Shown here: piece by piece, positions 1 through 64,000 of the stretch | How positions within the stretch are numbered: position 1 is the stretch's first letter | How the letters are laid out: the number at the start of each line of letters is the position of its first letter | Source: Elusimicrobium minutum Pei191 | GTDB taxonomy: Bacteria; Elusimicrobiota; Elusimicrobia; Elusimicrobiales; Elusimicrobiaceae | NCBI RefSeq assembly: GCF_000020145.1 | Contig: NC_010644.1 | Span: 806,001 to 870,000, forward strand | Length of the DNA: 64,000 bases | Direction: 5' to 3' | The notes under the pieces: generated by a model | The model's database searches: none | Seen by the model: the letters and a program-made list of their open reading frames with translations, nothing else | What the model was told of the DNA's origin: nothing | Program-made: the position numbers and the translations under genes

Positions 1-1
1 A

Positions 2-421
2 ATGATGAAAGCCGCTGTAAAGGCGGCGGAAGAAAATTCCACAAAAAACAAACGCCCTATTATCTTAGGCGTTACGATTTTAACCAGTCTTGACGATAAT
101 GCCCTTGACGAAATAGGATACAAACAAGGGGCCGAAAAAATGGTTTTACACCTTGCTAAAATGGCAAAAAAAGCGGGAGTAACGGGCATAGTATCTTCGC
201 CAAAAGAACTTAAAAAATTAAGAAAGGCCTTAGGCCCCGGCATGGTTTTGGTAACCCCGGGCATAAGGCCCGTTTGGAGCGCCGCGGGCGACCAAAAACG
301 CATTACCACTCCAGCCGACGCGGTTAAAAACGGCGCCAGCTTTATGGTAATAGGCCGCCCCATAACAGGCGCTAAGGACCCGGCCAAAGCCGCCCAAATG
401 ATTTCCGACGAAATTAAATAG
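2..421 (+). CDS. pyrF: Orotidine 5'-phosphate decarboxylase, C-terminal part (5' end outside window)
   Basis: This enzyme decarboxylates OMP to UMP in cytosolic pyrimidine synthesis. Only about the last 139 residues are present, because the frame is open to the left edge and the true start lies upstream. The segment GVTILTSLDD, then GIVSSPKE, LVTPGIRP and FMVIGRPIT follow the order of the C-terminal half of the PyrF TIM barrel, including the phosphate-binding PGIRP and GRPIT loops. The Met codons at base 2 and just after it are internal. The gene ends 47 bases before the first M24 peptidase gene on the same strand. The call is firm for the family. Nothing can be said about the N-terminal catalytic Lys/Asp array, which lies outside the window. 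Confidence 0.93.
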   Translation: MMKAAVKAAEENSTKNKRPIILGVTILTSLDDNALDEIGYKQGAEKMVLHLAKMAKKAGVTGIVSSPKELKKLRKALGPGMVLVTPGIRPVWSAAGDQKRITTPADAVKNGASFMVIGRPITGAKDPAKAAQMISDEIK

Positions 422-468
422 AATTTAGGAGATAAAATTGCTACACTGTATATAAGAGGATAATTCTT

Positions 469-1527
469 ATGGTAAAAACAAAATTTAACCCCGAACTTAT
501 TAAAAAACTTCAAAAAGCTGTTGTGAAAAACAAATTAGACGCTTATTTTGTAACCGATTATAAGGACCAGCTTTATTTGACCGGTTTTAAATTTTACCCG
601 CAGGAAGCTATTTTACTTGTAACTCCTAAAGAAGTTTATTGTTACACAAGAGATTTATATATTATAGAACTTGGGCAGAAAATACCCCTGTTAAAGGCTT
701 CCGCCCCGTTAGATTACGCTTTGGCGGCAGCCGAACAGGCAAAAAAACTTAAACTTAAAAATGTGGGTTTTGATGCGGTTAAAACATATTATAATTACGG
801 CAAAACATTTGAGAAATTCGGCTACAAACCCTCAGCCTTTACGCCGGGTGAACTACGCGAGGTTAAAGAAAAAAGCGAGCTTGACACAATGCGCAAAGCC
901 AACCGCATAGCTTATAAAACCTATGAATATATTAAAAAATATATTAAAACCGGAATGAGCGAGTTTGAAGTAGCGGCCGAAATTGAACGTTATATGAAAT
1001 CGCAGGGAGCTACAGCCTTAAGTTTTGAGTCAACAGTGTGCTTTGGCGTTAACGGTACAAACACGCACCACACCCCCACAAAAGACAAATTAAAAAATGA
1101 GCAGGCCATATTACTTGATTTCGGCTGTATTTATGATAACTACTGCTCAGATATTTCACGCAGCTGGTGGCACGGCAAAAAACCCACGGCTGAGTATAAA
1201 AAGGCCTGGAAAGCGGTTGATGACGCCAGAAAAGCCGGGATAAAAGCGGCTAAACCCGGTATTACCGGTAAAGAGCTTGACCTTGTTCCTAGAAATGTAA
1301 TTGAAAAAGCAGGTTTTGGCAAATATTTTATACACAGGACAGGCCACGGCATAGGCATGCAGGCGCATGAAGACCCTAACGTGGAACCGCAAAATAACAG
1401 GAAATTTGTTGCTAACAACGTAATAACAATTGAGCCCGGTATTTATTACACAGGTCATTTTGGCATACGTATAGAAGATACTGTTGTTGTCACACCTAAA
1501 GGCGGCGTAATTCTTACAAAGAAATAA
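469..1527 (+). CDS. M24B-family aminopeptidase P / Xaa-Pro peptidase, copy 1
   Basis: Predicted cytosolic two-metal peptidase of the creatinase/aminopeptidase fold, 352 residues, cleaving Xaa-Pro bonds. The N-terminal third is the variable creatinase-like domain. The C-terminal 'pita-bread' domain carries the metal-ligand segments LLDFGCIYDNYCSD (two Asp), TGHGIGMQAHE (His), ITIEPG (Glu) and RIEDT (Glu). The start follows AGAGGA at a fair distance. The next gene starts three bases after the stop and is a paralog of similar length (351 residues), so the pair arose by tandem duplication and is likely co-transcribed with efp. This order (Xaa-Pro peptidase before efp) is common in bacteria. Which peptides it prefers cannot be told from sequence. 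Confidence 0.9.
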   Translation: MVKTKFNPELIKKLQKAVVKNKLDAYFVTDYKDQLYLTGFKFYPQEAILLVTPKEVYCYTRDLYIIELGQKIPLLKASAPLDYALAAAEQAKKLKLKNVGFDAVKTYYNYGKTFEKFGYKPSAFTPGELREVKEKSELDTMRKANRIAYKTYEYIKKYIKTGMSEFEVAAEIERYMKSQGATALSFESTVCFGVNGTNTHHTPTKDKLKNEQAILLDFGCIYDNYCSDISRSWWHGKKPTAEYKKAWKAVDDARKAGIKAAKPGITGKELDLVPRNVIEKAGFGKYFIHRTGHGIGMQAHEDPNVEPQNNRKFVANNVITIEPGIYYTGHFGIRIEDTVVVTPKGGVILTKK

Positions 1528-1530
1528 TTT

Positions 1531-2586
1531 ATGGCAGATTACAAAGTAAAAATAAAAACGTTTTTAAAAACTTTAAAACAATGCGAAATTGAAGGATATA
1601 TAACCACTAACGTTATTGATATGCAATATTTTTGCGCGCGCCCTTTCCAGCCAAGCGAAAGAAGCGTGCTTTTAATAACGCCTAAACACTTCATGATATT
1701 CGCCCGCCCGCTTGCTTTTAATGCTATTAAAGAAAGCGTTAAGGAAGCTAAGGTTGTAATGGCCGAAGATATTTCAGCAATAGCAGCGGCGGCTGAGTTT
1801 GTTATTAAAAACAAAATTAAAAATATTTGTTTTGACCAAGATAAAGAGCTGTTTTCAGCGGGGCAGATTTTCCAAAAAGCGGGTATAAAGCCCGAACTTG
1901 CCGTTACCAATACGGTAAGAATGGTAAAAAATAAAGAAGAAATTAAAAATATCCGCAAAGCCTGCCAAATAGCTTATAACGCTTTTCTTTATATAAAACC
2001 CAGGATTAAAACGAGTATGACAGAGCTTGAAGCGGCCTCAATGCTTGAAAATTATATGAAATCACAAGGAGCGAGCGGCGTTTCTTTTGACACAATTATG
2101 GCTTTTGGCAAAAACAGCGCTGACCCGCATCACGCCACTGATACGACTAAGCTTAAAAATGAGGATGTGATTTTGGTAGATTTCGGCTGTATTTACAAAG
2201 GCTACTGCTCTGACATTACAAGAACCTGGTGGCACGGCAAAAAACCGGCGGCAGAATTTACAAAAGTTTGGAATATTGTCGAACGGGCCAGAAAAGAGGG
2301 TGTAAAAAAAGTTCGCCCCAACATGAGCGCGCGTAACGCCGATAAAATATGCCGTGATATTATTGAAACGGCTTCTTACGGCCCGCTTATACATTCAACA
2401 GGGCATGGCGTGGGGATGAATTTGCATGAGTCGCCCTTTCTTAACCCTCCTTCACAGGAAATACTTAAAAAGGGTAATGTTTTTACTATAGAACCGGGCA
2501 TTTATATACCCGGCAAATTCGGAGTACGCCTTGAGGATACCGTTGAACTTACGGCAAAAGGCGCGAATATTTTAACTAAAAAATAA
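1531..2586 (+). CDS. M24B-family aminopeptidase P / Xaa-Pro peptidase, copy 2
   Basis: Paralog of the preceding gene, 351 residues, with the same two-domain layout. It keeps all five metal ligands in LVDFGCIYKGYCSD, STGHGVGMNLHE, FTIEPG and RLEDT, so it should be an active Xaa-Pro peptidase rather than a decayed copy. The N-terminal domains of the two copies differ much more than the catalytic domains, which suggests divided substrate range or different dimer partners. Only three bases separate it from copy 1, and efp follows 14 bases after the stop. Translation of copy 2 is probably coupled to copy 1, because no strong ribosome binding site lies in the gap itself. Confidence 0.9.
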   Translation: MADYKVKIKTFLKTLKQCEIEGYITTNVIDMQYFCARPFQPSERSVLLITPKHFMIFARPLAFNAIKESVKEAKVVMAEDISAIAAAAEFVIKNKIKNICFDQDKELFSAGQIFQKAGIKPELAVTNTVRMVKNKEEIKNIRKACQIAYNAFLYIKPRIKTSMTELEAASMLENYMKSQGASGVSFDTIMAFGKNSADPHHATDTTKLKNEDVILVDFGCIYKGYCSDITRTWWHGKKPAAEFTKVWNIVERARKEGVKKVRPNMSARNADKICRDIIETASYGPLIHSTGHGVGMNLHESPFLNPPSQEILKKGNVFTIEPGIYIPGKFGVRLEDTVELTAKGANILTKK

Positions 2587-2600
2587 GTAGAGGAAAAATA

Positions 2601-3161
2601 ATGATAAGCACAACAGACTTTAAAGAAGGTTTAATTTTTGAAAATGAAAACGGGGAGATTGTTGAAATCGTAGATTACCAACATCACCGTAAAAGCCAGG
2701 CCAGAGCCGTTGTAAGAGTCAAATTAAGAAAGCTAGGTAGCGGATCATATGTTGAAACAAGCTATCGCCCCGAAGATAAATTTAAAGAAGTCAGTGTTGA
2801 AAAAAGGCCTTTTATGTATCTATATTCCGAAGGCGATATGGCGCATTTTATGAACAATGAATCTTATGACCAGGTTGCCGTGCCTTTAGACAAACTTGAA
2901 AACCAGAGAAAATATTTAATTGAAAATATGGAATGCACGGGCTTGTATATTAATGACCAGTTGTTTGATATTGTGCTTCCTATTAAAGTTGTTTTAACCA
3001 TTAAATCAACAGTGCCCGGCGTAAAAGGCGATACTGTTTCAAACTTAACCAAAGAAGCGGAACTTGAAACGGGCGTAACAATAAAAGTGCCTTTATTTAT
3101 TAACGAAGGCGACAAAGTTATTATGGACACCCGCTATTGCACCTACGTTGAAAGAGCATAA
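2601..3161 (+). CDS. efp: Translation elongation factor P
   Basis: EF-P (186 residues) binds between the P and E sites of the ribosome and relieves stalling at polyproline stretches. Three beta-barrel domains are recognisable: an N-terminal KOW-like domain, a middle OB domain and a C-terminal OB domain ending in VDTRY-like residues (MDTRYCTYVERA). The loop tip aligned with E. coli Lys34 is K31 in RKSQARA, so this is a lysine-type EF-P. No modification enzymes (EpmA/EpmB) are in the window. A GAGG ribosome binding site precedes the ATG. It is downstream of, and likely in one operon with, two Xaa-Pro peptidases. A weak TATAAT overlaps the start of the next gene. Confidence 0.96.
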   Translation: MISTTDFKEGLIFENENGEIVEIVDYQHHRKSQARAVVRVKLRKLGSGSYVETSYRPEDKFKEVSVEKRPFMYLYSEGDMAHFMNNESYDQVAVPLDKLENQRKYLIENMECTGLYINDQLFDIVLPIKVVLTIKSTVPGVKGDTVSNLTKEAELETGVTIKVPLFINEGDKVIMDTRYCTYVERA

Positions 3162-3194
3162 GCAATAAGTTGAACCTTTTTTACGTTTTATAAT

Positions 3195-3713
3195 ATGGGA
3201 TATTTAAAGTTTTTAAGGTGTGCTTTTTTACTATTATTTTTAGCAGTAAACTCGCACGCCTTAAATATTGAAAATTTTACTTTAACCGACGGTATGGGAA
3301 AGTTTGATTTCGGCAAGTTTGAAATATTAAACCTTGAACTGGTTAACGGCGTGCTTGAAATGCCTTTAGAGCGTGATGAATATAAAAATATCACCGTTTT
3401 AGATAAAAATTTTCTCAGTGTTTTAAGTTCTTGTTTTAAAGATAATAAATCTTGTGAAAACACGGGTAAAACAAACAAAGAAATTAAAACGGAAATTTTA
3501 GATATAAGACAGGCCGGCAAGATATTTTTAGCAGAAATAAGTTTTGATTCCCGGCTTCTTGTTACGTTTACGGTAACTGAAAACAAAGGCGTTGTGCGGG
3601 TAAGACGCCCGTCGGACTTTAAGTTTAAAGACAGCAGGTTTGAGCGTTACTTAAAAAACTTAATAAGGCAATCTTATAAGGACATTAAAAATGAAAGCGG
3701 TAAACCAAAATAA
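3195..3713 (+). CDS. Secreted protein of unknown function
   Basis: A 172-residue protein with a clear Sec signal peptide (basic n-region MGYLKFLR, hydrophobic core to about residue 18, cleavage likely after NSHA). The mature part is beta-rich and charged, with one pair of cysteines about 10 residues apart (SCFKDNKSC) that could form a disulfide in the periplasm. I do not recognise a family. The stop overlaps the start of the DUF192 gene by 23 bases, so the two are translationally linked. Proteins of the DUF192 family are often exported or envelope-linked, which fits an envelope role for this pair, but that is inference. No good Shine-Dalgarno precedes the ATG. Confidence 0.7.
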   Translation: MGYLKFLRCAFLLLFLAVNSHALNIENFTLTDGMGKFDFGKFEILNLELVNGVLEMPLERDEYKNITVLDKNFLSVLSSCFKDNKSCENTGKTNKEIKTEILDIRQAGKIFLAEISFDSRLLVTFTVTENKGVVRVRRPSDFKFKDSRFERYLKNLIRQSYKDIKNESGKPK

Positions 3714-4029
3714 TAATTTCCTTTTAGCCGATAATGTTGAAGTCGCGGCAGCAATTTTTGACCGTATGAAAGGGCTTTTAGGTAAAAAAGATATACCTCA
3801 AGGGTACGGACTTCTTATTAAAAAATGTAATAGTATTCATATGTTTTTTATGCGCTTTGCCATAGACGCTGTTTTTTTAAGCAAAGAGGGGGAGGTTTTG
3901 CACATACTTCAAAATTTTAAACCCTGGCGTATAAGCAAGGTTGTTTTTGGGGCATCCTCCGCGTTGGAACTGCCAGCCGGAACTATTGGTAACAATGTAA
4001 AAAAGGGCGATTTTATAGTTTTTAAATAG
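3691..4029 (+). CDS. DUF192 family protein
   Basis: A small protein (112 residues) of the DUF192 family, recognised by MKGLLGKKDIPQGYGLLIKK, the segment IHMFFMRFAIDAVFL, then VVFGASSALELPAGTI. In this family the I.HMfFMrf.iDvvFl and A..vLElpaG motifs are diagnostic; the biochemical role is not established. No signal peptide is seen here, unlike many exported members, so it may be cytosolic or depend on the upstream secreted protein. Its start lies inside the previous gene (23-base overlap) after AAGGA. A promoter for the next gene begins right after its stop. Confidence 0.87.
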   Translation: MKAVNQNNNFLLADNVEVAAAIFDRMKGLLGKKDIPQGYGLLIKKCNSIHMFFMRFAIDAVFLSKEGEVLHILQNFKPWRISKVVFGASSALELPAGTIGNNVKKGDFIVFK

Positions 4030-4041
4030 ATTTTAATTTTT

Positions 4042-4071
4042 TTGGTATTTTAACCGCATTATTTATATAAT
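4042..4071 (+). promoter_or_regulatory. Promoter with -10 placed for a leaderless transcript
   Basis: TTGGTA (4042-4047) and TATAAT (4066-4071) are 18 bases apart. The ATG of the next gene begins eight bases after the -10, with no Shine-Dalgarno between, so transcription should start at or next to the start codon. Confidence 0.5.
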
Positions 4072-4079
4072 TATTATAT

Positions 4080-4808
4080 ATGAAAAAGATTTTTATTATT
4101 TTAAATTTAATTTTGGTATTTTCTATCAATGCGTTTTGTAAGGCAAGTTATGACGATTTTGCCGCAAACGTTACAAAAGATAATCTTAAATACTTCGCAA
4201 AAGACATAGGCGGGTTAATAGGTTCTAGCACATTTACCACAGGCCGCGTTTTGGGGTGGGGCGGCTTTCAGGTGGGGCCGCGCGCCAGCATGTGGTTTGA
4301 ACCGCATAAAAACAACACCGCGCTGGGCGGCCCTAAAAACGTCGGCTCCATGGTTATGCCGTGGATTCAGGCCGATATAGGAATGCCATTTCGTATAGAC
4401 GGATTCATAAGGGCAGGCTCTTACAACGGACTTACGGCGGCGGGCGGCGGCTTGAGATGGGGTATATTAAGACCCGTCCAAAATGAATGGTCTTTCCAAA
4501 CAATGATAGTGCTTGCGGCCAATGCCGGAGTGGCGGACAGTTTTTCCGTAGCGCACTACCAGGGCGCTTTAGTTCTTTCAATGACAATGAAACATTTTAC
4601 ACCTTATATATCGGCAGGCGTCGATTCTACAAAAGTAACAATTCAACATGAGGGCAACGCTCTTAACGGCACCCATGAAACTGTGTTTACGCCAAGATAT
4701 ACGGCCGGGCTTAATTTTAAACTTCCGCTTTATTTAGATTTAAGTTTGGCGGGCAACTGGGCAAATTACGGTCCGGGCGCGGAAGCCAGTTTCAGCTTAA
4801 GATTTTAA
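4080..4808 (+). CDS. Probable outer-membrane beta-barrel or secreted protein
   Basis: A 242-residue protein with a signal peptide (MKKIF, hydrophobic to about residue 18, cleavage near FCKA). The mature part is rich in Gly, aromatic residues and alternating polar/hydrophobic stretches (for example FRIDGFIRAGSYNG, FTPYISAGVDS, LYLDLSLAGNWANYG), as expected for amphipathic beta-strands. It ends in a C-terminal Phe (FSLRF), the usual outer-membrane barrel insertion signature. No specific family is recognised. The next gene begins nine bases downstream with its own ribosome binding site. The start has no Shine-Dalgarno and sits nine bases from a TATAAT, so the mRNA may be leaderless. Confidence 0.65.
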   Translation: MKKIFIILNLILVFSINAFCKASYDDFAANVTKDNLKYFAKDIGGLIGSSTFTTGRVLGWGGFQVGPRASMWFEPHKNNTALGGPKNVGSMVMPWIQADIGMPFRIDGFIRAGSYNGLTAAGGGLRWGILRPVQNEWSFQTMIVLAANAGVADSFSVAHYQGALVLSMTMKHFTPYISAGVDSTKVTIQHEGNALNGTHETVFTPRYTAGLNFKLPLYLDLSLAGNWANYGPGAEASFSLRF

Positions 4809-4817
4809 GGAGTTTGT

Positions 4818-5549
4818 ATGTCTCAGGCGTGGACTATATTCTTCAAAGAACGCTTTAAAAAATATTTTTTAACAGCGTTTATTTTTTTGCTCGCGTGGTA
4901 TATTATAAAGACACTTCCATACTTCTTGCACATAAAATCCATATTTCCGGACCAGTCGCCTTTATCAATACAAGTTTTTAAAATATTTATATTCTTTTTT
5001 TATCTTTTTTTAGATTTTATTTTATGGGTTTGCGTTGTTAATATATATAACGGCGAGTTTAATTTAAAAGCAGTTAAGGAAACCGTTAAAAAACACTATT
5101 GGTTTTTTATATCGCTTTTAGCTATAAAACTGCTGATTTTTTTTAATAACACAATAACACAACATTTTTTTTATTCCATCGCCGCCGGTAATGAAATAGG
5201 TAAAGCGGTTTATGTATTGCAAATTTCAAGCGTTATAGCGGGTTTTTTATCTCTTATAAAATTTTTTATAATAGGCTGGTTTTTGGCTTTACACAATAGT
5301 TTTATGGCATTTTTTCAATCGGTAAAACATAATTTTACGGCTTTATTTAGACCTGCTTTAATTTTTGTAATACTGGTTGTTTTAATAAATATAGCCCAGC
5401 AGCTTTTATTTTTAATATTAAGCAGAGCGGGCGTTGTTACTGCTAACGCCTCAACAGCACAGTTAATATTGTCTGAAACAATTTTCTTTGCTACTTATGT
5501 AGGTATGACTGCGGCAGTGTTTATAACGCTTTCTTACGCAAAAGAATAA
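4818..5549 (+). CDS. Polytopic membrane protein, tandem paralog 1
   Basis: A 243-residue integral membrane protein of unknown function with about five or six hydrophobic segments (around residues 15-35, 50-75, 92-112, 130-160, 180-205, 215-240). It is homologous to the next gene: both begin with a TW.I/V.FK..F...F.TAFAFLL-W pattern, both have an IYxxxFxLxxxxEx..KHYWFFISLL motif after the second segment, and both match in length. I do not recognise the family; it could be a small channel or a lipid- or envelope-associated scaffold. Codons are A/T-rich as expected for membrane proteins. AAGGAG precedes the ATG. Confidence 0.7.
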   Translation: MSQAWTIFFKERFKKYFLTAFIFLLAWYIIKTLPYFLHIKSIFPDQSPLSIQVFKIFIFFFYLFLDFILWVCVVNIYNGEFNLKAVKETVKKHYWFFISLLAIKLLIFFNNTITQHFFYSIAAGNEIGKAVYVLQISSVIAGFLSLIKFFIIGWFLALHNSFMAFFQSVKHNFTALFRPALIFVILVVLINIAQQLLFLILSRAGVVTANASTAQLILSETIFFATYVGMTAAVFITLSYAKE

Positions 5550-5577
5550 GCGTTAATTAAAAGGAGAAGAAGGGTTT

Positions 5578-6318
5578 ATGGAAAAAACTTGGAATGTAAC
5601 ATTTAAGGCTCATTTCAGAAGGAACTTTTTTACCGCGTTTGCTTTCTTGCTTGTTTGGTATGTAGGCGCGCAAACAATTTTAACAGCTTTGGAAGCGCCG
5701 GCTAAAAGAATTGTTTCCACATCTTTTGCAGCTTGGGGCATGACGCTTTTTGCCGCATTTTTTATTACACTGTTTTCTTATATCTTTTGGATAGGCGCAG
5801 TGCTTATTTATGACAGCAAATTTAAATTAAGTGATTTTGTGGAAAATTTTCATAAGCATTATTGGTTTTTTATTTCCTTGTTAGGATTACAGCTTGTTTA
5901 CGCATTAGTTATACAAATTTCTTTTTTCAGCGGAGACCCGGGGTCAGATTATTTTCTTATAACTCTTATAGTAACCGCGGTAGGAGCTTTGGTAGCGCTT
6001 TTAAGGAATTTGGTGATAGGTGTTTTTTTTGTGGGGTATGAGACCGATGTTGAAATGCCTAATGAAATAAAAACCTGTTTTACCCAAAATCTTAAGCCCA
6101 TAGCGGTGTTTTTTATTTTAACCATAGTTATAAGCGTTATAGAAACATTTCTGACATTTTTTGCGCAAGATATGTTAGTTAAATATTTCATTTCAACGCC
6201 TGACGCTTACGCAGTAAAATTCACACAGCTTATTTTAGGTTTTATATCACAGGCTTTAATGCTTTTAGCCTTGTTTGTATCAATGCCTTTTATAAAAATA
6301 AAAGGGAAAAATATTTAA
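5578..6318 (+). CDS. Polytopic membrane protein, tandem paralog 2
   Basis: A 246-residue membrane protein, paralog of the previous gene. It shares the opening (TWNVTFKAHFRRNFFTAFAF), the KHYWFFISLLGLQL motif around residue 100 and the same spacing of about six hydrophobic segments. It follows 28 bases downstream behind AAGGAGAAG, so the two are probably co-expressed and may form a hetero-oligomer; that is inference. The gene is the last of the + strand group, and tRNA-Leu follows after 74 bases. No catalytic motif was found in either copy. Confidence 0.7.
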   Translation: MEKTWNVTFKAHFRRNFFTAFAFLLVWYVGAQTILTALEAPAKRIVSTSFAAWGMTLFAAFFITLFSYIFWIGAVLIYDSKFKLSDFVENFHKHYWFFISLLGLQLVYALVIQISFFSGDPGSDYFLITLIVTAVGALVALLRNLVIGVFFVGYETDVEMPNEIKTCFTQNLKPIAVFFILTIVISVIETFLTFFAQDMLVKYFISTPDAYAVKFTQLILGFISQALMLLALFVSMPFIKIKGKNI

Positions 6319-6392
6319 AATAAATTTAAAGCAGTTTCAATTTTCAGATAAAAAACGCCGCTGTTTTAACAATATGGTAAAATAGATTTATC

Positions 6393-6476
6393 GGGCGGGT
6401 GGCGGAACTGGCAGACGCGTACGTCTCAGAAGCGTATGACCTAACGGTCTTAAGGGTTCAAGTCCCTTTCCGCCCA
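6393..6476 (+). tRNA. tRNA-Leu (anticodon CAG)
   Basis: An 84-base class II tRNA. The acceptor arm is GGGCGGG paired with TCCGCCC (one G-U), the anticodon stem-loop is TACGT-CTCAGAA-GCGTA with anticodon CAG (reads CUG), there is a long variable arm, and the T arm is AAGGG-TTCAAGT-CCCTT. Discriminator A; no encoded CCA. A terminator follows directly. Confidence 0.95.
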
Positions 6477-6480
6477 ATAA

Positions 6481-6514
6481 AAAAGATGCTTCTTTATGGG
6501 AGCATCTTTTTTTT
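6481..6514 (+). terminator. Rho-independent terminator after tRNA-Leu
   Basis: The stem AAAGATGCT/AGCATCTTT with a short loop is followed by a run of T, just after the tRNA. Confidence 0.85.
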
Positions 6515-6616
6515 ATATATAAAATAAAATTAAATTAAGGATAAAAAACCGGTAAGATTTATACAAATAAAACAATTTAACGCTTTTTTATTCTGCCGGA
6601 TTATAATTAAATCTGC

Positions 6617-6655
6617 TATTTTGGGACACGGGGCCGGGGGCAGTGTCCCAAAATA
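6617..6655. repeat. GC-rich perfect inverted repeat (13-bp arms)
   Basis: The arms TATTTTGGGACAC and GTGTCCCAAAATA flank a 13-base G-rich loop (GGGGCCGGGGGCA) in an otherwise A/T-rich gap between the tRNA-Leu terminator and the rplS terminator. It is not followed by a T run on either strand, so it is not an ordinary terminator. Origin unknown. The rest of the gap from 6319 to 6735 holds only the tRNA and the two terminators. Confidence 0.7.
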
Positions 6656-6671
6656 TAGAGTATATTACTCT

Positions 6672-6718
6672 TAAAAAAACAAACTCCGCTTTAATTTTAA
6701 AGCGGAGTTTGTTTTTTA
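6672..6718 (-). terminator. Terminator of the rpsP-rplS operon
   Basis: The stem ACAAACTCCGCTTT/AAAGCGGAGTTTGT has T-rich sequence on both sides and sits 18 bases beyond the rplS stop. It may work in both directions. Confidence 0.85.
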
Positions 6719-6735
6719 ATTTCTTTAAACTGCAG

Positions 6736-7161
6736 TTATTTAGCTTCTGTTGTTTCTTCAACAGCCACAACAGCTTCAGCTTCAGTTTGGGCGCCTTCTT
6801 TGTCCATAGCTTGTGTGCTTCTGGGCATAGCAATTTCTTTAAGTCTTGCAGCTTTACCTTTAAGATCTTTAAGAAAGTTGAGTTTGGCTCTTCTGACTTT
6901 GCCTCTTTTAAGAATTTCAATTTTTTCCACTCTGGGCGAATGTACAGGAAAAATTCTTTCAACGCCTACACCGAAAGAGATTTTGCGCACTGTAAATGTT
7001 TCGCTGATACCGCTGCCCTTTCTGGCAATGACAACGCCGTCAAATGCCTGTAATCTTTCGTTATCGCCTTCAACAACTTTTACCATTACTTTAACCGTAT
7101 CGCCGGGTTGAAAATCAACCACATTGGTTTTAAGGTCATGTTTTATGTCATTTATATTCAT
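6736..7161 (-). CDS. rplS: 50S ribosomal protein L19
   Basis: L19 lies at the 30S-50S interface. The 141-residue protein has the typical core: [70 protein letters not shown]. The usual family length is about 115, and the extra 25 residues are an acidic, Ala/Val/Glu-rich C-terminal tail ([15 protein letters not shown]) absent from standard L19. TAGGAG precedes the start. It is the last gene of rpsP-khpA-trmD-rplS, and a terminator follows. Confidence 0.96.
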
Positions 7162-7183
7162 AACAACTTTTATCTCCTAAACA

Positions 7184-7897
7184 TTACTTTGCCTTTTTTG
7201 CCTTAAGAGAGGTTCTCTTTTCAGAGGTTGGCAGCAAATCAGGTCTAAATTTTTTTGTAATTTTTACAGCTTCTTTTTGTTTCCAAGTTTCAATTTCTTT
7301 ATGGTTTCCGCTCAAAAGCACCGCCGGCACCCTTTTCCTTCGCCAAACCTCAGGTCTGGTATATTGGGGGGGTTCAAGAAGGTTGTTTTCAAAACTTTCC
7401 AACTCTGTTACCCCTGATTTTTTAAATACGCCCGGCAAAAGCCTTGTGATAGCGTCTATCATAACCACAGCGGCGCTTTCACCGCCGGTCAGGATAAAAT
7501 CACCTAAAGAAACTTCTAAATCAAATTCGGGGTATATTCTCGCGTCAACGCCCTCATAATGACCACAAACAAAAATCAAATGCTTTTTCAAGCTGAGTTT
7601 TTTTGCCAGTGTTTGATTAAAAACTTTACCGCGGGGACTTGTGTAAATAACTACACTGCCTTTTTTCCTAAGCTTTTTAATAGCTTGGTAAAGTGGTTCA
7701 GCCTTCATCAGCATCCCCGCTCCGCCGCCGTAAACTCTGTCGTCAATAGACTTATGTTTATCTTTAACAAAATCCCTGGGATTGCAAAACCCCAGATTCA
7801 GTATTTTTTCTTTTCTTGCCCTGCCCGGTATGCTTTGGCCTAAAGGCCCGTCAACAATGTCGGGAAAGGGAGTCACAACATCTATTTTAATAGACAT
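7184..7897 (-). CDS. trmD: tRNA (guanine-37-N1)-methyltransferase
   Basis: TrmD uses SAM to methylate G37 of tRNAs reading CNN codons, preventing +1 frameshifts. The 237-residue protein shows the SPOUT trefoil-knot features: VVIYTSPRGKVFNQ, FVCGHYEGVDARI, LGDFILTGGE, and the C-terminal LEPPQYTRPEVWRRKRVPAVLLSGNH segment. The C-terminus ends in a basic tail (KRTSLKAKKAK). Its start codon touches the end of khpA, so translation is coupled. In many bacteria rimM sits directly before trmD; here khpA is followed at once by trmD and no rimM is present in the operon. Confidence 0.97.
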   Translation of the reverse strand: MSIKIDVVTPFPDIVDGPLGQSIPGRARKEKILNLGFCNPRDFVKDKHKSIDDRVYGGGAGMLMKAEPLYQAIKKLRKKGSVVIYTSPRGKVFNQTLAKKLSLKKHLIFVCGHYEGVDARIYPEFDLEVSLGDFILTGGESAAVVMIDAITRLLPGVFKKSGVTELESFENNLLEPPQYTRPEVWRRKRVPAVLLSGNHKEIETWKQKEAVKITKKFRPDLLPTSEKRTSLKAKKAK

Positions 7898-8127
7898 TAG
7901 TCCTCTATTTTCAAAAATACTTTTTTATTCTGTTTTGAAGCCGCAGCGCTGAGTACCGTGCGCACGGCTTTAATAATACAACCGTCTTTACCTATAACCT
8001 TGCCTTTGTCGGCCGGGTCAACTTTAGTGGTCAAGTAAATTTTGTCCTGCTCTTCCCTTTCTTCCATTACAATGCTTTCGCCGTTAACGGCAAGGGCTTT
8101 AAGCAGATACAGTGCCATATCCTTCAT
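7897..8127 (-). CDS. khpA: KH-domain RNA-binding protein KhpA
   Basis: A 76-residue single-KH-domain protein (KhpA/YlqC family). The KH signature is VIGKDGCIIKAVRTVLSAAASK, with the GxxG loop GKDG. In firmicutes KhpA pairs with KhpB (Jag/EloR) to bind RNA and influence cell-wall elongation, but no KhpB is in the window. The gene sits between rpsP and trmD, its standard place. A strong ribosome binding site (ACGGAGG) precedes the ATG, 20 bases after rpsP. Confidence 0.93.
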   Translation of the reverse strand: MKDMALYLLKALAVNGESIVMEEREEQDKIYLTTKVDPADKGKVIGKDGCIIKAVRTVLSAAASKQNKKVFLKIED

Positions 8128-8147
8128 AAAAAACCTCCGTAATGGTT

Positions 8148-8396
8148 TTATTTAGCGGAAGCTTTTTTTGCAAGTGCCGCCACTGTCGGAGAAGCTTTTG
8201 CACCCACTTTAACCCAATAATCATATCTTTCTTGATTAAGTTTAATCTGATCTGCTGCTTTAGCATTGCAGGGGTTGTAATGACCTACAACTTCTTTAGC
8301 TTCGGAGCCTACTGCGCTCTTTTTTTCGATAGCTACAATTCTGTACTGCGGTTGCTGCTTTTTACCAACTCTTTGTAATCTAAGTACTACTGCCAT
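8148..8396 (-). CDS. rpsP: 30S ribosomal protein S16
   Basis: S16 (82 residues) is an assembly protein of the 30S body. The N-terminus MAVVLRLQRVGKKQQPQYRIVAIEKKSAVGSE and the segment VGHYNPCNAKAADQIKLNQERYDYWVKVGAKAS are characteristic. AGGAGAACA precedes the ATG. It is the first gene of rpsP-khpA-trmD-rplS and is 47 bases from the end of rpe, so the two groups may be read as one transcript. Confidence 0.97.
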   Translation of the reverse strand: MAVVLRLQRVGKKQQPQYRIVAIEKKSAVGSEAKEVVGHYNPCNAKAADQIKLNQERYDYWVKVGAKASPTVAALAKKASAK

Positions 8397-8443
8397 TGTT
8401 TTGTTCTCCTAAAGCGTTCCTAGCAGAGGGCTGCGGCGGAACT

Positions 8444-9124
8444 TTATTTAATTATATCTTTCAAATCTTTTACGGCTTGCCCCGGGTCTTTAGCGGCGAA
8501 AACCGCGTTACCTGCTACTAAAGCGTCCGCCCCGGCAATTACCGCCGGCTTGGCTGTTTCCATATTTATCCCGCCGTCAACTTCAACCCAGGCTAAACAT
8601 TTTTTGTCTTTCAAAATTTGCCTTACTTTAATAATATTTTGCCTGCCTTCTTCCATGAAAGCCTGCCCGCCGAAACCGGGTTGAACCGTCATAACAAGAA
8701 TTAAATCCGTATATTCCAAAAAAGGAATAATTTTTTGAGCGTCGGTATCGGGCTTAATTGATATGCCCGCGCTTAAACCAAGCTCTTTAATTGATTTAAG
8801 CATATCAAGAGTATTGTCCTCGCTCTCAATATGCACAGTAATATTATCAGCCCCGGCTTTCGCGAAAGGCTTTATAAAAGCACCAGGATATTTTACCATT
8901 AAATGGACATCCAGGGGAAGGGGTGATTTTGCAGAGAGGCTTTTACATACTGCCGGACCAAAGCTTAAATTAGGCACAAAATGTCCGTCCATAATATCTA
9001 AATGAAGCCAGTCCGCTCCGGCGGAAGCCACTTCCAAAACCTGTTCGCCAAGGCGCCACATATCTGCCGATAAAACGGACGGCGCTACGGCTGTTTTCCC
9101 ATTAGGTTTTGGCATTTTGGACAT
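8444..9124 (-). CDS. rpe: Ribulose-phosphate 3-epimerase
   Basis: A TIM-barrel enzyme (226 residues) that interconverts ribulose 5-phosphate and xylulose 5-phosphate in the pentose-phosphate pathway. Recognised by APSVLSADMWRLGEQ, the metal-binding HLDIMDGHFVPNLSFGP, HLMVKYP, VMTVQPGFGGQAF, WVEVDGGIN and AGADALVAGNAVF. Both catalytic Asp residues and the metal-binding His residues are in place. It starts two bases after the PASTA gene, giving an fmt-PASTA-rpe order typical of loci where a Ser/Thr kinase or PASTA protein lies close by. Confidence 0.95.
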   Translation of the reverse strand: MSKMPKPNGKTAVAPSVLSADMWRLGEQVLEVASAGADWLHLDIMDGHFVPNLSFGPAVCKSLSAKSPLPLDVHLMVKYPGAFIKPFAKAGADNITVHIESEDNTLDMLKSIKELGLSAGISIKPDTDAQKIIPFLEYTDLILVMTVQPGFGGQAFMEEGRQNIIKVRQILKDKKCLAWVEVDGGINMETAKPAVIAGADALVAGNAVFAAKDPGQAVKDLKDIIK

Positions 9125-9126
9125 AA

Positions 9127-10131
9127 TTATTTTACCTCTCTTTCTCGCACTAATATGCCGTTTACGTAAATTCTTATTTTAGATTCGCTGCCGTAAGGTA
9201 CGTCCATATCTATTTTGGAACCGGGTGTTTTTGTTTCATTAATAATATCTTTTTCGCCGTCTTTATCAATTAACACAACTCTTACGTGACTTGAGTTTTT
9301 ACCTTGCGGAAGTTCATAATGAAGCCTGTATGTTTTTTCCTCGCCTTCAACTTTGCGCCTGCTTACCGTGATATAAACGGTTGAACCTCTTTTAAGTTCA
9401 CTGTCTGCGATGGGTGATTGTTCTGTAATAGTCCCGTTGGGGAAAGCAGATTTTGGGTCGTCCTTAATTTCAACTTCAATATCGTTTGAACTTGCCCAGC
9501 GGGTTAATTCAAAAAGTTTTTTAAGCCTGAATTCGGGTATTAAAATAACGTCTGCGGGGGGAGGCCCGTTTGAAATAATAAGGCTTACTACGGAGCCTTT
9601 TCTCACCATAGAATCAACTTTAGGAGTTTGGTCAATAACGGAGCCTTTTTCATATTCATTTGAATAAGCGTTATCCGTATTTCCGGTCATTAGGCCGTTT
9701 TGGCGCACGTAAAGCTGCGCGTTTCTAAGTGTCATGCCGATAAGGTTTGGCATGGCAAACTCTTCTTCAGTAGCGCTGACCCAAACTCTTATAATACGGC
9801 CTTCTCTTACAACAGAGCCTTGTGAGGGGATTTGTCTTACAACAGAACCGGGCGCCGCATCGGGCGATATTTCCTCACCCGCTTTTTTCATAGCTAAATT
9901 GCTCGCCGCCAAAAGGTCAAGCGCTTCTGATATTTTTTTACTAGTTAAATCCGGCACGGGAACTTCCTTTCTTGTATGAATAAGCGCGTCCAAAGCCCAG
10001 TCTACGGACACATAAATAAGGCCGGCGAAAAAAATAAGCGTTACCGCTATAAAAGCTATTTTCCTGTTAGGCCTTTTGGCTTTATTTTTACTTTTTTTAT
10101 TTGCTACTTCATTAAAAAATTCGTTTGACAT
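9127..10131 (-). CDS. Membrane-anchored PASTA-domain protein without kinase domain
   Basis: A 334-residue bitopic protein. A basic N-terminus (residues 10-24, KKSKNKAKRPNRK) is followed by one membrane segment (about 25-47). The extracytoplasmic part has three PASTA repeats (about 58-125, 126-190, 195-260), each with the P-x-L-x-G/S ... G.V..Q.P..G..V..G..V.V.VS pattern. A C-terminal beta-domain of about 75 residues follows. PASTA repeats usually bind peptidoglycan fragments or lipid II on PknB-type kinases and PBPs; here no kinase or transpeptidase domain is attached. It could be a cell-wall sensor subunit or an envelope scaffold. AGGA precedes the ATG. Confidence 0.85.
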   Translation of the reverse strand: MSNEFFNEVANKKSKNKAKRPNRKIAFIAVTLIFFAGLIYVSVDWALDALIHTRKEVPVPDLTSKKISEALDLLAASNLAMKKAGEEISPDAAPGSVVRQIPSQGSVVREGRIIRVWVSATEEEFAMPNLIGMTLRNAQLYVRQNGLMTGNTDNAYSNEYEKGSVIDQTPKVDSMVRKGSVVSLIISNGPPPADVILIPEFRLKKLFELTRWASSNDIEVEIKDDPKSAFPNGTITEQSPIADSELKRGSTVYITVSRRKVEGEEKTYRLHYELPQGKNSSHVRVVLIDKDGEKDIINETKTPGSKIDMDVPYGSESKIRIYVNGILVREREVK

Positions 10132-10152
10132 TAAAGTTCCTATACAATGGGT

Positions 10153-11154
10153 TTAATAAAAAATTACATCCCCCGGTTTTATTTTATGCCCGTTTGCGAA
10201 CGAGGCGGCAGTCATATCTTTTTTACCTGCGGGCCGCACAATATCTATATATATACAGCTGTCATAACATTTTACTAATATTCTGCCGTCATTTTCAATA
10301 GAAACAACCGAACCCCGGGGCATATTTGGCGGGCATTGTTTGTTCTTTTCGAGCAAAGAGGCTTTTATAATTTGAAGTAAATCCTCTTTACCGTTAATTT
10401 TGGTAATAACTTTAGCGTGCGGACCGCAGGCTAACCCGCGGACGCGGTTAAAAAATGTTTCCGCGCCAAAATTATTAAAATCCAAAATGGTGTCTTCTTT
10501 CTTTATCATAGGAGCGTAAGTGGGAAGAGGCAGTTCTTCCTTAAACATTGAGCCGTCTTCCTGCGGGGTAAAAATGTTTTTTGTCTGTGGTATTTTTACT
10601 ATTTGCCCCAGTCTTATATACTCAATAACGTCTTCTAACAAAATGCCGCCTAAAGAAATAAGCTTTGTAAAAAGGGTTTTTGCGTCCTCAGAGGGAAGAA
10701 TATCCGTTTCTTTATAAGCGAAGACAGGGCCGGTATCCATGCCTTTATCAATCCAAAAAGCGGTTACTCCGGTTTTTGTTTCACCTGCAAAAAGTGTGTG
10801 CTGCACAGGCGCCGCCCCGCGGAATTTGGGAAGTAAAGAAAAATGGATATTAACTATACCCAGTTTGGGTATATCAATAATATGTTGCTTTAAAATTTGC
10901 CCGTAAGCTACGGCTATGCCGTAATCGGCCCCGGCGGCCTTAAGGTCTGCCTCAATATCGGTAATTTTTTCGGGTGAAAGTACTTTTAGTCCCATTTTAA
11001 GGGCCGTTTCTTTAACGGGGCATGGGGTTATAACCATACCGCGCCCTCTGGGCCTGTCAGGCTGGGTAACAACCAAAACAACCTCAGTATAACGGTTTAA
11101 AATTTCTAAATAAGGTACGGCAACTTCCGGTGTGCCGAAAAATATGGTTTTCAT
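10153..11154 (-). CDS. fmt: Methionyl-tRNA formyltransferase
   Basis: Formylates initiator Met-tRNA with 10-formyl-THF. The 333-residue protein has the N-terminal Rossmann formyltransferase domain (FFGTPEVAVPYLE, VVTQPDRPRGRG, the catalytic NIHFSLLPKFRGAAPVQ with Asn and His, GVTAFWIDKGMDTGPV) and the C-terminal OB-like tRNA-binding domain (MIKKEDTILDF... RGLACGP). Length is normal (about 310-320). No Shine-Dalgarno precedes the ATG, but TAAAAT lies six bases before it, so the transcript may be leaderless. It is the first gene of the fmt-PASTA-rpe group. Confidence 0.96.
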   Translation of the reverse strand: MKTIFFGTPEVAVPYLEILNRYTEVVLVVTQPDRPRGRGMVITPCPVKETALKMGLKVLSPEKITDIEADLKAAGADYGIAVAYGQILKQHIIDIPKLGIVNIHFSLLPKFRGAAPVQHTLFAGETKTGVTAFWIDKGMDTGPVFAYKETDILPSEDAKTLFTKLISLGGILLEDVIEYIRLGQIVKIPQTKNIFTPQEDGSMFKEELPLPTYAPMIKKEDTILDFNNFGAETFFNRVRGLACGPHAKVITKINGKEDLLQIIKASLLEKNKQCPPNMPRGSVVSIENDGRILVKCYDSCIYIDIVRPAGKKDMTAASFANGHKIKPGDVIFY

Positions 11155-11160
11155 ATTTAT

Positions 11161-11166
11161 ATTTTA
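11161..11166 (-). promoter_or_regulatory. -10-like hexamer six bases before the fmt start
   Basis: TAAAAT on the minus strand ends six bases before the fmt ATG, and no Shine-Dalgarno is present. It is consistent with a leaderless start. Confidence 0.4.
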
Positions 11167-11182
11167 CCAATTTAGGAGACAA

Positions 11183-11216
11183 AAAAGCCCCGTCTTGTTA
11201 AACAGGGCTTTTTTTG
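11183..11216 (-). terminator. Terminator between the 1486-residue gene and fmt
   Basis: The stem AAAAAGCCC/GGGCTTTTT has A/T runs on both sides. It lies just beyond the stop of the large gene and upstream of fmt. Confidence 0.8.
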
Positions 11217-11225
11217 AAAAATTTA

Positions 11226-14200
11226 TTAATCAAAAGCGGAGAAATCTTTACGCTTACTTACTCCAGAAAATTTATTTTTGCTGTTTAAATCATTAAGATA
11301 CTCATAAAGCCAGTTGTTAAATTGTTTTGTGTTGTTTAAATCAAAAGTATCAAAAGTAATTTTTTTATCTTTATCAAAAACAAGAATTCTGTCTTCTCTT
11401 TTAGGCATTTCAATGCTGAAAGAAAAATTACCTACTACAAAGCTCTTTGTTTCTCTGTCAAAAACAGCTTTAGATATATGGAAATGCCAGTTGTGAAAAT
11501 CTTGAATCTCATGGTTAGAGAAAATAAAAGTGTCTCTATGTATTTTTTGGTCCAAATCATACATAATTGTAACTTTGTCTGATTTAGCATGAAGGATAAC
11601 CGTTGTATATTTGCCTTTGTATAAAGAATCGCGCATAACTTTCTTAACAAATTCAGGGAATTCATTATATTTAAAAAGGCCTACTTTAACCTCATACTCA
11701 AGTGCGGGCGCCTGAAATTTCTTATATTCAAAAAATGTTTGTTTTGGCGTGAATTTAAAAAAAGGCATTAAACCAGACGCAGCTTTTATTTGAAATCCCG
11801 TTGCTTTTGCCAGTTTAAGATGCTCCGCTACTTCCGCCTGAATTTCCGTTTGGTCTTTTATTTTTGTCGTTAATTTTAACTGGCTGTCTTTAAGATATTT
11901 TATGCTTTCATTAAATTGTTTTTGCCATAATTGGTCTTTTTTATTAGCGGAAAAATCATTTAGAAAATATTTAAAGTTTGCAAGCGGTATGCTTTCTTTA
12001 TCCACAAGGTTCAATTGTTGGGTCAGATAGGGCGCAAGGCCTTCTTCCCCTTTAGAAAAATCATAAGGGGTAAAACTAGTATTTTTAATTTCAACAGTGT
12101 TGTTTCTGTTAAGTGCTATAGCTTTTTCAAGCGTGCCGCCTTTAAAGAGCGCGGGATTCACACGTTTTTTAATTTTCAACGTTCTCTTCTCTTCTATTAC
12201 GCCTTCCGCCTCAAGCCTTTTTTTATACTGGTTTAATATATTTAAATCTATATCGGCGGCAGGATACGCTTCCGGGATAAAATCCAATAACGTAAGAACA
12301 AGTTTAGAATTATCATTCCTGTGCAAGCGAAGGCCTTTAAATATATGTCCGTTATAAACGCCGTTTATATTAAGCTCTTTTATCAGATTTTCAATATCTT
12401 GCCATTCATGGATTTTTATGGGATTATCCTTAAAAGATTTGCTTATCGGTAAATCTAAAAGTGTTTCACCCTCTCTGGAAGGAGCAGTAAGTATAACTCC
12501 GGTAATTTCTGTTATGCCGCTTTCTTTAACCGCCAAAGCTTCCGCCTTGTCAAGCTGCGCTTTAATGTTTTCAGGCAGATAAGCGGTGTTAAAAGACATT
12601 ATTTTAGGGAAAACAAAATCAATATTTTTATATTTCCTGAAAACGCCGAAATCTTTTAATCTTGCGATTGTTTTTAAACCCGTTATTGTTTCTTTTGAGG
12701 CAAGCTGGAAATCAACTTTTGTCTGCCCGCCAGAAAGCCCCCACACGTTAGAGTAATTATCGTAAGCGATAACATTAGTAATATCTTTATAAGTATTTTG
12801 GTTTGTATAATCTTTACTTTCAGCTAAAGGATTGTTTTCAACGTTAATAAAAACCATGTTTTTTGGATGTTCCAAAAAGCCGTATCTCATATAATACATT
12901 TCAATGGTTTTAAGGTCTTCTTTATCGTTTGAGGGTTTTTTCTTCAAAGCGGGATTGGCGTTTTCCTGAAAATCGGCTGAAAAATGAACAAGGCGCATAG
13001 TGGCGGGGTCTCTTTTGAGAATAAGGTTATGGAAGGTATCTCCGTTTACATATCCTTTGGAGTTAATAAAAGCATAGTAATTTTCAATACTTTCCCATTC
13101 CCGCCTTGTTATCGGTTTGCCAAGAAGCATCTGCATATTGCGTTCTATTGCTTCTTTAGTATAAATTTTATTTCCTTTAAAATTTATTTGTGGGTCAAAA
13201 CCTCCAGAATTAACGGCTTTTGTTAAAACCGGAATATTACCGTAACGCCAAGCGTTGGAGCCTTTTTTAAATTTAGCGTACTCGGAGTTAATTTGCTGTA
13301 TTAAGGGCTGGGGCAGTTTATTTAAATCGCCTTTATAAACCGAAGGTGTTAATATATCAATATCTTTAAAACTTTCAAAAGATTTATTTTTTTGAAGTTC
13401 GTTTAAAGCTATTAAAGTTTTAATTTCTTTTTCATCGGTAACCTTAAGGTAAAATTTTGTTTCGCCGTTTTCTTTAAGCAGCCATAAGGGCCTTAATTTT
13501 TGGTCATGCTGCGCTATTTCAGTTATTTGGCTAAGATCGGCCTCGGGAGCAAAATTTAACTCGGTTATCGCGTTGCCGCCACCCGCGGAATAAAAAGAAA
13601 GGGTTGTTAATTCTTTATTTTTTGCGGAAGCGTTAGTGTTTTTTTGGTTAAAAACATTTTTTATAGAATTAATAAAAGAGAGAACCGTAGGTTCGGGTTT
13701 AATTTCTTTGGCCTCTTTTTCTGTGCTTTTATTAGGATTTACAGTTATTTCTTCAATATTTCCTTGTTGCCTGCTGTCTAATATTTCATTTAATTCTTTT
13801 TGCTGTTCCTGCGTAAGTTGAAAAAAATTCTCCATCAGTCTTTGGCTTATTAATCCGTTCCTGGCGTTTGCCAGCTCTTCTTCCAAACTCTTTTCTATTA
13901 TAGGCTTTTCTTCTTTATTATTTAAAATCTTTAGGGCCGCCATTATCCCTGCGGAGGTACCGCCAATAATTTTATTGCTTTGGCTTAATATGGGTTTGGC
14001 CGCCTCACTGACGGAGCCAGCCGCCGCTTTGCCTGTATTGCCGCCTGCCATGTTAGCCAAATCTTTTGTTATTTGTAAATTGGGGATAACTTGCTCAACC
14101 GTAGGTCTTAGCCTCGTTTTTGGCTTGGTTAATACCGCCGTATTTGTATTGTTCTTAGCTACGGGAACATCGGGTCTTAACATAGGCTGCCTGGCAGGCC

Positions 14201-15686
14201 CCCTTGTTATATACTCAACAGGCATTTTTGCCAAATCTTGCGCTACACCCGCCTGCGGGATTACCTGGGACTTAGGCAACTGTTTTCCGCCACCGTAAGC
14301 TCTTGCAGTTAAACCATCACCGTTCTGAATAGCTCTTCCGAATTTAGGTAAGGTCTTTATCTGTCCCATTGCATAAAACTCGCCTACGCTTACACCCCTG
14401 GCTTTAGCTATATACTTTATCTTGTTATAATGCTTTAATATCACAGCCCCGTTCTTTAAAGCCCCTAATACAGGGCCTATATACCACAAAGCCGCGAATA
14501 TAACTAATTCCTGCCCTATGGCATCCATTATTTCTTTATTTACTTTCCTGGGGTCCGGCCCGATTGGGGGAACTACAGCGCATTTATTTTTGTCTTTTTC
14601 AGATCTTATTATACCGTCTTTACCTGTCCCGTAAGCGTATGCCAAGATTTGCCTGAATTTCCAGTCTTCCTGCGCGCTTAAACCAAAGTCAACATTACAA
14701 TATAAAAATTCTAAATTAGCTTTATTGGCGGCTCTTTCTTCTTTAGTTAAATCAGAGACATAAGCTAAATTAATATTAGCGTAAGTAAATGTCGGCATGC
14801 TTGCCCCGCTAAAAGCATATTGTCTTAACAAGCCCCAACCCGGTTTACCCAAACTGTACAGCGCGTTCATCGCAGCTATCTGTACGGCTCCTTTTGTTAA
14901 ACCGCTTTTTATGTTGCCGGCAAAGTTTCGTTCTTCATTTAATATGGTTTTTACGGCCTCCGATAATTCCGCCGTTCCGCCTAAAGAGTATATGGCGGGT
15001 ATTACGCCCTCAATTACCGCAGCCTTTGAATACTGATTGCCGTAATCATTTTTTAAAGCGGCTTTTAATAACACTAAATAATGTTTTTGTTCGGGAATTT
15101 TTTCACTTCTTTTTTTATCCGACGGCGTTTGAGATTCCTTTACCTCAGCATAGTATCGGTATTTACTAAAGCCTAAACCCATAGCGCTTAAAGCGGCTAA
15201 TTTACACTCTGTACTTTCACACTTTTGCGTGCGGACTAATATCTCTTCAAATCTTAAATAAGCTTTTTCCGCATCCTGGGCTGTTACCGCGCCGGAAGCC
15301 AACTGGTTTACCAAAGCGCCGGCGCCTATAGCGCGGACATGCAGGTTTTCTTTGTTATCTAAAAAATTAAGTAAAGCTTTGTTTAACATGTTAGTTTTAT
15401 GGTAAAACCCGGCGGAGTCTCCCGCCTCTAACGCTTTTTCTATATCTAAGGTAAGAATTTCTATGATTTTTTCCGATAAACTTATTTGGCCCGAATATCT
15501 GGCGATTTCCGTCTTTAATTTTAACTGCTGTTCTATATTTACACGCGTATTGTCCTGCCTGGCCGCTTCTATTCTGTTTTCCAAAGCTATACCATTTAGC
15601 ACCTGGGATAAGGCTTCCGCAGGGGCGCAGTTTACAAACATTGTTGTGATTAATATTAAACTCAGCGGTTTTTTTATCATATTCAT
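11226..15686 (-). CDS. Large secreted protein of unknown function (1486 residues)
   Basis: The largest gene in the window. An N-terminal signal peptide is clear (MNMIKKPLSLILITTMFVNC). A Cys at residue 20 with FVNC before it is a poor lipobox, so cleavage after APAEA is as likely. Residues about 30-340 look like helical HEAT-like repeats; about 385-410 is hydrophobic (VIFAALWYIGPVLGAL). Residues 440-720 are low-complexity and Pro/Lys-rich linkers. The C-terminal half is beta/alpha-rich. Two segments near residues 885 and 1115 align with each other (EW[EQ].IEN ... NG..F..L.L.R ... LV....DF), and a weaker third lies near 1400. The NGDTFHNLIL ... VHFSADF segment resembles the catalytic loop of APH-like kinases (HGD....N...DF). 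No known family is recognised. It stands alone between two terminators and is probably envelope-located. Confidence 0.75.
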   Translation of the reverse strand: MNMIKKPLSLILITTMFVNCAPAEALSQVLNGIALENRIEAARQDNTRVNIEQQLKLKTEIARYSGQISLSEKIIEILTLDIEKALEAGDSAGFYHKTNMLNKALLNFLDNKENLHVRAIGAGALVNQLASGAVTAQDAEKAYLRFEEILVRTQKCESTECKLAALSAMGLGFSKYRYYAEVKESQTPSDKKRSEKIPEQKHYLVLLKAALKNDYGNQYSKAAVIEGVIPAIYSLGGTAELSEAVKTILNEERNFAGNIKSGLTKGAVQIAAMNALYSLGKPGWGLLRQYAFSGASMPTFTYANINLAYVSDLTKEERAANKANLEFLYCNVDFGLSAQEDWKFRQILAYAYGTGKDGIIRSEKDKNKCAVVPPIGPDPRKVNKEIMDAIGQELVIFAALWYIGPVLGALKNGAVILKHYNKIKYIAKARGVSVGEFYAMGQIKTLPKFGRAIQNGDGLTARAYGGGKQLPKSQVIPQAGVAQDLAKMPVEYITRGPARQPMLRPDVPVAKNNTNTAVLTKPKTRLRPTVEQVIPNLQITKDLANMAGGNTGKAAAGSVSEAAKPILSQSNKIIGGTSAGIMAALKILNNKEEKPIIEKSLEEELANARNGLISQRLMENFFQLTQEQQKELNEILDSRQQGNIEEITVNPNKSTEKEAKEIKPEPTVLSFINSIKNVFNQKNTNASAKNKELTTLSFYSAGGGNAITELNFAPEADLSQITEIAQHDQKLRPLWLLKENGETKFYLKVTDEKEIKTLIALNELQKNKSFESFKDIDILTPSVYKGDLNKLPQPLIQQINSEYAKFKKGSNAWRYGNIPVLTKAVNSGGFDPQINFKGNKIYTKEAIERNMQMLLGKPITRREWESIENYYAFINSKGYVNGDTFHNLILKRDPATMRLVHFSADFQENANPALKKKPSNDKEDLKTIEMYYMRYGFLEHPKNMVFINVENNPLAESKDYTNQNTYKDITNVIAYDNYSNVWGLSGGQTKVDFQLASKETITGLKTIARLKDFGVFRKYKNIDFVFPKIMSFNTAYLPENIKAQLDKAEALAVKESGITEITGVILTAPSREGETLLDLPISKSFKDNPIKIHEWQDIENLIKELNINGVYNGHIFKGLRLHRNDNSKLVLTLLDFIPEAYPAADIDLNILNQYKKRLEAEGVIEEKRTLKIKKRVNPALFKGGTLEKAIALNRNNTVEIKNTSFTPYDFSKGEEGLAPYLTQQLNLVDKESIPLANFKYFLNDFSANKKDQLWQKQFNESIKYLKDSQLKLTTKIKDQTEIQAEVAEHLKLAKATGFQIKAASGLMPFFKFTPKQTFFEYKKFQAPALEYEVKVGLFKYNEFPEFVKKVMRDSLYKGKYTTVILHAKSDKVTIMYDLDQKIHRDTFIFSNHEIQDFHNWHFHISKAVFDRETKSFVVGNFSFSIEMPKREDRILVFDKDKKITFDTFDLNNTKQFNNWLYEYLNDLNSKNKFSGVSKRKDFSAFD

Positions 15687-15780
15687 TATGATAATTATTT
15701 ACATAGAGATAAAAAAGGGCCATAAGACCTAAATATTATAGTTTTTGGGCCTACATTTAAATAGGTCCTTACTGTAAAAT

Positions 15781-15817
15781 AAAAAACCCGTTATTTTGTA
15801 AATAACGGGTTTTTTAA
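15781..15817 (-). terminator. Terminator after the SWIB gene
   Basis: The stem AACCCGTTATTT/AAATAACGGGTT has A/T runs on both sides and lies just beyond the SWIB stop. Confidence 0.85.
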
Positions 15818-15834
15818 AACTTTGCAAAATAAGC

Positions 15835-16089
15835 TTATTTCAAATGGCTGCTGATATATTTGCTCATTTCAAACATGCTGATTTGAGCTTTGCCGTTGAA
15901 AATTACTTTAAGTTTGTCATCAGCGTTAATCATTCTTTTGTTCTTTGCGTCCTGAAGGTTATGTTTTTTAATATAATCCCACATTTTTTTAACAACTTCT
16001 GTTCTGGGAAGGGGGTTAGAACCTACGATCGCAGCAAGTTCTGCGCTAGGTGTTAAAGGTGCCATAAATTTTGCGTTTGCTTTTGCCAT
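15835..16089 (-). CDS. SWIB/MDM2-domain protein
   Basis: An 84-residue protein made almost entirely of a SWIB fold. The features are FMAPLTPSAELAAIVGSNPLPRTEVVKKMWDYIKKHNLQDAKNKRMINADDKL, then VFNGKAQISMFEMSKYISSHL. The LxxxxG...L.R.evvkk.WdYIk...LQd..nkr.I..D..L pattern is diagnostic. SWIB domains are known from eukaryotic chromatin-remodelling subunits and from bacteria, including chlamydiae (alone or fused to topoisomerase I). The bacterial free-standing forms are thought to be chromosome-associated, but the role is not settled. A GGAGAC ribosome binding site precedes the ATG. It is separately transcribed from pckA, with a terminator behind it. Confidence 0.9.
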   Translation of the reverse strand: MAKANAKFMAPLTPSAELAAIVGSNPLPRTEVVKKMWDYIKKHNLQDAKNKRMINADDKLKVIFNGKAQISMFEMSKYISSHLK

Positions 16090-16136
16090 ATGTTTAAGTC
16101 TCCTGTGTTTTTATTTCTTAATATTGTAAATTAAAT

Positions 16137-16163
16137 GCAGCGGTCAATCCAGCCAACCGCTGC
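16137..16163 (-). terminator. Hairpin beyond the pckA stop, possible weak terminator
   Basis: GCAGCGGT/ACCGCTGC arms with an 11-base loop, 17 bases past pckA. On the minus strand it is followed by ATTTAATTT rather than a clean T run, so termination is uncertain. Confidence 0.45.
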
Positions 16164-16179
16164 ACTTGATATATACATT

Positions 16180-17793
16180 CTAGTTAACTTTGGGCGCCGC
16201 CGCAAGTATTTCTTTGGAAACGCCGTCCTCAAATTTCTTAAAATTATCAACAAAAGAGCGGGCTAACGCCTTATATTTTTTGTTGTAATCTTCTTTATCC
16301 TTCCAGAGGTTGGAAGGAGTTAGTATTTCCGAAGGTATGCCTTCGCACTCTTCGGGTACCTGAAAACCGAAAACAGGGTCAGTATTAAATTTAACTTTTG
16401 CCAATTTTCCACTTAAAGCGCTGTTAAGAAGCGCCCTTGTGTATTTAATGCTGATTCTGCTTCCCACACCGTAAGGGCCGCCTGTCCAGCCTGTGTTAAC
16501 AAGCCAGCAGTCAGCTTTATGTTCTTTTATCTTTTTCATCAAAAGATCTGCGTATTTGGAAGGGTGAAGCGGCATAAAAGGCCCGCCAAAACAGGTTGAG
16601 AACGTGCTTTGCGGCTCTTTAACGCCTTTTTCCGTACCCGCCACTCTCGCCGTATAGCCTGAAATAAAGTGGTAAACAGCCTGCTCCGGCGAGAGTTTGG
16701 AAATAGGCGGCATAACGCCAAAAGCGTCCGCCGTTAAGAAAATAATGTTTTTAGGATGCGGCCCTTTTTTTGATTCAACAGCGTTATCAATAAAGTTAAG
16801 GGGGTAACATGCCCTGGTGTTTTCGGTAAGAGCGTCGCTGTCTAAATCAAGCGCGCCCGTGTTTTTGTCAAAAACAACGTTTTCAAGCACAGTGCCGAAA
16901 CGCTGTGTTGTTGAATATATTTGGGGTTCGGCTTCCTCGGAAAGTTTGATAACTTTAGCGTAACAGCCGCCTTCAAAGTTAAAAATGCCCCTGTCGTCCC
17001 AGCCGTGTTCGTCGTCGCCTATTAAACCGCGGGTAATATCGGCCGAAAGCGTTGTTTTACCCGTGCCCGAAAGGCCGAAAAATAAAGCGCTGTCTCCATC
17101 TTTGCCCACATTGGCCGAGCAGTGCATGGTTAAAATACCTTTTAAAGGTAAAAAGTAGTTCATAGCGGTAAAAATACATTTTTTATTTTCGCCTGCGTAT
17201 TCTGTTCCCGCAATAAGAACAATTTTCTTTTTAAAGTTAACCAAAACAGCCGTTTCGGACCTTGTGCCGTCATCCGCGGGGTTTGCCTGCATTTTCGGAA
17301 GGCAGAAAACCGTAAACTGCGGTTTAAAGCCTTTTAACTCTTCTTTAGCGGGCTCTATAAACATGTTTTTAACAAACAGGTTTTGCCAGGCCATTGTACT
17401 TATTAAACGTATATTCATGCGTGATTGTTCGTCCGCCCCTACATAAGCGTCACGCACAAATAATTCTTTATCTTCAGCGTATTTAAGGGCTTTGGCGTAA
17501 AGTTTTTCAAAGTTTTCCTCGCTTATCGCTTTATTGCCCTTGCTCCACCAAATATTATCTTTAACATCGTTTGTTTCAACAAAAAATCTATCCTCCGGGG
17601 AACGGCCCGTATGCTTACCGGTTTCAACGCAAATAGGCCCGCCGGCTACAATATTTCCTTCCTCTCTTTTTAAGGCTTCCTCATATAAAGCGGGGGTAGA
17701 AAGGTTCCAGTAAACGGTTTTGTTCGTTTTTATGCCAAGTGATTCCAAGCCAAAATCAGGTTTAAATAAATCAGGTTTTCTCATAGTTACCAT
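16180..17793 (-). CDS. pckA: Phosphoenolpyruvate carboxykinase (ATP)
   Basis: Interconverts oxaloacetate + ATP and PEP + CO2 + ADP. In fermenters it often runs toward oxaloacetate. The 537-residue protein has the ATP-type markers: GGPICVETGKHTGRSPEDRF, MHCSANVG, the P-loop GLSGTGKTTLS, GDDEHGW and the FEGGCYAK metal site, and the C-terminal GWTGGPYGVG..ISI. Its start overlaps the end of the aminotransferase gene. Two ATG codons are possible: 17793, which overlaps, and 17784 (MRKPDLF). The AAAGGA motif is closer to the first. The aminotransferase-pckA pair links aspartate/oxaloacetate to PEP. Confidence 0.96.
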   Translation of the reverse strand: MVTMRKPDLFKPDFGLESLGIKTNKTVYWNLSTPALYEEALKREEGNIVAGGPICVETGKHTGRSPEDRFFVETNDVKDNIWWSKGNKAISEENFEKLYAKALKYAEDKELFVRDAYVGADEQSRMNIRLISTMAWQNLFVKNMFIEPAKEELKGFKPQFTVFCLPKMQANPADDGTRSETAVLVNFKKKIVLIAGTEYAGENKKCIFTAMNYFLPLKGILTMHCSANVGKDGDSALFFGLSGTGKTTLSADITRGLIGDDEHGWDDRGIFNFEGGCYAKVIKLSEEAEPQIYSTTQRFGTVLENVVFDKNTGALDLDSDALTENTRACYPLNFIDNAVESKKGPHPKNIIFLTADAFGVMPPISKLSPEQAVYHFISGYTARVAGTEKGVKEPQSTFSTCFGGPFMPLHPSKYADLLMKKIKEHKADCWLVNTGWTGGPYGVGSRISIKYTRALLNSALSGKLAKVKFNTDPVFGFQVPEECEGIPSEILTPSNLWKDKEDYNKKYKALARSFVDNFKKFEDGVSKEILAAAPKVN

Positions 17794-18992
17794 GTCCTTT
17801 TAACAATTTTACCGCCGATAGTTATTTCGTCGGGTGAGGTTTTATCAAGAGCCCAGCGTATACGCCTTGCCCCTTCAACCACGTTATTTTTAGACGCGCA
17901 GTAGCTTATACGGGCGTAACCGTCTAAGCCGAAAGCGTCGCCCGGCACTACAGCGACTAAAGCTTTTTCAAGTAAAAACTGGGCAAGCTCCATTGAATTC
18001 TTGCCGTAAGCCCTAAAATCAACCAAAGTATAAAAAGTGCCTTCAGGTACAGTTACGCCTACGTCTTTAATTTGTTTAAGCTCCTGCATTAAAGCGTTTC
18101 TGTTTTCCTCAAGCTGGGCTTTTAAGTCGGTTACCACGCTTTGGTCTCCGTTTAAAACGGCTGCTGCGGCCGCCTCCGAAATATCACAGTTACATGATGT
18201 TGTTTGCGCCTGCATGCGGCCCATAGCGGCAATAAGGTCTTTATTTTCGCTTACAGCCCAGCCTATTCTTAACCCGGTTAAGCCGTAAAGTTTACTTACG
18301 CCGTTAATAACAACCAAATTATCAGCGTTTTTGGCGTATTTAAAAGCCACGGGGCATTCCGCGCCGCCAAACACAAGTTTGTTGTAAATATCGTCCATCA
18401 AAAGGAAAATGCCTTTTTCTTCGCAGGTTTCAACAATGCCTTTAATAAAGGCTTCGTCAAAAATCATGCCTGAAGGGTTGCTCGGGCTGTTAACCATTAC
18501 GGCTTTTGTTTTAGGGGTTATTTTAGCTTTAACTTCATCTAAAGTAACTTTTAAACCGTTTGCCGGCTTGACCGGTACGGGAACGCCGCTTACCATTGTA
18601 ACCATTTCGGGGTAGCTTACCCAATAAGGAACGGGGAAAACAACCTCGTCGCCGGGGTTAACCGCAGCAAGTAAAAAATTATAAATAGCCTGTTTAGCGC
18701 CGCTGCTTATAATAATATTTTGCGCTTCAACCGTTTTGCCGTAATTATCTTTGGTATATTTGATAACAGCTTCTTTTAAATCCACGGTGCCTGTGGTGGG
18801 GGAATATTTTATTTTTTCCGTTTTAGCTTTGGCCAAAATCGCTTCAACAGCCGCTTTGGGAGCGGGATATTCAGGCTCGCCTCCGCCCAAATGAATAAGA
18901 GGAAGGCCTTGTTTTTTTAAAGCGTTGGCTTTTGCGTTAATTTTTAGCGTGGCGGAATCCGCCACTACGGAAGAAAGTTTGCTTAAGTTCAT
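17787..18992 (-). CDS. aspC: Class I aspartate aminotransferase
   Basis: PLP-dependent enzyme transferring the amino group between aspartate and 2-oxoglutarate, fold-type I, subgroup I-gamma-like (AspC/AAT). About 401 residues from the start at 18992. That ATG (MNLSKLSSVV) has AGGAG eight bases before it; the longer frame starting at 19016 lacks a ribosome binding site and was not used. Motifs: LGGGEPEYPAPK, SSGAKQAIYN, NSPSNPSGM, LLMDDIYNKL and the PLP-Lys region INGVSKLYGLTGLRIGW. It is translationally coupled to pckA (overlapping ends) and probably supplies or drains oxaloacetate. Alanine-specific activity cannot be excluded from motifs alone. Confidence 0.92.
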   Translation of the reverse strand: MNLSKLSSVVADSATLKINAKANALKKQGLPLIHLGGGEPEYPAPKAAVEAILAKAKTEKIKYSPTTGTVDLKEAVIKYTKDNYGKTVEAQNIIISSGAKQAIYNFLLAAVNPGDEVVFPVPYWVSYPEMVTMVSGVPVPVKPANGLKVTLDEVKAKITPKTKAVMVNSPSNPSGMIFDEAFIKGIVETCEEKGIFLLMDDIYNKLVFGGAECPVAFKYAKNADNLVVINGVSKLYGLTGLRIGWAVSENKDLIAAMGRMQAQTTSCNCDISEAAAAAVLNGDQSVVTDLKAQLEENRNALMQELKQIKDVGVTVPEGTFYTLVDFRAYGKNSMELAQFLLEKALVAVVPGDAFGLDGYARISYCASKNNVVEGARRIRWALDKTSPDEITIGGKIVKRTW

Positions 18993-19293
18993 TAATAATT
19001 CTCCTGATAAAGGCAAAAAAAATGACGCGGGGTAATCTTTTTTTTAACGGTAAAGCCAAAAGGACCTCACGCAATATTTTCTATAGCCGTGTTGCTTAAA
19101 TATGCTTCTATAAGAACATTCTACAAAAAAAGACGTATAAACTTTAATAAAAAAAAGACCTATAAAAATCTTACGGCTGATAAAAAGCCTCTACATAAGA
19201 AAATAAAAAGCGTTTTGCGCCCTGCTTTGGCTTAAACGGGGACAGGAGGGAATGTTTTTAATGCCGCTTATACTTTTGGTAACCACAATATAA

Positions 19294-19326
19294 AAAACAA
19301 ACCCGTGCCAAAAGCACGGGTTTGTT
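19294..19326 (-). terminator. Terminator of the rex-adhE-hydrogenase operon
   Basis: The stem AACAAACCCGTGC/GCACGGGTTTGTT lies just beyond the hydrogenase stop. The rest of the gap from 18993 to 19293 shows no gene; it should carry the aminotransferase-pckA promoter. Confidence 0.85.
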
Positions 19327-19358
19327 AATATATTTTACGCTATTTCTTTGACTAAAGT

Positions 19359-20807
19359 TTATTTTGAAGTATTTGAGCTGTCCGTTCCCAATACGGAAAT
19401 GGCGTCTGTAATAGTTTTTTCCAAAGCTTCTTTGCCGTAAGCGTCAACCTGGTTTTTATCTTTAGGACCGTGGGTAAGGCAGCCCGCGCCGCCTATACAG
19501 CCGCCCTGGCAGGCCATACCTTCTATAAAGTTGCCGTCTAAAATTTTGCTTTTTGCTTTTAATAAAGCCATTTTGCAGGCTTCAAGCCCGTCGCAGATAA
19601 CAGGCTTGCACGCAAAGGAACTGCCTTTTTCTTTAAAAGCTTGGGCAACAGCGTCTGAAAGTCCGCCGCTTCTTGCAAAAATTCTGCCATAGTAAGAAGC
19701 GTTATCAAGAACGCCTTCTTCCAAAGCGCCTAAATCAATATCCTTGCTCCCAAAAAGAGCCTGAAGTTCTTCAAATGTTATTACATTATCAACATAAGGG
19801 CGCACATTATCTAAATGGGCCTCCATCTTTTTTGCGGTACAAGGGCCGATAAACACAACCTTAGCGCCTGGAGTTGTTTCTTTAATGTACTTTGAAATTT
19901 CCGCCATCGGGGAAAAATTATGCGATATATCTTTTTCCAAATCAGGAAAATTCTTTTTAATATAACTTACAAAAGCGGGACAGCAGGAGCTTGTTAAAAA
20001 ACCCTTTTCCTCAAGTTCGGAAGATTCCTTCATAGCCACCATATCGGCGCCCAAAGCGGCCTCAACCACGTGGTAAAAACCCAGCTTTTTTAAACCCGTG
20101 ATAACCTGCCCGAGTTTATAACCAGAGAACTGGCTTGATATGGAAGGCGCCACAACGGCGTACAATTTATATTTTGTGTTATTTTCGCTTTTCTTTATTA
20201 AATCTATAACGTCTAAAATAAAAGATTTATCCATAATAGCGCCAAACGGGCACTGGTTAATGCAAGCGCCGCAGGAAACGCATTTTTTATCGTCAATTTT
20301 AGCTTCTTTCGTAGAATTCATGGAAATGGCATTTACGACTTTGCAGGCTTTTTCGCACGGACGTTTATAAGAAAGTATTGCACTGAAAGGGCATACTTTG
20401 GCGCACAAACCGCATTCCACGCATTTTGTTTTATCGATATGCGCTTTTTGTTCATGGTCAAAACTTATGGCATTTTTGGGGCAAACTTGCTCACACCTGT
20501 GTGCTATACAGCCGCGGCAAGCGGCGGTTACTTCATAGCCGCCCACGGGGCATTCATCACACGCTATATTAATAACTTCAACAATGTTGGCGCGCCTTTT
20601 GTCGCCGCCTATGGCTATTTTTACGCGTTCGGACACTATGGCCCTTTCTTTATAAACGCAGCAACGCATTGTGGCGTTTTTACCGGGAATAATGTTTTCC
20701 GGTATCTTCATCATATTCTCAAGCAGTTTGTCCTCAAAAGCGTACTTGGCTACTTCTTTTAAAACTTTGTATTTCAATAATTGTACTTTAGTGTCAAATT
20801 TAATCAT
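19359..20807 (-). CDS. [FeFe]-hydrogenase, catalytic, group B-like
   Basis: A 482-residue [FeFe]-hydrogenase reducing protons with electrons from ferredoxin-type carriers. The three H-cluster motifs are intact: L1 TSSCCPAF (C275, C276), L2 IGPCTAKKME (C323), L3 MACQGGCIGGAG (C433, C437). Both L1 cysteines of active enzymes are kept, including the proton-transfer Cys. N-terminal to it are three 4Fe-4S binding sites (Cys-rich segments near 97-109, 129-139 and 176-186) plus a CDECP motif near 83. No NADH-binding partner is adjacent, so it is likely ferredoxin-dependent. It is the last gene of the rex operon. AAGGA precedes the ATG. Group B is assigned from domain layout, not from phylogeny. Confidence 0.88.
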   Translation of the reverse strand: MIKFDTKVQLLKYKVLKEVAKYAFEDKLLENMMKIPENIIPGKNATMRCCVYKERAIVSERVKIAIGGDKRRANIVEVINIACDECPVGGYEVTAACRGCIAHRCEQVCPKNAISFDHEQKAHIDKTKCVECGLCAKVCPFSAILSYKRPCEKACKVVNAISMNSTKEAKIDDKKCVSCGACINQCPFGAIMDKSFILDVIDLIKKSENNTKYKLYAVVAPSISSQFSGYKLGQVITGLKKLGFYHVVEAALGADMVAMKESSELEEKGFLTSSCCPAFVSYIKKNFPDLEKDISHNFSPMAEISKYIKETTPGAKVVFIGPCTAKKMEAHLDNVRPYVDNVITFEELQALFGSKDIDLGALEEGVLDNASYYGRIFARSGGLSDAVAQAFKEKGSSFACKPVICDGLEACKMALLKAKSKILDGNFIEGMACQGGCIGGAGCLTHGPKDKNQVDAYGKEALEKTITDAISVLGTDSSNTSK

Positions 20808-20817
20808 AATCGGTTCC

Positions 20818-21990
20818 TTAAAAATAGTTTAATTTAACTCTTTTGCCCATTTTTTCAAGGCAGGAGGACAATTCTTTAACCAACTGCATTTTTATATTAA
20901 AGTTTATAGGCAGCTCCGGATTTTGGTGGGCGGGGTTCATGGCCAGCCCTACATAAAAGTTTATATCCGTAGCTTCCTCAAAAAGCAAGCGTGCTATCCT
21001 CGACGCGCCGTCTTTTTTATAACTCCATTGGCTGTAGGTGTTATTATCTTTAAGATAATCCTTAGCGTAACTTAACACTTTGTTTATTGTAACAACACCT
21101 TCAGTAACAAGATCCACACCTTCAATTTCCGCCGTGGGCGGCACATCGGGGTCTAAAAAATCAAGTTTAGCAACAAGCGGCTTATTTAAAAATTCCGCCG
21201 CTATTTTGGAGGTTGTTCCCCCGCACAATATATGTTTACCCTCTTTAGAGAAAAACAAAGAAAGCATTCTTTGGCAGTCATCCCTGTCGGAAGGGGGGCC
21301 TATCATAAGGTTCATTGGTTCCCTTTTGGCTATTCTTACTGTGCAGACAGTAGTGTCGTCGCCGGGTTCGCCGCCGTAAAGGGCAAAACATTCGTCTAAT
21401 AATATTTTTGTAAGCGTTTTCGCGGTATAGCCGGAAAGACTTATATCTTTCATAAAATTAACAATATTGTCCCTTGTCCAGCCGAAGTTAAGGGCCGGCC
21501 CCACACCGGCGTGTACGGCGCCGTCGCTCATGGCGATAAAAATATCATTTTCCTGAAGTTTGACTTTGGAACGGTGTATTTTTTTGCCGTTAATATCCAT
21601 CATAACGGAAGATAATTCAATATTTTGGCCGTTTCTGAGCAAGATTACATTAGGGTTGTCATAGCATATAATCTCAACTTCTTCATTATCAATAAAATTC
21701 AAAATTGTAAATGTGGAATAAGCAAGCCCCCTGACGGAGCAAACAGGCAAAGTGGCGGTAACGGTTTCTACGCAATCCTCAATTTTTATATTTTGGGAAA
21801 GCATTGTGGTAATAATTTTTGAAGTGAGCGAAGATAAAATATTCGCTTTAACTCCGCTGCCCAGCCCGTCGGACAAAACTATAACTGCAGAGGACCTGTC
21901 ATAATTTACAATGTCAACATGGTCCCCGCAAATATACTCTCCCTTCTTTATTAAACTTTGCCAGCCAATGTCTACATAAAGGTTATTCAT
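20818..21990 (-). CDS. SpoIIE-type PP2C serine phosphatase
   Basis: A 390-residue cytosolic phosphatase with a SpoIIE-like PP2C core (residues about 1-225): metal-binding VIVLSDGLGSGVKAN, ALxxG-like region, IFIAMSDGAVHAG and GEPGDDTTVCTVRI, matching the three Asp-containing PP2C motifs. Residues about 230-390 form an additional domain (LMIGPPSDRDDCQRM, ILCGGTTSKIAAEF) of unknown function. The gene overlaps the sensory hydrogenase gene by eight bases, so the two are co-translated. Such phosphatases are known next to sensory [FeFe]-hydrogenases. The inferred role is to pass the H2/redox signal on by dephosphorylating a protein; the target is not visible in the window. Confidence 0.85.
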   Translation of the reverse strand: MNNLYVDIGWQSLIKKGEYICGDHVDIVNYDRSSAVIVLSDGLGSGVKANILSSLTSKIITTMLSQNIKIEDCVETVTATLPVCSVRGLAYSTFTILNFIDNEEVEIICYDNPNVILLRNGQNIELSSVMMDINGKKIHRSKVKLQENDIFIAMSDGAVHAGVGPALNFGWTRDNIVNFMKDISLSGYTAKTLTKILLDECFALYGGEPGDDTTVCTVRIAKREPMNLMIGPPSDRDDCQRMLSLFFSKEGKHILCGGTTSKIAAEFLNKPLVAKLDFLDPDVPPTAEIEGVDLVTEGVVTINKVLSYAKDYLKDNNTYSQWSYKKDGASRIARLLFEEATDINFYVGLAMNPAHQNPELPINFNIKMQLVKELSSCLEKMGKRVKLNYF

Positions 21991-23662
21991 CGTTAATGCT
22001 TTCCTTTAGTTTTGTGAGAGAGGTTTTTGTTTCCGCCACCGTTTCCCCTAATAAAGAGGCGATTTCCTGCACGATACGCATTTGTTTATCGGCAACGTTA
22101 TCGGCGGTTTCTATAGTTTTCCTTCTAAGTTCTTCTTTTTTCTTTTCTTCTTCTTTTTCGGCGGTAATATCTCTCATAATACAAATAAGAATATGAAAGT
22201 CCCTGTCGTACAAAACAGTTTTTTCGACATATTTTTTGTATTCGGAAAGATAGGTAATTCTTTCCCTCACGCTTGCGCCGCTGTCGCGCACCTGCATAAA
22301 AATCTGCGGATCTAAAATGCGTACGACAGGCTCGCCCAAAACATAAGAATGGTGGGCTATATTCATAAGTTTGCAAGCCGATCTGTTAATTTGCTGAATT
22401 TCTAAATTCTCATTAAGAACCAAAATAGCGTTTGGCGTGTTATTAATAATATTGTCAGAAAAGCTTTCCGCCTTGTCTTTTAAAAACGGCAGGCACATTG
22501 ATATATTAGCGTTACCCAGGTAAACGGCGGCGGCCTTTTCCCTGCAGGTATTATAACCGCACGAAGCGCAGTTGAGTTCATGCTCGGGTTTTGTTTTGCC
22601 CATCTGCTTTAAAATTTCCTCTATTTCATGGGGGGGAATTTCTTTTTTATTAAAATGCAGCGGGTTGCGTTTTTGTGTTATCTTGCCGGAATAATCTTCA
22701 ACCTTAAAATCTTTTTCACCCGCATAAGCGGCAACCTGCATATAGCCTTTTATGGGCGAACGGTTGTATTTTTCCATAATAGGGCCGCCTATACAGCTGC
22801 CCTTACAGGCGGACATTTCTATAAAACAGCGGAAAATGTTGCCATCTTTAATATCGTTAAGAGCGTCTATACACGCTTCCGTACCGTCAACCGCTATATA
22901 CTTATATTCCCCTTTTTTAGCGGTGCCCCTCATGGTTTTTAATATCCCTCCCGAAGTTGGAAAAAACCTTGCCTTGCCTTCCGCGGTTTTATTTTTTTCA
23001 GGTTCAACGGTAATTTTTTCCTCTTTGAACCATTGGGTAAGTTCCTCAAAAGTAAGCACGGCGTCCACAATATCGGGGTAACGCTGGGCTTCGTCTTTTT
23101 TAGATACGCAAGGTCCTATGAAAACTGTTTTCGCGCCGGGATAACGTTTTTTTATATCCCGGCAATGCGCCTGCATAGGTGACATTACATTGGCTAAATA
23201 CTTAAGCGCGGAGGGAAAATGCTTTTGAATAAGCAAATTAACCGAGTGGCAGGAAGAGGAAATTAAAATATCATGTTCTTTTTTAGCCAAAATATTTTCA
23301 TACTCGTTTTTAACCATTGTGGCGCCTATGGCGGTTTCCTCAGCAGAATGGAACCCTAGCTTTTTAAGCGCTTTACTTAAAGACTTTATACCCGCGCCGC
23401 CGTAATTTGCAATAAATGAAGGAGCAAGGCTTGCTATTACAGGTTCTTTACCGTAAAGCATTACCTTTACTTTTTCAATATCTGATTCAATTTGTTTTGC
23501 GCCCTGCGGGCAAACAACAAAGCACTGTCCGCACAAAATACATTCATCATTAATGATATGGGCTTGGTTGCCGGACACTCTTATAGACTTAACGGGGCAA
23601 TGCCTTATGCATTTGTAACAGTTTTTGCAATTTGATTTTTTTAATTTTAAAATTTCCCGCAT
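21983..23662 (-). CDS. hydS: Sensory-type [FeFe]-hydrogenase with PAS domain
   Basis: A 559-residue protein that resembles HydS (group C) hydrogenases. Two 4Fe-4S sites lie at the N-terminus (C12-C22; C41-C51). The H-cluster domain follows with L1 SSSCHS (one Cys, C138), L2 IGPCVSKKDE (C185) and L3 MSACKGSCIGGP (C286, C290). The L1 proton-transfer Cys of active enzymes is Ser here, consistent with a sensing rather than catalytic role. Next is a CASCGYNTC four-Cys cluster motif (about 365-373) and a PAS domain (about 400-500, VLNENLEIQQINRSACKLMN), then a helical tail. GAGG precedes the ATG. The stop overlaps the PP2C phosphatase start. HydS is known from Thermotoga and Ruminococcus; a direct test of H2 sensing in this lineage is lacking here. 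Confidence 0.87.
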   Translation of the reverse strand: MREILKLKKSNCKNCYKCIRHCPVKSIRVSGNQAHIINDECILCGQCFVVCPQGAKQIESDIEKVKVMLYGKEPVIASLAPSFIANYGGAGIKSLSKALKKLGFHSAEETAIGATMVKNEYENILAKKEHDILISSSCHSVNLLIQKHFPSALKYLANVMSPMQAHCRDIKKRYPGAKTVFIGPCVSKKDEAQRYPDIVDAVLTFEELTQWFKEEKITVEPEKNKTAEGKARFFPTSGGILKTMRGTAKKGEYKYIAVDGTEACIDALNDIKDGNIFRCFIEMSACKGSCIGGPIMEKYNRSPIKGYMQVAAYAGEKDFKVEDYSGKITQKRNPLHFNKKEIPPHEIEEILKQMGKTKPEHELNCASCGYNTCREKAAAVYLGNANISMCLPFLKDKAESFSDNIINNTPNAILVLNENLEIQQINRSACKLMNIAHHSYVLGEPVVRILDPQIFMQVRDSGASVRERITYLSEYKKYVEKTVLYDRDFHILICIMRDITAEKEEEKKKEELRRKTIETADNVADKQMRIVQEIASLLGETVAETKTSLTKLKESINDE

Positions 23663-23688
23663 GGCGCAGACCTCAAAATAAATTTAAT

Positions 23689-23928
23689 TTATATTTTTGA
23701 AAGAATTTGGTTCTTAAAAAAGGTTTTTGTTTCCTGGGGCGAAACGGAAAAATTTTCCCCGTTTACCGTAACGCAAACGCCTTTTTGGCAGTTACCCATA
23801 CAGAACGTCCCCGACAGCTCAACTTTTTCTTTAAGATTATTTTCCGCAACGAGGTACTGCAACTCTTCAACTACTTGTCTTGAGCCTTTTAAATGACATG
23901 AACTGCCTATACATACAGTAACTTTCAT
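23689..23928 (-). CDS. Thioredoxin-like [2Fe-2S] ferredoxin
   Basis: A 79-residue NuoE-like/thioredoxin-fold ferredoxin. Four cysteines in the expected order (C5 and C10 in VCIGSSC, C43 and C47 in FCMGNC, with further C52) would ligate one [2Fe-2S] cluster. Such proteins are the small subunit type that accompanies HydABC and sensory hydrogenases. It sits directly upstream of the sensory hydrogenase and can be its electron donor or partner. AAAGGAGAG precedes the ATG. A 32-base perfect palindrome lies between it and the preceding kinase gene. Confidence 0.85.
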   Translation of the reverse strand: MKVTVCIGSSCHLKGSRQVVEELQYLVAENNLKEKVELSGTFCMGNCQKGVCVTVNGENFSVSPQETKTFFKNQILSKI

Positions 23929-23968
23929 AAAAACTCTCCTTTTTTTATCCGGTAGTAAGCTCTAAACC

Positions 23969-24000
23969 AAGTAATCTGTCCCTTACGGGACAGATTACTT
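23969..24000. repeat. Perfect 32-base palindromic hairpin within the operon
   Basis: Two 14-base arms (AAGTAATCTGTCCC and its exact complement) around a 4-base loop, in the 87-base gap between the APH kinase and the ferredoxin. No T run follows on the minus strand, so it is not a standard terminator. It could be an RNA processing or stability hairpin that sets the ratio of adhE/kinase to hydrogenase products, or a protein-binding palindrome. Confidence 0.7.
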
Positions 24001-24015
24001 TACTTCGCTTTAAAA

Positions 24016-24765
24016 CTATTCGTAGTCTACCACGTTAATATAGTGCATCAAGAACTCTTTTTCAACTTCTTTACCTTTAACCGATTGCGACGCCGCCACT
24101 ATAGGCATCCACTTTTGTACATACTGTTTGGCAGTATCGCTTTTTTTACAAAATAGGTCCAAATATTTTTCCGCGCCCTCCATGTTACCTTCAAGATTAA
24201 AAAGCAAATATGTTCTGGCTACGTCCGCCGAAGCGTTGCCCTGGGTAGCGTGGGACCAGTCCAATATATAAGGCGTGCCGTCTTTGCTTATAATAATATT
24301 GCTGGGGTTAAAATCACCGTGGCAAACTTTATCATGCTTAGGCATGCTTTCAAGCCTGGAATGAAGGTCGTATCTGGTTGTCGCGTCAAGGCTTGAGGCG
24401 GATATTTTGCGGTTCATTTTATCTTTAAGCTTATTAAGAAGCGGCGCTTTTTTAGAATGCACCGACATCTGTAAATCTACAAGAAGCTCAAGGTTTTTGT
24501 CAAAATCAGCAGGGTTTTCCTCCATGATTTTAGCAAGTGTTTTGCCTTCAATAAATTCTAATACTATGGCCCATTTTTCGTTAATTTTGGTAACTTCAAG
24601 TATTTTGGGAATATTTAAACCCGTTTCTTCAACACGGGCCTGGTTAAGAGCCTCGTTTAAAATATCCGCTTTAGAAAAATCTTTATCAAAAACTTTAATC
24701 GCTTTATCACCGTCTCTATAAATGGTTTTGGAATTTCTTAAAGCAATAACTTTTTCTAACTTCAT
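24016..24765 (-). CDS. APH/choline-kinase-like phosphotransferase
   Basis: A 249-residue protein-kinase-fold enzyme of the aminoglycoside phosphotransferase/fructosamine kinase group. Motifs: VLEFIEGKTLAKIM (hinge), the catalytic loop VCHGDFNPSNIIIS (HGD...N) and the metal-binding LDWSHATQGNASADVART. The substrate is unknown; antibiotic resistance is not implied. It lies two bases after adhE and 87 bases before the ferredoxin, so it is expressed with redox genes. In this operon the kinase fold and a PP2C phosphatase could form opposite arms of a phospho-signal with the sensory hydrogenase, but a small-molecule kinase role (for example repair of a sugar or a glycation product) fits equally well. 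Confidence 0.82.
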   Translation of the reverse strand: MKLEKVIALRNSKTIYRDGDKAIKVFDKDFSKADILNEALNQARVEETGLNIPKILEVTKINEKWAIVLEFIEGKTLAKIMEENPADFDKNLELLVDLQMSVHSKKAPLLNKLKDKMNRKISASSLDATTRYDLHSRLESMPKHDKVCHGDFNPSNIIISKDGTPYILDWSHATQGNASADVARTYLLFNLEGNMEGAEKYLDLFCKKSDTAKQYVQKWMPIVAASQSVKGKEVEKEFLMHYINVVDYE

Positions 24766-24767
24766 AA

Positions 24768-27386
24768 TTATTTCCCTCCTTTTTTACCATAATAAGCGTT
24801 AAGATAAAGCTGTTTCATTTCGCTTATTAAAGGATACCTGGGGTTACAGCCTGTGCATTGGTCGTCAAAGGCTTGATCGGTCATTTCATCTAAGGTTTCT
24901 AAGAATTTCTTCTCGTCAACGTCGTATTCCTTAATTGTTTGTTTAATGCCGATTTTGGCTTTAAGTTCGTCAATAGCTTTAATAAGGTTTTCCATTTTTT
25001 CGGTTTCTGTTTTACCTTTAAGGCCAAGACTGTCGGCTATTTCCGCGTATCTGGAAAGAGCTTTAGGGTATTCGTACTGAGCGAAAGCCGCCATTTTTGT
25101 AGGAGCTTCAGCTGAGTTAAAGCGTATAACATCATTAATCATAAGCGCGTTGGCAATACCGTGCGGTAAATGGTGGAAAGCGCCTAATTTATGCGCCAGT
25201 GAATGGCATATACCCAAAAACGCGTTGGCAAAAGCCATACCGGCTATTGTGGCTGCGTTTGCCATTTTTTCTCTGGCTATGGGGTCATTAGCTCCGTTCT
25301 CATAGGCTTGCGGCAGGTATTCAAAAATAATTTTAAGAGCGCGCAGCGCAAGGCCGTCGGTATAATCGGTAGCCATGATTGAAACATAAGCTTCTATAGC
25401 GTGGGTAACAGCGTCTATACCGGAGGCGGCGGTTAAACCTTTGGGGGCGTTCATCATCATATCAGCGTCAATGATAGCCATGTTAGGCATAAGAGCGTAG
25501 TCCGCTAAAGGATATTTAACACCGGTTCTTTCATCCGTAATAACCGCGAAAGGCGTTACTTCAGAACCTGTGCCCGCTGTTGTAGGTACAGCGATAAAAT
25601 AGGCTTTTTCACCCATTTTAGGGAAGGTATAAATTCTTTTGCGTATATCCATAAAACGCATGGCCATATCCAAAAAGTCCACTTCAGGATGCTCGTAAAG
25701 AACCCACATAATTTTGGCCGCGTCCATAGCGGAACCGCCGCCTAAAGCGATAATGCAGTCAGGCTGGAAGGTAACCATCTGCGCGGCACCTTCTTTAGCG
25801 CTGGCAAGGGTCGGGTCCGGAGCTACGTTAGAAAAAGTGGCGTGTTGAATGCCCATTTCGTCTAATTTATCCGTTATAGGTTTGGTATAACCGTTTTTGT
25901 AAAGGAAAGAGTCGGTAACTATAAAAGCCCTCTTTTTGCCTATTACATTTTTAAGCTCATCAAGAGCAACGCCTAGGCATCCTTTTTTAATATAAATTTT
26001 TTCAGGCGCTCTGAACCAAAGCATATTTTCTCTCCTTTCAGCAAAAGTCTTTATGTTAAGCAGGTGTTTTACACCCACGTTTTCGGATACCGAGTTGCCG
26101 CCCCATGAACCGCAGCCCAAAGTAAGCGAAGGGGCAAGTTTAAAGTTAAAAAGATCGCCTATACCGCCGTGCGATGAAGGGGAGTTAAGCAAGATGCGGC
26201 AGGTTTTCATTCGTGCGCCAAACTGAGCTTTCTTTTCAGCTTCCGTAACGGGGTTAAGGTAAACTGACGCAGTGTGTCCGTAGCCTCCGTCTGCTACAAG
26301 TTGTTCGGCTTTGTCTAAAGCTTCGCCGAAAGTTTTTGCTTTATACATGGCAAGAACGGGGGAGAGCTTTTCATGGGCGAATTCCTCGGAAATATCAACA
26401 CTTTCAACTTCGCCTATTAAAATTTTGGTTTCGGGCGCTACTTTAACTCCGGCAAGATCGGCTATTTTAAAAGCGGACTGGCCTACTATTTTAGCGTTTA
26501 AAGCACCGTTAATAATAATGGTTTTTCTAACCTTTTCCGTTTCTTCTTTATTTAAGAAGTAGCAGCCGCGCAAAGTAAATTCTTTTTTTACTTTTTCATA
26601 TACTTTTTCTAATACTATAACAGCCTGTTCGGAAGCGCATATCATGCCGTTATCAAAAGTTTTAGAAAGTATAACAGAATTTACGGCCTGTAAAATATTG
26701 GCGCTGTCATCAATAATAACAGGGGTGTTGCCCGCGCCTACGCCTACTGCCGGCTTACCGCTGGAGTAAGCGGCTTTAACCATACCGGGGCCGCCTGTGG
26801 CTAAAATAAGGTCAGCCTCTTTCATGACAAAGTTTGTCATATCCAAGCTGGGGACGTCAACCCAGGAAATAATCCCCTCAGGAGCGCCCGCCGCTACAGC
26901 GGCTTCCAAAACTACTTTTGCGGCGGCTATAGTGCTTTTTTTAGCTCTAGGATGCGGGCTGATGATAATGCCGTTTCTTGTTTTAAGGGAAATAAGAGTT
27001 TTAAATATAGCGGTAGAAGTAGGGTTTGTGGTAGGAATAACGGCCGCTATGACGCCGACAGGCTCAGCTATTTTGGTTATACCGAAAGCTTTGTCCTCCT
27101 CAATAACGCCGCAGGTTTTGGTGTTTTTATAGGCGTTATATATATATTCGGAAGCATAGTGGTTTTTAATAACTTTATCTTCAACAATACCCATGCCCGT
27201 TTCTTCCACGGCCATTTTCGCCAAAGGGATTCTTTGGTTATTGGCCGCAAGAGCGGCGGCTTTAAATATTTTATCTACTTGTTCTTGTGTAAAACCCGCA
27301 AAAACTTTTTGGGCTGCCCTAACGCGTTCAAAAGCTTTGCCAAGAGTTTCCACGCTGTCAATAATGTCATACTTCTTATTTTCCAT
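24768..27386 (-). CDS. adhE: Bifunctional acetaldehyde/alcohol dehydrogenase AdhE, copy 1
   Basis: Converts acetyl-CoA to ethanol in two NADH-dependent steps. The 872-residue fusion has the N-terminal aldehyde dehydrogenase domain (about 1-440; catalytic Cys in DNGMICASEQAVIV; NPTSTAIFK, CGSWGGNSVSENV) and a C-terminal iron-type alcohol dehydrogenase domain (about 450-870; GGGSAMDAAKIMWVLYEHP, PTTAGTGSEVTPFAVI, HSLAHKLGAFHHLPHG). AdhE often forms spirosomes. It is 10 bases downstream of rex, so it is the prime Rex target here. A ribosome binding site (AGGAGATC) precedes the ATG. Similar to copy 2 at 46588-49251 but in a different context. Confidence 0.97.
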   Translation of the reverse strand: MENKKYDIIDSVETLGKAFERVRAAQKVFAGFTQEQVDKIFKAAALAANNQRIPLAKMAVEETGMGIVEDKVIKNHYASEYIYNAYKNTKTCGVIEEDKAFGITKIAEPVGVIAAVIPTTNPTSTAIFKTLISLKTRNGIIISPHPRAKKSTIAAAKVVLEAAVAAGAPEGIISWVDVPSLDMTNFVMKEADLILATGGPGMVKAAYSSGKPAVGVGAGNTPVIIDDSANILQAVNSVILSKTFDNGMICASEQAVIVLEKVYEKVKKEFTLRGCYFLNKEETEKVRKTIIINGALNAKIVGQSAFKIADLAGVKVAPETKILIGEVESVDISEEFAHEKLSPVLAMYKAKTFGEALDKAEQLVADGGYGHTASVYLNPVTEAEKKAQFGARMKTCRILLNSPSSHGGIGDLFNFKLAPSLTLGCGSWGGNSVSENVGVKHLLNIKTFAERRENMLWFRAPEKIYIKKGCLGVALDELKNVIGKKRAFIVTDSFLYKNGYTKPITDKLDEMGIQHATFSNVAPDPTLASAKEGAAQMVTFQPDCIIALGGGSAMDAAKIMWVLYEHPEVDFLDMAMRFMDIRKRIYTFPKMGEKAYFIAVPTTAGTGSEVTPFAVITDERTGVKYPLADYALMPNMAIIDADMMMNAPKGLTAASGIDAVTHAIEAYVSIMATDYTDGLALRALKIIFEYLPQAYENGANDPIAREKMANAATIAGMAFANAFLGICHSLAHKLGAFHHLPHGIANALMINDVIRFNSAEAPTKMAAFAQYEYPKALSRYAEIADSLGLKGKTETEKMENLIKAIDELKAKIGIKQTIKEYDVDEKKFLETLDEMTDQAFDDQCTGCNPRYPLISEMKQLYLNAYYGKKGGK

Positions 27387-27396
27387 ACAGATCTCC

Positions 27397-28047
27397 TTAG
27401 AGGTGTTTCTTAGATTTTTTCAAATTTTCCTTCAAGTGTTTAGAAAGTATGGCAAGCGACACTGCCATATTTTCATTATGCAAAAGGATATGCTCCGGTA
27501 CGTTTAAGTGAATAGGAGCAAAATTCCATACGGCCAAAATATTATTGGCGACCATAAGATCGCAAACTTCCTGCGCGGCCGAAGCTGGAGCGGTAATAAT
27601 ACCTATTTTTATATTAAGCCTTTTGCACAAATTGCCAAACTTAGAAAGCGGAAAAATTTTTTTACCTTTTTCACCGCCATCTTCTGTTACGTTTATGTCA
27701 AAAGCAGCTACAATATTAAAACCGTACTGCGCAAAACCGGAATAGTTAAGTAACGCCGTGCCCATTTTACCGGCACCTATAATTACGGCGTCTTTTATGT
27801 TGTTATAACCAAGATATTCTTCTATTTCCTTTATTAAAGAGCACACGCTGTAGCCGGTTTTAGGCTTACCCGCGCTTAAACTTACCGAAGCAAGATCTTT
27901 CCTTACCTGAACTTCGCCAAGCCCTAAAACCGCCGCCAAAGCAGTGGCCGAAATGTTGGGCGTTTCCCGCGGGGAGAGCGTTTTTAAATAATTAAGATAC
28001 GCGGGTAACCGCTGTAATGTTGATTTTGAAATTTCTTTTGTTTTCAT
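27397..28047 (-). CDS. rex: Redox-sensing transcriptional repressor Rex
   Basis: A 216-residue regulator that senses the NADH/NAD+ ratio. The N-terminal winged-helix DNA-binding domain includes ALGLGEVQVRKDLASVS. The Rossmann domain has the GAGKMGTALLNY NAD(H) loop, VAAFDIN, and IITAPASAAQEVCDLMVANNILAVWNFAP. High NADH releases Rex from its operator and de-repress adhE and hydrogenase genes. It is the promoter-proximal gene of the operon and probably regulates itself. AGGAAAG precedes the ATG. I found only a weak half-site (TTTCACAT) near 28091-28101 upstream and no clear full Rex palindrome. Confidence 0.95.
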   Translation of the reverse strand: MKTKEISKSTLQRLPAYLNYLKTLSPRETPNISATALAAVLGLGEVQVRKDLASVSLSAGKPKTGYSVCSLIKEIEEYLGYNNIKDAVIIGAGKMGTALLNYSGFAQYGFNIVAAFDINVTEDGGEKGKKIFPLSKFGNLCKRLNIKIGIITAPASAAQEVCDLMVANNILAVWNFAPIHLNVPEHILLHNENMAVSLAILSKHLKENLKKSKKHL

Positions 28048-28107
28048 ATAGTCTTACTTCTTTCCTATTATTAATATTTTAGAATTTAGCCCGGCATATG
28101 TGAAATA

Positions 28108-28148
28108 TAAAAAAAGCATATCGATATGTTTTTATCGATATGCTTTTA
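28108..28148 (-). terminator. Terminator of the LysR gene
   Basis: Stem AGCATATCGATA/TATCGATATGCT with a short loop followed on the minus strand by a run of T, between the LysR stop and rex. Confidence 0.8.
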
Positions 28149-28174
28149 CTGATTAAAAGTAAATTCCGTCGGGT

Positions 28175-29098
28175 TTACTTAAGAAGTTTTGCTTTGTTTA
28201 ACTCTTTTATAAATTTTTCATCAAGCGGGGTAAAGCGGTAGTTTTTCCTGTAAATTAAAATATCTTTGTATATTTTTTTGTTTATAGAGCATTTTTTTTG
28301 CACCAGATTGTAGCGTTTAAGCTGTTCCTCCGGCACGGGAGAAACCCACATAAAAGTTTTTTTAATTTTGTTTAACAGCTCAAACTGGCTGGCTCTTTCA
28401 AAAACATAAATACGCTTGTTAACAAAAGTCGAAAGCTCGGCTTTTTTTACGTCAATAACAGGCAAAGACGGAACATACGGGTCCGCGTGGGCGATTTCTA
28501 TAAAATTCTTTAAATCATCGGCTTTTATATCCGTTTTTTTTGCCAAAGGATTGTCTTTTGACATAAGTAAAACATAACTAAACTGGCGTACAGGCTCAAA
28601 AGCCAGCTGCTTTTCATAAAGCATAACCTTAAAATATTCCTCAAAAGCGGCCTGATAACGTATTATGCCTAAGCGGTAATCCGCCTGTAAGATATTGCTT
28701 ATCGCCCGCATGGAATTTGTTTCTTTATAATAAAACTCGGCCGTTAGAGAAAGATCTATATTTTTTGCAAACTCCGTAAACGCGTGGGAAATATAACTGG
28801 CGCGCGGCACTGATATTGAAAAAGACTGTTTTTCAGTTTTAGAACTTTTATACATCGCGGTTACTTCTTCTACCTGCGAGATAATTTTTTTAGCGTATTG
28901 CAAAAACTCTTCGCCGCGCGGAGTGGGGGAAATACCTTTAGACGTTCTTTTAAAAATAGTTATTCCTAAAATTTTTTCCAGTTCTTTTATAGCGCGGCTG
29001 AGATTAGGCTGCCCCATATACATATTAGCCGCCGCTTTGCTGATGGAACTTGTTTTTTCAACTTCAAGAACATATTTTAAATGCAGTAAGTTAATCAT
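28175..29098 (-). CDS. LysR-family transcriptional regulator
   Basis: A 307-residue regulator. N-terminal winged HTH (about 1-60) has MINLLHLKYVLEVEKTSSISKAAANMYMGQPNLSRAI typical of LTTRs, followed by LGITIFKRTSKGISPTPRGEEF. The C-terminal effector-binding domain (about 90-307) is less conserved, so the ligand cannot be assigned. No SD motif is seen; TAAAAT lies six bases before the ATG, so a leaderless transcript is likely. LTTRs commonly regulate a divergent neighbour; here none is divergent within 130 bases, since the methyltransferase upstream is on the same strand. Confidence 0.9.
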   Translation of the reverse strand: MINLLHLKYVLEVEKTSSISKAAANMYMGQPNLSRAIKELEKILGITIFKRTSKGISPTPRGEEFLQYAKKIISQVEEVTAMYKSSKTEKQSFSISVPRASYISHAFTEFAKNIDLSLTAEFYYKETNSMRAISNILQADYRLGIIRYQAAFEEYFKVMLYEKQLAFEPVRQFSYVLLMSKDNPLAKKTDIKADDLKNFIEIAHADPYVPSLPVIDVKKAELSTFVNKRIYVFERASQFELLNKIKKTFMWVSPVPEEQLKRYNLVQKKCSINKKIYKDILIYRKNYRFTPLDEKFIKELNKAKLLK

Positions 29099-29104
29099 AT
29101 TAAT

Positions 29105-29110
29105 ATTTTA
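29105..29110 (-). promoter_or_regulatory. -10-like hexamer before the LysR start
   Basis: TGTAAAAT (with an extended TG) on the minus strand, six bases before the ATG; no Shine-Dalgarno is present. Confidence 0.4.
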
Positions 29111-29233
29111 CAAAACAAAGAATGTGTTTAGGAATATATATTAAAATCCCCTAATTTCCAAGACAGGCGGTTAATTAGGGGGGTAATCTATACAGGACAT
29201 CAGTCCCGGATATTATTTTTTATTATAAATGGG

Positions 29234-30019
29234 TTATTTACGTCCGTAAATTAAGCCCGTTTCACCCAATAAAACGGGAGTGGCCAAAATACGCGGAATA
29301 AAATCGCTTTTTCTGGTTTCTGAAAAATGAATTTCGGAAACTTCTTTTGACAAGGTTTCCATCAATACATCTAAATCTTTATAATTAGCTTTAGAAAAAA
29401 ACAGATCCCCAAATGAAAAAACTCCGCCCGGTTTTATAACACGTAAAACTTCTTTTATTAAAGCAACTTTATCAGGCTGAGTTTTCACTTCATGAAAAAC
29501 AAAATTGCTGACTACAGCGTCAAATTCGGCATCAGCAAAGTCCAATTTTGCCGCGTCGCCTTTTTGGAAGTGAACCCGGTCGCTAACGCCTTCGATTTTA
29601 GCGTTATTTTCGCATTGTTCTTTGGCGTAATCCCACAGCGCTCCCCAATAATCCATACCTGTAATTTTTGCGTTTGGAAAACGTTTTGCCGCCTTTATTA
29701 CCATTGCCCCGCTTCCGCAGCCTACGTCAAGCAACTTCCCGTTTCCATCCCAATTAAGGTGGTTTAAAACATTATCTAAAACTTTGCCTTGAACTCCGCC
29801 ACCTTCATAAGAAAAAAGTTTTCTCGCATAGTACATATAACAGAAAAATCCTGTTGATAAAACCGCAAGAATAAACAAGACGGCTTTTATAACCGTTATA
29901 ATAAAACCGCCTTTTAATAAACAACTTGCCGCAAACAATGATATTGTAACAACCGACGCCGCTCCCAAAATAAATACCAGTTTTTTAGGTATCCAATTTG
30001 CATAATCCGTTTTTTCCAT
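29234..30019 (-). CDS. Membrane-anchored class I SAM methyltransferase
   Basis: About 261 residues from the start at 30019, where GGGGGAA lies at the proper distance; the longer frame from 30070 lacks a ribosome binding site. Two hydrophobic helices (about residues 13-33 and 40-62 of this version) anchor a soluble methyltransferase. Motif I is KLLDVGCGSGAMVI, motif II is ITGMDYWG, and the post-I acidic/aromatic region and LREVLRVIKPGGVFSFGDLFF (motif III) follow. The HFHEV-like segment SNFVFHEVKT also fits this family. The substrate is unknown; the membrane anchor suggests a lipid, quinone-like or envelope substrate. The gene stands alone. Confidence 0.82.
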   Translation of the reverse strand: MEKTDYANWIPKKLVFILGAASVVTISLFAASCLLKGGFIITVIKAVLFILAVLSTGFFCYMYYARKLFSYEGGGVQGKVLDNVLNHLNWDGNGKLLDVGCGSGAMVIKAAKRFPNAKITGMDYWGALWDYAKEQCENNAKIEGVSDRVHFQKGDAAKLDFADAEFDAVVSNFVFHEVKTQPDKVALIKEVLRVIKPGGVFSFGDLFFSKANYKDLDVLMETLSKEVSEIHFSETRKSDFIPRILATPVLLGETGLIYGRK

Positions 30020-30194
30020 ATTTCCCCCAAGTTTAATTGCTTTTTTAAAATGGCAATTAACTAACAGCACTTTTTTAATTTATTGAACAATTAGCTTATA
30101 ACAATGTTCAAGTTCTTACATTTATTATTATACCCAAATTAAAAATCTTTGAAACACAACACCCTTTGCATCTTAATTTTTTTAATTTTATAAT

Positions 30195-30202
30195 GCTATA
30201 AT
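30195..30202 (+). promoter_or_regulatory. Extended -10 promoter of the dockerin-like gene
   Basis: TGCTATAAT-type element (TG-n-TATAAT, with TATAAT at 30197-30202), about 38 bases before the ATG. No convincing -35. Confidence 0.5.
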
Positions 30203-30240
30203 AGAAATTTTTAAATCAAATCTGTTTCAAAAAAGGGTTT

Positions 30241-31716
30241 ATGGCAAAATGGCTTAGATATATTTTAATGGGAGCGGTAATTTTAGGCTTTATGGGATAC
30301 ACTTATTGGAAATATGTTATCCCAAAGCATCGTATCACTGTTGAATCTGAACTGATAATGTTAGGTGATTTGGATGGCGATCATCGCTGGACAAATAAAG
30401 ATATATCTCTATTTTATACATTTATTAATAATCCATATTCATTGGATAATGCCGCAACTTTACGTTTAGATCTCAATCAAAACGGCTATATTGACGAACA
30501 GGACATTAATATTATCCGCCAACTTGTGGCGGCTAACGGAAATCCTTATGCTTCTTTGGAGGTAGCGCAGGCACGCAGCGAAACCTTTCCCCGTCCCCGC
30601 GAATTATATCGCTATGTACCTGTGGCACAGTATCACTTGCGTCCTCTTTGGGCATTGCCATACGCCGGAGTACAAAACTCGGTATTGGATTGGCTGAAAG
30701 ATTTTAAACCAAACACCAATGATTCATATGCAGACAAACTTGATTCTGAAATATATGCGGAAGCTGTACGGTTTGATAACGCTTGGAAAAAACGTCAGTC
30801 TACCCTTACGGACATAGAAAAAGATTATGCGCGGATTAAATTGCTAAACGCAAAACGTCTCTATGATAGCGGCGACCGATATGAATTGCTGCTGTCTCTT
30901 ATTGAATTGACTGAAGATGCCGAAACGCTTACTTCCCGCAACCAGCCGGATTTTCCGCTTAAATTGTTAGTCTTTCGAGACCACTTGCGCGATCTGTTGG
31001 AATCTCCGCTTTATGCGGAGTTTGAAATCGGAAATAAAGAATGGACAGATGTGCTACGGCAAGTATCAGTTTATAGTAAAGAAGATTTGGGTATGGAATA
31101 CGATTTTTCCAATATGAAACCGGCGCGTAATCTGAGTGATCTGCAAAACTATTTACAACGTGCTGAGTGGCAATACTACAAGACTTCTGCCAAAGATGGC
31201 GATTTCCGCGCATTGATAGACTACGCCCAGCATGATCCGCGCTACTTACGGGCTGTGGCGCGCACGTCACGGAAGCTGCAAGACCTGCGCGTAAATAATC
31301 ACAATTTACCGATGGTTTTACTTTTTAGAGAAGCGTTGCGTTTAAAAGGCGGAGATAAAAAGAAAGCTGTTGGCCTTTTGGACGAGGCAATCCGCATTCC
31401 ATACGGCTGGATTAAGTTTATTCCAAATGACATGTTGCCAAGTTCGCTTGCGCTTGATAATTTTCTGCTTCCCGGAAATAAAGAAGACGGCGCGGATAAA
31501 AGCCGCCATTGGAATGTATTCGGCGGCATTTGCTTATATAAGTCGCCGCAGGAAGCGGTTGATTTAGCTCTCCGCCGCGAATTTCAAGACCTCAAAAAAG
31601 GCGGCTATACCAATGAAAATATGCGCGAATTTATACGCGATATGGTTGCAAATATCAATGGTATGTACCACGTTATGACCATTAACCCAAATTTGCTTAC
31701 CAGTGCGGAAAAATGA
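30241..31716 (+). CDS. Membrane-anchored dockerin-like protein of foreign appearance
   Basis: A 491-residue protein. One N-terminal membrane segment (about 6-25, YILMGAVILGFMGYTYW) leads into a dockerin type I-like region at about 38-98. It has two EF-hand-like Ca-binding loops with 12-residue spacing: D.D.D......D in DLDGDHRWTNKD and D.N.N......D in DLNQNGYIDEQD. The rest (about 110-490) is a helical domain with no recognised family. Dockerins bind cohesins in cellulosome assembly; no cohesin is in the window, so binding is unproven. Codon use (more CGT/CGC Arg, TTG, higher G+C) differs from neighbours, and it lies beside tRNA-Ser with decayed sequence between, suggesting horizontal acquisition. 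AAAGGG precedes the ATG. Confidence 0.7.
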   Translation: MAKWLRYILMGAVILGFMGYTYWKYVIPKHRITVESELIMLGDLDGDHRWTNKDISLFYTFINNPYSLDNAATLRLDLNQNGYIDEQDINIIRQLVAANGNPYASLEVAQARSETFPRPRELYRYVPVAQYHLRPLWALPYAGVQNSVLDWLKDFKPNTNDSYADKLDSEIYAEAVRFDNAWKKRQSTLTDIEKDYARIKLLNAKRLYDSGDRYELLLSLIELTEDAETLTSRNQPDFPLKLLVFRDHLRDLLESPLYAEFEIGNKEWTDVLRQVSVYSKEDLGMEYDFSNMKPARNLSDLQNYLQRAEWQYYKTSAKDGDFRALIDYAQHDPRYLRAVARTSRKLQDLRVNNHNLPMVLLFREALRLKGGDKKKAVGLLDEAIRIPYGWIKFIPNDMLPSSLALDNFLLPGNKEDGADKSRHWNVFGGICLYKSPQEAVDLALRREFQDLKKGGYTNENMREFIRDMVANINGMYHVMTINPNLLTSAEK

Positions 31717-31813
31717 TATGTCAATAGAACGGCAGTGTTGAGATTTTAAATTTATGAATAATATCAAAAAAGAAAATAAATCTAAAACAATTAAAGATAC
31801 GGAAGCTGGCTTC

Positions 31814-31850
31814 AAAAAAGCCGTTTAGAGAAAAACCTCTAAACGGCTTA
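31814..31850 (-). terminator. Minus-strand terminator in the decayed stretch
   Basis: Stem AAGCCGTTTAGAG/CTCTAAACGGCTT with a T run only on the minus strand. No intact minus-strand gene ends here, so it looks like a leftover from a lost gene. The stretch 31717-32168 also holds a 45-codon minus-strand frame and a triple GGTACCC repeat, and no intact gene. Confidence 0.6.
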
Positions 31851-32003
31851 ACAATTTACACAAATTCCTCTAAATAAACTTCCCTGCTCCATATCCCAAT
31901 ACGGTTCACAATGGCACTAATGTTCATAATCCTCTTTACTCGGACAAGTTCTCTCACGGGAATAATAAAGGACGTAGAGAGTGTGCGTAAAACTTACGTC
32001 TAA

Positions 32004-32041
32004 CTGGTACCCAATTGCGGTACCCGAATTGGTACCCGATT
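32004..32041. repeat. Three direct repeats of GGTACCC(A/G)A-TTG
   Basis: GGTACCCAATTGC, GGTACCCGAATT and GGTACCCGATTG run head to tail in about 37 bases, in the decayed gap beside tRNA-Ser. Not a CRISPR: no spacers and too short. It could be part of an old attachment site or integrase gene start, which is inference. Confidence 0.55.
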
Positions 32042-32126
32042 GTAAGCTAGATAAAGAGTGAAGCAAATATAAGCAAAGTTACAAAGGGTTACTAATAGAT
32101 AGACGATAGAAAGCAAAAAAGACAAT

Positions 32127-32158
32127 AAAAAACGGGTGCTCGTCGTGAGCACCCGTTG
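32127..32158 (-). terminator. Terminator of tRNA-Ser
   Basis: Stem AACGGGTGCT/AGCACCCGTT followed on the minus strand by a T run, directly downstream of tRNA-Ser. Confidence 0.85.
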
Positions 32159-32168
32159 TATAGTAAAA

Positions 32169-32253
32169 CGGAGAGGGAGGGATTTGAACCCTCGATACCT
32201 TGCGGTATACAGGTTTTCGAGACCTGCTGTTTCAACCACTCACACACCTCTCC
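32169..32253 (-). tRNA. tRNA-Ser (anticodon CGA)
   Basis: 85 bases, class II. The acceptor is GGAGAGG/CCTCTCC with discriminator G; the anticodon stem-loop CAGGT-CTCGAAA-ACCTG gives anticodon CGA (reads UCG). It has a long variable arm and the T arm GAGGG-TTCAAAT-CCCTC. No encoded CCA. Confidence 0.95.
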
Positions 32254-32290
32254 AATACACTAATTATATAAAAATATAAGACGCAAGGTA

Positions 32291-33406
32291 TTAAATGCGT
32301 TTATTCATCAGTTCAATGCGTTTTAAATAGTATTTCATTGTTTTTTTGTTTTGCTCGTCGGCAAATTCACTGGTTAAACGGCGTATTACGAAGTTTCTGT
32401 CTTCATCAATATGCGTGGTTATTAAGTAAGGAAAAATATTTACTATCTTTACTCCGCCGTCTTTGGATTTTTTTAGCTTAATCTGTAAAAGGGCGCTGTC
32501 ACCCGTATATTGTTTATTTTCGCCGGGGTTGTCATAATTAAGTTTAAAACGCTGCGCGGAAATTAAATTGCCTAAAGAATAAATTGCCATTTTATCGGCG
32601 GTTTGGTCCCAGCCTTGAAAAACGTGCGGATGCGCGCCCCAAACAATATCAATGCCCGCTTTATTAAGTTCTTTAAAATATGTTTTGCGGCTTTCTTTTA
32701 CTTCCAAATCATATTCCGGTTCATAAGTATGCATTGACAAAACAAAAACATCGCAGGGGTTGTCCTCCCGCAGTTTTATTATAGTTTCTTTAAATTTCCT
32801 TCGGCCTTTGGGTGTGGAAGATATTATATCTACCCTTTTGCTTTCATCAACAGTGTTGGAAAATTCTGTAACGGCGGCAAAAAGTATTTTCCATCCGCCG
32901 GTTTCTATTAAAGAGTAAGAAAGGCCGTCTTCTTTTTTAGCGCGTATTCCGGCGGAAAAAATATTATCTTTTTTTCTCTCGGCAAAATACTTATAAGTTT
33001 CCTCAACGCCTTTTTCGCCCTGGTCGTTTGTATGGTTGTTAGCTAAGGAAAATACATTCAGCCCCGCCTGTTGGGCGGCGTCGGCATACTCTTTTTTAAT
33101 ACTGAAGCGGGGATACCCTTTGTAACCTTTTTCCTCATAAATCGGGGTTTCTAAATTAACAAAAGAAAGGTCCGCTTCCTCAAAAATTTCTTTAACGTCT
33201 TTATAAATAAGGCTTAAATCTTTTATTTTTGTATTGGATTTATGCGCCATCAAATCGCCCGCGAAGGTAAGCGTAATATTATCCTTTTGTAAGGCAACAG
33301 GCGCGGCGGGGGGGATTAAAATATCGTTTTTATTTCGCTCAACGCAGGCGGAGATAAAAATAATAAAAACTAAAAAAAACATTTTCTTATACTTAAATAG
33401 GCACAT
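32291..33406 (-). CDS. CapA-family lipoprotein (poly-gamma-glutamate-type metallophosphoesterase fold)
   Basis: About 371 residues from the start at 33406. This start gives a standard lipoprotein signal (MCLFKYKKMFFLVFIIFISAC, lipobox ISAC) and sits seven bases after a TATAAT on the minus strand, so the mRNA may be leaderless. The upstream extension to 33559 overlaps the divergent gene and was rejected. The PGA_cap/CapA family marks are FAGDLMAHKS, VNLETPI, LANNHTNDQG and GAHPHVFQGWD, holding the Asp, His and Asn residues of the binuclear metal site. CapA proteins are linked to poly-gamma-glutamate, but solitary homologs act on other cell-surface substrates, and no PGA synthase is nearby. Confidence 0.85.
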   Translation of the reverse strand: MCLFKYKKMFFLVFIIFISACVERNKNDILIPPAAPVALQKDNITLTFAGDLMAHKSNTKIKDLSLIYKDVKEIFEEADLSFVNLETPIYEEKGYKGYPRFSIKKEYADAAQQAGLNVFSLANNHTNDQGEKGVEETYKYFAERKKDNIFSAGIRAKKEDGLSYSLIETGGWKILFAAVTEFSNTVDESKRVDIISSTPKGRRKFKETIIKLREDNPCDVFVLSMHTYEPEYDLEVKESRKTYFKELNKAGIDIVWGAHPHVFQGWDQTADKMAIYSLGNLISAQRFKLNYDNPGENKQYTGDSALLQIKLKKSKDGGVKIVNIFPYLITTHIDEDRNFVIRRLTSEFADEQNKKTMKYYLKRIELMNKRI

Positions 33407-33413
33407 GTGAAAT

Positions 33414-33419
33414 ATTATA
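33414..33419 (-). promoter_or_regulatory. -10 for leaderless CapA transcript
   Basis: TATAAT on the minus strand ends seven bases before the ATG at 33406; no Shine-Dalgarno. Confidence 0.45.
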
Positions 33420-33457
33420 TAATTTTGTGTAAATAATTTAAGTAAAAGGATGTTTTT

Positions 33458-33820
33458 ATGGAAAAGCATAAGGTTTATCTTATTAAAAAAAGCTCTTTTA
33501 CCGCGGCACATTCTCATGAAGGAATGCTTAATGAAGCCCAGCATACACATACCTTCCATTACGAGATAAAACTTTGCGGATTTACTAACAATGAGGGTTT
33601 TCTTACGGATTTTCGTATAGTGGAAGAGGATATGAATACTCTTATTAATAAAGAATTAAAAGATAAAAACTTAAATATTTTTTTAAAAGATCCTACTACC
33701 GAAAAACTTGCTGTATGGATTTTCCGCCGTTTAAAGGATTCTTATGGAAAAATGCTTCATTGCGTAACTGTTTATGAAACACCCCAATCCGCCGTTATTT
33801 ATGAAGGGGAAGATGAGTAA
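33458..33820 (+). CDS. 6-pyruvoyl-tetrahydropterin synthase-like protein (likely PTPS-III type)
   Basis: A 120-residue T-fold enzyme. It keeps FTAAH (H18), the zinc pair in QHTHTF (H29, H31), DFRIVEEDM in the DF.elk position, DPTTEKLAVWIF (the PTSE segment with the catalytic Glu region) and VTVYETPQSAVIYEGE. The catalytic Cys of QueD/PTPS-II (four residues before the first His of HGH) is absent; a Glu (E26) sits three residues before H29. This is the pattern expected of PTPS-III, which replaces dihydroneopterin aldolase (FolB) in folate synthesis. It overlaps folK by eight bases, which supports that role. Queuosine synthesis (QueD) is the alternative. AAAAGGA precedes the ATG. Confidence 0.78.
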   Translation: MEKHKVYLIKKSSFTAAHSHEGMLNEAQHTHTFHYEIKLCGFTNNEGFLTDFRIVEEDMNTLINKELKDKNLNIFLKDPTTEKLAVWIFRRLKDSYGKMLHCVTVYETPQSAVIYEGEDE

Positions 33821-34304
33821 AGTTATTATAGCCCTAGGCTCTAATAAGGGCGACAGGCTTAGAAATCTGCAAGCTGCGGCAGGTTTAATAAAAAGCGTCG
33901 GGAAAATAGAAAAAACGTCCTCTGTTTATGAATCCGAACCGTGGGGATACGCCGGGCAAAAAAACTTTTATAATATGGCGCTTAGCCTGTTTACCGGTTT
34001 ACAGCCTTTAACACTTTTATCCAAATTAAAAGAATTTGAAACCTCTTTAGGCCGCAAGCCCACCTTTAAAAACGGCCCCAGGGAAATAGACTTAGATATT
34101 ATATTCTATGGCAGCAAAGTTATAAATCTGCCGGAGTTAACCGTTCCGCATCCTTTAATGCAGGACAGAAACTTTGTCCTTTTCCCACTTTACGAAATAG
34201 CGCCAAAAGCGAAACATCCTTTGCTGGAAATTAGCATAGAAGAGTTAAAAAGCAAAGTTCCCCTGTCAGGAATAACCAAAACATCTTTTAAAATCAACTG
34301 GTAA
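33813..34304 (+). CDS. folK: 6-hydroxymethyl-7,8-dihydropterin pyrophosphokinase (HPPK)
   Basis: Transfers pyrophosphate from ATP to hydroxymethyl-dihydropterin in folate synthesis. About 163 residues from the start at 33813, preceded by AAGGGG; the longer frame from 33774 has no ribosome binding site and would start inside the upstream gene. Motifs: VIIALGSNKGDRLRNL, TSSVYESEPWGY, FYNMALSL, GRKPTFKNGPREIDLDIIFYG (metal-binding DLD) and TVPHPLMQDRNFVL. Translationally coupled to the PTPS-like gene. No folB, folP or folE is seen in the window. Confidence 0.93.
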   Translation: MSKVIIALGSNKGDRLRNLQAAAGLIKSVGKIEKTSSVYESEPWGYAGQKNFYNMALSLFTGLQPLTLLSKLKEFETSLGRKPTFKNGPREIDLDIIFYGSKVINLPELTVPHPLMQDRNFVLFPLYEIAPKAKHPLLEISIEELKSKVPLSGITKTSFKINW

Positions 34305-34365
34305 TTTTAAACCAGGTTTGATAGAATGGTTTTGCAAGTATTTAACTTAAGGAGCAAGAATAAAA

Positions 34366-34935
34366 ATGAAAAAGATATTAGCAATTATGTTAGTTATGAT
34401 GTTCGCCGCAACATTCGCGGCGGCACAAAAATGCGGGACATGCCATCCTTTCAGGAATGTTAAACCCTGCCCTAAAGTAGTTAAAATTGAAAAAAAGGTT
34501 GTTATAGTTAAACACCAAGCTAAACCGGAACCTAAAAATTTATCCGAAGAAGTATCAGGTTACGCCAGCGTAAGACAAGCCGGAACAAAACAGGTTGTCA
34601 CTTTCACAACCCCTATCTTATTTGAAACTAACAGCGACAAGCTTAAAACAGAATCTTATGATCCTTTAAAGAAAGTCGCCGTGGTTCTTAAAGCCCGCCC
34701 CAACATGCAAACCGAAGTTAAAGGTTATACTGATTCTCTAGGCGATCCGGCTTACAACGTTGTTCTTTCCGAAAAAAGAGCTAACTCCGTAAGAAACGTA
34801 CTCGTTGAAAACGGAGTAAACGAAGCTAACGTTACGGCTAAAGGTTACGGAGCGGCGGATCCTATTGCGGACAACAAAACAAAAGAAGGCCGCGCGAAAA
34901 ACCGCAGAGTCGAACTCGATATCACAAACAAATAG
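34366..34935 (+). CDS. OmpA-family outer-membrane protein
   Basis: A 189-residue exported protein with signal peptide MKKILAIMLVMMFAATFAAAQ (cleavage near AQKC; Cys in CGTCHPF may form disulfides but is not in a lipobox). A linker of Lys/Val-rich sequence is followed by a C-terminal OmpA-like peptidoglycan-binding domain (about 85-189): TPILFETNSDKLK, VEVKGYTDSLGDPAYNVVLSEKRANSVRNVL, and the YGAADPIADNKTKEGRAKNRRVEL tail with the conserved Asp and Arg. It anchors the outer membrane to the wall and implies a diderm cell. AAGGAG precedes the ATG. A terminator follows. Confidence 0.9.
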   Translation: MKKILAIMLVMMFAATFAAAQKCGTCHPFRNVKPCPKVVKIEKKVVIVKHQAKPEPKNLSEEVSGYASVRQAGTKQVVTFTTPILFETNSDKLKTESYDPLKKVAVVLKARPNMQTEVKGYTDSLGDPAYNVVLSEKRANSVRNVLVENGVNEANVTAKGYGAADPIADNKTKEGRAKNRRVELDITNK

Positions 34936-34944
34936 TTTTAATTA

Positions 34945-34983
34945 TAAAAAAACAGCCGCCGAAATATGGCGGCTGTTTTTTTA
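34945..34983 (+). terminator. Terminator of the OmpA gene
   Basis: Stem AACAGCCGCC/GGCGGCTGTT followed by a T run. Confidence 0.85.
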
Positions 34984-35005
34984 TATAGAGATTTACCAAA
35001 TAAAG

Positions 35006-35011
35006 TAAAAT
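35006..35011 (+). promoter_or_regulatory. -10-like hexamer before the flavoprotein start
   Basis: TAAAAT six bases before the ATG at 35018, no Shine-Dalgarno; suggests a leaderless transcript. Confidence 0.35.
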
Positions 35012-35017
35012 AAAAAT

Positions 35018-36172
35018 ATGAATATATATAAAACGGTGATTATAGGCGCGGGAGCTTCCGGCCTTATGGCGGGAAGGCTGCTTGGGGAAAATACTTTAAT
35101 AATAGACCATAATCCAAACGCGGGTAAAAAACTTTTAATAACAGGCGGAGGGAATTGTAATTTTTCAAACAAATCCGTTTCTTTTAAAGATTACCGCTCA
35201 CAAAACATACATTTTTGCAAAAGCGCTTTGGCGGGGTTTAAACCTTCTGATTTCACGGCTTTATTAGACAAACACCGCATCGCCTGGGAAGAAAGGGAAA
35301 AAGGCGAATATTTTGGTTTTAACGCAAAAGATATTGTTGATATGCTTACTCTTGAATGCAAAAACACAGGGGCTGAATTTTTATTTAACATAAAAGCGTT
35401 TGATATTGAAAAAACCGAAAATTATTTTATTATAAAAACATCTTCAAAAGACTTGCACGCTAAAAACGTTATTATAGCTACGGGCGGGCTTCCCATGCCT
35501 AAAATAGGGGCGTCTTCTTTCGCTTTTGACGCTGCTAAAAAATTTGGGCTTAATGTTGTTGAGCCATACCCCGCGCTATGCCCGTTTTTATGGAGGGAAA
35601 AGGAACTTAAAAAATTTGGCACTTTAACAGGGCTTTCCTGCAAGGCCGCCTTAACCTGCGGGAAAGTAAAGATTATTGACGACCTTCTTTTTACCCATTA
35701 CGGCGTAAGCGGGCCGGCCGCTTTGCAAATGTCTTTATGGACGCAGGGTGAAGAGGAAATAAAAATAAATTTCTTGCCGTTAATAAATTTAAAAGAGTTA
35801 ATAACTCTGGCACGGCAGACAAATAAAACTTTTTTGCAGTTTTTTCAAGATTATCTGCCCCAACGCATGTTAAAAACATTGCTTGAGGGTTTTGATATAC
35901 AGGCCGCTAACGCGACAAAGCAAACCATATCGGATTTAGAAAATATTTTAACCTCTTACACCTTTGTTCCTCAAAAAAACAACTCTTATTTAAAGGCGGA
36001 AATAAGCGGCGGAGGGGTTGACACTAAGGAACTGTCTTCATCTTCCATGCAGTCTGTTAAAATACAGGGGCTTTACTTTACGGGGGAATGTATTGACGTT
36101 TCCGGCCGGTTGGGGGGGTATAACCTGCACTGGGCATGGGCAAGCGCGGCCGCGGCGGCAAAAAATAGTTAA
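35018..36172 (+). CDS. HI0933/BaiN-family NAD(P)/FAD-dependent oxidoreductase
   Basis: A 384-residue flavoprotein. The FAD-binding GxGxxG site is [15 protein letters not shown], followed by [16 protein letters not shown], which is the family marker, then [27 protein letters not shown], and C-terminal ISGGGVD and [27 protein letters not shown]. This last motif is conserved in the HI0933/BaiN group, whose cellular substrates are mostly unknown. It has no partner gene nearby and no Shine-Dalgarno; TAAAAT lies six bases before the ATG. Identity to the family is clear; the physiological substrate is not. Confidence 0.87.
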
Positions 36173-36213
36173 AAAGTAGTTTTTGTTATAATATATACAG
36201 AAGGGGGAATATT

Positions 36214-36726
36214 ATGAAAAAAGGGTTCACTTTAATTGAACTGCTAGTAGTTGTTCTTATAATAGGAATACTTGCGGCCATTGCTTTGCCGCAATACAAT
36301 TTAGCCGTGGAAAAAGCCAGGGTTACGGAAGCTTTAGTTTTGGGTAAAGCCATCAAAGACGCGCAGGACAGATATTATTTAGCAGAAGGGAAATACGCCA
36401 CGGCATTTGATATGCTTGATATTGATTTACCCGCTAAAAACATTATAAGCGCAAACGAAATTGTGGTTAACAAACTACAATTGAGAATGGATGGCAAATC
36501 ACATATTTTTATAAGAGAAGCGGGTAAAAATTCTTACGACGGCAAGTATTGGATTGACGTAAGATATACAAATGCGGAAGATTTTGAAAACATTTTTAAC
36601 GCCTCCCACCGCGGCGTAATCACCTGTTCTACTAGAATGGGCGCGGGCAGTTTTGGCGACAAATTATGCAAATCAATGGGCGGGAAATTATTTAACACAA
36701 GCGACGGAATAAGGTACATATTGTAA
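36214..36726 (+). CDS. Type IV pilin-like protein, intact copy
   Basis: A 170-residue pilin/pseudopilin with a class III signal ([11 protein letters not shown]; cleavage G|F by prepilin peptidase; Glu at +5) and the N-terminal hydrophobic helix [17 protein letters not shown]. The globular part ends with the local family's Cys pair: VITCSTR ... LCKSMGG. The same N-terminus and C-x(n)-C-K-S-L/M-GG ending recur at 53431-53936, 53949-54422, 59715-60204 and in a remnant at 58088-58384. AGAAGGGGG precedes the ATG. It could be a major pilin or a minor pseudopilin for secretion or uptake; the assembly genes are not in this window. Confidence 0.9.
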
Positions 36727-36777
36727 AGTTAAAAAAGTTATAATATAAACAAATATTTTTTACCGGAGAAAACGGAC

Positions 36778-37365
36778 ATGATAATACCCACAATTATTGA
36801 AAAAAACGTAGGTTATGATATTTTTTCAAGGCTTCTTAAAGACAGAATTATATTTGTAGGCGGCCGCGAAGGTGAGGTTGATACCGCCAGCGCCACAATG
36901 ATTATAGCCCAGCTGCTGTATTTGGACGCTGAAGATTCTGAAAGGGAAATAAATTTATACATCAATTCACCCGGAGGGCTTGTAACGGCGGGTCTTGCCA
37001 TTTATGATACTATGCAGTTCATTAAAGCGCCTATAACAACAATATGCATGGGCCAGGCAATGAGTTTCGGCGCAGTTCTTTTAGCGGCGGGTTCTAAAGG
37101 CAAAAGATACGCTTTGCCTCATGCCAGAATTATGATTCACCAGCCTTTAATATGGGGCGGCGGCATAAGCGGCCAAGTTACCGATATTGAAATTGAGTCA
37201 AACGAACTCCGTAAAAACAAAGAACACCTGCTTGATATTTTAGCCCATCACACCGGCCAGGATAAAGAAAAAATCAGGCAAGACAGCGAACGTAATTATT
37301 ATATGTCCGCCCAAGAAGCAAAAGCGTACGGCCTTATCGACGAAGTTTTAGACTTAAAAAAATAA
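36778..37365 (+). CDS. clpP: ATP-dependent Clp protease proteolytic subunit
   Basis: Serine protease of the ClpXP/ClpAP complex, 195 residues. Catalytic Ser is S96 in [15 protein letters not shown], His is H121 in [12 protein letters not shown], and the Asp lies near 170. The hallmark [19 protein letters not shown] is present. CGGAGAAA precedes the ATG. ClpX is not seen in the window, so the ATPase is encoded elsewhere. A terminator follows. Confidence 0.97.
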
Positions 37366-37376
37366 GTTTTTATATA

Positions 37377-37412
37377 TAAAAAGCGTAGCGGAATATTCGC
37401 TACGCTTTTTTA
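37377..37412 (+). terminator. Terminator of clpP
   Basis: Stem AAAAGCGTAGCG/CGCTACGCTTTT with a T run. Confidence 0.85.
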
Positions 37413-37546
37413 ATTGCTGTTTAACCGCATATGAACTTTAATTATTAAAAGTTTTGCCAACACGGCAAGTTACAATTTTAATAAAAAATTCGCGTTTTAT
37501 TTTATATTTATATATGTAATATACTGCAATTTTGCGGTCTTCATTA

Positions 37547-37583
37547 AAAAAACGGGACCTGCCGTTAGGAGGCCCTGTCTTTT
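37547..37583 (+). terminator. Orphan terminator-like hairpin
   Basis: ACGGG-ACCT paired with AGG-CCCTGT and a T run, in the gene-free gap 37413-37771. The upstream 135 bases include TTGCC-AACAC-GGCAA (37452-37466), a perfect small inverted repeat. No CDS explains it, so a small RNA could end here; otherwise the gap is A/T-rich with nothing visible. Confidence 0.45.
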
Positions 37584-37771
37584 TTAAAAGAAAATAAATT
37601 CTGCGTGGTTTAATAAAATTACAACGAACTACCTAAAATAATTATTTTTAATATACAAAATGGATAAAAAAAAATTTATTTTTTTTAAAAACCCTTGTTT
37701 TTTTAATATATAATTGTTATATTTATAAACAATATGTATAAATGACTTTATAATAAAGGATATTCATAAAT

Positions 37772-39565
37772 ATGAAGAAAAAATATTTAGCAGGGTTATC
37801 AATAATTTGTCTTTTATCGGGCAACATTTGGGCGGCGGAATCCATGGAAATGGTTACCTATTATCCCACACCTTACGCTGCTTACTCCAATGTTCAGGTT
37901 AACGACACTAAAGTTAACCCTTCTAACGCTTCAGGCGCTAAAGTTAAACTTAAAACAGCCGATATAGGCGTTTTAAAAGTTAATGAAAATTTAACTTCGG
38001 ATATTAAAAAAGTACAGGCCCAGGCTACAAAAACAGGTAAAAGCACCGCAGCAACGGGTACATTGCAAGTTGAAGGCGAATACCTTAAAATAGCTTCGGG
38101 CGGTATACCGCAGGCGCAGGCTGTAAATATAACAAACTCAGCCACGGGCAATGCTTACGCGGCAAATACAATTATGTTAGGCACGGGAACGGGGGCAAAA
38201 GTATTTCCTTACGCTAAGGCTGCTGTACCGGGCGCTTCCAACATGGTATGGAGGAGTATTACTTATTATATTGACCCTTCGGACCCTTCAAAAGGCAAGG
38301 ACACCAAAACATTTTTAGTTATTGACCAGGGCGCGCCACAAAACGCATGTGAAGATAAATATGAATCGCATAGTAACGCACTATGGTCAAGCTATATGCC
38401 TGATAAACAAAGCTATTCCTTTGACCAGGCTAAAGCGCAAATAGCAGCAATGGATACCTGCCCCGATAAAAACCCTAATACCGCATATAAATGCGACGGG
38501 ACCTTTGAAGGAACTTGTTATGACATAAGGCACCGCATACCCGGTAACGGCTGGGATCCGCAAAATATCTATGGTTCCTGGCAGGAAATACTAATTTGGA
38601 ATGACACATGTCCCGGTAAAAATATTGAACAAGAATTTAACTGTGAGAACAACGCTACCAAATCATATTACATGTGTAACGATGTGACGCAATCTCATTA
38701 TGTAAATCCTTACACGGGAAAAATTTGTGAATATAATGATGGAACCTGCACTGCTGTTAAAAAAGTACGTACTGTCGTATGCAACGAATTTGTTATTGAT
38801 TATGAAAGAACAACCGTAACTTGTTGCGGTTCGGCTTCATGTTCCGCCCCTCAGGTGGATGTAAGCGGAGTATGCAAAACACCGTGCCCGACGCTTTGTC
38901 CGATAGGGCAGATAAAAACTTTATCTAAATATACTGAAGACGGCGAATGCTGCAAAGCGGACCCGTGCGGCGACGGCTTTGTACAATGCCCCGCAACATA
39001 CTCTTTTGATAAAGCAACCGGCAAATGCAACCCGTGTATATCTGTTCCTGGCGGTTTACAATGCAGAGAATGTTTTGATCCCTCCAATTGCCAGGACCTG
39101 TGTTACAACGTTAAAACGGGGGGATTGACAGATTTATCAAAATGTATGGAATGTAATTCAGCCGTAACAACGTGCGACCCTTGTAAGAACAACCCTTCTT
39201 CTACAGAGTGTTCCTGCGTTAACGGAAATTTCAAAGCTTGCGGTTGTTTAACTTTTGGTTCTGATTCAGCGGAATGTAAGTATGGGGGCGTTATACCCTA
39301 TGACAGCCCATACTACAGTGTTCCTACGCAGGATTGGATGCGCTATATTATTAACCAACAAAAAGCTAGACTTACCTGTAAAGAGTATTGCAGTATGGAT
39401 GGCGGATATACGCTTAACTGCCCATGCGGAACAAGAGGAGGATACTATAAATTTACAACAAATCCGGAATCAGGTACAGATGTCAGGCTTCAAGGAGTCT
39501 TAACATGCTGCAAATCTGACCCTTTTCCTATTGGAGGCGGGTTGGGCTGCGCCTCAGGCTATTAA
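37772..39565 (+). CDS. Secreted Cys-rich protein, variable-tail paralog A
   Basis: A 597-residue exported protein. Signal peptide MKKKYLAGLSIICLLSGNIWA (cleavage near A|AES) is followed by a conserved block of about 185 residues (ESMEMVTYYPTPYAAYSN, VKLKTADIGVLKVNENLTSD, VWRSITYYIDPSDPSKGKDTKTF). After about residue 190 the sequence becomes Cys-rich with many C-x2-10-C spacings, unlike any family I recognise. The module VSGVCKTPCPTLCP...EDGECC also appears in paralog B. Bases 37932-38318 are identical to 39997-40383 in paralog B, including silent sites. The Cys-rich tail suggests disulfide-stabilised surface display. AAAGGATA precedes the ATG. Confidence 0.75.
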   Translation: MKKKYLAGLSIICLLSGNIWAAESMEMVTYYPTPYAAYSNVQVNDTKVNPSNASGAKVKLKTADIGVLKVNENLTSDIKKVQAQATKTGKSTAATGTLQVEGEYLKIASGGIPQAQAVNITNSATGNAYAANTIMLGTGTGAKVFPYAKAAVPGASNMVWRSITYYIDPSDPSKGKDTKTFLVIDQGAPQNACEDKYESHSNALWSSYMPDKQSYSFDQAKAQIAAMDTCPDKNPNTAYKCDGTFEGTCYDIRHRIPGNGWDPQNIYGSWQEILIWNDTCPGKNIEQEFNCENNATKSYYMCNDVTQSHYVNPYTGKICEYNDGTCTAVKKVRTVVCNEFVIDYERTTVTCCGSASCSAPQVDVSGVCKTPCPTLCPIGQIKTLSKYTEDGECCKADPCGDGFVQCPATYSFDKATGKCNPCISVPGGLQCRECFDPSNCQDLCYNVKTGGLTDLSKCMECNSAVTTCDPCKNNPSSTECSCVNGNFKACGCLTFGSDSAECKYGGVIPYDSPYYSVPTQDWMRYIINQQKARLTCKEYCSMDGGYTLNCPCGTRGGYYKFTTNPESGTDVRLQGVLTCCKSDPFPIGGGLGCASGY

Positions 39566-39597
39566 ATTAAATATATGGGAATATTTTCCCGGCAATT

Positions 39598-39634
39598 TAA
39601 AAACCTCCGCAAATATTATTTGCGGAGGTTTTTA
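39598..39634 (+). terminator. Terminator of paralog A
   Basis: Stem AAAACCTCCGCAAAT/ATTTGCGGAGGTTTT with a T run. Confidence 0.85.
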
Positions 39635-39836
39635 AATTATTCTCTTCAGTTATTACCACAGTGTTTTTTAACGTTTAAATTAAATACTTTTATATATTAA
39701 TTTATTGACTTATAGCCTATAAATATTATAAAAATTAATATATACATTTTAATATTATCTTTTTAATATTAATATAGCAATAAAGTCTTTTATAAGAATT
39801 AATACTTACAAACTCTGTAAAATAGGACAATAATAT

Positions 39837-41726
39837 ATGAAAAATACCTTTGTTGTACTTGTATCGGCAGTGTTATTTTTGAGCGGCAACATTTGGGCGG
39901 CGGAATCCATGGAAATGGTTACCTATTATCCCACGCCTTACGCGTCTTATTCCAATGTTCAGGTTAACGACACTAAAGTCAATCCTGCGGATGCCGCAGG
40001 CGCTAAAGTTAAACTTAAAACAGCCGATATAGGCGTTTTAAAAGTTAATGAAAATTTAACTTCGGATATTAAAAAAGTACAGGCCCAGGCTACAAAAACA
40101 GGTAAAAGCACCGCAGCAACGGGTACATTGCAAGTTGAAGGCGAATACCTTAAAATAGCTTCGGGCGGTATACCGCAGGCGCAGGCTGTAAATATAACAA
40201 ACTCAGCCACGGGCAATGCTTACGCGGCAAATACAATTATGTTAGGCACGGGAACGGGGGCAAAAGTATTTCCTTACGCTAAGGCTGCTGTACCGGGCGC
40301 TTCCAACATGGTATGGAGGAGTATTACTTATTATATTGACCCTTCGGACCCTTCAAAAGGCAAGGACACCAAAACATTTTTAGCTATTGACCAGGGGGAT
40401 GTCGCACCTGCTACATGTGCTTTTAATAATTACGGCCCGGAAGAATTCCAACTTACAGCTATTTATGTACCAAACGGTTTAGATACCTGCGACAGCAATA
40501 GTAAAGAAAAATTTGTCTGCGGCGCAGAAAAGAAAACATGTGTAGACTATTTTTCGAGATTAAGTGATGATTTTCAACAGCAGGACAATTTATACGGCAA
40601 CTATGGAATAGGCGGTTATGATACATGCAACGGAGACAGCTTAAACAGATATACCTGCACTACTGAAGACTTTAAAAACAATAGAAGCTGCAGCGACTTT
40701 CATACCCCCATTGTACCTCCTATGGAGTACAAAACGGATCAACAATGCAGCGGCAGCTATTTTGTTGGTAACCAGTGCTGTTGGACAAATTCAAGCAAAA
40801 CCGAGGTTACTACCTGCGGATATTCGGCAAGTTGGACTGTTGAATCTAGCAATCTGTCAGATATGGAAAAGATAGCTATTTGTAATAACTCAAGAGGTGT
40901 AACATGCTTTATACCTGCGGAGTGGCATGGTTGCAATAACTCAGGCGGAAACTTTAGCGGAAAAAAAGTTCCGGGTTATGTTCTTGACTGCTCAAAAGTG
41001 CCGGAAGTGCAATTAACAGCTGTTGATTGCAGAGGAAATTTTTATTATAAAAGAGAGGTTGAATGCTGTGCCGACGCAATAAGATGTATAGGCAACCAGG
41101 TTAATATAAACGGCGTATGCAAAACACCGTGTGGTAATTGTCTTAGCGGATACAAAAGGACAAGCGCCCAATACCAAGAAGACGGCGCGTGCTGTGAAAA
41201 AATCAAATACTATAATGTTAGGTTAAACACTTTTTCCACTAACGGACGCTGTGGAATAACGGTTAGCGGCAGCCGTTACGCCACCATATATACAGACGAA
41301 TCAAAAGTTTTAGAATACTACGCGCAAAAAGATGAATGTTTTGATTTCCAAATTAACGGCGCAAACTGTTATGCCAGCTACATTTCAGTATCGCCTCCAA
41401 GCAGCGGCAGCAATATTTCATACGGCCCGCAAAACAATGGCGCGTATTCCGGCTGGGGAAGGGCTTGTGTAGAGAATGCTGACGTTGATATTAATGTTAC
41501 CATGACAAATATTTCAGGCGGAACGGGAAGCAGCTATAGATGGAGGCAGATTAGCCGCGCTTCTGCAGGCGGATCTTGCATGGAATACAGCAGCTGCTAT
41601 GGCATGGGCGGGCAGTTGTCTTACAATAACATAGAAGGCGCGTATTGTTCCAGCTACGGCAGTATGTGTTATGCCAATGACTGCAGTTCTGGCAGGCAGG
41701 ATCAGGTAACGTTCCAGTGTAACTAA
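39837..41726 (+). CDS. Secreted Cys-rich protein, variable-tail paralog B
   Basis: A 629-residue exported protein with signal peptide MKNTFVVLVSAVLFLSGNIWA. It shares with paralog A the same first 185 residues after the signal, with only a few changes (PYASYSN, DAAGA), and a 387-bp perfectly matching block (39997-40383). After that it diverges fully into a different Cys-rich region that includes VNINGVCKTPCGNC...EDGACC, the same small module as in paralog A, then Ser/Gly/Tyr-rich sequence. Ser/Tyr/Gly/Cys-rich C-terminal segments suggest an extracellular location. The two genes each have their own terminator, so each is transcribed separately. No enzymatic motif is seen. Confidence 0.75.
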   Translation: MKNTFVVLVSAVLFLSGNIWAAESMEMVTYYPTPYASYSNVQVNDTKVNPADAAGAKVKLKTADIGVLKVNENLTSDIKKVQAQATKTGKSTAATGTLQVEGEYLKIASGGIPQAQAVNITNSATGNAYAANTIMLGTGTGAKVFPYAKAAVPGASNMVWRSITYYIDPSDPSKGKDTKTFLAIDQGDVAPATCAFNNYGPEEFQLTAIYVPNGLDTCDSNSKEKFVCGAEKKTCVDYFSRLSDDFQQQDNLYGNYGIGGYDTCNGDSLNRYTCTTEDFKNNRSCSDFHTPIVPPMEYKTDQQCSGSYFVGNQCCWTNSSKTEVTTCGYSASWTVESSNLSDMEKIAICNNSRGVTCFIPAEWHGCNNSGGNFSGKKVPGYVLDCSKVPEVQLTAVDCRGNFYYKREVECCADAIRCIGNQVNINGVCKTPCGNCLSGYKRTSAQYQEDGACCEKIKYYNVRLNTFSTNGRCGITVSGSRYATIYTDESKVLEYYAQKDECFDFQINGANCYASYISVSPPSSGSNISYGPQNNGAYSGWGRACVENADVDINVTMTNISGGTGSSYRWRQISRASAGGSCMEYSSCYGMGGQLSYNNIEGAYCSSYGSMCYANDCSSGRQDQVTFQCN

Positions 41727-41755
41727 AATTAACAGGGGAGTTTTATTTTAAAATA

Positions 41756-41786
41756 TTAAAGCCCCGCTTTTCAGCGGGGCTTTTTA
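41756..41786. terminator. Bidirectional terminator between paralog B and guaA
   Basis: Stem AAAGCCCCGCT/AGCGGGGCTTT with A/T runs on both sides serves both converging genes. Confidence 0.85.
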
Positions 41787-41788
41787 AA

Positions 41789-43321
41789 TTATTCCCATTC
41801 AATTGTTGACGGCGGTTTTGAGGTTATATCGTAAACTACTTTGTTTATACCTCTTACCTCGCTTATAATTCTGCCGGATATTTTTTGAAGAACGTCATAA
41901 GGCAGTTTGGTCCAATCGGCCGTCATGCCGTCAACGCTGTTAACGCAGCGCACGCAGGCGGCTTTTTCATAAGTTCTTTCATCACCCATAACGCCCACGG
42001 TTTTAATGGGAAGCAAAACGGCAAAAGCCTGCCAGGATTTTTTATCCCACCCGCTTTTATAAAGTTCTTCACGCACAATAAAATCGGCCGCGCGTAAAGT
42101 GTCCAAATCCGGTTTATTAACAGCGCCTAATATTCTTACGGCAAGGCCTGGGCCCGGGAAAGGGTGAATATCAACAATTTCGCTTCCTAAACCAAGTTCG
42201 CGCCCCAATGCCCTTACTTCATCTTTAAATAAAAATCTAAGCGGTTCTACCAGCTTTAAATTCATTTTCTCAGGCAGGCCGCCTACGTTATGATGGCTTT
42301 TAATAACGTCCGAAGGGCCTTTTACGGACATTGATTCAATAACATCGGGGTAAAGCGTACCTTGCGCCAGGAATTGCGCGTCTTTAAATTTTTTGGCTTC
42401 TTTTTCAAAAACTTCAATAAAAAGAGCACCTATAATTTTTCTTTTCTTTTCAGGGTCGGTAACGCCGGCGAGTTTGGTTAAAAAAAGTTTTTCCGCGTCT
42501 ACTATTTTTAGATTAACTTTGAGTTTTTTAGCCAGACCTTCGGTTCTTTCCCTGTCGCCCGTTCTTAAAAGGCCAGTGTCAACATAAATGCAGTACAAAT
42601 TTTTTCCTATGGCTTTAGCAAGTAAAGCCGCCACAACGCTCGAATCAACCCCGCCAGACAAACCGCATATAACATGCCCTTTGCCTATTTGTTTTTTCAT
42701 GGCGGCAATGGACGCTGTCATTATGGAAGCGGGAGTCCATTTTTCTTTATAACCGCATATTACACGGGCAAAGTTCTTAAGTATTTTAGAACCGTGCGCA
42801 GTGTGCACCACTTCGGGGTGGAACTGCACGGCGTATCGTTTGTTTTTATCATCTTCCGCCGCGCTGAAGGGGGACGTTGACGTTGTTGCCGTTACTTTAA
42901 AATTTTTAGGCATGGCGTGAACGCCGTCCCCATGGCTCATCCATGCGGTAAATTTTTTAGGCATGCCTTTTAAGAGTTTAGAAGTAGAGGCTTTAATTTT
43001 AACTTCGGCAAAACCGTATTCTCTTTTTTTGCAAGCGGTTACTTTACCGCCGCCGTTAACCGCCAAAAGCTGCATACCGTAACAAATACCTAAAACAGGT
43101 TTATCTATGGAAAATATTTTCGGGTCCGGTTTAGGTGCGCCCGCGCCGTAAACGCTGCTTGGCCCTCCGGAAAGAATAACACCCGCAGGATCAAGCGCAA
43201 TAATATCTTCATATTTTGTATTGAAGGGCAAAATTTCACAATAAATCTGCTCTTCCCTTAAACGTCTGGCTATTAACTGGGTGTATTGGCTTCCAAAATC
43301 TAAAATTAATATTTGTTTCAC
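41789..43321 (-). CDS. guaA: GMP synthase (glutamine-hydrolysing)
   Basis: Converts XMP to GMP. The 510-residue protein has an N-terminal class I glutamine amidotransferase (ILSGGPSSVYG; catalytic Cys in LGICYGMQLL; His-Glu in VQFHPEVVH), the ATP-pyrophosphatase domain (GLSGGVDSSVVAALL) and the C-terminal dimerisation domain ending in YDITSKPPSTIEWE. The start codon is GTG (43321), with AGAGG at a good distance. The gene stands alone, ending at a shared terminator. Its length and motifs are standard. Confidence 0.97.
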   Translation of the reverse strand: MKQILILDFGSQYTQLIARRLREEQIYCEILPFNTKYEDIIALDPAGVILSGGPSSVYGAGAPKPDPKIFSIDKPVLGICYGMQLLAVNGGGKVTACKKREYGFAEVKIKASTSKLLKGMPKKFTAWMSHGDGVHAMPKNFKVTATTSTSPFSAAEDDKNKRYAVQFHPEVVHTAHGSKILKNFARVICGYKEKWTPASIMTASIAAMKKQIGKGHVICGLSGGVDSSVVAALLAKAIGKNLYCIYVDTGLLRTGDRERTEGLAKKLKVNLKIVDAEKLFLTKLAGVTDPEKKRKIIGALFIEVFEKEAKKFKDAQFLAQGTLYPDVIESMSVKGPSDVIKSHHNVGGLPEKMNLKLVEPLRFLFKDEVRALGRELGLGSEIVDIHPFPGPGLAVRILGAVNKPDLDTLRAADFIVREELYKSGWDKKSWQAFAVLLPIKTVGVMGDERTYEKAACVRCVNSVDGMTADWTKLPYDVLQKISGRIISEVRGINKVVYDITSKPPSTIEWE

Positions 43322-43337
43322 TTTTAACCTCTTGATA

Positions 43338-43375
43338 AGGAAGCGTAGATTTTAAAAAATCTACGCTTCTGTTTT
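43338..43375 (+). terminator. Terminator-like hairpin between guaA and glnA
   Basis: AGCGTAGATTTT/AAAATCTACGCT followed by a T run on the + strand and only partly T-rich on the minus strand. Its direction is opposite to both flanking genes, so its role is unclear. Confidence 0.5.
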
Positions 43376-43394
43376 TTAATATATTATCTTTTTA

Positions 43395-44747
43395 TTATAA
43401 TAACGGCAAATACTTCTCAATCTCGTAATCCGTTATACGCAGCCTGTACTGGTCCCACTCTACTTTTTTATTAGCTATAAACTTTTCAAAAGTATGTTCG
43501 CCAAGCGCGCGTTTGGTAACATCGCTTGCTTTTAAAGCGTCAACCGCGTGGAAAAGATACCCCGGAAGATTATCAATCTTATGACATTTCCTTTCTTCTT
43601 TGGTCATTTTGAAAATATTATCCTCAACAGGATCACAAAGCTTTAATTTCCTTTTAATGCCGTCAAGCCCCGCCGCCAGCATTACTGAAAAAGCAAGGTA
43701 AGGGTTGCAGGCCGGATCAGGAAAACGGCACTCAATGCGCGTTGCGTTAGGTTTGCCCGTTTTTACCTGCGGTATTCTTATTAAAGTGCTTCTGTTTTTA
43801 CGGCCCCAGGCGATATAAACAGGCGCTTCATAACCGGGAACCAGACGTTTGTAGGAGTTAACCCACTGGTTTGTTATGGCCACAATACCTTTAACATTTT
43901 CCATAACACCGGCTATATAATGTTTGGCGGTGGGGGAAAGATAGTATTCGTCCTTAGCGTCAAAAAAGGTGTTTTTGCCGTCTTTAAATAAAGACTGGTG
44001 AACGTGCATGCCGCTGCCGTTTTGGCCTTGCATGGGTTTGGGCATAAAAGTAGCGTAGCACCCGTGCTGCTCAGCCATCATTTTAACCACGGCTTTATAG
44101 GTAATAACGTTATCAGCCATTTTTAAGGCTTCGTCATACCTTAAATCTATTTCATGCTGGGAGGGGGCAACCTCATGGTGGGCGTATTCAACGCGTATGC
44201 CGAGTTTTTCAAGCATTATCATGGTTTTGCGTCTTAAAGAATGGGATTCGTCTATCGGTATGCTGTCATAATAACCGCCTTTGTCTAAAGGCTCAATATT
44301 TTTGTCGTCTTTAAAATAAAAGAACTCAAGTTCGGGCCCTACCATAAACTGGTCAAAACCGGCTTTTTTCATTTCGGCAAGGTTTTTCTTTAATATATAG
44401 CGGGTATCGCCTTCAAATTGTTTACCGTCGGGTCTTTTGATATCGCAAAAAAGGCGCGCCACGGGCATTCCCATAAGCTCCTCAGGCAAAATTGTAAAGG
44501 TATCCAAATCAGGTAAAGCCACAAGGTCCGACTCATATATTCTGGCAAACCCTTCAATGGAAGATCCGTCCAACCCCATACCTTCCGTTAAGGCGTATTC
44601 AAACTCACGGTGCGATATCGCGAGTGATTTCAAATTACCTAAAATATCAACAAACCATATTTTGATAAACTGAATATTATTTTCCTGCGCTGTTTTTAGT
44701 ATTTCCTGTATTTTTTTAAGCTCGGCAGCTGTTCTTACTATTGGCAT
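43395..44747 (-). CDS. glnA: Glutamine synthetase, type I
   Basis: Makes glutamine from glutamate, ammonia and ATP. The 450-residue protein has MVGPELEFFYF, DLRYDEALKMADNV, NGSGMHVHQSLF, and the RIPQVKTGKPNATRIECRFPD segment of the active site. It lacks the adenylylation-loop Tyr motif (NLYDLPPEE) and instead has IDNLPGYLFHA, so it is of the GSI-alpha type, likely controlled by feedback or transcription rather than by adenylylation. AAAGGAGAG precedes the ATG. A terminator-type hairpin and a 13-codon frame lie in its leader. Confidence 0.95.
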   Translation of the reverse strand: MPIVRTAAELKKIQEILKTAQENNIQFIKIWFVDILGNLKSLAISHREFEYALTEGMGLDGSSIEGFARIYESDLVALPDLDTFTILPEELMGMPVARLFCDIKRPDGKQFEGDTRYILKKNLAEMKKAGFDQFMVGPELEFFYFKDDKNIEPLDKGGYYDSIPIDESHSLRRKTMIMLEKLGIRVEYAHHEVAPSQHEIDLRYDEALKMADNVITYKAVVKMMAEQHGCYATFMPKPMQGQNGSGMHVHQSLFKDGKNTFFDAKDEYYLSPTAKHYIAGVMENVKGIVAITNQWVNSYKRLVPGYEAPVYIAWGRKNRSTLIRIPQVKTGKPNATRIECRFPDPACNPYLAFSVMLAAGLDGIKRKLKLCDPVEDNIFKMTKEERKCHKIDNLPGYLFHAVDALKASDVTKRALGEHTFEKFIANKKVEWDQYRLRITDYEIEKYLPLL

Positions 44748-44790
44748 ACTTGATGCTCTCCTTTTTGTTTCATATAAATAATTACTTATA

Positions 44791-44826
44791 AAAAAACTCC
44801 CTGCCGTTTGGGGGCAGGGAGTCCTT
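44791..44826 (-). promoter_or_regulatory. Possible attenuator hairpin in the glnA leader
   Basis: On the minus strand ACTCCCTGCC/GGCAGGGAGT with a 7-base loop is followed by six T's, 45 bases upstream of the glnA ATG. It has the form of an intrinsic terminator located within the leader. A 13-codon frame (44869-44828, Met-Met-Thr-Ala-Pro and on) stops just before it. The rest of 44748-45094 is a gap with the promoter of the divergent gene. Confidence 0.5.
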
Positions 44827-45082
44827 TTTAAATTTTCTTGGGGGCAAAGGTGCCGGGAGCCGTCATCATAAAAATTGGGTCCGTGTAAACATATAAAATA
44901 ACCTTTGCGCTCTTTTTCATATACAGATATTTTACAAAAAAATTAAAAACCGTTAAGAAAAAAAAAGTCCTATGTTTTTACGCAAAATTTTTTACATATA
45001 TTTAGCCGCGCAAAGGATTTATGGGCAAAAGTCCTAATTCTGTCTGGGTCTTTTGGCCCTTTTAATTTAAAATAAAATCACA

Positions 45083-45088
45083 TAAAAT
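45083..45088 (+). promoter_or_regulatory. -10-like hexamer before the secreted zincin start
   Basis: TAAAAT six bases before the ATG at 45095; no Shine-Dalgarno. Confidence 0.4.
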
Positions 45089-45094
45089 ATTGAT

Positions 45095-46501
45095 ATGAAA
45101 AGATTTTCCGCGTTTTTTTTACTTGCATTATCGGCGGTTTTTTCTTACGGGGCCAGTCCTTACGGAACTTATGAAACTCTTTCCCGTCCGGAAAAAGACG
45201 TGTTTTTGTTTGATAAAATAACGGACCCGAACATAAATGAAATAACCTATTGTATAGCGCAGCCTGAGGGCAAATCCGGCATCTCTGACAAAAACCTTGA
45301 TCTACATATAAAAGCGGCATTTAAAGAATGGACTTACGGCATGGCTTTACGCATAAAAAAAGAGGGCCGCCAAGAAGAATTTAAAGACCTTATAAAAATA
45401 TTAGAAAGAAAGATTGAATTTAAAAGAATTTATAATTGTGATTTAAGTAATAATCCTAAATTTGTACAGTATTTCCCAACCCATAAACACGGTCAAACAG
45501 CTGATATAAACTTTATTGAAGCGCCTAAATATTGCCAAGCTATACATGGAAGCTCAGTGACCACGGCTTTTTTTTCTATGCAGCCAAACGTGCCCCCTTA
45601 TATCTGTATAGCAAAAAACATAATCGATGTTATACTCTACGCCGAGGAAAACCGTGATATCCCCACAATAATAACTAGCGAGGAAAAAGAACTTGTTAAA
45701 CAAATACCTTTTTTAATGCAAAAAATAGCATATGGGAAATACACGCCGCGCGAGCAGGATTTAATATGGAAGCTTAATAAAAGTTTTTTCTATGATGACG
45801 ATCCAACTTACTTTTCAATCATAACGCATGAACTGGGCCACGCTTTCGCTTTAACAGACCAATATACTTCCCGCGGGGAAGACGTGCTGTACTCCTCGTC
45901 AAAAACGGGGCAGGGGCTTATGATGAGAGGTTATGAAAGCATTTCCTGCGATGAGGTTGACGGCATTATTGCTAAATTTTATAAAGGCAAAAACAAAACG
46001 TTCACCCGCTTTTGCGATGAAAATATAAAAATAAAAAACGGTGTTGAGGTTACCCAAAAAGATACTCCCGTAAAGTTGTTTGTTGGAAAAAATTCCAAAC
46101 ATATTTCTATATTAACGCCCACTTCACCGGAAAATTTAACATATAAAGAAGAGCGCCTTATTGACAATAAACCCTTAAATGATGAAATACGCGAAACATT
46201 AAAAACGCTTAACATTGACTATTCAAAAACATCTCCCGATACTTTGATTACCATTTACGCCAAGGGTTTAATGAAAGCGGGCAATTTACCCTCGGGAACT
46301 TGGCAGGTAAACGTTAATTTAGAGGGGAAGCTTACTTTAGTTGAGGTTAACTATAATGAAGATGGAACCATTAATTCTGTTAAACAAAAACCCCTTTCTT
46401 CTGATACTATGGCTAAAAAAATAGCTGATTTTAAAAATATTGATACTTCTAAAATAGAAAAAATAATAGATGAAACAAACCCCCTATTCCGCCAGAGATA
46501 A
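45095..46501 (+). CDS. Secreted zinc-metallopeptidase-like protein
   Basis: A 468-residue exported protein with signal peptide MKRFSAFFLLALSAVFSYGA. A zincin motif HELGHAFALTDQY (about residues 248-260, HExxH plus xxxLxDxY) is preceded by a hydrophobic strand, and GLMMRGY (about 275) could be the Met-turn. Third ligand likely the Asp or a nearby residue, as in HExxHxxxLxD zincins. The N-terminal region has several Cys. The C-terminal third is charged and without recognised domains. Exact peptidase family is not assigned. It is transcribed divergently from glnA; TAAAAT lies six bases before the ATG and there is no ribosome binding site, so a leaderless mRNA is possible. Confidence 0.78.
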   Translation: MKRFSAFFLLALSAVFSYGASPYGTYETLSRPEKDVFLFDKITDPNINEITYCIAQPEGKSGISDKNLDLHIKAAFKEWTYGMALRIKKEGRQEEFKDLIKILERKIEFKRIYNCDLSNNPKFVQYFPTHKHGQTADINFIEAPKYCQAIHGSSVTTAFFSMQPNVPPYICIAKNIIDVILYAEENRDIPTIITSEEKELVKQIPFLMQKIAYGKYTPREQDLIWKLNKSFFYDDDPTYFSIITHELGHAFALTDQYTSRGEDVLYSSSKTGQGLMMRGYESISCDEVDGIIAKFYKGKNKTFTRFCDENIKIKNGVEVTQKDTPVKLFVGKNSKHISILTPTSPENLTYKEERLIDNKPLNDEIRETLKTLNIDYSKTSPDTLITIYAKGLMKAGNLPSGTWQVNVNLEGKLTLVEVNYNEDGTINSVKQKPLSSDTMAKKIADFKNIDTSKIEKIIDETNPLFRQR

Positions 46502-46551
46502 ATTAAATTAACCTTCCCCAAACTTACATTGAGAAATTTTTACACTGTTGA

Positions 46552-46583
46552 TAAAAAAGCCCTGCTTGCAAGCAGGGCTTTTA
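46552..46583. terminator. Bidirectional terminator between zincin and adhE copy 2
   Basis: Stem AAAAGCCCTGCTT/AAGCAGGGCTTTT with A/T runs on both sides, between two converging genes. Confidence 0.85.
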
Positions 46584-46587
46584 TTGT

Positions 46588-49251
46588 TTAATTTTTTTTG
46601 TGTTTTATAGGCTTACCGTAATAGGCTTTTAAGTAAAGATCTTTAATTTCGCTTACCAAAGGATAACGCGGATTGCCGCTTGTGCACTGGTCGTCAAACG
46701 CCTCTTCGGAAAGCGCGTCAAGGTTAGCTAAAAATTCCGCTTCAGGTATGCCGCTTTCCTGTAAAGAAACGGGAACTCCTAAATCTTTATTAAGTTTTTG
46801 TATAGCTTCAATAAGACGCATTACTTTTTTATCTGTATCATCCCCGCAGCCTTCCGTAATGCCCAGAAAATCAGCTATTTTGGCATAACGCCCTTTAACA
46901 AACGGGTATTTATATTGCGGCATTAAACCTTGTTTTACAGGGTTGTCAGTTGCATTATAATCAATAACATAGGGCAAAAGTATGGCGTTGGCTAAACCGT
47001 GCGCCGTATGATACATACCGCCTATTTTATGCGCCATGGAATGACATATACCCAAAAACGCGTTAGCAAAAGCCATACCGGCTATTGTGGCGGCATAATG
47101 CATTTTCTCACGCGCTATAGGCGCTTTAGCTCCTTCATTATAAGACTGACGTAAATATTTAAACACAAGCCTTAAAGCTTCCAAAGCGTGTCCGTCCGTA
47201 AAATTGTTGGCAAAAACAGAGGTATAAGACTCAACAGCGTGGGTAACAACATCCATACCGGAAAAAGCGGTCAGGCTTTTAGGCATTGTCATAACATATT
47301 CCGGGTCAATAATAGCCATTTTAGGCGTTAACTCATAATCGGCTATAGGATATTTTATACCTGAAGCGTCGTCCGTAATAACGGTAAAAGGCGTTACTTC
47401 AGAACCTGTACCCGAAGTGGTCGGTATAGCAACCATTGTCGCTTTAATACCCAATTTTGGAAAAGCCGTAATACGTTTTCTGATATCCATAAATCTTAAA
47501 GCTATATCTTCAAACTTAACTTCCGGGTGTTCATACATAAGCCAAATTATTTTTGCCGCATCCATAGGGGACCCGCCGCCAAAACCTATTAAAATATCCG
47601 GCTGAAAAAGGTTAACAAGCTCTAACGCCTCACGCACGTTGGAAAGATCCGGGTCGGGTTTAACGTCGCTGAAAATACGCACCTGTATACCCGCTTCCGC
47701 CAAAACTTTAGCTACATTTTTAACCGTGCCAAGCTGTTCCATGGTTTTATCCGTTATTATAAAAGCGCGCTTACGGCCTTTAAGTTCTTCTAAAGCCAGG
47801 GTTGTCGCTCCTGCCTTGAAATAAATTTTTTCCGGCACTCTGAACCAAAGCATATTTTCGCGTCTTTCCGCTACTGATTTTATGTTCATAAGATGTTTAA
47901 CTCCTATATTTTCACTTACCGAGTTGCCACCCCATGAGCCGCAGCCCAATGTGAGCGAGGGGACAAGCTTAAAATTGTACACATCGCCTATAGCCCCCTG
48001 TGAAGAAGGCATATTAATAAGGATGCGGCCTGTTGTAAGTTTTTCGCCGAAAATAGAGATATGTTCCGTATTTACTTCATCGGTATAAAGAACCGAGGTA
48101 TGCCCCGCTCCGCCGAATTCTATTAATTTTTGCGCAAGCTCAACGCCCGAATAAAAATCTTTAACCGTGTAAAAAGCGAGCACGGGCGAAAGTTTTTCAT
48201 AAGCGAAAGGCTCGTCACAATTTACGTCTTTGGCCTCGGCGATTAATATTTTTGTTTTTGGGTCAACCGTAAAACCCGCCAACTCGGCTATTTTATGAGC
48301 GCTTTGCCCTACTATTTTAGAATTAAGATGATAGTCTTGCACTATAGTTTTGGCAAGTTTTTCACGGTCTTTACCTGTAACAAAGTGGCAGCCTCTTTTA
48401 ACAAATTCTTTTTTGACCTCTTCGGCTATGGACTTTTCAACAATAACGCTTTGTTCGCTGGCGCAAATCATGCCGTTATCAAAGGTTTTACTCATAATAA
48501 CGGAACTTACCGCCATTTTAATATCGGCTGTTGAATCTATGACTACAGGGGTGTTGCCGGCACCCACGCCGATAGCGGGCTTGCCTGAACTGTATGCGGC
48601 TTTAACCATGCCCGGACCACCTGTGGCAAGTATTAAGTTTACCTTGTCATGCTTCATAAGGTATTCGCTCGCTTTGGTTGAGGATGCTTCAATCCAGCCG
48701 ATAATATTTTTAGGCGCGCCCGCGGCGACAGCGGCTTCAAGTACTATTTTAGCCGCCGCTATTGTGCATTTTTTAGCTCTGGGATGCGGGGAAAAAACTA
48801 TTCCGTTACGGGTTTTTAAAGCTAAAAGAGATTTAAAAATAGCTGTCGACGTAGGGTTCGTGGTGGGAATAATACCCGCAATTACGCCTATAGGTTCGGC
48901 CACTCTTGCGAAACCGAAGGCCTGGTCCCTCTCAAGTACGCCGCAGGTTTGTTCATTTTTATATGTATTATAAATATATTCCGAAGCGAATTGGTTTTTT
49001 ATAACCTTATCTTCCATAACGCCCATACCCGTTTCTTCAACTGCCATTTTAGAAAGGAAAATACGTTTTGAAGCCGCCGCGGCCGCCGCCGCGCGGAAGA
49101 TTTTATCAACCTGTTCTTGCGTATACTGGGCATATTGTTTTTGAGCGTCCTTTACAGAAGTAAGAACATGTTCTATATGTGCTTGCTCTTTAGCTATGTC
49201 AGCTTCGGTAAAAACCGGTTTTGTTCCTTTTTTTATCTCTTTATTTGTCAT
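46588..49251 (-). CDS. adhE2: Bifunctional acetaldehyde/alcohol dehydrogenase AdhE, copy 2
   Basis: About 887 residues from the start at 49251, where GGGGGTTAT gives the ribosome binding site; the longer frame to 49293 lacks one. Same architecture as copy 1: N-terminal aldehyde dehydrogenase (Cys in DNGMICASEQSVIV; CGSWGGNSVSENI) and C-terminal Fe-ADH (GGGSPMDAAKIIWLMYEHP, PTTSGTGSEVTPFTVI, HSMAHKIGGMYHTAHG). It carries a 20-residue longer N-terminus (KEIKKGTKPVFTEADIAKEQ). It stands alone with no rex or hydrogenase neighbour. The two copies may serve different conditions. It could act on longer aldehydes, which the sequence cannot settle. Confidence 0.95.
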   Translation of the reverse strand: MTNKEIKKGTKPVFTEADIAKEQAHIEHVLTSVKDAQKQYAQYTQEQVDKIFRAAAAAAASKRIFLSKMAVEETGMGVMEDKVIKNQFASEYIYNTYKNEQTCGVLERDQAFGFARVAEPIGVIAGIIPTTNPTSTAIFKSLLALKTRNGIVFSPHPRAKKCTIAAAKIVLEAAVAAGAPKNIIGWIEASSTKASEYLMKHDKVNLILATGGPGMVKAAYSSGKPAIGVGAGNTPVVIDSTADIKMAVSSVIMSKTFDNGMICASEQSVIVEKSIAEEVKKEFVKRGCHFVTGKDREKLAKTIVQDYHLNSKIVGQSAHKIAELAGFTVDPKTKILIAEAKDVNCDEPFAYEKLSPVLAFYTVKDFYSGVELAQKLIEFGGAGHTSVLYTDEVNTEHISIFGEKLTTGRILINMPSSQGAIGDVYNFKLVPSLTLGCGSWGGNSVSENIGVKHLMNIKSVAERRENMLWFRVPEKIYFKAGATTLALEELKGRKRAFIITDKTMEQLGTVKNVAKVLAEAGIQVRIFSDVKPDPDLSNVREALELVNLFQPDILIGFGGGSPMDAAKIIWLMYEHPEVKFEDIALRFMDIRKRITAFPKLGIKATMVAIPTTSGTGSEVTPFTVITDDASGIKYPIADYELTPKMAIIDPEYVMTMPKSLTAFSGMDVVTHAVESYTSVFANNFTDGHALEALRLVFKYLRQSYNEGAKAPIAREKMHYAATIAGMAFANAFLGICHSMAHKIGGMYHTAHGLANAILLPYVIDYNATDNPVKQGLMPQYKYPFVKGRYAKIADFLGITEGCGDDTDKKVMRLIEAIQKLNKDLGVPVSLQESGIPEAEFLANLDALSEEAFDDQCTSGNPRYPLVSEIKDLYLKAYYGKPIKHKKN

Positions 49252-49378
49252 ATAACCCCCGTGTAAATTCTTTGCCTTTAACTCTAAATACAATCTTATA
49301 ATATTAATGATACCTTAAATACCTTTATAAATATATAGTAATTAAAAATGCTAAAATATATATGAGATTTAAAATTAA

Positions 49379-50887
49379 ATGAAAAATAATAACTTCCAAG
49401 ACTTTAGCCTTTCAGAAATAACCCTAAAAACCATTGAAAACATGGGTTTTACAACGCCTACTCCGGTTCAGGCTCAAACAATACCTTTAGCTATAGAAGG
49501 CCACGATGTTTTAGCTTCCGCCCAAACGGGTAGCGGCAAAACATGCGCTTTCGGTATTCCCGTTATAGAACATTTGGTGCAAAATAAAAGCAACAACGCC
49601 TTAATTGTAACCCCTACCCGCGAACTGGGCGAGCAGGTGCATAAAGTTTTTACCATGCTTACCAAAAACTACCCCCAGCTGACATCAGCCTTTATAGTGG
49701 GGGGAAAGTCAATTACCCAACAGTCAAGAGCCTTAAAAAAACGCCCCCGCTGTATTATTGGCACCCCGGGCAGACTTAATGATATGATAAACAGGGGTGA
49801 GCTTGATTTATCCAAAACAAAAGTAGCCGTTTGGGACGAAATGGACAGAATGCTTGATATAGGCTTTATAAATCAAATAGAATCCATTATGGCTAAACTA
49901 CCCGTTAAAAGGCAAATGATGATGTTTTCAGCCACTTACCCCAAACGCGTTATAAAAATAGCTGAAAAATATTTGGTCGCTCCTAAAAGAATATCAGTCG
50001 ACCCTGAAAATTCCGTCGCGGTAAACGTTGAAGAAGAAATTATTTCCGTTATAAGAGATAATAAATTTGAAACCCTTGTTAGCCTGCTCCGCGCAAAAGG
50101 GGGAAGCACTTTAATTTTTGCCCGTACGCAAACTTCCGTTGAATGGCTTGACAAACATCTTACAAAAGAAAGTTTTAAAGCAAATTCCATACACGGCGGA
50201 TACAGGCAGGGCAAACGCAATTTGGCGATAAAAGATTTCAGGGAAGAAAAGTTTGACATACTTGTTGCCACCGACGTCGCCGCCAGAGGGCTTGATATAC
50301 CGCATATACAGTTAGTTATTAATTACGACTTGCCTTTAAGAGCGGAAGATTATATACATCGCATAGGCCGCACCGCCAGGGCTGGCGCAAAAGGGCTTGC
50401 CATTTCCTTTGTTACGCCTAATGACAAACATTTGTGGAATGATATTCAAAAGTTTTTAAAAGGGCAGGATGTTGTCCAGCGTCCCATAGGCAGAGCGCAT
50501 AAAGAACAAAAACAAAATTTTGCCTCTAAAAAACGTGAAAATAAAAAGAGCCAAAACCAAAAAAAAGATTTTAAAAAGAAAAAAGTTAACGCCGAGCCTA
50601 AAAAAGAGCCGCTTACTTTTGCCGAAAAAAGAAGGGAAGCCAGAATTAAAACAAAGATTGAAAATAAAAACCAAAAAATTACTTCTAAAGAAAAGCCAGC
50701 CTCAGTTCCTTATGAAAACAGGCAAAACAATAAAAAGTTTAACCAAAAAAATAAAAACTCGCGGCATGACAGAACCGAAAGTAAATTTAGCGATAAATTT
50801 AAACGTAACGCTAAAAAAATAGGTTTTAAAAAAGCAACAGCTTTGCATAAAAAGTTCAATAACAAAAATAAACGAAACAGAAGATAA
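49379..50887 (+). CDS. DEAD-box RNA helicase with DEMD in motif II
   Basis: A 502-residue ATP-dependent RNA helicase. Q motif FTTPTPVQAQ, motif I AQTGSGKT (48-55), Ia PTRELGEQ, Ib TPGRL (129-133), motif II DEMD (153-156, normally DEAD), III SAT, IV LIFARTQ, V VATDVAARGLD, VI HRIGRTARAG. The Ala-to-Met change inside motif II is unusual; the Asp and Glu needed for catalysis are kept. The C-terminal ~120 residues are very basic and Lys/Asn-rich (RNA-binding tail). RhlE-like. Leader contains TGCTAAAAT near 49350, a probable -10, with a short leader. A lipoprotein gene follows two bases after the stop. Confidence 0.92.
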   Translation: MKNNNFQDFSLSEITLKTIENMGFTTPTPVQAQTIPLAIEGHDVLASAQTGSGKTCAFGIPVIEHLVQNKSNNALIVTPTRELGEQVHKVFTMLTKNYPQLTSAFIVGGKSITQQSRALKKRPRCIIGTPGRLNDMINRGELDLSKTKVAVWDEMDRMLDIGFINQIESIMAKLPVKRQMMMFSATYPKRVIKIAEKYLVAPKRISVDPENSVAVNVEEEIISVIRDNKFETLVSLLRAKGGSTLIFARTQTSVEWLDKHLTKESFKANSIHGGYRQGKRNLAIKDFREEKFDILVATDVAARGLDIPHIQLVINYDLPLRAEDYIHRIGRTARAGAKGLAISFVTPNDKHLWNDIQKFLKGQDVVQRPIGRAHKEQKQNFASKKRENKKSQNQKKDFKKKKVNAEPKKEPLTFAEKRREARIKTKIENKNQKITSKEKPASVPYENRQNNKKFNQKNKNSRHDRTESKFSDKFKRNAKKIGFKKATALHKKFNNKNKRNRR

Positions 50888-50889
50888 AT

Positions 50890-51276
50890 ATGAAAAAAAT
50901 AATATCGTTTTTATTATGTGCGGCTTTATTAACAGGCTGCTCCGCTTTTGGAGGCAGCAAGCAAAAACTTACGGTTATGACAAATGTTTCCGAAGCCGAA
51001 ATTTATATTAACGGTGAAAAGAAAGGCACAGGAACAACAACCGTAAAAGTAAAAAGAAACCAGGATGTGCAGATAATGGCTAAGAAAGAAGGCTACAAAA
51101 CCGACTACAGGCACATCGGCACCACATTAAGCACATTAGGCGTTTTGGACCTTATAGGCGGATGTTTAATTTTAATTCCGTTTATAGGCTTGGCCTTCCC
51201 GGGAGCGCATGAGTTAAACCAGTCAAACATAGCGCTTGATTTGGAAAAGGAAGGAATATCCGAAGCAACGTCTTAA
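50890..51276 (+). CDS. Lipoprotein with PEGA-like domain
   Basis: A 128-residue lipoprotein: signal MKKIISFLLCAALLTGC with lipobox LTGC. A PEGA-like domain follows (about 28-70): LTVMTNVSEAEIYINGEKKGTGTTTVKV with repeated Gly turns. A hydrophobic segment (about 84-105, LGVLDLIGGCLILIPFIGLAF) is probably a membrane helix. It is two bases after the helicase stop, so the two may be read together, though a functional link is unlikely from motifs. No known substrate. A terminator follows at 51297-51330. Confidence 0.8.
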   Translation: MKKIISFLLCAALLTGCSAFGGSKQKLTVMTNVSEAEIYINGEKKGTGTTTVKVKRNQDVQIMAKKEGYKTDYRHIGTTLSTLGVLDLIGGCLILIPFIGLAFPGAHELNQSNIALDLEKEGISEATS

Positions 51277-51296
51277 TATATTTAAAGCAGAATATT

Positions 51297-51330
51297 AAAG
51301 GCCCGCGAAAATTCGCGGGCCTTTGTTTTA
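51297..51330 (+). terminator. Terminator after the PEGA lipoprotein
   Basis: Stem AAAGGCCCGCGAA/TTCGCGGGCCTTT, with a T run on the + strand. It also lies beyond the end of tRNA-Arg. Confidence 0.85.
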
Positions 51331-51336
51331 ATATGG

Positions 51337-51410
51337 TACCCCGGATAGGAATTGAACCTACAACCTTATCCTTAGGACGGATCTGCTCTATCCAATTGAG
51401 CTACCGGGGC
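51337..51410 (-). tRNA. tRNA-Arg (anticodon CCT)
   Basis: 74 bases. Acceptor GCCCCGG/CCGGGGT (one G-T), D arm GCTC/GAGC, anticodon loop GTCCTAA (CCT, reads AGG), T arm GTAGG-TTCAATT-CCTAT. The G27-A43 position in the anticodon stem is unpaired. A TACCA sequence follows the stem, so CCA may be encoded (51334-51336), unlike the other two tRNAs here. Confidence 0.9.
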
Positions 51411-51452
51411 ATAAAAATGTTAACTTCTTTATATATTATACAAAATACTTAA

Positions 51453-52196
51453 TTAAATTATTTTTTTAAGAATTTGATAAAATACGTCGCAGGCGAATCT
51501 TTCTCTGTAAGGGTAATGCCCGCATTTAGGCAAAATATATTTATCAAATTTAACGCCGTTTTCCTCAAGCGGTTTTACCACACCCAGGTAGGGGTGCGGG
51601 TCATATTCCCCGTGGATTACCGTTATAGGACATTTTATTTTTTTTAATGAAGAAATAAATTTATTTTGATTTCTTAACCCGGAAGCCTCGTTCCATATTT
51701 CATTTAACATTTTTAAATCAAATTTAATTAAAGCGCTTTCTTCTTCAAACGCGTCATAATTATCCGTTTTATCAAAAAATTTATTAATTTTTTCAGCGTC
51801 GCCTCGGGCCAGTATTTCCTGAGAAGTTTGGTATTCTTTATCCGTAAGACGGGCCCTTCTTGTTTTTTCAGCCAGGCTGGAAAATCTTTCCTCAAATGAA
51901 GCTGAGGAAACCAAAATAACCCGCCTTAATTTTTGCGAGTATTTTGCCGCGTATAAAACACAAAGCAACGCGCCCCAGGAATGTCCTAAAAGCGTAATCT
52001 CTTTTTCTTTTAAACAAGTAATATGCCCGTGCAATTCCTCAATAAGTTCATTAATGGAATATTTGGTTTGAATCGGCTCGGCCACGCCGAAATAAGAAGA
52101 TAATTTACCCGCGAAAGCACCCAAAGACCCCAAAGCCCCGGGCCCGCCGTGCACAACAACCGCTTTGTAAGGTTTTTTGCCGTAATAACGTATCAT
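51453..52196 (-). CDS. Alpha/beta hydrolase
   Basis: A 247-residue alpha/beta-hydrolase resembling prolyl-aminopeptidase-type enzymes. HGGPGALGSLG forms the oxyanion region, the nucleophile elbow is LLGHSWGALL (Ser in GHSWG), the acid is in VIHGEYDPHPY and the base His is in LPKCGHYPYRERF. Substrate unknown; an esterase is equally possible. No Shine-Dalgarno; it starts in a 23-bp gap shared with the divergent MFS gene, with TATAAT six bases before the ATG on the minus strand. Confidence 0.82.
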   Translation of the reverse strand: MIRYYGKKPYKAVVVHGGPGALGSLGAFAGKLSSYFGVAEPIQTKYSINELIEELHGHITCLKEKEITLLGHSWGALLCVLYAAKYSQKLRRVILVSSASFEERFSSLAEKTRRARLTDKEYQTSQEILARGDAEKINKFFDKTDNYDAFEEESALIKFDLKMLNEIWNEASGLRNQNKFISSLKKIKCPITVIHGEYDPHPYLGVVKPLEENGVKFDKYILPKCGHYPYRERFACDVFYQILKKII

Positions 52197-52202
52197 TTTT
52201 AA

Positions 52203-52212
52203 ATTATATAAT
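52203..52212. promoter_or_regulatory. Palindromic double -10 for divergent leaderless starts
   Basis: ATTATATAAT (52203-52212) contains TATAAT on both strands: 52207-52212 for the + gene (ATG at 52220) and 52208-52203 for the minus gene (ATG at 52196). Distances are seven and six bases, and neither gene has a Shine-Dalgarno. Confidence 0.5.
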
Positions 52213-52219
52213 AATTAAT

Positions 52220-53393
52220 ATGGCTACTTTACTTCTTATAATCATATACCTTATTTTTATAAGTCTTGGATTACCTGATTCTCTTTTAGGCGTAGCCTGG
52301 CCCAAAATTCATGCGGATTTGGGCGTGCCTATCAGTTACGCGGGCATTACGTCCATGATAATATCAGGCGGCACAATAATATCAAGTTTTGCCAGCGCTA
52401 AAGTAATAAAACGTTTTGGAACAAGCATGGTAACGCTTGTAAGCGTAGCAATGACTGCTGCCGCCATTTTAGGTTTTTCGGCCTCCCCTTCTTTTTTATG
52501 GCTTTGTCTGGCGGCCGCGCCTTTAGGTTTAGGTGCCGGAGCTATAGACGCGGCGCTAAACAACTTTGTAGCAGTTCACTATAAAGCAAACCATATGAGC
52601 TGGCTGCATTCTTTTTGGGGTATAGGCGCTTCTTCAGGCCCGGTAATAATGTCTTTTTTTATAGTTTTAAATAACGGTTGGCGTAAAGGCGCAATTGTGC
52701 TTGCCGCTATACAGTTTAGCATTGTTTTAATTCTTTTAATCTCGCTTCCTTTATGGAAAAAGTTTGCCGCGGCAAAAACGCAAACGCCTACTGAAGAAGA
52801 AGAAACAGAACATAAAAACTCTTTTAAACTCCCCATGATAAAAACAGGTCTTGTGCCATTTTTCTTTTACTGCGCCACGGAAGCTACCGCCGGCCTTTGG
52901 GGCGGCAGTTATTTGGTTACCTATAAAGGTTTATCTGTTGATATGGCGGCAAGGGGCGTCGCGCTTTTTTTTGTGGGTATTACCGCCGGAAGGGCTTTAA
53001 ACGGCTTTGCCACAATAGCTTTAAAAAATTATTCCTTAATACGCATAGGCCAGCTTACCTGTTTAGCGGGCGCAGTTATAACAATGCTGCCGCTGCCGGT
53101 TATTTTTACTTTGGCAGACTTTCTTTTAATAGGACTCGGCTGTGCGCCTATTTACCCATCCATGCTGCATGAGAACACCAAACCGCTTCGGCAAGATTAA
53201 TTCACAGGCTGTTATGGGCCTGCAAATGGGTTTTGCTTATACAGGAACAACTTTTATGCCGCCTTTATTTGGCTTTTTAGCTTCAGATAAGATTTTTCTT
53301 ATGCCGGCGGTAATCGCCGTTTACATCATAATAATGTTTGTTTTTTCAGAAAAGATGAATAGTTTTTTAAAGAAGAATAATAAACTTAGTTAA
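52220..53393 (+). pseudogene. MFS transporter split by a single-base frameshift
   Basis: About 390 residues when restored. The first frame (to the stop at 53198-53200, 326 residues) has the N-terminal MFS half and most of the C-terminal half (SGGTIISSFASAKVIKRFG, GLWGGSYLVTYKG). The second frame (from about 53142) resumes with TPNRFGKINSQAVMGLQMGFAYTGTTFMPPLFGF, a segment typical of FucP/sugar-like MFS ends. Removing one A near 53174-53175 joins the frames (...HE-TPNRF...). This could be a sequencing error, a real null mutation, or phase variation. The start has no ribosome binding site. Substrate unknown. Confidence 0.8.
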
Positions 53394-53430
53394 GTAAAAA
53401 AGCCACTGATTTTAACAGGGGCTTTTAAAA

Positions 53431-53936
53431 TCAGTTAATAGCGTAAACATTCTTGTTTGTATTAGTTTGCACGCCGTTTAAAACGCCGCCTAAAGATTTG
53501 CAGGCCTGGTTATCAGCCTTATTATTTACACTTGCCCTGCGCATGTGTAAGTGCCTTTCCAGAGGCCTGTGTTTTTATACCAGCTGCTTATAGCAATTCC
53601 CTTATAAGCGGAATGAATGTAACCATCAACGTCAAAACCGTAAACAATATCTTTTGCCGTTCTTATACAGCCGCCGACATGGTAATTAGCGCCGCCGTCA
53701 TCGCATGTGCTAACATAAGGTATTTCAATGTCAATTTGGTCAAAACTTATTGGCCTCTGCCCCGTGGCAAGTTCATACGCGTCGGACGCGGTTCTCAAAG
53801 CTTTAACGTTTATAAACATTTCGCTTGCCCTTGCCTTGGCTACAGACACCTGGTACTGAGGCAAAGCAATCGCCGCCAAAATACCGATAATTAAGACTAC
53901 AACCAAAAGTTCTATCAATGTGAATCCTTTTTTCAT
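53431..53936 (-). pseudogene. Type IV pilin-like gene with a single-base frameshift near its 3' end
   Basis: The N-terminus is standard ([28 protein letters not shown]), and the first frame stops at 53526 after 136 residues (TYTCAGQV). A second frame directly downstream reads ASVNNKADNQACKSLGGVLNGVQ..., with the family's CKSLGG end, to a stop at 53431. Adding one G (one C on +) in the 3-base C tract at 53535-53537 joins the two, giving a normal TYTCAGASVNN...CKSLGG tail. So the last third is displaced by a one-base deletion. A truncated pilin is still encoded and could be expressed. A ribosome binding site (AAAAGG) is present. Confidence 0.75.
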
Positions 53937-53948
53937 ATAAATAACCTT

Positions 53949-54422
53949 TTAATTTAATTCATAAGCGATATATCCGCTAGACATATGGATATAATGACCC
54001 AAAGATTTCCCTCCTAATGATTTACAAAGAGCGGTAGAACTTGCGGAAGCGTCATTTGCTACGCAAAGCAGTTTCCCCGCGAAGGGTGAAACAACATTTT
54101 TGGGGAAGTATCTTATATGTATATAACCGGAATATCCTTTTTTATTTACAGCCCTTATATTTGTTAATGTATTATCCAGTGCAATATCGTAATTAGATGA
54201 TATCGGTATAGTTACATTCAACGCTTCAGGGTCTGTAGGATACACGCCGGTTTCCATATAATAAATTTCAAGCGCGTCTTTTAAAGTTCTTATAGAAGCC
54301 AAAACTTCCGCCGCGCGGGCCTTTTCAACAGTTTTTGTATATTGGGGCAAAGCTATTGCCGCTAGTATGCCTATAATTAAAACTACAACCAAAAGTTCTA
54401 TTAACGTAAACCCTTTTTTCAT
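53949..54422 (-). CDS. Type IV pilin-like protein, intact copy
   Basis: A 157-residue pilin/pseudopilin with [11 protein letters not shown] (processing at G|F) and the same N-helix as the other copies. The globular end has the Cys pair LCVANDAS...LCKSLGGKSLGH and is complete to the stop. It is 12 bases upstream of the frameshifted copy and 11 bases beyond apt on the same strand, so all three may be co-transcribed. GAGGT precedes the ATG. Confidence 0.9.
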   Translation of the reverse strand: MKKGFTLIELLVVVLIIGILAAIALPQYTKTVEKARAAEVLASIRTLKDALEIYYMETGVYPTDPEALNVTIPISSNYDIALDNTLTNIRAVNKKGYSGYIHIRYFPKNVVSPFAGKLLCVANDASASSTALCKSLGGKSLGHYIHMSSGYIAYELN

Positions 54423-54432
54423 AAGACCTCAA

Positions 54433-54951
54433 TTAATACCTTATAATAGTTTTTATTAAATTTTTATCAAGCTTATCAATACCTTTTAAAAAAGAAATTT
54501 CCAATAAGAAAGAAATTCCTATAAGCTCCGCGCCGCTTTTTTTAATAAGTTTTACCGCGGCTTCGGCCGTTCCGCCGGTAGCTAAAACATCGTCAATTAA
54601 AAGTATTTTATCGGCGGGAGAAAAAGCGTCCGTATGTATTTCCAAATGAGCTTCGTCATATTCATAAGCAAACTTTTCGCAGTAGGTGGAGCGGGGTAAT
54701 TTGCCCTTTTTTCTTACAGGAACAAAACCCGCGTTTAAAGCATACGCAGCCGGGGCTGATAAAATAAAACCCCTGCTGTCTATACCCGCAACCTTTGTAA
54801 CGCCTTTATCTTTAAAATCCTTTATCATTAAATTAATAGCTGTTTTAAAGGCATCCTTATTGTTTAAAAGAGGGGTTATATCCTTAAAACCAATTCCGTG
54901 TATCGGGAAATTGGGCACGTCTAAAATATATTTTTTTAAATCTATATTCAT
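54433..54951 (-). CDS. apt: Adenine phosphoribosyltransferase
   Basis: Salvages adenine to AMP with PRPP. The 172-residue protein has FPIHGIGFKDITPLL, FKTAINLMI, GIDSRGFILSAPAAYAL, and the PRPP motif LIDDVLATGGTAEAAVKLI. Length is normal for bacterial Apt. Its start overlaps the sigma gene stop by four bases (ATGA). Gene order (sigma-apt-pilin) on the minus strand. Confidence 0.95.
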   Translation of the reverse strand: MNIDLKKYILDVPNFPIHGIGFKDITPLLNNKDAFKTAINLMIKDFKDKGVTKVAGIDSRGFILSAPAAYALNAGFVPVRKKGKLPRSTYCEKFAYEYDEAHLEIHTDAFSPADKILLIDDVLATGGTAEAAVKLIKKSGAELIGISFLLEISFLKGIDKLDKNLIKTIIRY

Positions 54952-56090
54952 TTTTTCTTTTTGTTTTTTTGGGGTGTTTTAGTTTTCTTTATCCGGCTAA
55001 CCGCAATTTTTGCGCTCTTCTCTTTAGCGGGAAACGTTTTTTTCAATTCTTTTTTAGCCTTCGCCGGCGTTTTTTTAAAACTATGCGCGCTTTTTGCTCT
55101 TTTTGCCGCTTCTCTTAACTTAATTTCTTCCATTCTTTTTTTAAGAAGTTTTTCTAAAGCGCTGGTACCCACTATTTCACCCAAAACATTGGTTTTGTTT
55201 TTAAGTTCCATACCCGTGTGTATCTGCCTGGTTCTTCTGTCGCTTATATTGTGTGTTTCCAAAATACCAAGCTTATGCGCTTTTTTGCGTATATGGCTTA
55301 TAGCGCGCTCTTCAATTTGGCGCACACGCTCGCGCGAAAGACCCATTATTTTGGAAACTTCGCTCAAAGTCATAGGCTCGTTGGTTTTAAGACCGTTACG
55401 CATCATTAAAATTTCTTTATCTCTTGGGTTAAGCTCTTCAAGGGCGGCAAGCAGCGCGGAGTTTGAGGATGAGCGGGAAAAAACATCATCAGGATTGCCT
55501 TTGCCGTCATCGGTTAAAGTGTCCTCAAGGGTTACTTCGTCCTCTTCGCCTATGGCAAGAGCAAGCGAATCTATACCCTTGGCGGCATTAATTGTTTCTA
55601 AAATCGATTTTATCTTCCTAGCGCTCCAGTCAAGTTCCCTTGACATTTCTGTTAAAGAAGGTTCCCTCTCTAAAGAGTCTTTAAGCGCGTTCCACGTACG
55701 TGTCCACTTTTTAATATCGCCCCAGGCATGGGAAGGGATTTTAATGGCGCCGCTTTGTTCGTCTATATATTTACGGATAGCCTGATCTATCCAATAAATA
55801 GCGTATGTAGAAAAACGAAATCCTTTGGAAGGGTCAAATTTTTCAATAGCCTGAAGCAGGCCCAAGTTGCCTTCCTCAATTAAATCAAGTAAATCAATGT
55901 CCTTGCGCATAAAGCGTTTTGCCGCCGGTATAACAAGCCGCAAATTAAGTTCCATCATTCTTTGTTTTGCCGCGGTATCACCTTTTTTAATGCGCTTCCA
56001 AAGTTTTTCCATTTCCTCACGGCTCAAATCTTCCGATACTTCAGAAATTTTTTTGAAATACTGGTTTATAGAATCAACATTTTCACTCAT
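54948..56090 (-). CDS. RNA polymerase sigma factor of the sigma-70 family with Lys-rich tail
   Basis: About 380 residues from the ATG at 56090, preceded by AAAGGTG; the 56099 GTG start is less likely. It has region 1.2/2 (MMELNLRLVIPAAKRFMRKDIDLLDLIEEGNLGLLQAIEKFDPSKGFRFSTYAIYWIDQAIRKYI), region 3 and region 4 (MTLSEVSKIMGLSRERVRQIEERAI), plus a 95-residue C-terminal extension full of Lys and Ala, ending KTPQKNKKKK. Region 1.1 is missing. This is like RpoS/RpoD group 2, or a housekeeping sigma with a short N-terminus; which one cannot be told without the rest of the genome. It is one base after the MarR stop. Confidence 0.88.
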   Translation of the reverse strand: MSENVDSINQYFKKISEVSEDLSREEMEKLWKRIKKGDTAAKQRMMELNLRLVIPAAKRFMRKDIDLLDLIEEGNLGLLQAIEKFDPSKGFRFSTYAIYWIDQAIRKYIDEQSGAIKIPSHAWGDIKKWTRTWNALKDSLEREPSLTEMSRELDWSARKIKSILETINAAKGIDSLALAIGEEDEVTLEDTLTDDGKGNPDDVFSRSSSNSALLAALEELNPRDKEILMMRNGLKTNEPMTLSEVSKIMGLSRERVRQIEERAISHIRKKAHKLGILETHNISDRRTRQIHTGMELKNKTNVLGEIVGTSALEKLLKKRMEEIKLREAAKRAKSAHSFKKTPAKAKKELKKTFPAKEKSAKIAVSRIKKTKTPQKNKKKK

Positions 56091-56091
56091 T

Positions 56092-56568
56092 TTATGCACC
56101 TTTTATTAAACTGTTAAACCATTTCTTTAAAACAAAAGCTGTATTCTTTTGCTCGGACGCAGTAAGAAAAGAGCTTGCTTTTTTTAAAATTGCGTCATAT
56201 CCGCCCCAGGCCTCTTCCACAGTGTCGCTGCCTATTTTGGTGATTTTTATAACGTTTGCCCTTCTGTCAGTTTTACTGGGAGCCCTGGTTATAAACCCCT
56301 GTGCGGAAAGCCTGTCTAAAATCTTTGTTATGTTCCCGGCTGATACAATAAGACGTTTTCCTATTTCAACCTGTGTTAAGCCGTCATTTTTGCCGCTGTA
56401 TTTAATAACCATTAAAATATTAAATTTGGCGGGAGTTAAATCAAACCGGGCAAGGTAATTGGAAGCCTCGTTATTTATAATATTATAAATAAGAGCCATA
56501 ACATAAATAACTTCCTCGTATTGTCTGCCCTTTTCCGGCAAAATGCCGTAATCTCTGAAATCAGCCAT
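56092..56568 (-). CDS. MarR-family transcriptional regulator
   Basis: A 158-residue winged-helix regulator. The region LDLTPAKFNILMVIKYSGKNDGLTQVEIGKRLIVSAGNITKILDRLSAQGFITRAPSKTDRRANVIKITKIGSDTVEEAW has the MarR recognition helix and the DRR wing. The ligand is unknown. It is divergent from the CPBP gene, with a candidate operator in between, and runs into the sigma gene, so it may control sigma, apt and the CPBP gene. A ribosome binding site (CAGGG) precedes the ATG. Confidence 0.9.
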   Translation of the reverse strand: MADFRDYGILPEKGRQYEEVIYVMALIYNIINNEASNYLARFDLTPAKFNILMVIKYSGKNDGLTQVEIGKRLIVSAGNITKILDRLSAQGFITRAPSKTDRRANVIKITKIGSDTVEEAWGGYDAILKKASSFLTASEQKNTAFVLKKWFNSLIKGA

Positions 56569-56648
56569 AAAAACCCTGTTATTAAAATGCCAAAAATTTC
56601 TGCGCTACATCTGTAATTATTATTGTACACAATATTTTTATAAATAGG

Positions 56649-56683
56649 TTGACAAAATAATATTTAACTAGTAAACTATTTAC
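56649..56683 (+). promoter_or_regulatory. CPBP promoter with overlapping inverted repeat
   Basis: TTGACA (56649-56654), 17 bases, then TAAACT (56672-56677). GTAAA-CTA-TTTAC (56671-56683) is a perfect inverted repeat over the -10, a good site for MarR to repress; it lies 85 bases from the MarR start. Confidence 0.55.
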
Positions 56684-56706
56684 CAGGAAATATATTTGGA
56701 GGATTA

Positions 56707-57444
56707 ATGAACACCTGTATTTATAAAAACGAAATACAAAAAAAAGATTTAAGCAACAAAATTTGGTTTTGCCTTATACCGGCAATGCTTATTCCGTTTG
56801 CGGCTTCTGTTTTTTATTTTAATATTTTAGACGGTAAAGCGCTTGCGAAACACATATACGCGCTTAGTAAACTATTTATATTTATATGGCCTGTTCTATG
56901 TGTGTTTTTTATAATCAAAACGCCTGTGGACTTTAAAGCACTTTTGCGTTTTAAAGCAAAACCTGTTTTTTTAGGCTTATTTTGGGGAGCGTTTATTTTT
57001 ACCGCCGCTTTTATATTTTTACATTTTCATCCGTTTGCATCTGCGGCGCAAAACGGGGCCGAAGCCGTTAAAAGCAAAGCCTTAAATTTTGGCGTAATGG
57101 AACATTATTTTTTATACAGTGTATTTATATCTTTTTTTCATTCCCTGCTTGAGGAATATTACTGGCGCTGGTTTGTTTTTGGCAGGTTATTAAAAGTTAT
57201 GGGAAGGGTCGGGGCTATACTGCTATCGGCCTCGGCTTTCGGACTGCACCACTTTATAATTTGTAATTTTTATTTTTCTTTAGGCTGGGCTTTATTTTTA
57301 ACATTATGCGTTATAACGGGGGGAATAATATTTAACATTCTTTATGAAAAGGAAAAAACCCTTATATCCCCCTGGCTTGCCCATATGGGCGCTGACCTTG
57401 CTATTATGTACGCGGGCTATCTTATTATTTTTGCTAATATATAG
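56707..57444 (+). CDS. CPBP-family intramembrane metalloprotease
   Basis: A 245-residue membrane protein (about six to eight helices) of the CAAX protease/bacteriocin-processing (CPBP, Abi) family. The family motifs are EEYYWRWFVFGRL (EExxxR) and FGLHHFIIC (HxxxH-like). CPBP proteases process prenylated or bacteriocin-like peptides or provide self-immunity; the substrate here is unknown. GGAGGA precedes the ATG. MarR is divergent and likely controls it. The next gene starts four bases after its stop. Confidence 0.85.
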   Translation: MNTCIYKNEIQKKDLSNKIWFCLIPAMLIPFAASVFYFNILDGKALAKHIYALSKLFIFIWPVLCVFFIIKTPVDFKALLRFKAKPVFLGLFWGAFIFTAAFIFLHFHPFASAAQNGAEAVKSKALNFGVMEHYFLYSVFISFFHSLLEEYYWRWFVFGRLLKVMGRVGAILLSASAFGLHHFIICNFYFSLGWALFLTLCVITGGIIFNILYEKEKTLISPWLAHMGADLAIMYAGYLIIFANI

Positions 57445-57448
57445 AGAA

Positions 57449-58048
57449 ATGAAAAAAACACATTTATTCTACTCAGCCACATGGGCCGCTGTTTTAATAT
57501 GGTCCTTTTTCGGCCCGTCAGATTTAATGACATGGGCCATGGAAGTAACTCCCGCGGTAATAGGTTTTGTAATACTTGCGGCCACATACAAAAATTTTAA
57601 ATTAACAGAGGTTACATATTTTTGGATATGGTTCTTTGGCCTTATTTTAATGATTGGCGGAAAATATACCTACGCAGAAGTGCCTATAGGCAACTACTTA
57701 CAGGAAATGTTCAATATGAGCCGTAACCATTATGACAGGTTTGGGCACTTTTTCCAAGGGTTTATGCCGGCTATTGTGGCAAGGGAACTTATTTTAAGAA
57801 AATCTGATATGAAAAAAGGGAAAATGCTGTTTTTTCTATGCGTATGCGTGGCTATGTTTGTAAGCTCCTCTTATGAGATTATTGAGTGGCTCGCTGCCGA
57901 GTTTACCGCCGGCGGAGCCGCCGATTTCCTTGGCCTTCAGGGCGACATTTGGGACGCGCAAAAAGACATGCTTATGTGTCTTTTAGGTTCTGTTACCGCA
58001 TTAATAACAATGTCTAAAATACAAGACAAGCAAATAAAAAACTTATAA
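57449..58048 (+). CDS. DUF2238 (YjdF-type) membrane protein
   Basis: About 199 residues from the ATG at 57449 (MKKTHLFYSATW); an upstream in-frame start at 57344 lies inside the CPBP gene. Five or six membrane helices. The family motif is NMSRNHYDRFGHFFQGFMPAIVARELILRK, then SSSYEIIEWLAAEFTAG, then LGLQGDIWDAQKDMLMCLLGS, matching DUF2238. Function is unknown. Read with the CPBP gene. Confidence 0.82.
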   Translation: MKKTHLFYSATWAAVLIWSFFGPSDLMTWAMEVTPAVIGFVILAATYKNFKLTEVTYFWIWFFGLILMIGGKYTYAEVPIGNYLQEMFNMSRNHYDRFGHFFQGFMPAIVARELILRKSDMKKGKMLFFLCVCVAMFVSSSYEIIEWLAAEFTAGGAADFLGLQGDIWDAQKDMLMCLLGSVTALITMSKIQDKQIKNL

Positions 58049-58087
58049 TATTTATATATAAAGTGAAAATCTTTTTATCTTTAAAGT

Positions 58088-58384
58088 GATATCGTCGGCT
58101 CTGTACCCGCAGGTGATGATACGGTAAGATATGTTAATGACCATGTAACATTAAACTACCTGCATGGCTAACACCAAAAGGTAACCGTTTATTTGCAGCA
58201 GGGAGCGCAATTCCCCATAGTTTATGAGGTTTGGCTTGATAAAGCAAGTTCAAGGCAAGGCAAAAGATATTGTTTTGCTTTAACAACAAATCCAACCGCA
58301 CAAAAAGTTTGTAAAAACTTAGGAGGAACTTCCTAAGATTCCCAAGCTTTGTAGAAAGGCCCTTATACAAGATACGCTGTTTAA
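58088..58384 (+). pseudogene. Pilin-like remnant, N-terminus missing, three in-frame stops
   Basis: On the + strand the frame beginning with GAT at 58088 reads IVGSVPAGDDTVRYVNDHV, then KVTVYLQQGAQFPIVYEVWL, then RYCFALTTNPTAQKVCKNLGGTS and ends with GPYTRYAV. This is the globular part and CK.LGG tail of the local pilin family. Stop codons interrupt it at 58169 (TAA), 58334 (TAA) and 58352 (TAG). All three would be glutamine codons if their first T were C. There is no start or N-helix upstream. It fills most of the gap 58049-58416. Confidence 0.85.
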
Positions 58385-58385
58385 A

Positions 58386-58417
58386 ATAAAAAACCCGGTT
58401 AAAGAAACCGGGTTTTT
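58386..58417 (-). terminator. Terminator of the MFS gene
   Basis: Stem AAAACCCGGTT/AACCGGGTTTT, T-rich on both sides, just beyond the MFS stop. Confidence 0.8.
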
Positions 58418-59628
58418 TATTTTTTTCTTATTGGTTTGGATTTTATATCCACAAAAATACTGGCGGATAAAACCAGGCAAAAAATAACTATAAGCACTTT
58501 CATGGTATTGTTAAAACTAAGGCCGTTTATTAAAAAGGCTATTAAAAGTATACCCGCGGCTTCAAAAACCGCGCCTAAAGATATATAAAGACTTAAAATT
58601 TTTGCCCTCATAAATTCGGGTGTATTAAAGGTTAAAAATGTTGTCATAAGCGCGGCATAAGCGCCAAAAGGAATACCGCAAATAAAAGTAGCGCCAAGCA
58701 CTGTTGCCTTATTTACGTTAATAATAAACATAAGTATGGGAATTATATAGGCAAGGTAGTTTATTATAAGGATATATTTAAATTTAACCTTCCTGCCATA
58801 AGCGGCGTATAAAAGTCCGCCTATTAACATGCCCATGCCGAAAACGCTTTCCAAAAACCCAAAGAAAACCGAATTATAAGAATGTAAATTAACATAAGTG
58901 GGCAAAACTACAACTTCCCAAGAAGTTCCCAAAATAAAGAACGGCAACGTAAAAAGTATGGCCAAAAAAATATGTTTATGTTTTAAAACATATTTAAAAC
59001 CCCTTTTAAAACTTGATTTGGATTTATATTTAAGCCTGCGGTCCTTTCTTTTAATCATTTGAAGGCATAAAGCCACCGCTACGGAAAAAAACAATAAGCT
59101 CACCAAAACCGCCACGGGAATGCCAAACCACGCTATAACAAACCCGCCTATCAGGGGCGCTATAACCGTGGCGGTGCCGTTAACAGCTTCTCTGTAACCG
59201 AACGCCTTTGCCTGCGATACCCTTCCGTAACGTGCGTAAACGGGAATAACAGTTGTTCTTGCCACCTTACCGGGAGCATAACAAAAAGCGCTTAAAAATA
59301 TAATGAAAATAAGAAAATAAACAGGTATAAAATCATAAGCGGCTGTAAAAAATATAATAACCGTACAAAGCAATTGGCAGATATCGGAAATTAAAATAGT
59401 TCTTCGTGCGCCTAATTTTTCTATAGCCCAACCGCCGGTATAGGCGCCAAAAACGCCCGGCATCATCATGGCAAAAGCAACGCCTCCCAAAGCAAGCGGG
59501 CCTGAATTTGTAGATAAAATATACCAAGGCAAAACCAGCACCATGGTATAACGCGCCATGGCGGTGCTTCCTTCCATTGTAAGAAGGCGCGCCAGCGGCG
59601 CTTTATTAATTCTAAACCAAGATGCCAT
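58417..59628 (-). CDS. MFS transporter (exporter-like, 12 TM)
   Basis: A 403-residue major facilitator protein with about 12 membrane helices. The first-half motif (GAYTGGWAIEKLGARRTILISDI) is the loop 2-3 G-x-x-x-D-R/K-x-G-R-R/K signature. No co-transcribed regulator; substrate unknown, drug or metabolite efflux possible. The ATG at 59628 has no ribosome binding site and is seven bases after a TATAAT on the minus strand. Confidence 0.83.
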   Translation of the reverse strand: MASWFRINKAPLARLLTMEGSTAMARYTMVLVLPWYILSTNSGPLALGGVAFAMMMPGVFGAYTGGWAIEKLGARRTILISDICQLLCTVIIFFTAAYDFIPVYFLIFIIFLSAFCYAPGKVARTTVIPVYARYGRVSQAKAFGYREAVNGTATVIAPLIGGFVIAWFGIPVAVLVSLLFFSVAVALCLQMIKRKDRRLKYKSKSSFKRGFKYVLKHKHIFLAILFTLPFFILGTSWEVVVLPTYVNLHSYNSVFFGFLESVFGMGMLIGGLLYAAYGRKVKFKYILIINYLAYIIPILMFIINVNKATVLGATFICGIPFGAYAALMTTFLTFNTPEFMRAKILSLYISLGAVFEAAGILLIAFLINGLSFNNTMKVLIVIFCLVLSASIFVDIKSKPIRKK

Positions 59629-59635
59629 ATAAAAA

Positions 59636-59641
59636 ATTATA
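59636..59641 (-). promoter_or_regulatory. -10 for leaderless MFS transcript
   Basis: GCTATAAT on the minus strand, TATAAT ending seven bases before the ATG at 59628; no Shine-Dalgarno. Confidence 0.45.
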
Positions 59642-59656
59642 GCTTTTTAAAAAAAG

Positions 59657-59684
59657 AAAACCAAAGCGGTTAAACTTTGGTTTT
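59657..59684 (-). terminator. Terminator of the frameshifted pilin gene
   Basis: Stem AAAACCAAAG/CTTTGGTTTT followed on the minus strand by a T run. Confidence 0.75.
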
Positions 59685-59714
59685 AAAATTTAATAAATTC
59701 TATCTTAACAAAAT

Positions 59715-60204
59715 TTAATCAAACGAATAGGCCCATCCCTGTGAACCTGCCGCCCAACCACCGCCCTTGCCGCCGATACCCCGGCAGGTGGCTTTAGCGG
59801 CTTCCGTTTTAGCCACGCAAGTAAAATATCCGCCGAAATGCCTGTAAATATAATAATTTGTGGAGTCCGAAGTTCCGTTCCTTGTGGCTACCACTTCATA
59901 AGCTCCGGTAAAGCCGGCGTTTAAATTTCTTATATCAAAAGTAAAAGTTTTACCCTGTATTTTATTAACCGCGAGCTTTCGTGCCGGGTATTTCAATATC
60001 AAGACTGTCAAAGTCATTAGTTGGCACGCCTGTGGCTAAAAGATATCTGTCAACCGCGCCTGAAATGGCTTTAACTATTAAAAATGCTTCGGAAGCGCGC
60101 GATTTTTCAACAGTTTTATTATACTGCGGCAAAGCTATTGCCGCAAGTATACCGATAATTAAAACAACCACTAAAAGTTCTATTAGGGTAAATGCTTTAT
60201 TCAT
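59715..60204 (-). pseudogene. Type IV pilin-like gene with a single-base frameshift
   Basis: The start is MNKAFTLIELL at 60204. The first frame stops at 59965 after about 78 residues (EIPGTKARG). The second frame carries KLAVNKIQGKTFTFDIRNLNAGF...TCVAKTEAAKATCRGIGGKGGG to 59715, including the TCVA...C-x-x-GG family ending. Removing one base from the 3-base T tract at 59977-59979 (A on the minus strand) joins EIPGTK to LAVNKIQGK. Like the copy at 53431-53936, this could be phase variation, an assembly error or decay. Confidence 0.8.
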
Positions 60205-60300
60205 AATATTTAATATATAAACTTTAACAGTAAAAAGCAATTCAATTTCCAAAAAGGGACATATGAAACAATTTTTTGTATAATATGTCAAGGGCTTTTT

Positions 60301-60990
60301 ATGCAAAACACTGATAATGTAATAGAAAAATACAATAAAGTAATTACCCGCATACGAAACTCCGCAGAAGTAAGAAACCGTAATTTTAAAAGGATTAAAC
60401 CTATATTGGTAATAAAATACGCCAAAGACCTGGATGTTTTGGAACTTTTAGGTTTTTTGGGTGCCGCGAGCGCGGCCGAGTCCAAATTACAGGACGCGCA
60501 AAAACGCTGGAATAAAGACGAATTTAAAGCCTTGCGTAATAAAACGGCATTACATTTTATAGGCGCCTTACAAAAAAATAAAATCGCTAAAATAGTGAAC
60601 TTATTTGATTACATTGACTCCGTAGACACTATTGAACACGCCGAATTTATTAATGCAAAAGCTAAAGAACAGGGTAAAAAGGTTAACTGCCTGCTTCAGA
60701 TAAAACTTACTAAATCAGCCACGCAAAGCGGAGCTAACCCCCAAGACGTCCATACCCTGGTTGAACATATAAAAACTTTAGAACATATTAATTTAAAAGG
60801 TTTTATGGCTATAGCGCCGCAAGTTGAAAATATAGAGGATTTAAGACATCTCTTTAAAGAGATTAAAATTCTTAATGATAAAGAATTAGGCCCGGAAGCC
60901 GAGCTTTCTTTGGGGATGTCGAACGATTTTGAAACCGCGGTGGAAGAAGGTTCAACCATGCCGCGTATAGGAAGCGCAATTTTTGGTTAG
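60301..60990 (+). CDS. YggS-family PLP homeostasis protein
   Basis: A 229-residue PLP-binding protein (PLPBP/YggS). The PLP-Lys is K39 in ILVIKYAKD. Markers: LHFIGALQKNKI, DSVDTIEHA, VNCLLQIKL..ATQSG, GFMAIAPQ and the C-terminal LSLGMSNDFETAVEEGSTMPRIGSAIFG, which holds the SMGMSxD...GxTxxRxGxxIFG signature. It regulates PLP supply rather than catalysing. The motif KTH.P after Lys is replaced by YAKD. Followed 49 bases later by a DUF167 gene. Confidence 0.9.
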   Translation: MQNTDNVIEKYNKVITRIRNSAEVRNRNFKRIKPILVIKYAKDLDVLELLGFLGAASAAESKLQDAQKRWNKDEFKALRNKTALHFIGALQKNKIAKIVNLFDYIDSVDTIEHAEFINAKAKEQGKKVNCLLQIKLTKSATQSGANPQDVHTLVEHIKTLEHINLKGFMAIAPQVENIEDLRHLFKEIKILNDKELGPEAELSLGMSNDFETAVEEGSTMPRIGSAIFG

Positions 60991-61039
60991 AAGTTAAAGC
61001 CGAATCAAACCGGCCGGCCGTTTGGAGGTAAGAGGTAAA

Positions 61040-61303
61040 ATGATTATAAAAGTACGCGTAATACCGACAGCAGGTGAAAATGAGGTTGTAAGCAGAATAG
61101 GTAGTGTTTTAAGGGTAAAAGTTAAAACAAAAAGCATTGAAGATGAGGCAAACAACATCATACAATATTTTCTTGCGGAGTTTTTTGGCGTTGAAAATAA
61201 CTACATTAACATTGTTAAAGGCGCAAAAGGCAAGGAAAAAACGGTTGAAATAAGGGGTAAAAGCGAAGAGCATCTTAAAAAAGTAATGGATGCTATACCT
61301 TAA
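61040..61303 (+). CDS. DUF167 (YggU) family protein
   Basis: An 87-residue protein from the ATG at 61040, preceded by AGAGGTAA; the earlier TTG at 61022 is less likely. The family signature is IIKVRVIPTAGENEVVSRIG and the C-terminal IRGKSEEHLKKVM. YggU-like proteins (YggS-YggU neighbours) are of unknown function, and the yggS-yggU pairing seen here is common in bacteria. The gene ends before a terminator at 61340-61368. Confidence 0.88.
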   Translation: MIIKVRVIPTAGENEVVSRIGSVLRVKVKTKSIEDEANNIIQYFLAEFFGVENNYINIVKGAKGKEKTVEIRGKSEEHLKKVMDAIP

Positions 61304-61339
61304 AAGCGTTTAATGCTTAAAGGACGTCTTTAAATTATA

Positions 61340-61368
61340 AAAAAGTCCCTTAACAAGGGGCTTTTTTC
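61340..61368 (+). terminator. Terminator after the DUF167 gene
   Basis: Stem AAAAAGTCCCT/AGGGGCTTTTT followed by a T run. Confidence 0.8.
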
Positions 61369-61400
61369 ATTAGTATAATAGATTTAGAGGGTAAAAAACT

Positions 61401-62372
61401 ATGGCACAATATAAAGATTATTATAAAATTTTAGGCGTAAACAAAACTGCGTCGGAAACGGAAATAAAAAAAGCTTTTAAAACGGCTGCCCGCAAATACC
61501 ACCCGGATCTTCATAAAGACGCGGATAAAGCCACTATGACTGAAAAATTTAAAGACGTTAATGAAGCGTATGAAGTTTTGTCAGACAAACAAAAAAGGCA
61601 GGTTTATGACCAGCTTGGCCCAGATTACCAAAATCATGCCCGCTCAGGCGGCGGCACGGGGGGGTATTCCCGTTCTTACGGCAGTAACGGCCCGCAGGGA
61701 GGGCAATATCAGCAATATTACGGTAATATGGGCGGCGGATTCGGCGGCGGCAAACAAAATTTTTCAGGAGGTTTCGGCGCGGGTGATTTTAGTGATTTTT
61801 TCCAAAGTATATTCGGCGGAATGGGCGATTTTGGAGAAGCTGACTTCGGTACAAACAGTTTTGGTTCCATGAAAGGCCAGCCCGGCCAGCAAGCCGATGA
61901 GGCAGGCCTTTCAATTTCTTTGGAAGACGCCCACCGCGGCGGTAAAATGCAGCTTACTTTGCCTTCAGGTAAAACAGCAACAGTAAACATCCCCGCCGGA
62001 ATACGGGACGGACAAACCCTTAAACTTAAAGGCCTTGGCTCAACCGCCAGAAACGGCGCGCCAAGAGATCTATATTTAAAAATTTCTATTGAACCGCACG
62101 CAAGGTTTACCCACAATAAGCAGGATTTAGATATAAGGGTGCCCGTTATGCCCTGGACGGCGGTTTTGGGCGGACAGATAACAGTGCCAACCTTAGACGG
62201 CAACGTAAAAATAAAAATACCTGCCGGAACACAAAGCGGCAAAAGAATGAAATTAAGCGGCAAAGGGCTTGGCGGTAAAGGGGATTTATACGTTAAAATA
62301 ATAATAGACGTTCCTAAAGCGCCAACTGCTGAACAAATTAAACTTTTTGAAAAACTGCAAGAGATATCGTAA
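61401..62372 (+). CDS. DnaJ-family chaperone without zinc finger (CbpA-like)
   Basis: A 323-residue J-domain co-chaperone. The J domain (about 4-70) has YHPDLHKD (HPD). A long Gly/Phe-rich region (about 80-165, [13 protein letters not shown]) is followed by C-terminal domains with [26 protein letters not shown] and [17 protein letters not shown]. The Cys-rich zinc-finger of DnaJ is absent, so it is CbpA/DnaJ-type B. An AGTATAAT near 61374-61379 is a likely -10 after the terminator, with AGAGGGT as ribosome binding site. Its stop overlaps the start of a 45-residue basic protein. Confidence 0.92.
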
Positions 62373-62509
62373 TGGATAGAGAAAACCACGTAAAACAAGA
62401 TGAATGGAGGTACACAACTTCCAATTCTAAAAGCAGAACAAAAGTAAAAAGGGCAAGGAATAAAGCCAAAAGAGTTCTGTCTAAAAAAGCTTTGCGTTCA
62501 GAAAAATAA
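62372..62509 (+). CDS. Small basic protein translationally coupled to DnaJ-like gene
   Basis: A 45-residue protein, rich in Lys and Arg (about one third), with no recognised domain: [20 protein letters not shown], then a highly basic C-terminal half. The ATG overlaps the last base of the dnaJ-like stop (TAATG), a typical coupling, and no ribosome binding site lies upstream. It could be an RNA/ribosome-binding protein or a chaperone accessory. Not annotated by size-limited gene finders. Confidence 0.55.
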   Translation: MDRENHVKQDEWRYTTSNSKSRTKVKRARNKAKRVLSKKALRSEK

Positions 62510-62530
62510 TAACAGCTTTTCTAGCGTATA

Positions 62531-62560
62531 AAACTCCCCGGGCTTACGCTCGGGGTTTCT
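62531..62560 (+). terminator. Terminator after the small basic protein
   Basis: Stem AAACTCCCCG(A)/(C)GGGGTTT with a T run, 22 bases after the stop. Confidence 0.75.
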
Positions 62561-62583
62561 TTTGTTTCAAAGCTTCGCTTTTT

Positions 62584-62644
62584 GATTTTACTCAACAACA
62601 AACAGCAATACCTCGCAGCGGCAAGGCGGAGGTATTGTAAAATC
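62584..62644. other. Nested inverted repeat between two terminators
   Basis: Outer arms GATTTTAC/GTAAAATC and inner arms CAATACCTC/GAGGTATTG enclose GCAGCGGCAAGGCG. It is not a known tRNA, SRP or tmRNA pattern and has no CDS in either strand. Position is between the terminator of the small basic protein and that of the ferritin-like gene. Confidence 0.5.
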
Positions 62645-62692
62645 AGGGGTCTATCCCATAGCGGATTACGCAGGCTGGGAGCATAGTCTCAT

Positions 62693-62720
62693 AAAAAAGC
62701 CCGCTTTAAGCGGGCTTTTT
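62693..62720. terminator. Bidirectional terminator at the ferritin-like gene
   Basis: Stem AAAAAAGCCCGCTT/AAGCGGGCTTTTT, beyond the ferritin-like stop. Confidence 0.8.
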
Positions 62721-62731
62721 GTTTTAAAAAC

Positions 62732-63235
62732 TTATTTCTTCTTAGCGTAGGAAATATCTTTAACAAGATCTTCTAAATCCTGTTCATGTTCAATTTCTTC
62801 TTCCATAATATGGCGCGCCATATGGGCCGTAATAATGTCTTTGCTTTTTGTCATATCAAAAAGTTCTTTGTATACGGAAATAGCCGCTCGCTCGCCTTTA
62901 ATATTTTGGTCAAGTAAAACCGTGGTATCGGGGTTTGAAGGCACCAGATATCCCGCTTTAGTTTTTTCATACCATTCTTTAGGTTCCAAAATAGGCGTTC
63001 CGCCTAAAGAAATAATTCTGTCCGCCACTCTTCCGGCGTGGTCAAGTTCTTCGGCGGCGTGCTCTTCAAGCTCTTTCTGTACGTCGGGTCTCATTAAACC
63101 TTCCGCCACTTTAGCCCCTACCCAATACTGATAATAGGCAAGCCATTCATCAGCAAAAGCACTGTTAAGTTTAGCTATAAGTTCTTCCGCATTTAAACCT
63201 GAATTTTTAACAATTTCTATGTCTTTTGTTCCCAT
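62732..63235 (-). CDS. Ferritin-like (bacterioferritin/Dps-like) protein
   Basis: A 167-residue four-helix-bundle protein. The di-iron ligand segments are FADEWLAYYQYWVGAK (Glu), EEHAAEELDHAGRVADRI (ExxH), GERAAISVYKELF (Glu) and HIMEEEIEHEQDLEDL (ExxH). It stores or oxidises iron, or protects against peroxide; the exact subfamily (bacterioferritin, DPSL or ferritin) cannot be settled. AAGGAGAGG precedes the ATG. It stands alone. Confidence 0.85.
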   Translation of the reverse strand: MGTKDIEIVKNSGLNAEELIAKLNSAFADEWLAYYQYWVGAKVAEGLMRPDVQKELEEHAAEELDHAGRVADRIISLGGTPILEPKEWYEKTKAGYLVPSNPDTTVLLDQNIKGERAAISVYKELFDMTKSKDIITAHMARHIMEEEIEHEQDLEDLVKDISYAKKK

Positions 63236-63366
63236 AAAATAACCTCTCCTTTTAATACAAACTAATTAAATAATTTAAATATTACCATTAAAAATCTATC
63301 TTGTAAACAGGGGAAATAATAAAAATGGAAAACAAAAAAGTGTTAGCATAAACTAAAATATTTTGT

Positions 63367-63372
63367 TATAAT
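63367..63372 (+). promoter_or_regulatory. Extended -10 promoter of the truncated secreted gene
   Basis: TG-T-TATAAT (TATAAT 63367-63372) with TTAGCA about 18 bases upstream; leader about 48 bases. Confidence 0.5.
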
Positions 63373-63426
63373 TAATATTCTTATCTTAAACTAACAAACA
63401 ACATATAAAAGGAGCCGCTTTTAAAC

Positions 63427-64000
63427 ATGACAAGATTTACCTCCGCTGTGCTTATAACCGTGCTGTTTTTAAACCTGCCCTTAACGGGCTTTGCCCGGGC
63501 AAAGAACCCCAAAATAGTAATGCTTGAGATTGACAGCATAAAACAGAAAATACAGAATTTAAATAAAGAACTTGCTTCTTTACAAGACTATCAGGAAAAG
63601 CTTCAAAAAGAATATGAGGAAAATTACGAAAGAAAAATAAATGCGGGCGCGGAAGAAAAAACCGCCCGCTACCTGGCTATTACCGAAACCACTGAAAGAA
63701 GTTTTGCCCAGGTTTTCGGGCAAACGCTTTTAATGCCGGGCAATATCCAGGCGCGTATTTGGTATACCGGTAAATTTATAAATATAAGTCACCCGATAAT
63801 GCAGGAAAAACTTATTTCCGCCGGGCAGGGGCTGTTTGTCATAATTACTTTGGGGGAAACTCTTAGAGGCATGCTTCTTATTGAAAAAGCGATAAGAACA
63901 AGCGGCGCCGCCGCCACACGCTTAAAATACGGCATAAAAGGCGCCAGCTGGATGCTTTTGGCGGCCACAGCAGTACACCAAACGATGACATTTTCCAAAG
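63427..64000 (+). CDS. Secreted coiled-coil protein, 5' part (runs off the window)
   Basis: About 191 residues are visible with no stop. The start MTRFTSAVLITVLFLNLPLTGFARA has a signal peptide cleaved near ARA, preceded by GGAG 12 bases upstream. Residues about 35-65 (IDSIKQKIQNLNKELASLQDYQEKLQKEYE) form a coiled coil. A later segment (about 130-175) is hydrophobic in two parts and may be membrane-linked. No family recognised. Confidence 0.75.
   Translation, partial: MTRFTSAVLITVLFLNLPLTGFARAKNPKIVMLEIDSIKQKIQNLNKELASLQDYQEKLQKEYEENYERKINAGAEEKTARYLAITETTERSFAQVFGQTLLMPGNIQARIWYTGKFINISHPIMQEKLISAGQGLFVIITLGETLRGMLLIEKAIRTSGAAATRLKYGIKGASWMLLAATAVHQTMTFSK

What the first reader, a model, noticed from the sequence alone, without database searches (positions are those of the whole stretch)
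37932..40383. 387 bases identical between two secreted paralogs, flanked by diverged sequence
37932-38318 and 39997-40383 agree at every base I compared, including silent sites, whereas sequence before (signal peptide end to the Ala-rich region) and after (the Cys-rich tails) differs. Such a sharply limited identical block is the expected trace of gene conversion or recent segmental exchange, and the tail exchange would change the exposed part while the N-terminal part stays constant. This resembles antigenic-variation systems, but this family is not known to me.
Basis: partly seen in the sequence, partly recalled or inferred. Interest (0 to 1): 0.75.

Follow-up and report, generated by a model that had tools for sequence, protein, structure and literature searches.

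The report
Surface proteins: shared heads, different tips

Summary
In detail: 37932-38318 and 39997-40383 are identical over 387/387 bases. The block is part of a larger pattern. The genome (size matches Elusimicrobium minutum) has five such genes at three sites. Their Sec-secreted, about 187-residue "TYYPTPY" heads are 95-99.6% identical in DNA; their Cys-rich tails are about 37-48% identical.

The heads are mosaics of each other, so the cause is repeated gene conversion, not shared constraint. The decisive evidence comes from relatives: in two other Elusimicrobiaceae species with orthologous gene pairs, heads group by species and tails group by gene, both with 100% bootstrap. That is concerted evolution of the head.

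A second family, six long type IV pilins with Cys-rich tips, shows the same pattern: two dispersed pairs have heads identical over 515 and 530 bp. Some tips occur on both head types. One tail block (about 97-98% identical) sits on diverged heads at non-orthologous sites in two species, so tails move too.

The antigenic-variation reading is not supported: no silent cassettes were found, each gene is complete, and tail orthologues are stable under purifying selection. Best reading: a repertoire of exposed tips on a homogenised carrier. Display as adhesins is inferred.

The parts
37772..39565 (+). Gene D843: 597-aa secreted protein, signal peptide + TYYPTPY head + Cys-rich tail
37832..38332 (+). 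Homogenised head of D843 (codons 21-187); 95-97% DNA identity to the four paralogues
37932..38318 (+). 387-base block identical to 39997-40383
38333..39562 (+). Variable Cys-rich tail of D843 (410 aa)
38816..38887 (+). 72-nt tract in the tail, 98.6% identical to the tail of C681, 163 kb away (second exchange tract; encodes CSAPQVDVSGVCKTPC)
39594..39638 (+). Terminator-like hairpin between the two genes (22-nt perfect arms); suggests separate transcription
39820..39971 (+). Tract identical between E845 and A517 (328 kb away), from about 17 nt before the ATG through the signal peptide to codon 45
39837..41726 (+). Gene E845: 629-aa secreted protein with the same head and a different Cys-rich tail
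39997..40383 (+). Second copy of the 387-base block
40398..41723 (+). Variable Cys-rich tail of E845 (442 aa)
41758..41783 (-). Terminator-like hairpin between E845 and guaA

Best explanation
The two genes belong to a five-member family of Sec-secreted surface proteins with a constant head (about 165 residues after the signal peptide, starting with a TYYPTPY motif) and a gene-specific Cys-rich tail. Shown by sequence: repeated gene conversion (homologous recombination between paralogues at three chromosomal sites) keeps the heads nearly identical within the genome, while the tails are older, differ between genes, and are the part by which genes can be matched between species. Shown in relatives: tails can also move as a block onto another head, and some tip domains occur on a second carrier, long type IV pilins. 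Inferred: the head is the export, anchoring or assembly module; it also exists alone, as genes of 182-210 aa, in four relatives. Inferred: the tail is a disulphide-rich exposed tip, probably an adhesin or ligand binder, so the cell holds a stable repertoire of tips on one standard mount. RecA-type recombination, possibly fed by natural transformation (ComEC and DprA are encoded), is the likely engine. The sharp edges of the block mark where homology ends or conversion tracts end, not a site-specific recombination site.
For: Five heads 95-99.6% identical in DNA with dS 0.02-0.16, tails 37-48%. Of 32 variable head sites, 67 of 231 informative pairs are four-gamete incompatible; PHI-like test 0 of 5000 permutations; longest shared runs D/E 15 sites (0 of 20000), C/D 13 and A/C 7 (p 1e-4 each). 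Quartet from two other species: heads group by species and tails by gene, both 100% bootstrap. In an orthologous pair of congeners head and tail diverge equally (50% and 48.5% aa), so the head is not unusually constrained. The C681 tail has its closest relative in congener genes (27.6% over 290 aa, E about 2e-16), not in its own paralogues over that stretch. Same head/tail contrast within G015, G150, G145, G080, G001 and G002. Pilin-headed family: identical heads of 530 and 515 bp in dispersed pairs, different tips. Tips shared between the two carriers. Moved tail block, about 97-98% identical over some 640 bp, at non-orthologous sites. Head-only genes followed by terminator-like hairpins. ComEC and DprA present.
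Against: No strain comparison, so no conversion event was watched or dated. Nothing shows the proteins are on the surface, expressed, or bind anything. The head has no match in Pfam, NCBIfam, PHROGs or PDB sequences, and the structure prediction failed (pLDDT 32). Not every head pair in a genome is homogenised (G187 59%, G107 54%, G291 52%, G150a/c 68%).
Confidence: 0.85

Rival explanations
1. Antigenic variation: one or more expressed genes swap tails with others to escape immunity or phages, while the head stays constant.
For: Constant head with very different exposed tails; a tail block moved between non-orthologous sites in relatives.
Against: All five genes are complete, with own start and signal peptide, on unlike leaders; the tail searches found no headless silent copies. 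Tail orthologues are stable between species: 56-92% aa, dN/dS about 0.06-0.5. Tail moves seen are between species, not within a clone.
Confidence: 0.1
2. Recent whole-gene duplication followed by fast divergence of the tails, with no gene conversion.
For: Two tandem pairs; near-identical heads.
Against: Tails are about 40% identical in DNA while heads have dS below 0.16, and tail orthologues predate speciation. The heads are mosaic.
Confidence: 0.03
3. Strong selection on head protein or head DNA keeps heads alike without recombination.
For: dN is low in the head (0-0.024).
Against: Heads differ freely between species (25-32% aa to congeners; 64% DNA between G150 and G145) while identical within a genome. 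Conserved pilin N-termini in the same genome show only 70-85% DNA identity.
Confidence: 0.02
4. Polymorphic-toxin-like delivery: the constant head exports variable C-terminal effector domains.
For: Constant N-terminus and variable C-terminus, as in Rhs or contact-dependent systems (own knowledge).
Against: No toxin family hit in Pfam or NCBIfam. No immunity-like small gene after the tails: E845 is followed by guaA on the other strand, D843 by E845. Tails are 326-499 aa, many-Cys, and share modules with pilins.
Confidence: 0.04

Closest known systems
Modular type IV pilins (e.g. Streptococcus sanguinis PilB, PMC8179133)
   Same: A conserved carrier with a large functional module grafted on for display. 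The six long pilin-headed proteins of this genome fit this description.
   Different: The TYYPTPY proteins have an ordinary Sec-type signal peptide and no class III pilin motif. Head homogenisation by gene conversion and tips shared between two carrier types were not found described in the papers I could search.
PilV shufflon of IncI plasmids (PMC9045228)
   Same: Constant N-terminal part and variable C-terminal tip that sets binding specificity.
   Different: No shuffling site or adjacent recombinase was found; tips sit in separate complete genes and are not switched by inversion.
Helicobacter pylori bab outer-membrane adhesin paralogues (PMC4552749, abstract only; details from own knowledge)
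   Same: Dispersed paralogous surface genes with shared ends that exchange segments by gene conversion.
   Different: Here one shared end, the head, is homogenised genome-wide and the tails are often not homologous along their length; it occurs in a different phylum and in two carrier families.
pilE/pilS and vlsE antigenic variation (own knowledge)
   Same: Gene conversion between surface-protein genes with a constant N-terminal part.
   Different: No silent cassettes found, no single expression site; tails are stable between species.

Membership tests
Concerted evolution by gene conversion | Paralogues in a genome more alike than orthologues between species, in the converted part only | tested here: met
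   Head tree by species, tail tree by gene, 100% bootstrap each, in relatives
Concerted evolution by gene conversion | Mosaic tracts among paralogues | tested here: met
   PHI-like and run-length permutation tests on the five heads of this genome
Concerted evolution by gene conversion | Events observed between strains or in culture | not testable with these tools
   One genome per species is held
Cassette antigenic variation (pilE/pilS, vls) | Silent, promoterless or headless cassettes | tested here: not met
   All five genes complete; searches with the C681 and E845 tails found only complete long ORFs
Cassette antigenic variation (pilE/pilS, vls) | Tails change within a clone | not testable with these tools
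   No strain series; orthologous tails are conserved between species
Shufflon | Repeated inversion sites and a site-specific recombinase beside the gene | tested here: not met
   No long flanking inverted repeats; no recombinase-like neighbour seen by reading the ORFs, not by a family search
Modular type IV pilin | Class III signal peptide / N_methyl motif | tested here: not met
   D843 and E845 have none in Pfam; the pilin-headed proteins tested do
Polymorphic toxin | Recognisable C-terminal toxin domain and immunity gene | tested here: not met

The most novel reading that the evidence does not exclude
In Elusimicrobiaceae a common pool of Cys-rich tip modules is exchanged, within and between species and probably through natural transformation, between two unrelated carriers: a Sec-secreted TYYPTPY head and type IV pilins. 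Gene conversion keeps each carrier uniform within a genome because the heads assemble with one another. This would be a two-carrier, chromosome-wide tip-display system.
Probability: 0.35. Interest if true: 0.75.

Novelty: new variant of a known kind. Interest (0 to 1): 0.62.

Why it matters
It shows concerted evolution of a surface-protein carrier domain in a poorly studied phylum, with an unusually clean test (opposite trees for head and tail). It points to an undescribed display system, and it warns that draft assemblies of these genomes break at the heads, so the families are probably undercounted. If the tips are adhesins, the repertoire could explain how these gut bacteria attach to different hosts, particles or partner cells.

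Tried and rejected
Structure of the head: AlphaFold2 on a six-sequence alignment gave pLDDT 32 and was not searched further. Pfam, NCBIfam, PHROGs and PDB sequence searches gave no usable match for the TYYPTPY proteins. The genome-contig scan gave only two congeners already in hand. Assembly duplication, recent duplication, selection alone, shufflon, silent cassettes and polymorphic toxins were considered and rejected on the evidence listed. The 2009 genome paper by DOI is not in the library. No paper on gene conversion in these families was found.

Full report
What was claimed and what is there. The two blocks at 37932-38318 and 39997-40383 are identical at all 387 positions. They lie in two adjacent genes between clpP and guaA (37772-39565, 597 aa; 39837-41726, 629 aa), each with a Sec-type signal peptide. 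A terminator-like hairpin lies between them. The window lies in a single-contig genome of 1,643,562 bases.

A five-gene family. The same head occurs in three more genes, at 517211, 679103 and 680990. I call the five A517, B679, C681, D843 and E845. Over codons 21-187 the heads are 95-99.6% identical in DNA (dS 0.02-0.16, dN 0-0.024), while the tails align at only 37-48% of bases. The tails share a rough plan, a DTC...C...C module near the start and a Y.R.VTCC motif, with long unrelated stretches. Pfam, NCBIfam, PHROGs and PDB sequences show nothing usable.

Mosaic heads. The 32 variable positions in the heads fall into blocks. D843 resembles C681 in the first part and E845 in the rest; A517 matches C681 over a run near the 3' end; A517 and E845 are identical from about 17 bases before the start codon to codon 45. 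A PHI-like permutation test gave 0 of 5000, and shared runs are significant for D/E (0 of 20000), C/D and A/C (1e-4 each). I wrote these tests myself in the style of PHI and GENECONV. A 72-base tract in the tails of C681 and D843 is 98.6% identical, so exchange is not confined to heads.

Not selection, not recent duplication. In an orthologous pair from two congeners (G001 and G002, named) head and tail have diverged equally, 50% and 48.5% aa. The C681 tail is closest to those congener tails (27.6% over 290 aa, E about 2e-16), although the congener genes sit at the site corresponding to A517 (a long pilin upstream, a SpoIID-like gene downstream that is 49-51% identical). Tail type and map position have therefore come apart. 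In the same genome, 42 other matches to a short pilin gene are only 70-85% identical in DNA.

The decisive test. Two species of another genus (G150, G145) each hold genes a and b. The heads of a and b are 100% identical in G150 and 94.5% in G145, but 64% between the species. The tails pair a with a (73% aa) and b with b (56%), against about 36% between a and b within a species. Heads group by species and tails by gene, each with 100% bootstrap. This is concerted evolution of the head. The same contrast is seen in G015 (three genes), in G080 (head ends), in one pair of G001 and in one pair of G002. Some pairs are not homogenised.

Tails also move. In G138 and G090 a block of about 640 bases, from some 45 residues into the tail to roughly 40-50 bases past the stop, is about 97-98% identical. 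The heads before it are 67-85% identical and the sequence after it is unrelated. Orthologous flanks of G090 and G080 are 87% identical, and G080 and G138 flanks are 95%. Tail dS is 0.12-0.16 against about 1 or more in the adjoining head (44 codons, rough). The simplest reading is that a tail was transferred onto a different head.

A second carrier. Searching with tails revealed six long proteins with a type IV pilin start, Cys-rich repeats and distinct ends. Two dispersed pairs share heads identical over 530 and 515 bases. Another genus has a pair 386 kb apart with one difference between bases 18 and 456. The end of one pilin (588143) resembles the C681 tail and, at 60% over 164 aa, a pilin of the other genus. 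The end of the 514972 pilin resembles the TYYPTPY tails G150a and G145a (34-37%, E 1e-12 to 7e-15). These E-values are for small custom databases.

How it probably works. The head acts as a standard module for export and anchoring or assembly. It occurs as complete head-only genes followed by terminator-like hairpins in four relatives. The tails are exposed, disulphide-rich tips. Recombination needs homology, so it homogenises heads and stops at the tails. ComEC and DprA are encoded, and competence genes are reported for Elusimicrobiota (PMC8809381), so imported DNA may feed the exchange. Surface location, adhesion and head assembly are inference. The modular pilin PilB (PMC8179133) and the PilV shufflon (PMC9045228) are the closest functional models.

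Distribution. With a head profile, 57 of 295 genomes of the phylum match, nearly all in this family; 31 of 37 genomes of one genus match a second profile. Many matches in the first search cover only the signal peptide and the motif.

Noticed in passing
G107:C10:92306 (L140), G090:C2:213855 (L113), G080:C35:8683 (L142), G291:C138:22068 (L148): Head-only genes of 182-210 aa that stop at the end of the head and are followed by terminator-like hairpins; no Cys-rich tail is seen in any frame directly downstream.
   Followed up: yes
G150:C3:10000-10526 (L132): A head copy whose reading frame shifts about 190 bases in, with a tail in the other frame: frameshift, pseudogene or sequencing error.
   Followed up: partly
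G080:C38, C23, C26; G138:C22, C23; G145:C23, C47; G002:C127, C23: Draft contigs end inside the heads, as expected where near-identical repeats break short-read assembly; the families are probably undercounted.
   Followed up: partly
L024:12002-13753 and 9390-11897: The tails of the two divergent congener genes contain a pilin-like stretch (Pilin_GH, E 3e-4, below the curated cut-off, in the first of them).
   Followed up: partly
L120:1600-3059: A long pilin of G008 scores 27.2 bits against ComP_DUS (cut-off 27.3), the DNA-uptake-sequence receptor family.
   Followed up: no
window:36214-36726 and genome-wide: Very many short type IV pilin genes: 65 matches to a long-pilin head in this genome, 43 DNA matches (itself included) to the window's pilin.
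   Followed up: partly
G145c, G090a, G090b, G080b, G138b, G015a tails: Several otherwise different tails in one genus end in KNGW, a possible second homology arm for tail exchange.
   Followed up: partly

What the first reader, a model, noticed from the sequence alone, without database searches (positions are those of the whole stretch)
52197..52219. Divergent hydrolase and MFS genes share a palindromic -10 in a 23-base gap
The whole gap between the ATG at 52196 (-) and the ATG at 52220 (+) contains ATTATATAAT, which provides TATAAT on both strands seven and six bases from the respective starts. There is no room for a ribosome binding site on either side. Both transcripts, if real, start at the ATG, and the two promoters overlap and therefore must compete or be bound by the same polymerase holoenzyme in alternative orientation.
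Basis: seen in the sequence. Interest (0 to 1): 0.62.

Follow-up and report, generated by a model that had tools for sequence, protein, structure and literature searches.

The report
Two genes sharing one tiny promoter
Two back-to-back bacterial genes are separated by only 23 bases that seem to serve as one reversible promoter for both, with each messenger RNA starting at its own start codon; similar two-gene mini-promoters turn up in many other bacteria.

Summary
Sequence evidence supports two leaderless mRNAs from overlapping -10 elements. In 361 genes sampled from this genome, TATAAT is concentrated 12 bases before the start codon (13 genes; at most 4 at any other position), and none of 24 such genes (one mismatch allowed) has an SD, against 161 of 337 others. 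The architecture recurs. A scan of public genomes for CAT-N6-ATTATATAAT-N6-ATG gave 118 sites, 46 with open frames of at least 70 aa on both sides (control 5 of 301), in many phyla. In one Elusimicrobiaceae pair (era / M15 peptidase), gaps of 54-60, 45-47, 36, 29 and 22 bp occur, the shared palindrome on a nested branch, so it seems to form by compaction of two outward-facing leaderless promoters. It works like the known symmetric-(-10) bidirectional promoters (TSS spacings 18, 10, 23 bp); new is that both products are leaderless and the promoter is the whole intergenic region. Obligate competition is not supported. The window's MFS gene is frame-broken near 53190. No transcript has been mapped.

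The parts
52203..52212 (.). ATTATATAAT palindrome: two -10 hexamers sharing the central TA
52207..52212 (+). TATAAT, predicted -10 for the MFS gene (hexamer starts at -13)
   Evidence: genome-wide signal at -12/-13
52203..52208 (-). TATAAT, predicted -10 for the hydrolase gene (hexamer starts at -12)
   Evidence: genome-wide signal at -12
52197..52219 (.). whole 23-bp intergenic region, no Shine-Dalgarno word; predicted bidirectional promoter
51453..52196 (-). alpha/beta hydrolase (Abhydrolase_1), predicted leaderless from 52196
52220..53200 (+). MFS transporter ORF, N-terminal and middle part, predicted leaderless; frame broken near 53190-53200
53142..53393 (+). C-terminal part of the MFS gene in another frame

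Best explanation
The 23-bp gap is a minimal bidirectional promoter. Two -10 hexamers on opposite strands share their central TA, so the housekeeping RNA polymerase can melt the site and start in either orientation. Each start lies 6-7 nt downstream of its hexamer, at or within a base or so of the A of the ATG, so both mRNAs are leaderless and are translated by ribosomes that recognise a 5'-terminal AUG. The upstream half of each promoter lies in the other gene's first codons. Such sites most likely arise when deletions bring two outward-facing leaderless promoters together until their -10s overlap by 2 bp. Shown by sequence: the geometry, the -12 signal with no SD, recurrence, and the graded gap series at an orthologous pair elsewhere. 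Inferred: transcription and translation at this locus, use of one holoenzyme, and the origin of this particular gap (no orthologous pair was found in relatives).
For: In 361 genes from the window plus 20 stretches of 20 kb, TATAAT starts at -12 in 13 and at -13 in 4; no other position exceeds 4. With one mismatch, 24 genes have it at -12; 0 of 24 have an SD-like word against 161 of 337 others. Among 150 matches copied from the listing (more were not listed), the spacer from ATTATATAAT to ATG is 6 nt in 70, 7 nt in 14 and 5-10 for each other length from 2 to 12. CAT-N6-ATTATATAAT-N6-ATG in public genomes: 46 of 118 sites open frames of at least 70 aa on both sides, 5 of 301 for control CAT-N22-ATG. 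The 6/7 version, as in the window: 8 sites in 242 related genomes, reversed control 0. The window's TSS spacing would be 23-24 bp; 23 bp is a reported common spacing of bidirectional promoters. Era / M15 peptidase: in 23 loci with both genes a TANNNT hexamer lies at -12 or -13 before Era in all and at -11 to -13 before the peptidase in all (exactly -12 in 18 and 19); gaps run from 60 down to 22 bp, and the 22-bp group is nested on the Era tree. KdsC / CsgG-like lipoprotein: a 22-bp shared palindrome in 3 of 10 adjacent pairs.
Against: No RNA data. Neither strand has a convincing -35 (best 3/6 and 2/6, typical of background) or TGn. The palindrome is not over-represented genome-wide (12 vs 10). 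The hydrolase-MFS pair has no conserved counterpart among the 60 genomes searched (own genome included): hydrolase matches in 10, four of them weak; MFS matches in 5, all but its own weak. So the gap's conservation cannot be tested directly. One related hydrolase has an SD-like AAGGA upstream instead (L006). The MFS frame is broken, so its expression may no longer matter. 72 of 118 scan sites lack two long frames. Gene starts came from a crude caller based on codon usage.
Confidence: 0.76

Rival explanations
1. One or both genes are transcribed from promoters inside the opposite gene, with an AT-rich, SD-free leader; the palindrome is not their -10.
For: About half of the sampled genes lack an SD word (200 of 361), so SD-free starts alone do not prove leaderless mRNAs; AT-rich gaps make TATAAT cheap (1.8% of shuffles contain the palindrome).
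Against: The sharp -12 position peak with no SD, the 6-nt spacing peak, the two-sided enrichment and the fixed -12/-13 hexamers at orthologous gaps of different length are not expected.
Confidence: 0.12
2. Only one direction is a working promoter (probably the hydrolase, exact -12 spacing, intact gene); the other hexamer is a by-product of the palindrome and the MFS gene is decaying.
For: MFS frame broken; -13 spacing is less common than -12; one-sided leaderless genes with a palindrome exist (38 of 118 scan sites have only one long frame).
Against: -13 is the second commonest spacing, and other 6/7 sites have two intact frames (6 of 8).
Confidence: 0.2
3. The palindrome is an operator for a regulator of both genes.
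For: It is a perfect 10-bp palindrome between divergent genes.
Against: The same position in single leaderless genes holds only the half TATAAT, not the palindrome (upstream bases listed); the gene pairs that share it are functionally unrelated across phyla.
Confidence: 0.04

Closest known systems
Bacterial bidirectional promoters with symmetrical -10 elements (Warman et al.; PMC12825309, part 1 of 6 read plus passages; PMC10268837, passages)
   Same: Opposed -10 elements sharing bases; one polymerase position at a time; divergent TSSs 7-25 bp apart, 18 most common, 10 and 23 also common. The window's geometry is the 23-bp kind.
   Different: 'leaderless' does not occur in the main text of either paper. 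Here both mRNAs are predicted leaderless and the promoter is the entire intergenic region. The 18-bp kind hardly appears here as a two-gene gap: 2 of 30 loci examined.
Leaderless (TA-led) bacterial genes (Zheng et al. 2011, PMC3160421, passages)
   Same: TANNNT about 12 bp before the start codon, no SD; the signal on each side here.
   Different: That survey treats genes singly; its main text has no 'bidirectional' and no 'Elusimicrobi'.
Mapped divergent leaderless genes in M. tuberculosis, prpD (Rv1130) / Rv1129c (PMC3898074, passages including a figure legend)
   Same: Two adjacent divergent genes whose TSSs map to start codons; closely juxtaposed divergent promoters called common.
   Different: The passages seen do not say that the two share a -10 element.
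Back-to-back overlapping promoters in Mesoplasma florum (PMC7745072, passages)
   Same: Overlapping divergent promoters mapped by 5'-RACE; TSS 6-7 bases from the -10; some leaderless mRNAs.
   Different: The passages seen do not show both products leaderless in one gap.

Membership tests
Bidirectional promoter (symmetrical -10) | overlapping -10 elements on opposite strands | tested here: met
   ATTATATAAT, two TATAAT sharing TA
Bidirectional promoter (symmetrical -10) | divergent TSSs 7-25 bp apart | not testable with these tools
   predicted 23-24 bp from geometry; no RNA data
Bidirectional promoter (symmetrical -10) | RNA made in both directions | not testable with these tools
   needs 5'-end mapping
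Leaderless (TA-led) gene | TANNNT about 12 bp before the start codon | tested here: met
   -12 (hydrolase) and -13 (MFS); genome-wide peak at -12
Leaderless (TA-led) gene | no Shine-Dalgarno sequence | tested here: met
   none in the gap; 0 of 24 in the -12 set
Leaderless (TA-led) gene | 5' end at the start codon | not testable with these tools
   no transcript data
Intact MFS transporter gene | uninterrupted frame of family length | tested here: not met
   326-aa ORF plus C-terminus in another frame; the annotated Metabacillus homologue spans 1218 bases

The most novel reading that the evidence does not exclude
Dual-leaderless shared -10 gaps are a recurrent, multi-phylum class of minimal regulatory unit. 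Compaction of two outward-facing leaderless promoters stops when the -10s share their TA, leaving 22-23 bp that serve two protein genes with no leader, no SD and no private upstream DNA, and tying their transcription to one polymerase site.
Probability: 0.55. Interest if true: 0.62.

Novelty: new variant of a known kind. Interest (0 to 1): 0.5.

Why it matters
It joins two known phenomena, symmetric bidirectional promoters and leaderless mRNAs, in about the smallest two-gene control region one can imagine, and shows a graded series of how such regions may form. It gives a ready-made pattern for finding leaderless pairs in uncultured lineages, and gene pairs in which polymerase orientation choice could be tested as a regulatory step.

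Tried and rejected
A conserved hydrolase-MFS pair was sought in 60 genomes and not found outside the window's own. The 18-bp (17-bp gap) class was tested as a second two-gene class: 72 of 242 genomes match, but only 2 of the 30 loci fetched have frames of at least 70 aa on both sides; many are one-sided leaderless genes with a TTTTGCTATAAT-type extended -10. A -35 or TGn element for the window's two promoters was looked for and not found; 7 of the 24 leaderless genes have TGn. Over-representation of the palindrome as a word was rejected. Orthologous conservation of the hydrolase promoter was not supported: at least one related hydrolase has an SD-like word (L006).

Limits of the counts. One search listed only part of its matches; one search counts the 150 copied from it. 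So the 57 two-frame sites in 37 gene pairs hold at least two duplicates and include the window (L192). The Era tree is unrooted; the nesting of the 22-bp group holds unless the root lies in or beside it. In one search the lipoprotein start of L202 was not resolved by the printed output. The KdsC-side hexamers at long gaps, and the 43 sites (11 with exactly ATTATATAAT; reversed-control total 26), were counted by eye from the listings. In one search the 54 of 116 genomes with a match to the M15 peptidase include weak and paralogous matches; 30 loci were fetched and 23 contain both genes in divergent order.

Full report
WHAT IS THERE. The window lies in a single-contig genome of 1,643,562 bases; the size matches my recollection of Elusimicrobium minutum Pei191, which no call proves. 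The gap 52197-52219 reads TTTTAAATTATATAATAATTAAT between the ATG of an alpha/beta hydrolase (51453-52196, -) and the ATG of an MFS transporter ORF (52220-53200, +). ATTATATAAT at 52203-52212 supplies TATAAT on both strands, 6 nt and 7 nt from the two ATGs. There is no Shine-Dalgarno (SD) word. Both starts agree with homologues. The MFS gene is broken: its last part lies in another frame (53142-53393), and the two parts match one intact Metabacillus homologue end to end. Whether this is a true frameshift or a sequence error cannot be told here.

IS IT MORE THAN CHANCE. As a word, the palindrome is ordinary: 12 copies in the genome against 10 of the reversed word, 2 in the window against 0.35 expected. 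Its placement is not. Genes were called from codon usage alone in the window and 20 spread stretches of 20 kb. Of 361 genes with enough upstream sequence, TATAAT begins at -12 in 13 and at -13 in 4, and never in more than 4 at any other position from -60 to -5. Allowing one mismatch, 24 genes have it at -12. None of these 24 has AGGA/GGAG/GAGG at -20 to -4, against 161 of the other 337. This is the published signature of leaderless genes, a TA-like signal about 12 bp upstream of the start (PMC3160421, passages). The hydrolase is one of the 24; the MFS gene is at -13. Of 48 divergent pairs in the sample, three gaps are under 30 bp, and two of these, the window and a 28-bp gap between a mechanosensitive-channel gene and an unassigned gene, carry TATAAT at -12/-13 on both sides.

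RELATIVES. Across 92 related genomes, the distance from ATTATATAAT to the next ATG (2-12 nt allowed) is 6 nt in 70 and 7 nt in 14 of the 150 matches copied from the listing; the other lengths have 5-10 each. The symmetric form CAT-N6-AWWWTAWWWT-N6-ATG has 43 sites in 35 of 246 genomes, 11 of them exactly ATTATATAAT (sites counted by eye). Of the 30 loci fetched, 8 have frames of at least 70 aa on both sides, including 5 of the 7 with the exact palindrome. The 6/7 form found in the window has 8 sites in 242 genomes with none for the reversed control, and 6 of the 8 have two frames of at least 70 aa.

BEYOND THE PHYLUM. Both ATGs open frames of at least 70 aa at 46 of 118 sites (45 at 100 aa), against 5 of 301 (3 at 100 aa) for other CAT-N22-ATG pairs in the same loci. 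The 46 sites fall in 32 distinct gene pairs. They come from Erysipelotrichaceae and other Bacilli, Gastranaerophilales, Saccharibacteria, Microgenomates-type lineages, Parcubacteria, Peregrinibacteria, Anaerolineae, Elusimicrobia, Aquificales, Sulfurimonas, WOR-3 and mycoplasma relatives (record titles). Of 64 spacers (one site per pair, both sides), none contains an SD-like word, and the base before the ATG is T or C in 85%, as expected before a purine +1 (the +1 preference is recalled). The other 72 sites lack two long frames; some are cut by contig ends and many look like chance.

HOW IT ARISES. Two divergent pairs were followed by protein search, so that the palindrome was not required. 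(a) Era GTPase / M15 (D-Ala-D-Ala dipeptidase family) peptidase: 23 loci contain both. A TANNNT hexamer stands at -12 before Era in 18 and at -13 in the other 5, and at -12 before the peptidase in 19 with the other 4 at -11 or -13 (the off-12 cases read by eye). Gaps are 54-60 bp in 14, 45-47 in 4, 36 in 2, 29 in 1 and 22 in 2. At 22 bp the two hexamers fuse into ATTATATAAT. On the Era tree, with one more 22-bp genome added, the 54-60 group is one side of a strongly supported branch (99/96); the 22-bp group (87/95) sits with the 29- and 36-bp rows and one 46-bp row inside the other side. (b) KdsC-type phosphatase / CsgG-like lipoprotein: of 30 loci, 10 have the lipoprotein adjacent. Three share the palindrome in a 22-bp gap; four have the palindrome on the lipoprotein side of a longer gap; the remaining three lack the full 10-mer, and in those the lipoprotein still has its hexamer 6 nt from its ATG. 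The simplest reading is stepwise deletion between two outward-facing leaderless promoters until the -10s share their TA. For the window pair itself no orthologous series exists, so its origin is by analogy.

WHAT IT WORKS LIKE. In E. coli, pseudo-symmetric -10 elements let polymerase bind in two orientations; the most common TSS spacing is 18 bp, with 10 and 23 bp also common (PMC12825309, part 1 of 6 read), and the definition used spans 7-25 bp (PMC10268837, passages). The window's geometry, hexamers overlapping by 2 bp, predicts 23-24 bp. The same paper reports that basal activity at all five promoters tested was too low for competition; interference appeared when one direction was strongly activated. 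The window's two promoters have no recognisable -35 or TGn, so weak basal activity or help from flanking sequence is expected (inference).

WHAT IS NEW. Leaderless genes, bidirectional promoters and divergent pairs with both genes leaderless (M. tuberculosis prpD/Rv1129c, PMC3898074, figure legend) are all in print. I found no paper that describes a shared -10 serving two leaderless genes as the entire intergenic region, but my searches were few and limited to open-licence full text, and the founding 2021 paper on bidirectional promoters was not held. I therefore file it as a new variant of a known kind. The 18-bp arrangement, dominant in E. coli, hardly occurs here as a two-gene gap (2 of 30 loci), which is unexplained.

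WHAT IS NOT SHOWN. No RNA 5' end, no protein and no promoter activity has been measured at this locus; every transcriptional statement is inference from sequence position.

Noticed in passing
window 53142-53393 and 52220-53200: The MFS gene is split over two frames; both parts match one intact homologue. Pseudogene or sequence error.
   Followed up: partly
window 33404-33423: The window's second ATTATATAAT lies 7 nt before an in-frame ATG (33406, -) inside the longer called ORF 32291-33559; the protein from that ATG begins like a lipoprotein signal, so the true start is probably there and leaderless.
   Followed up: partly
L001 1494-1523 (a second place in the same genome): A second divergent pair in the same genome (28-bp gap; mechanosensitive-channel gene and an unassigned protein) with TATAAT at -12/-13 on both sides.
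   Followed up: partly
L266, L268, L272, L275, L276 and others: Many one-sided leaderless genes in Elusimicrobiaceae carry TTTTGCTATAAT, an extended -10, with a CAT placed by chance upstream.
   Followed up: no
L089, L133, L144, L157: In Gastranaerophilales MAGs the two divergent genes on the shared palindrome are homologous to each other (about 330 aa, one BLAST cluster), as if a duplicated gene had been inverted around its promoter.
   Followed up: no
window 53526-54422: Two tandem genes begin with the same [28 protein letters not shown] pilin-type N-terminus.
   Followed up: no
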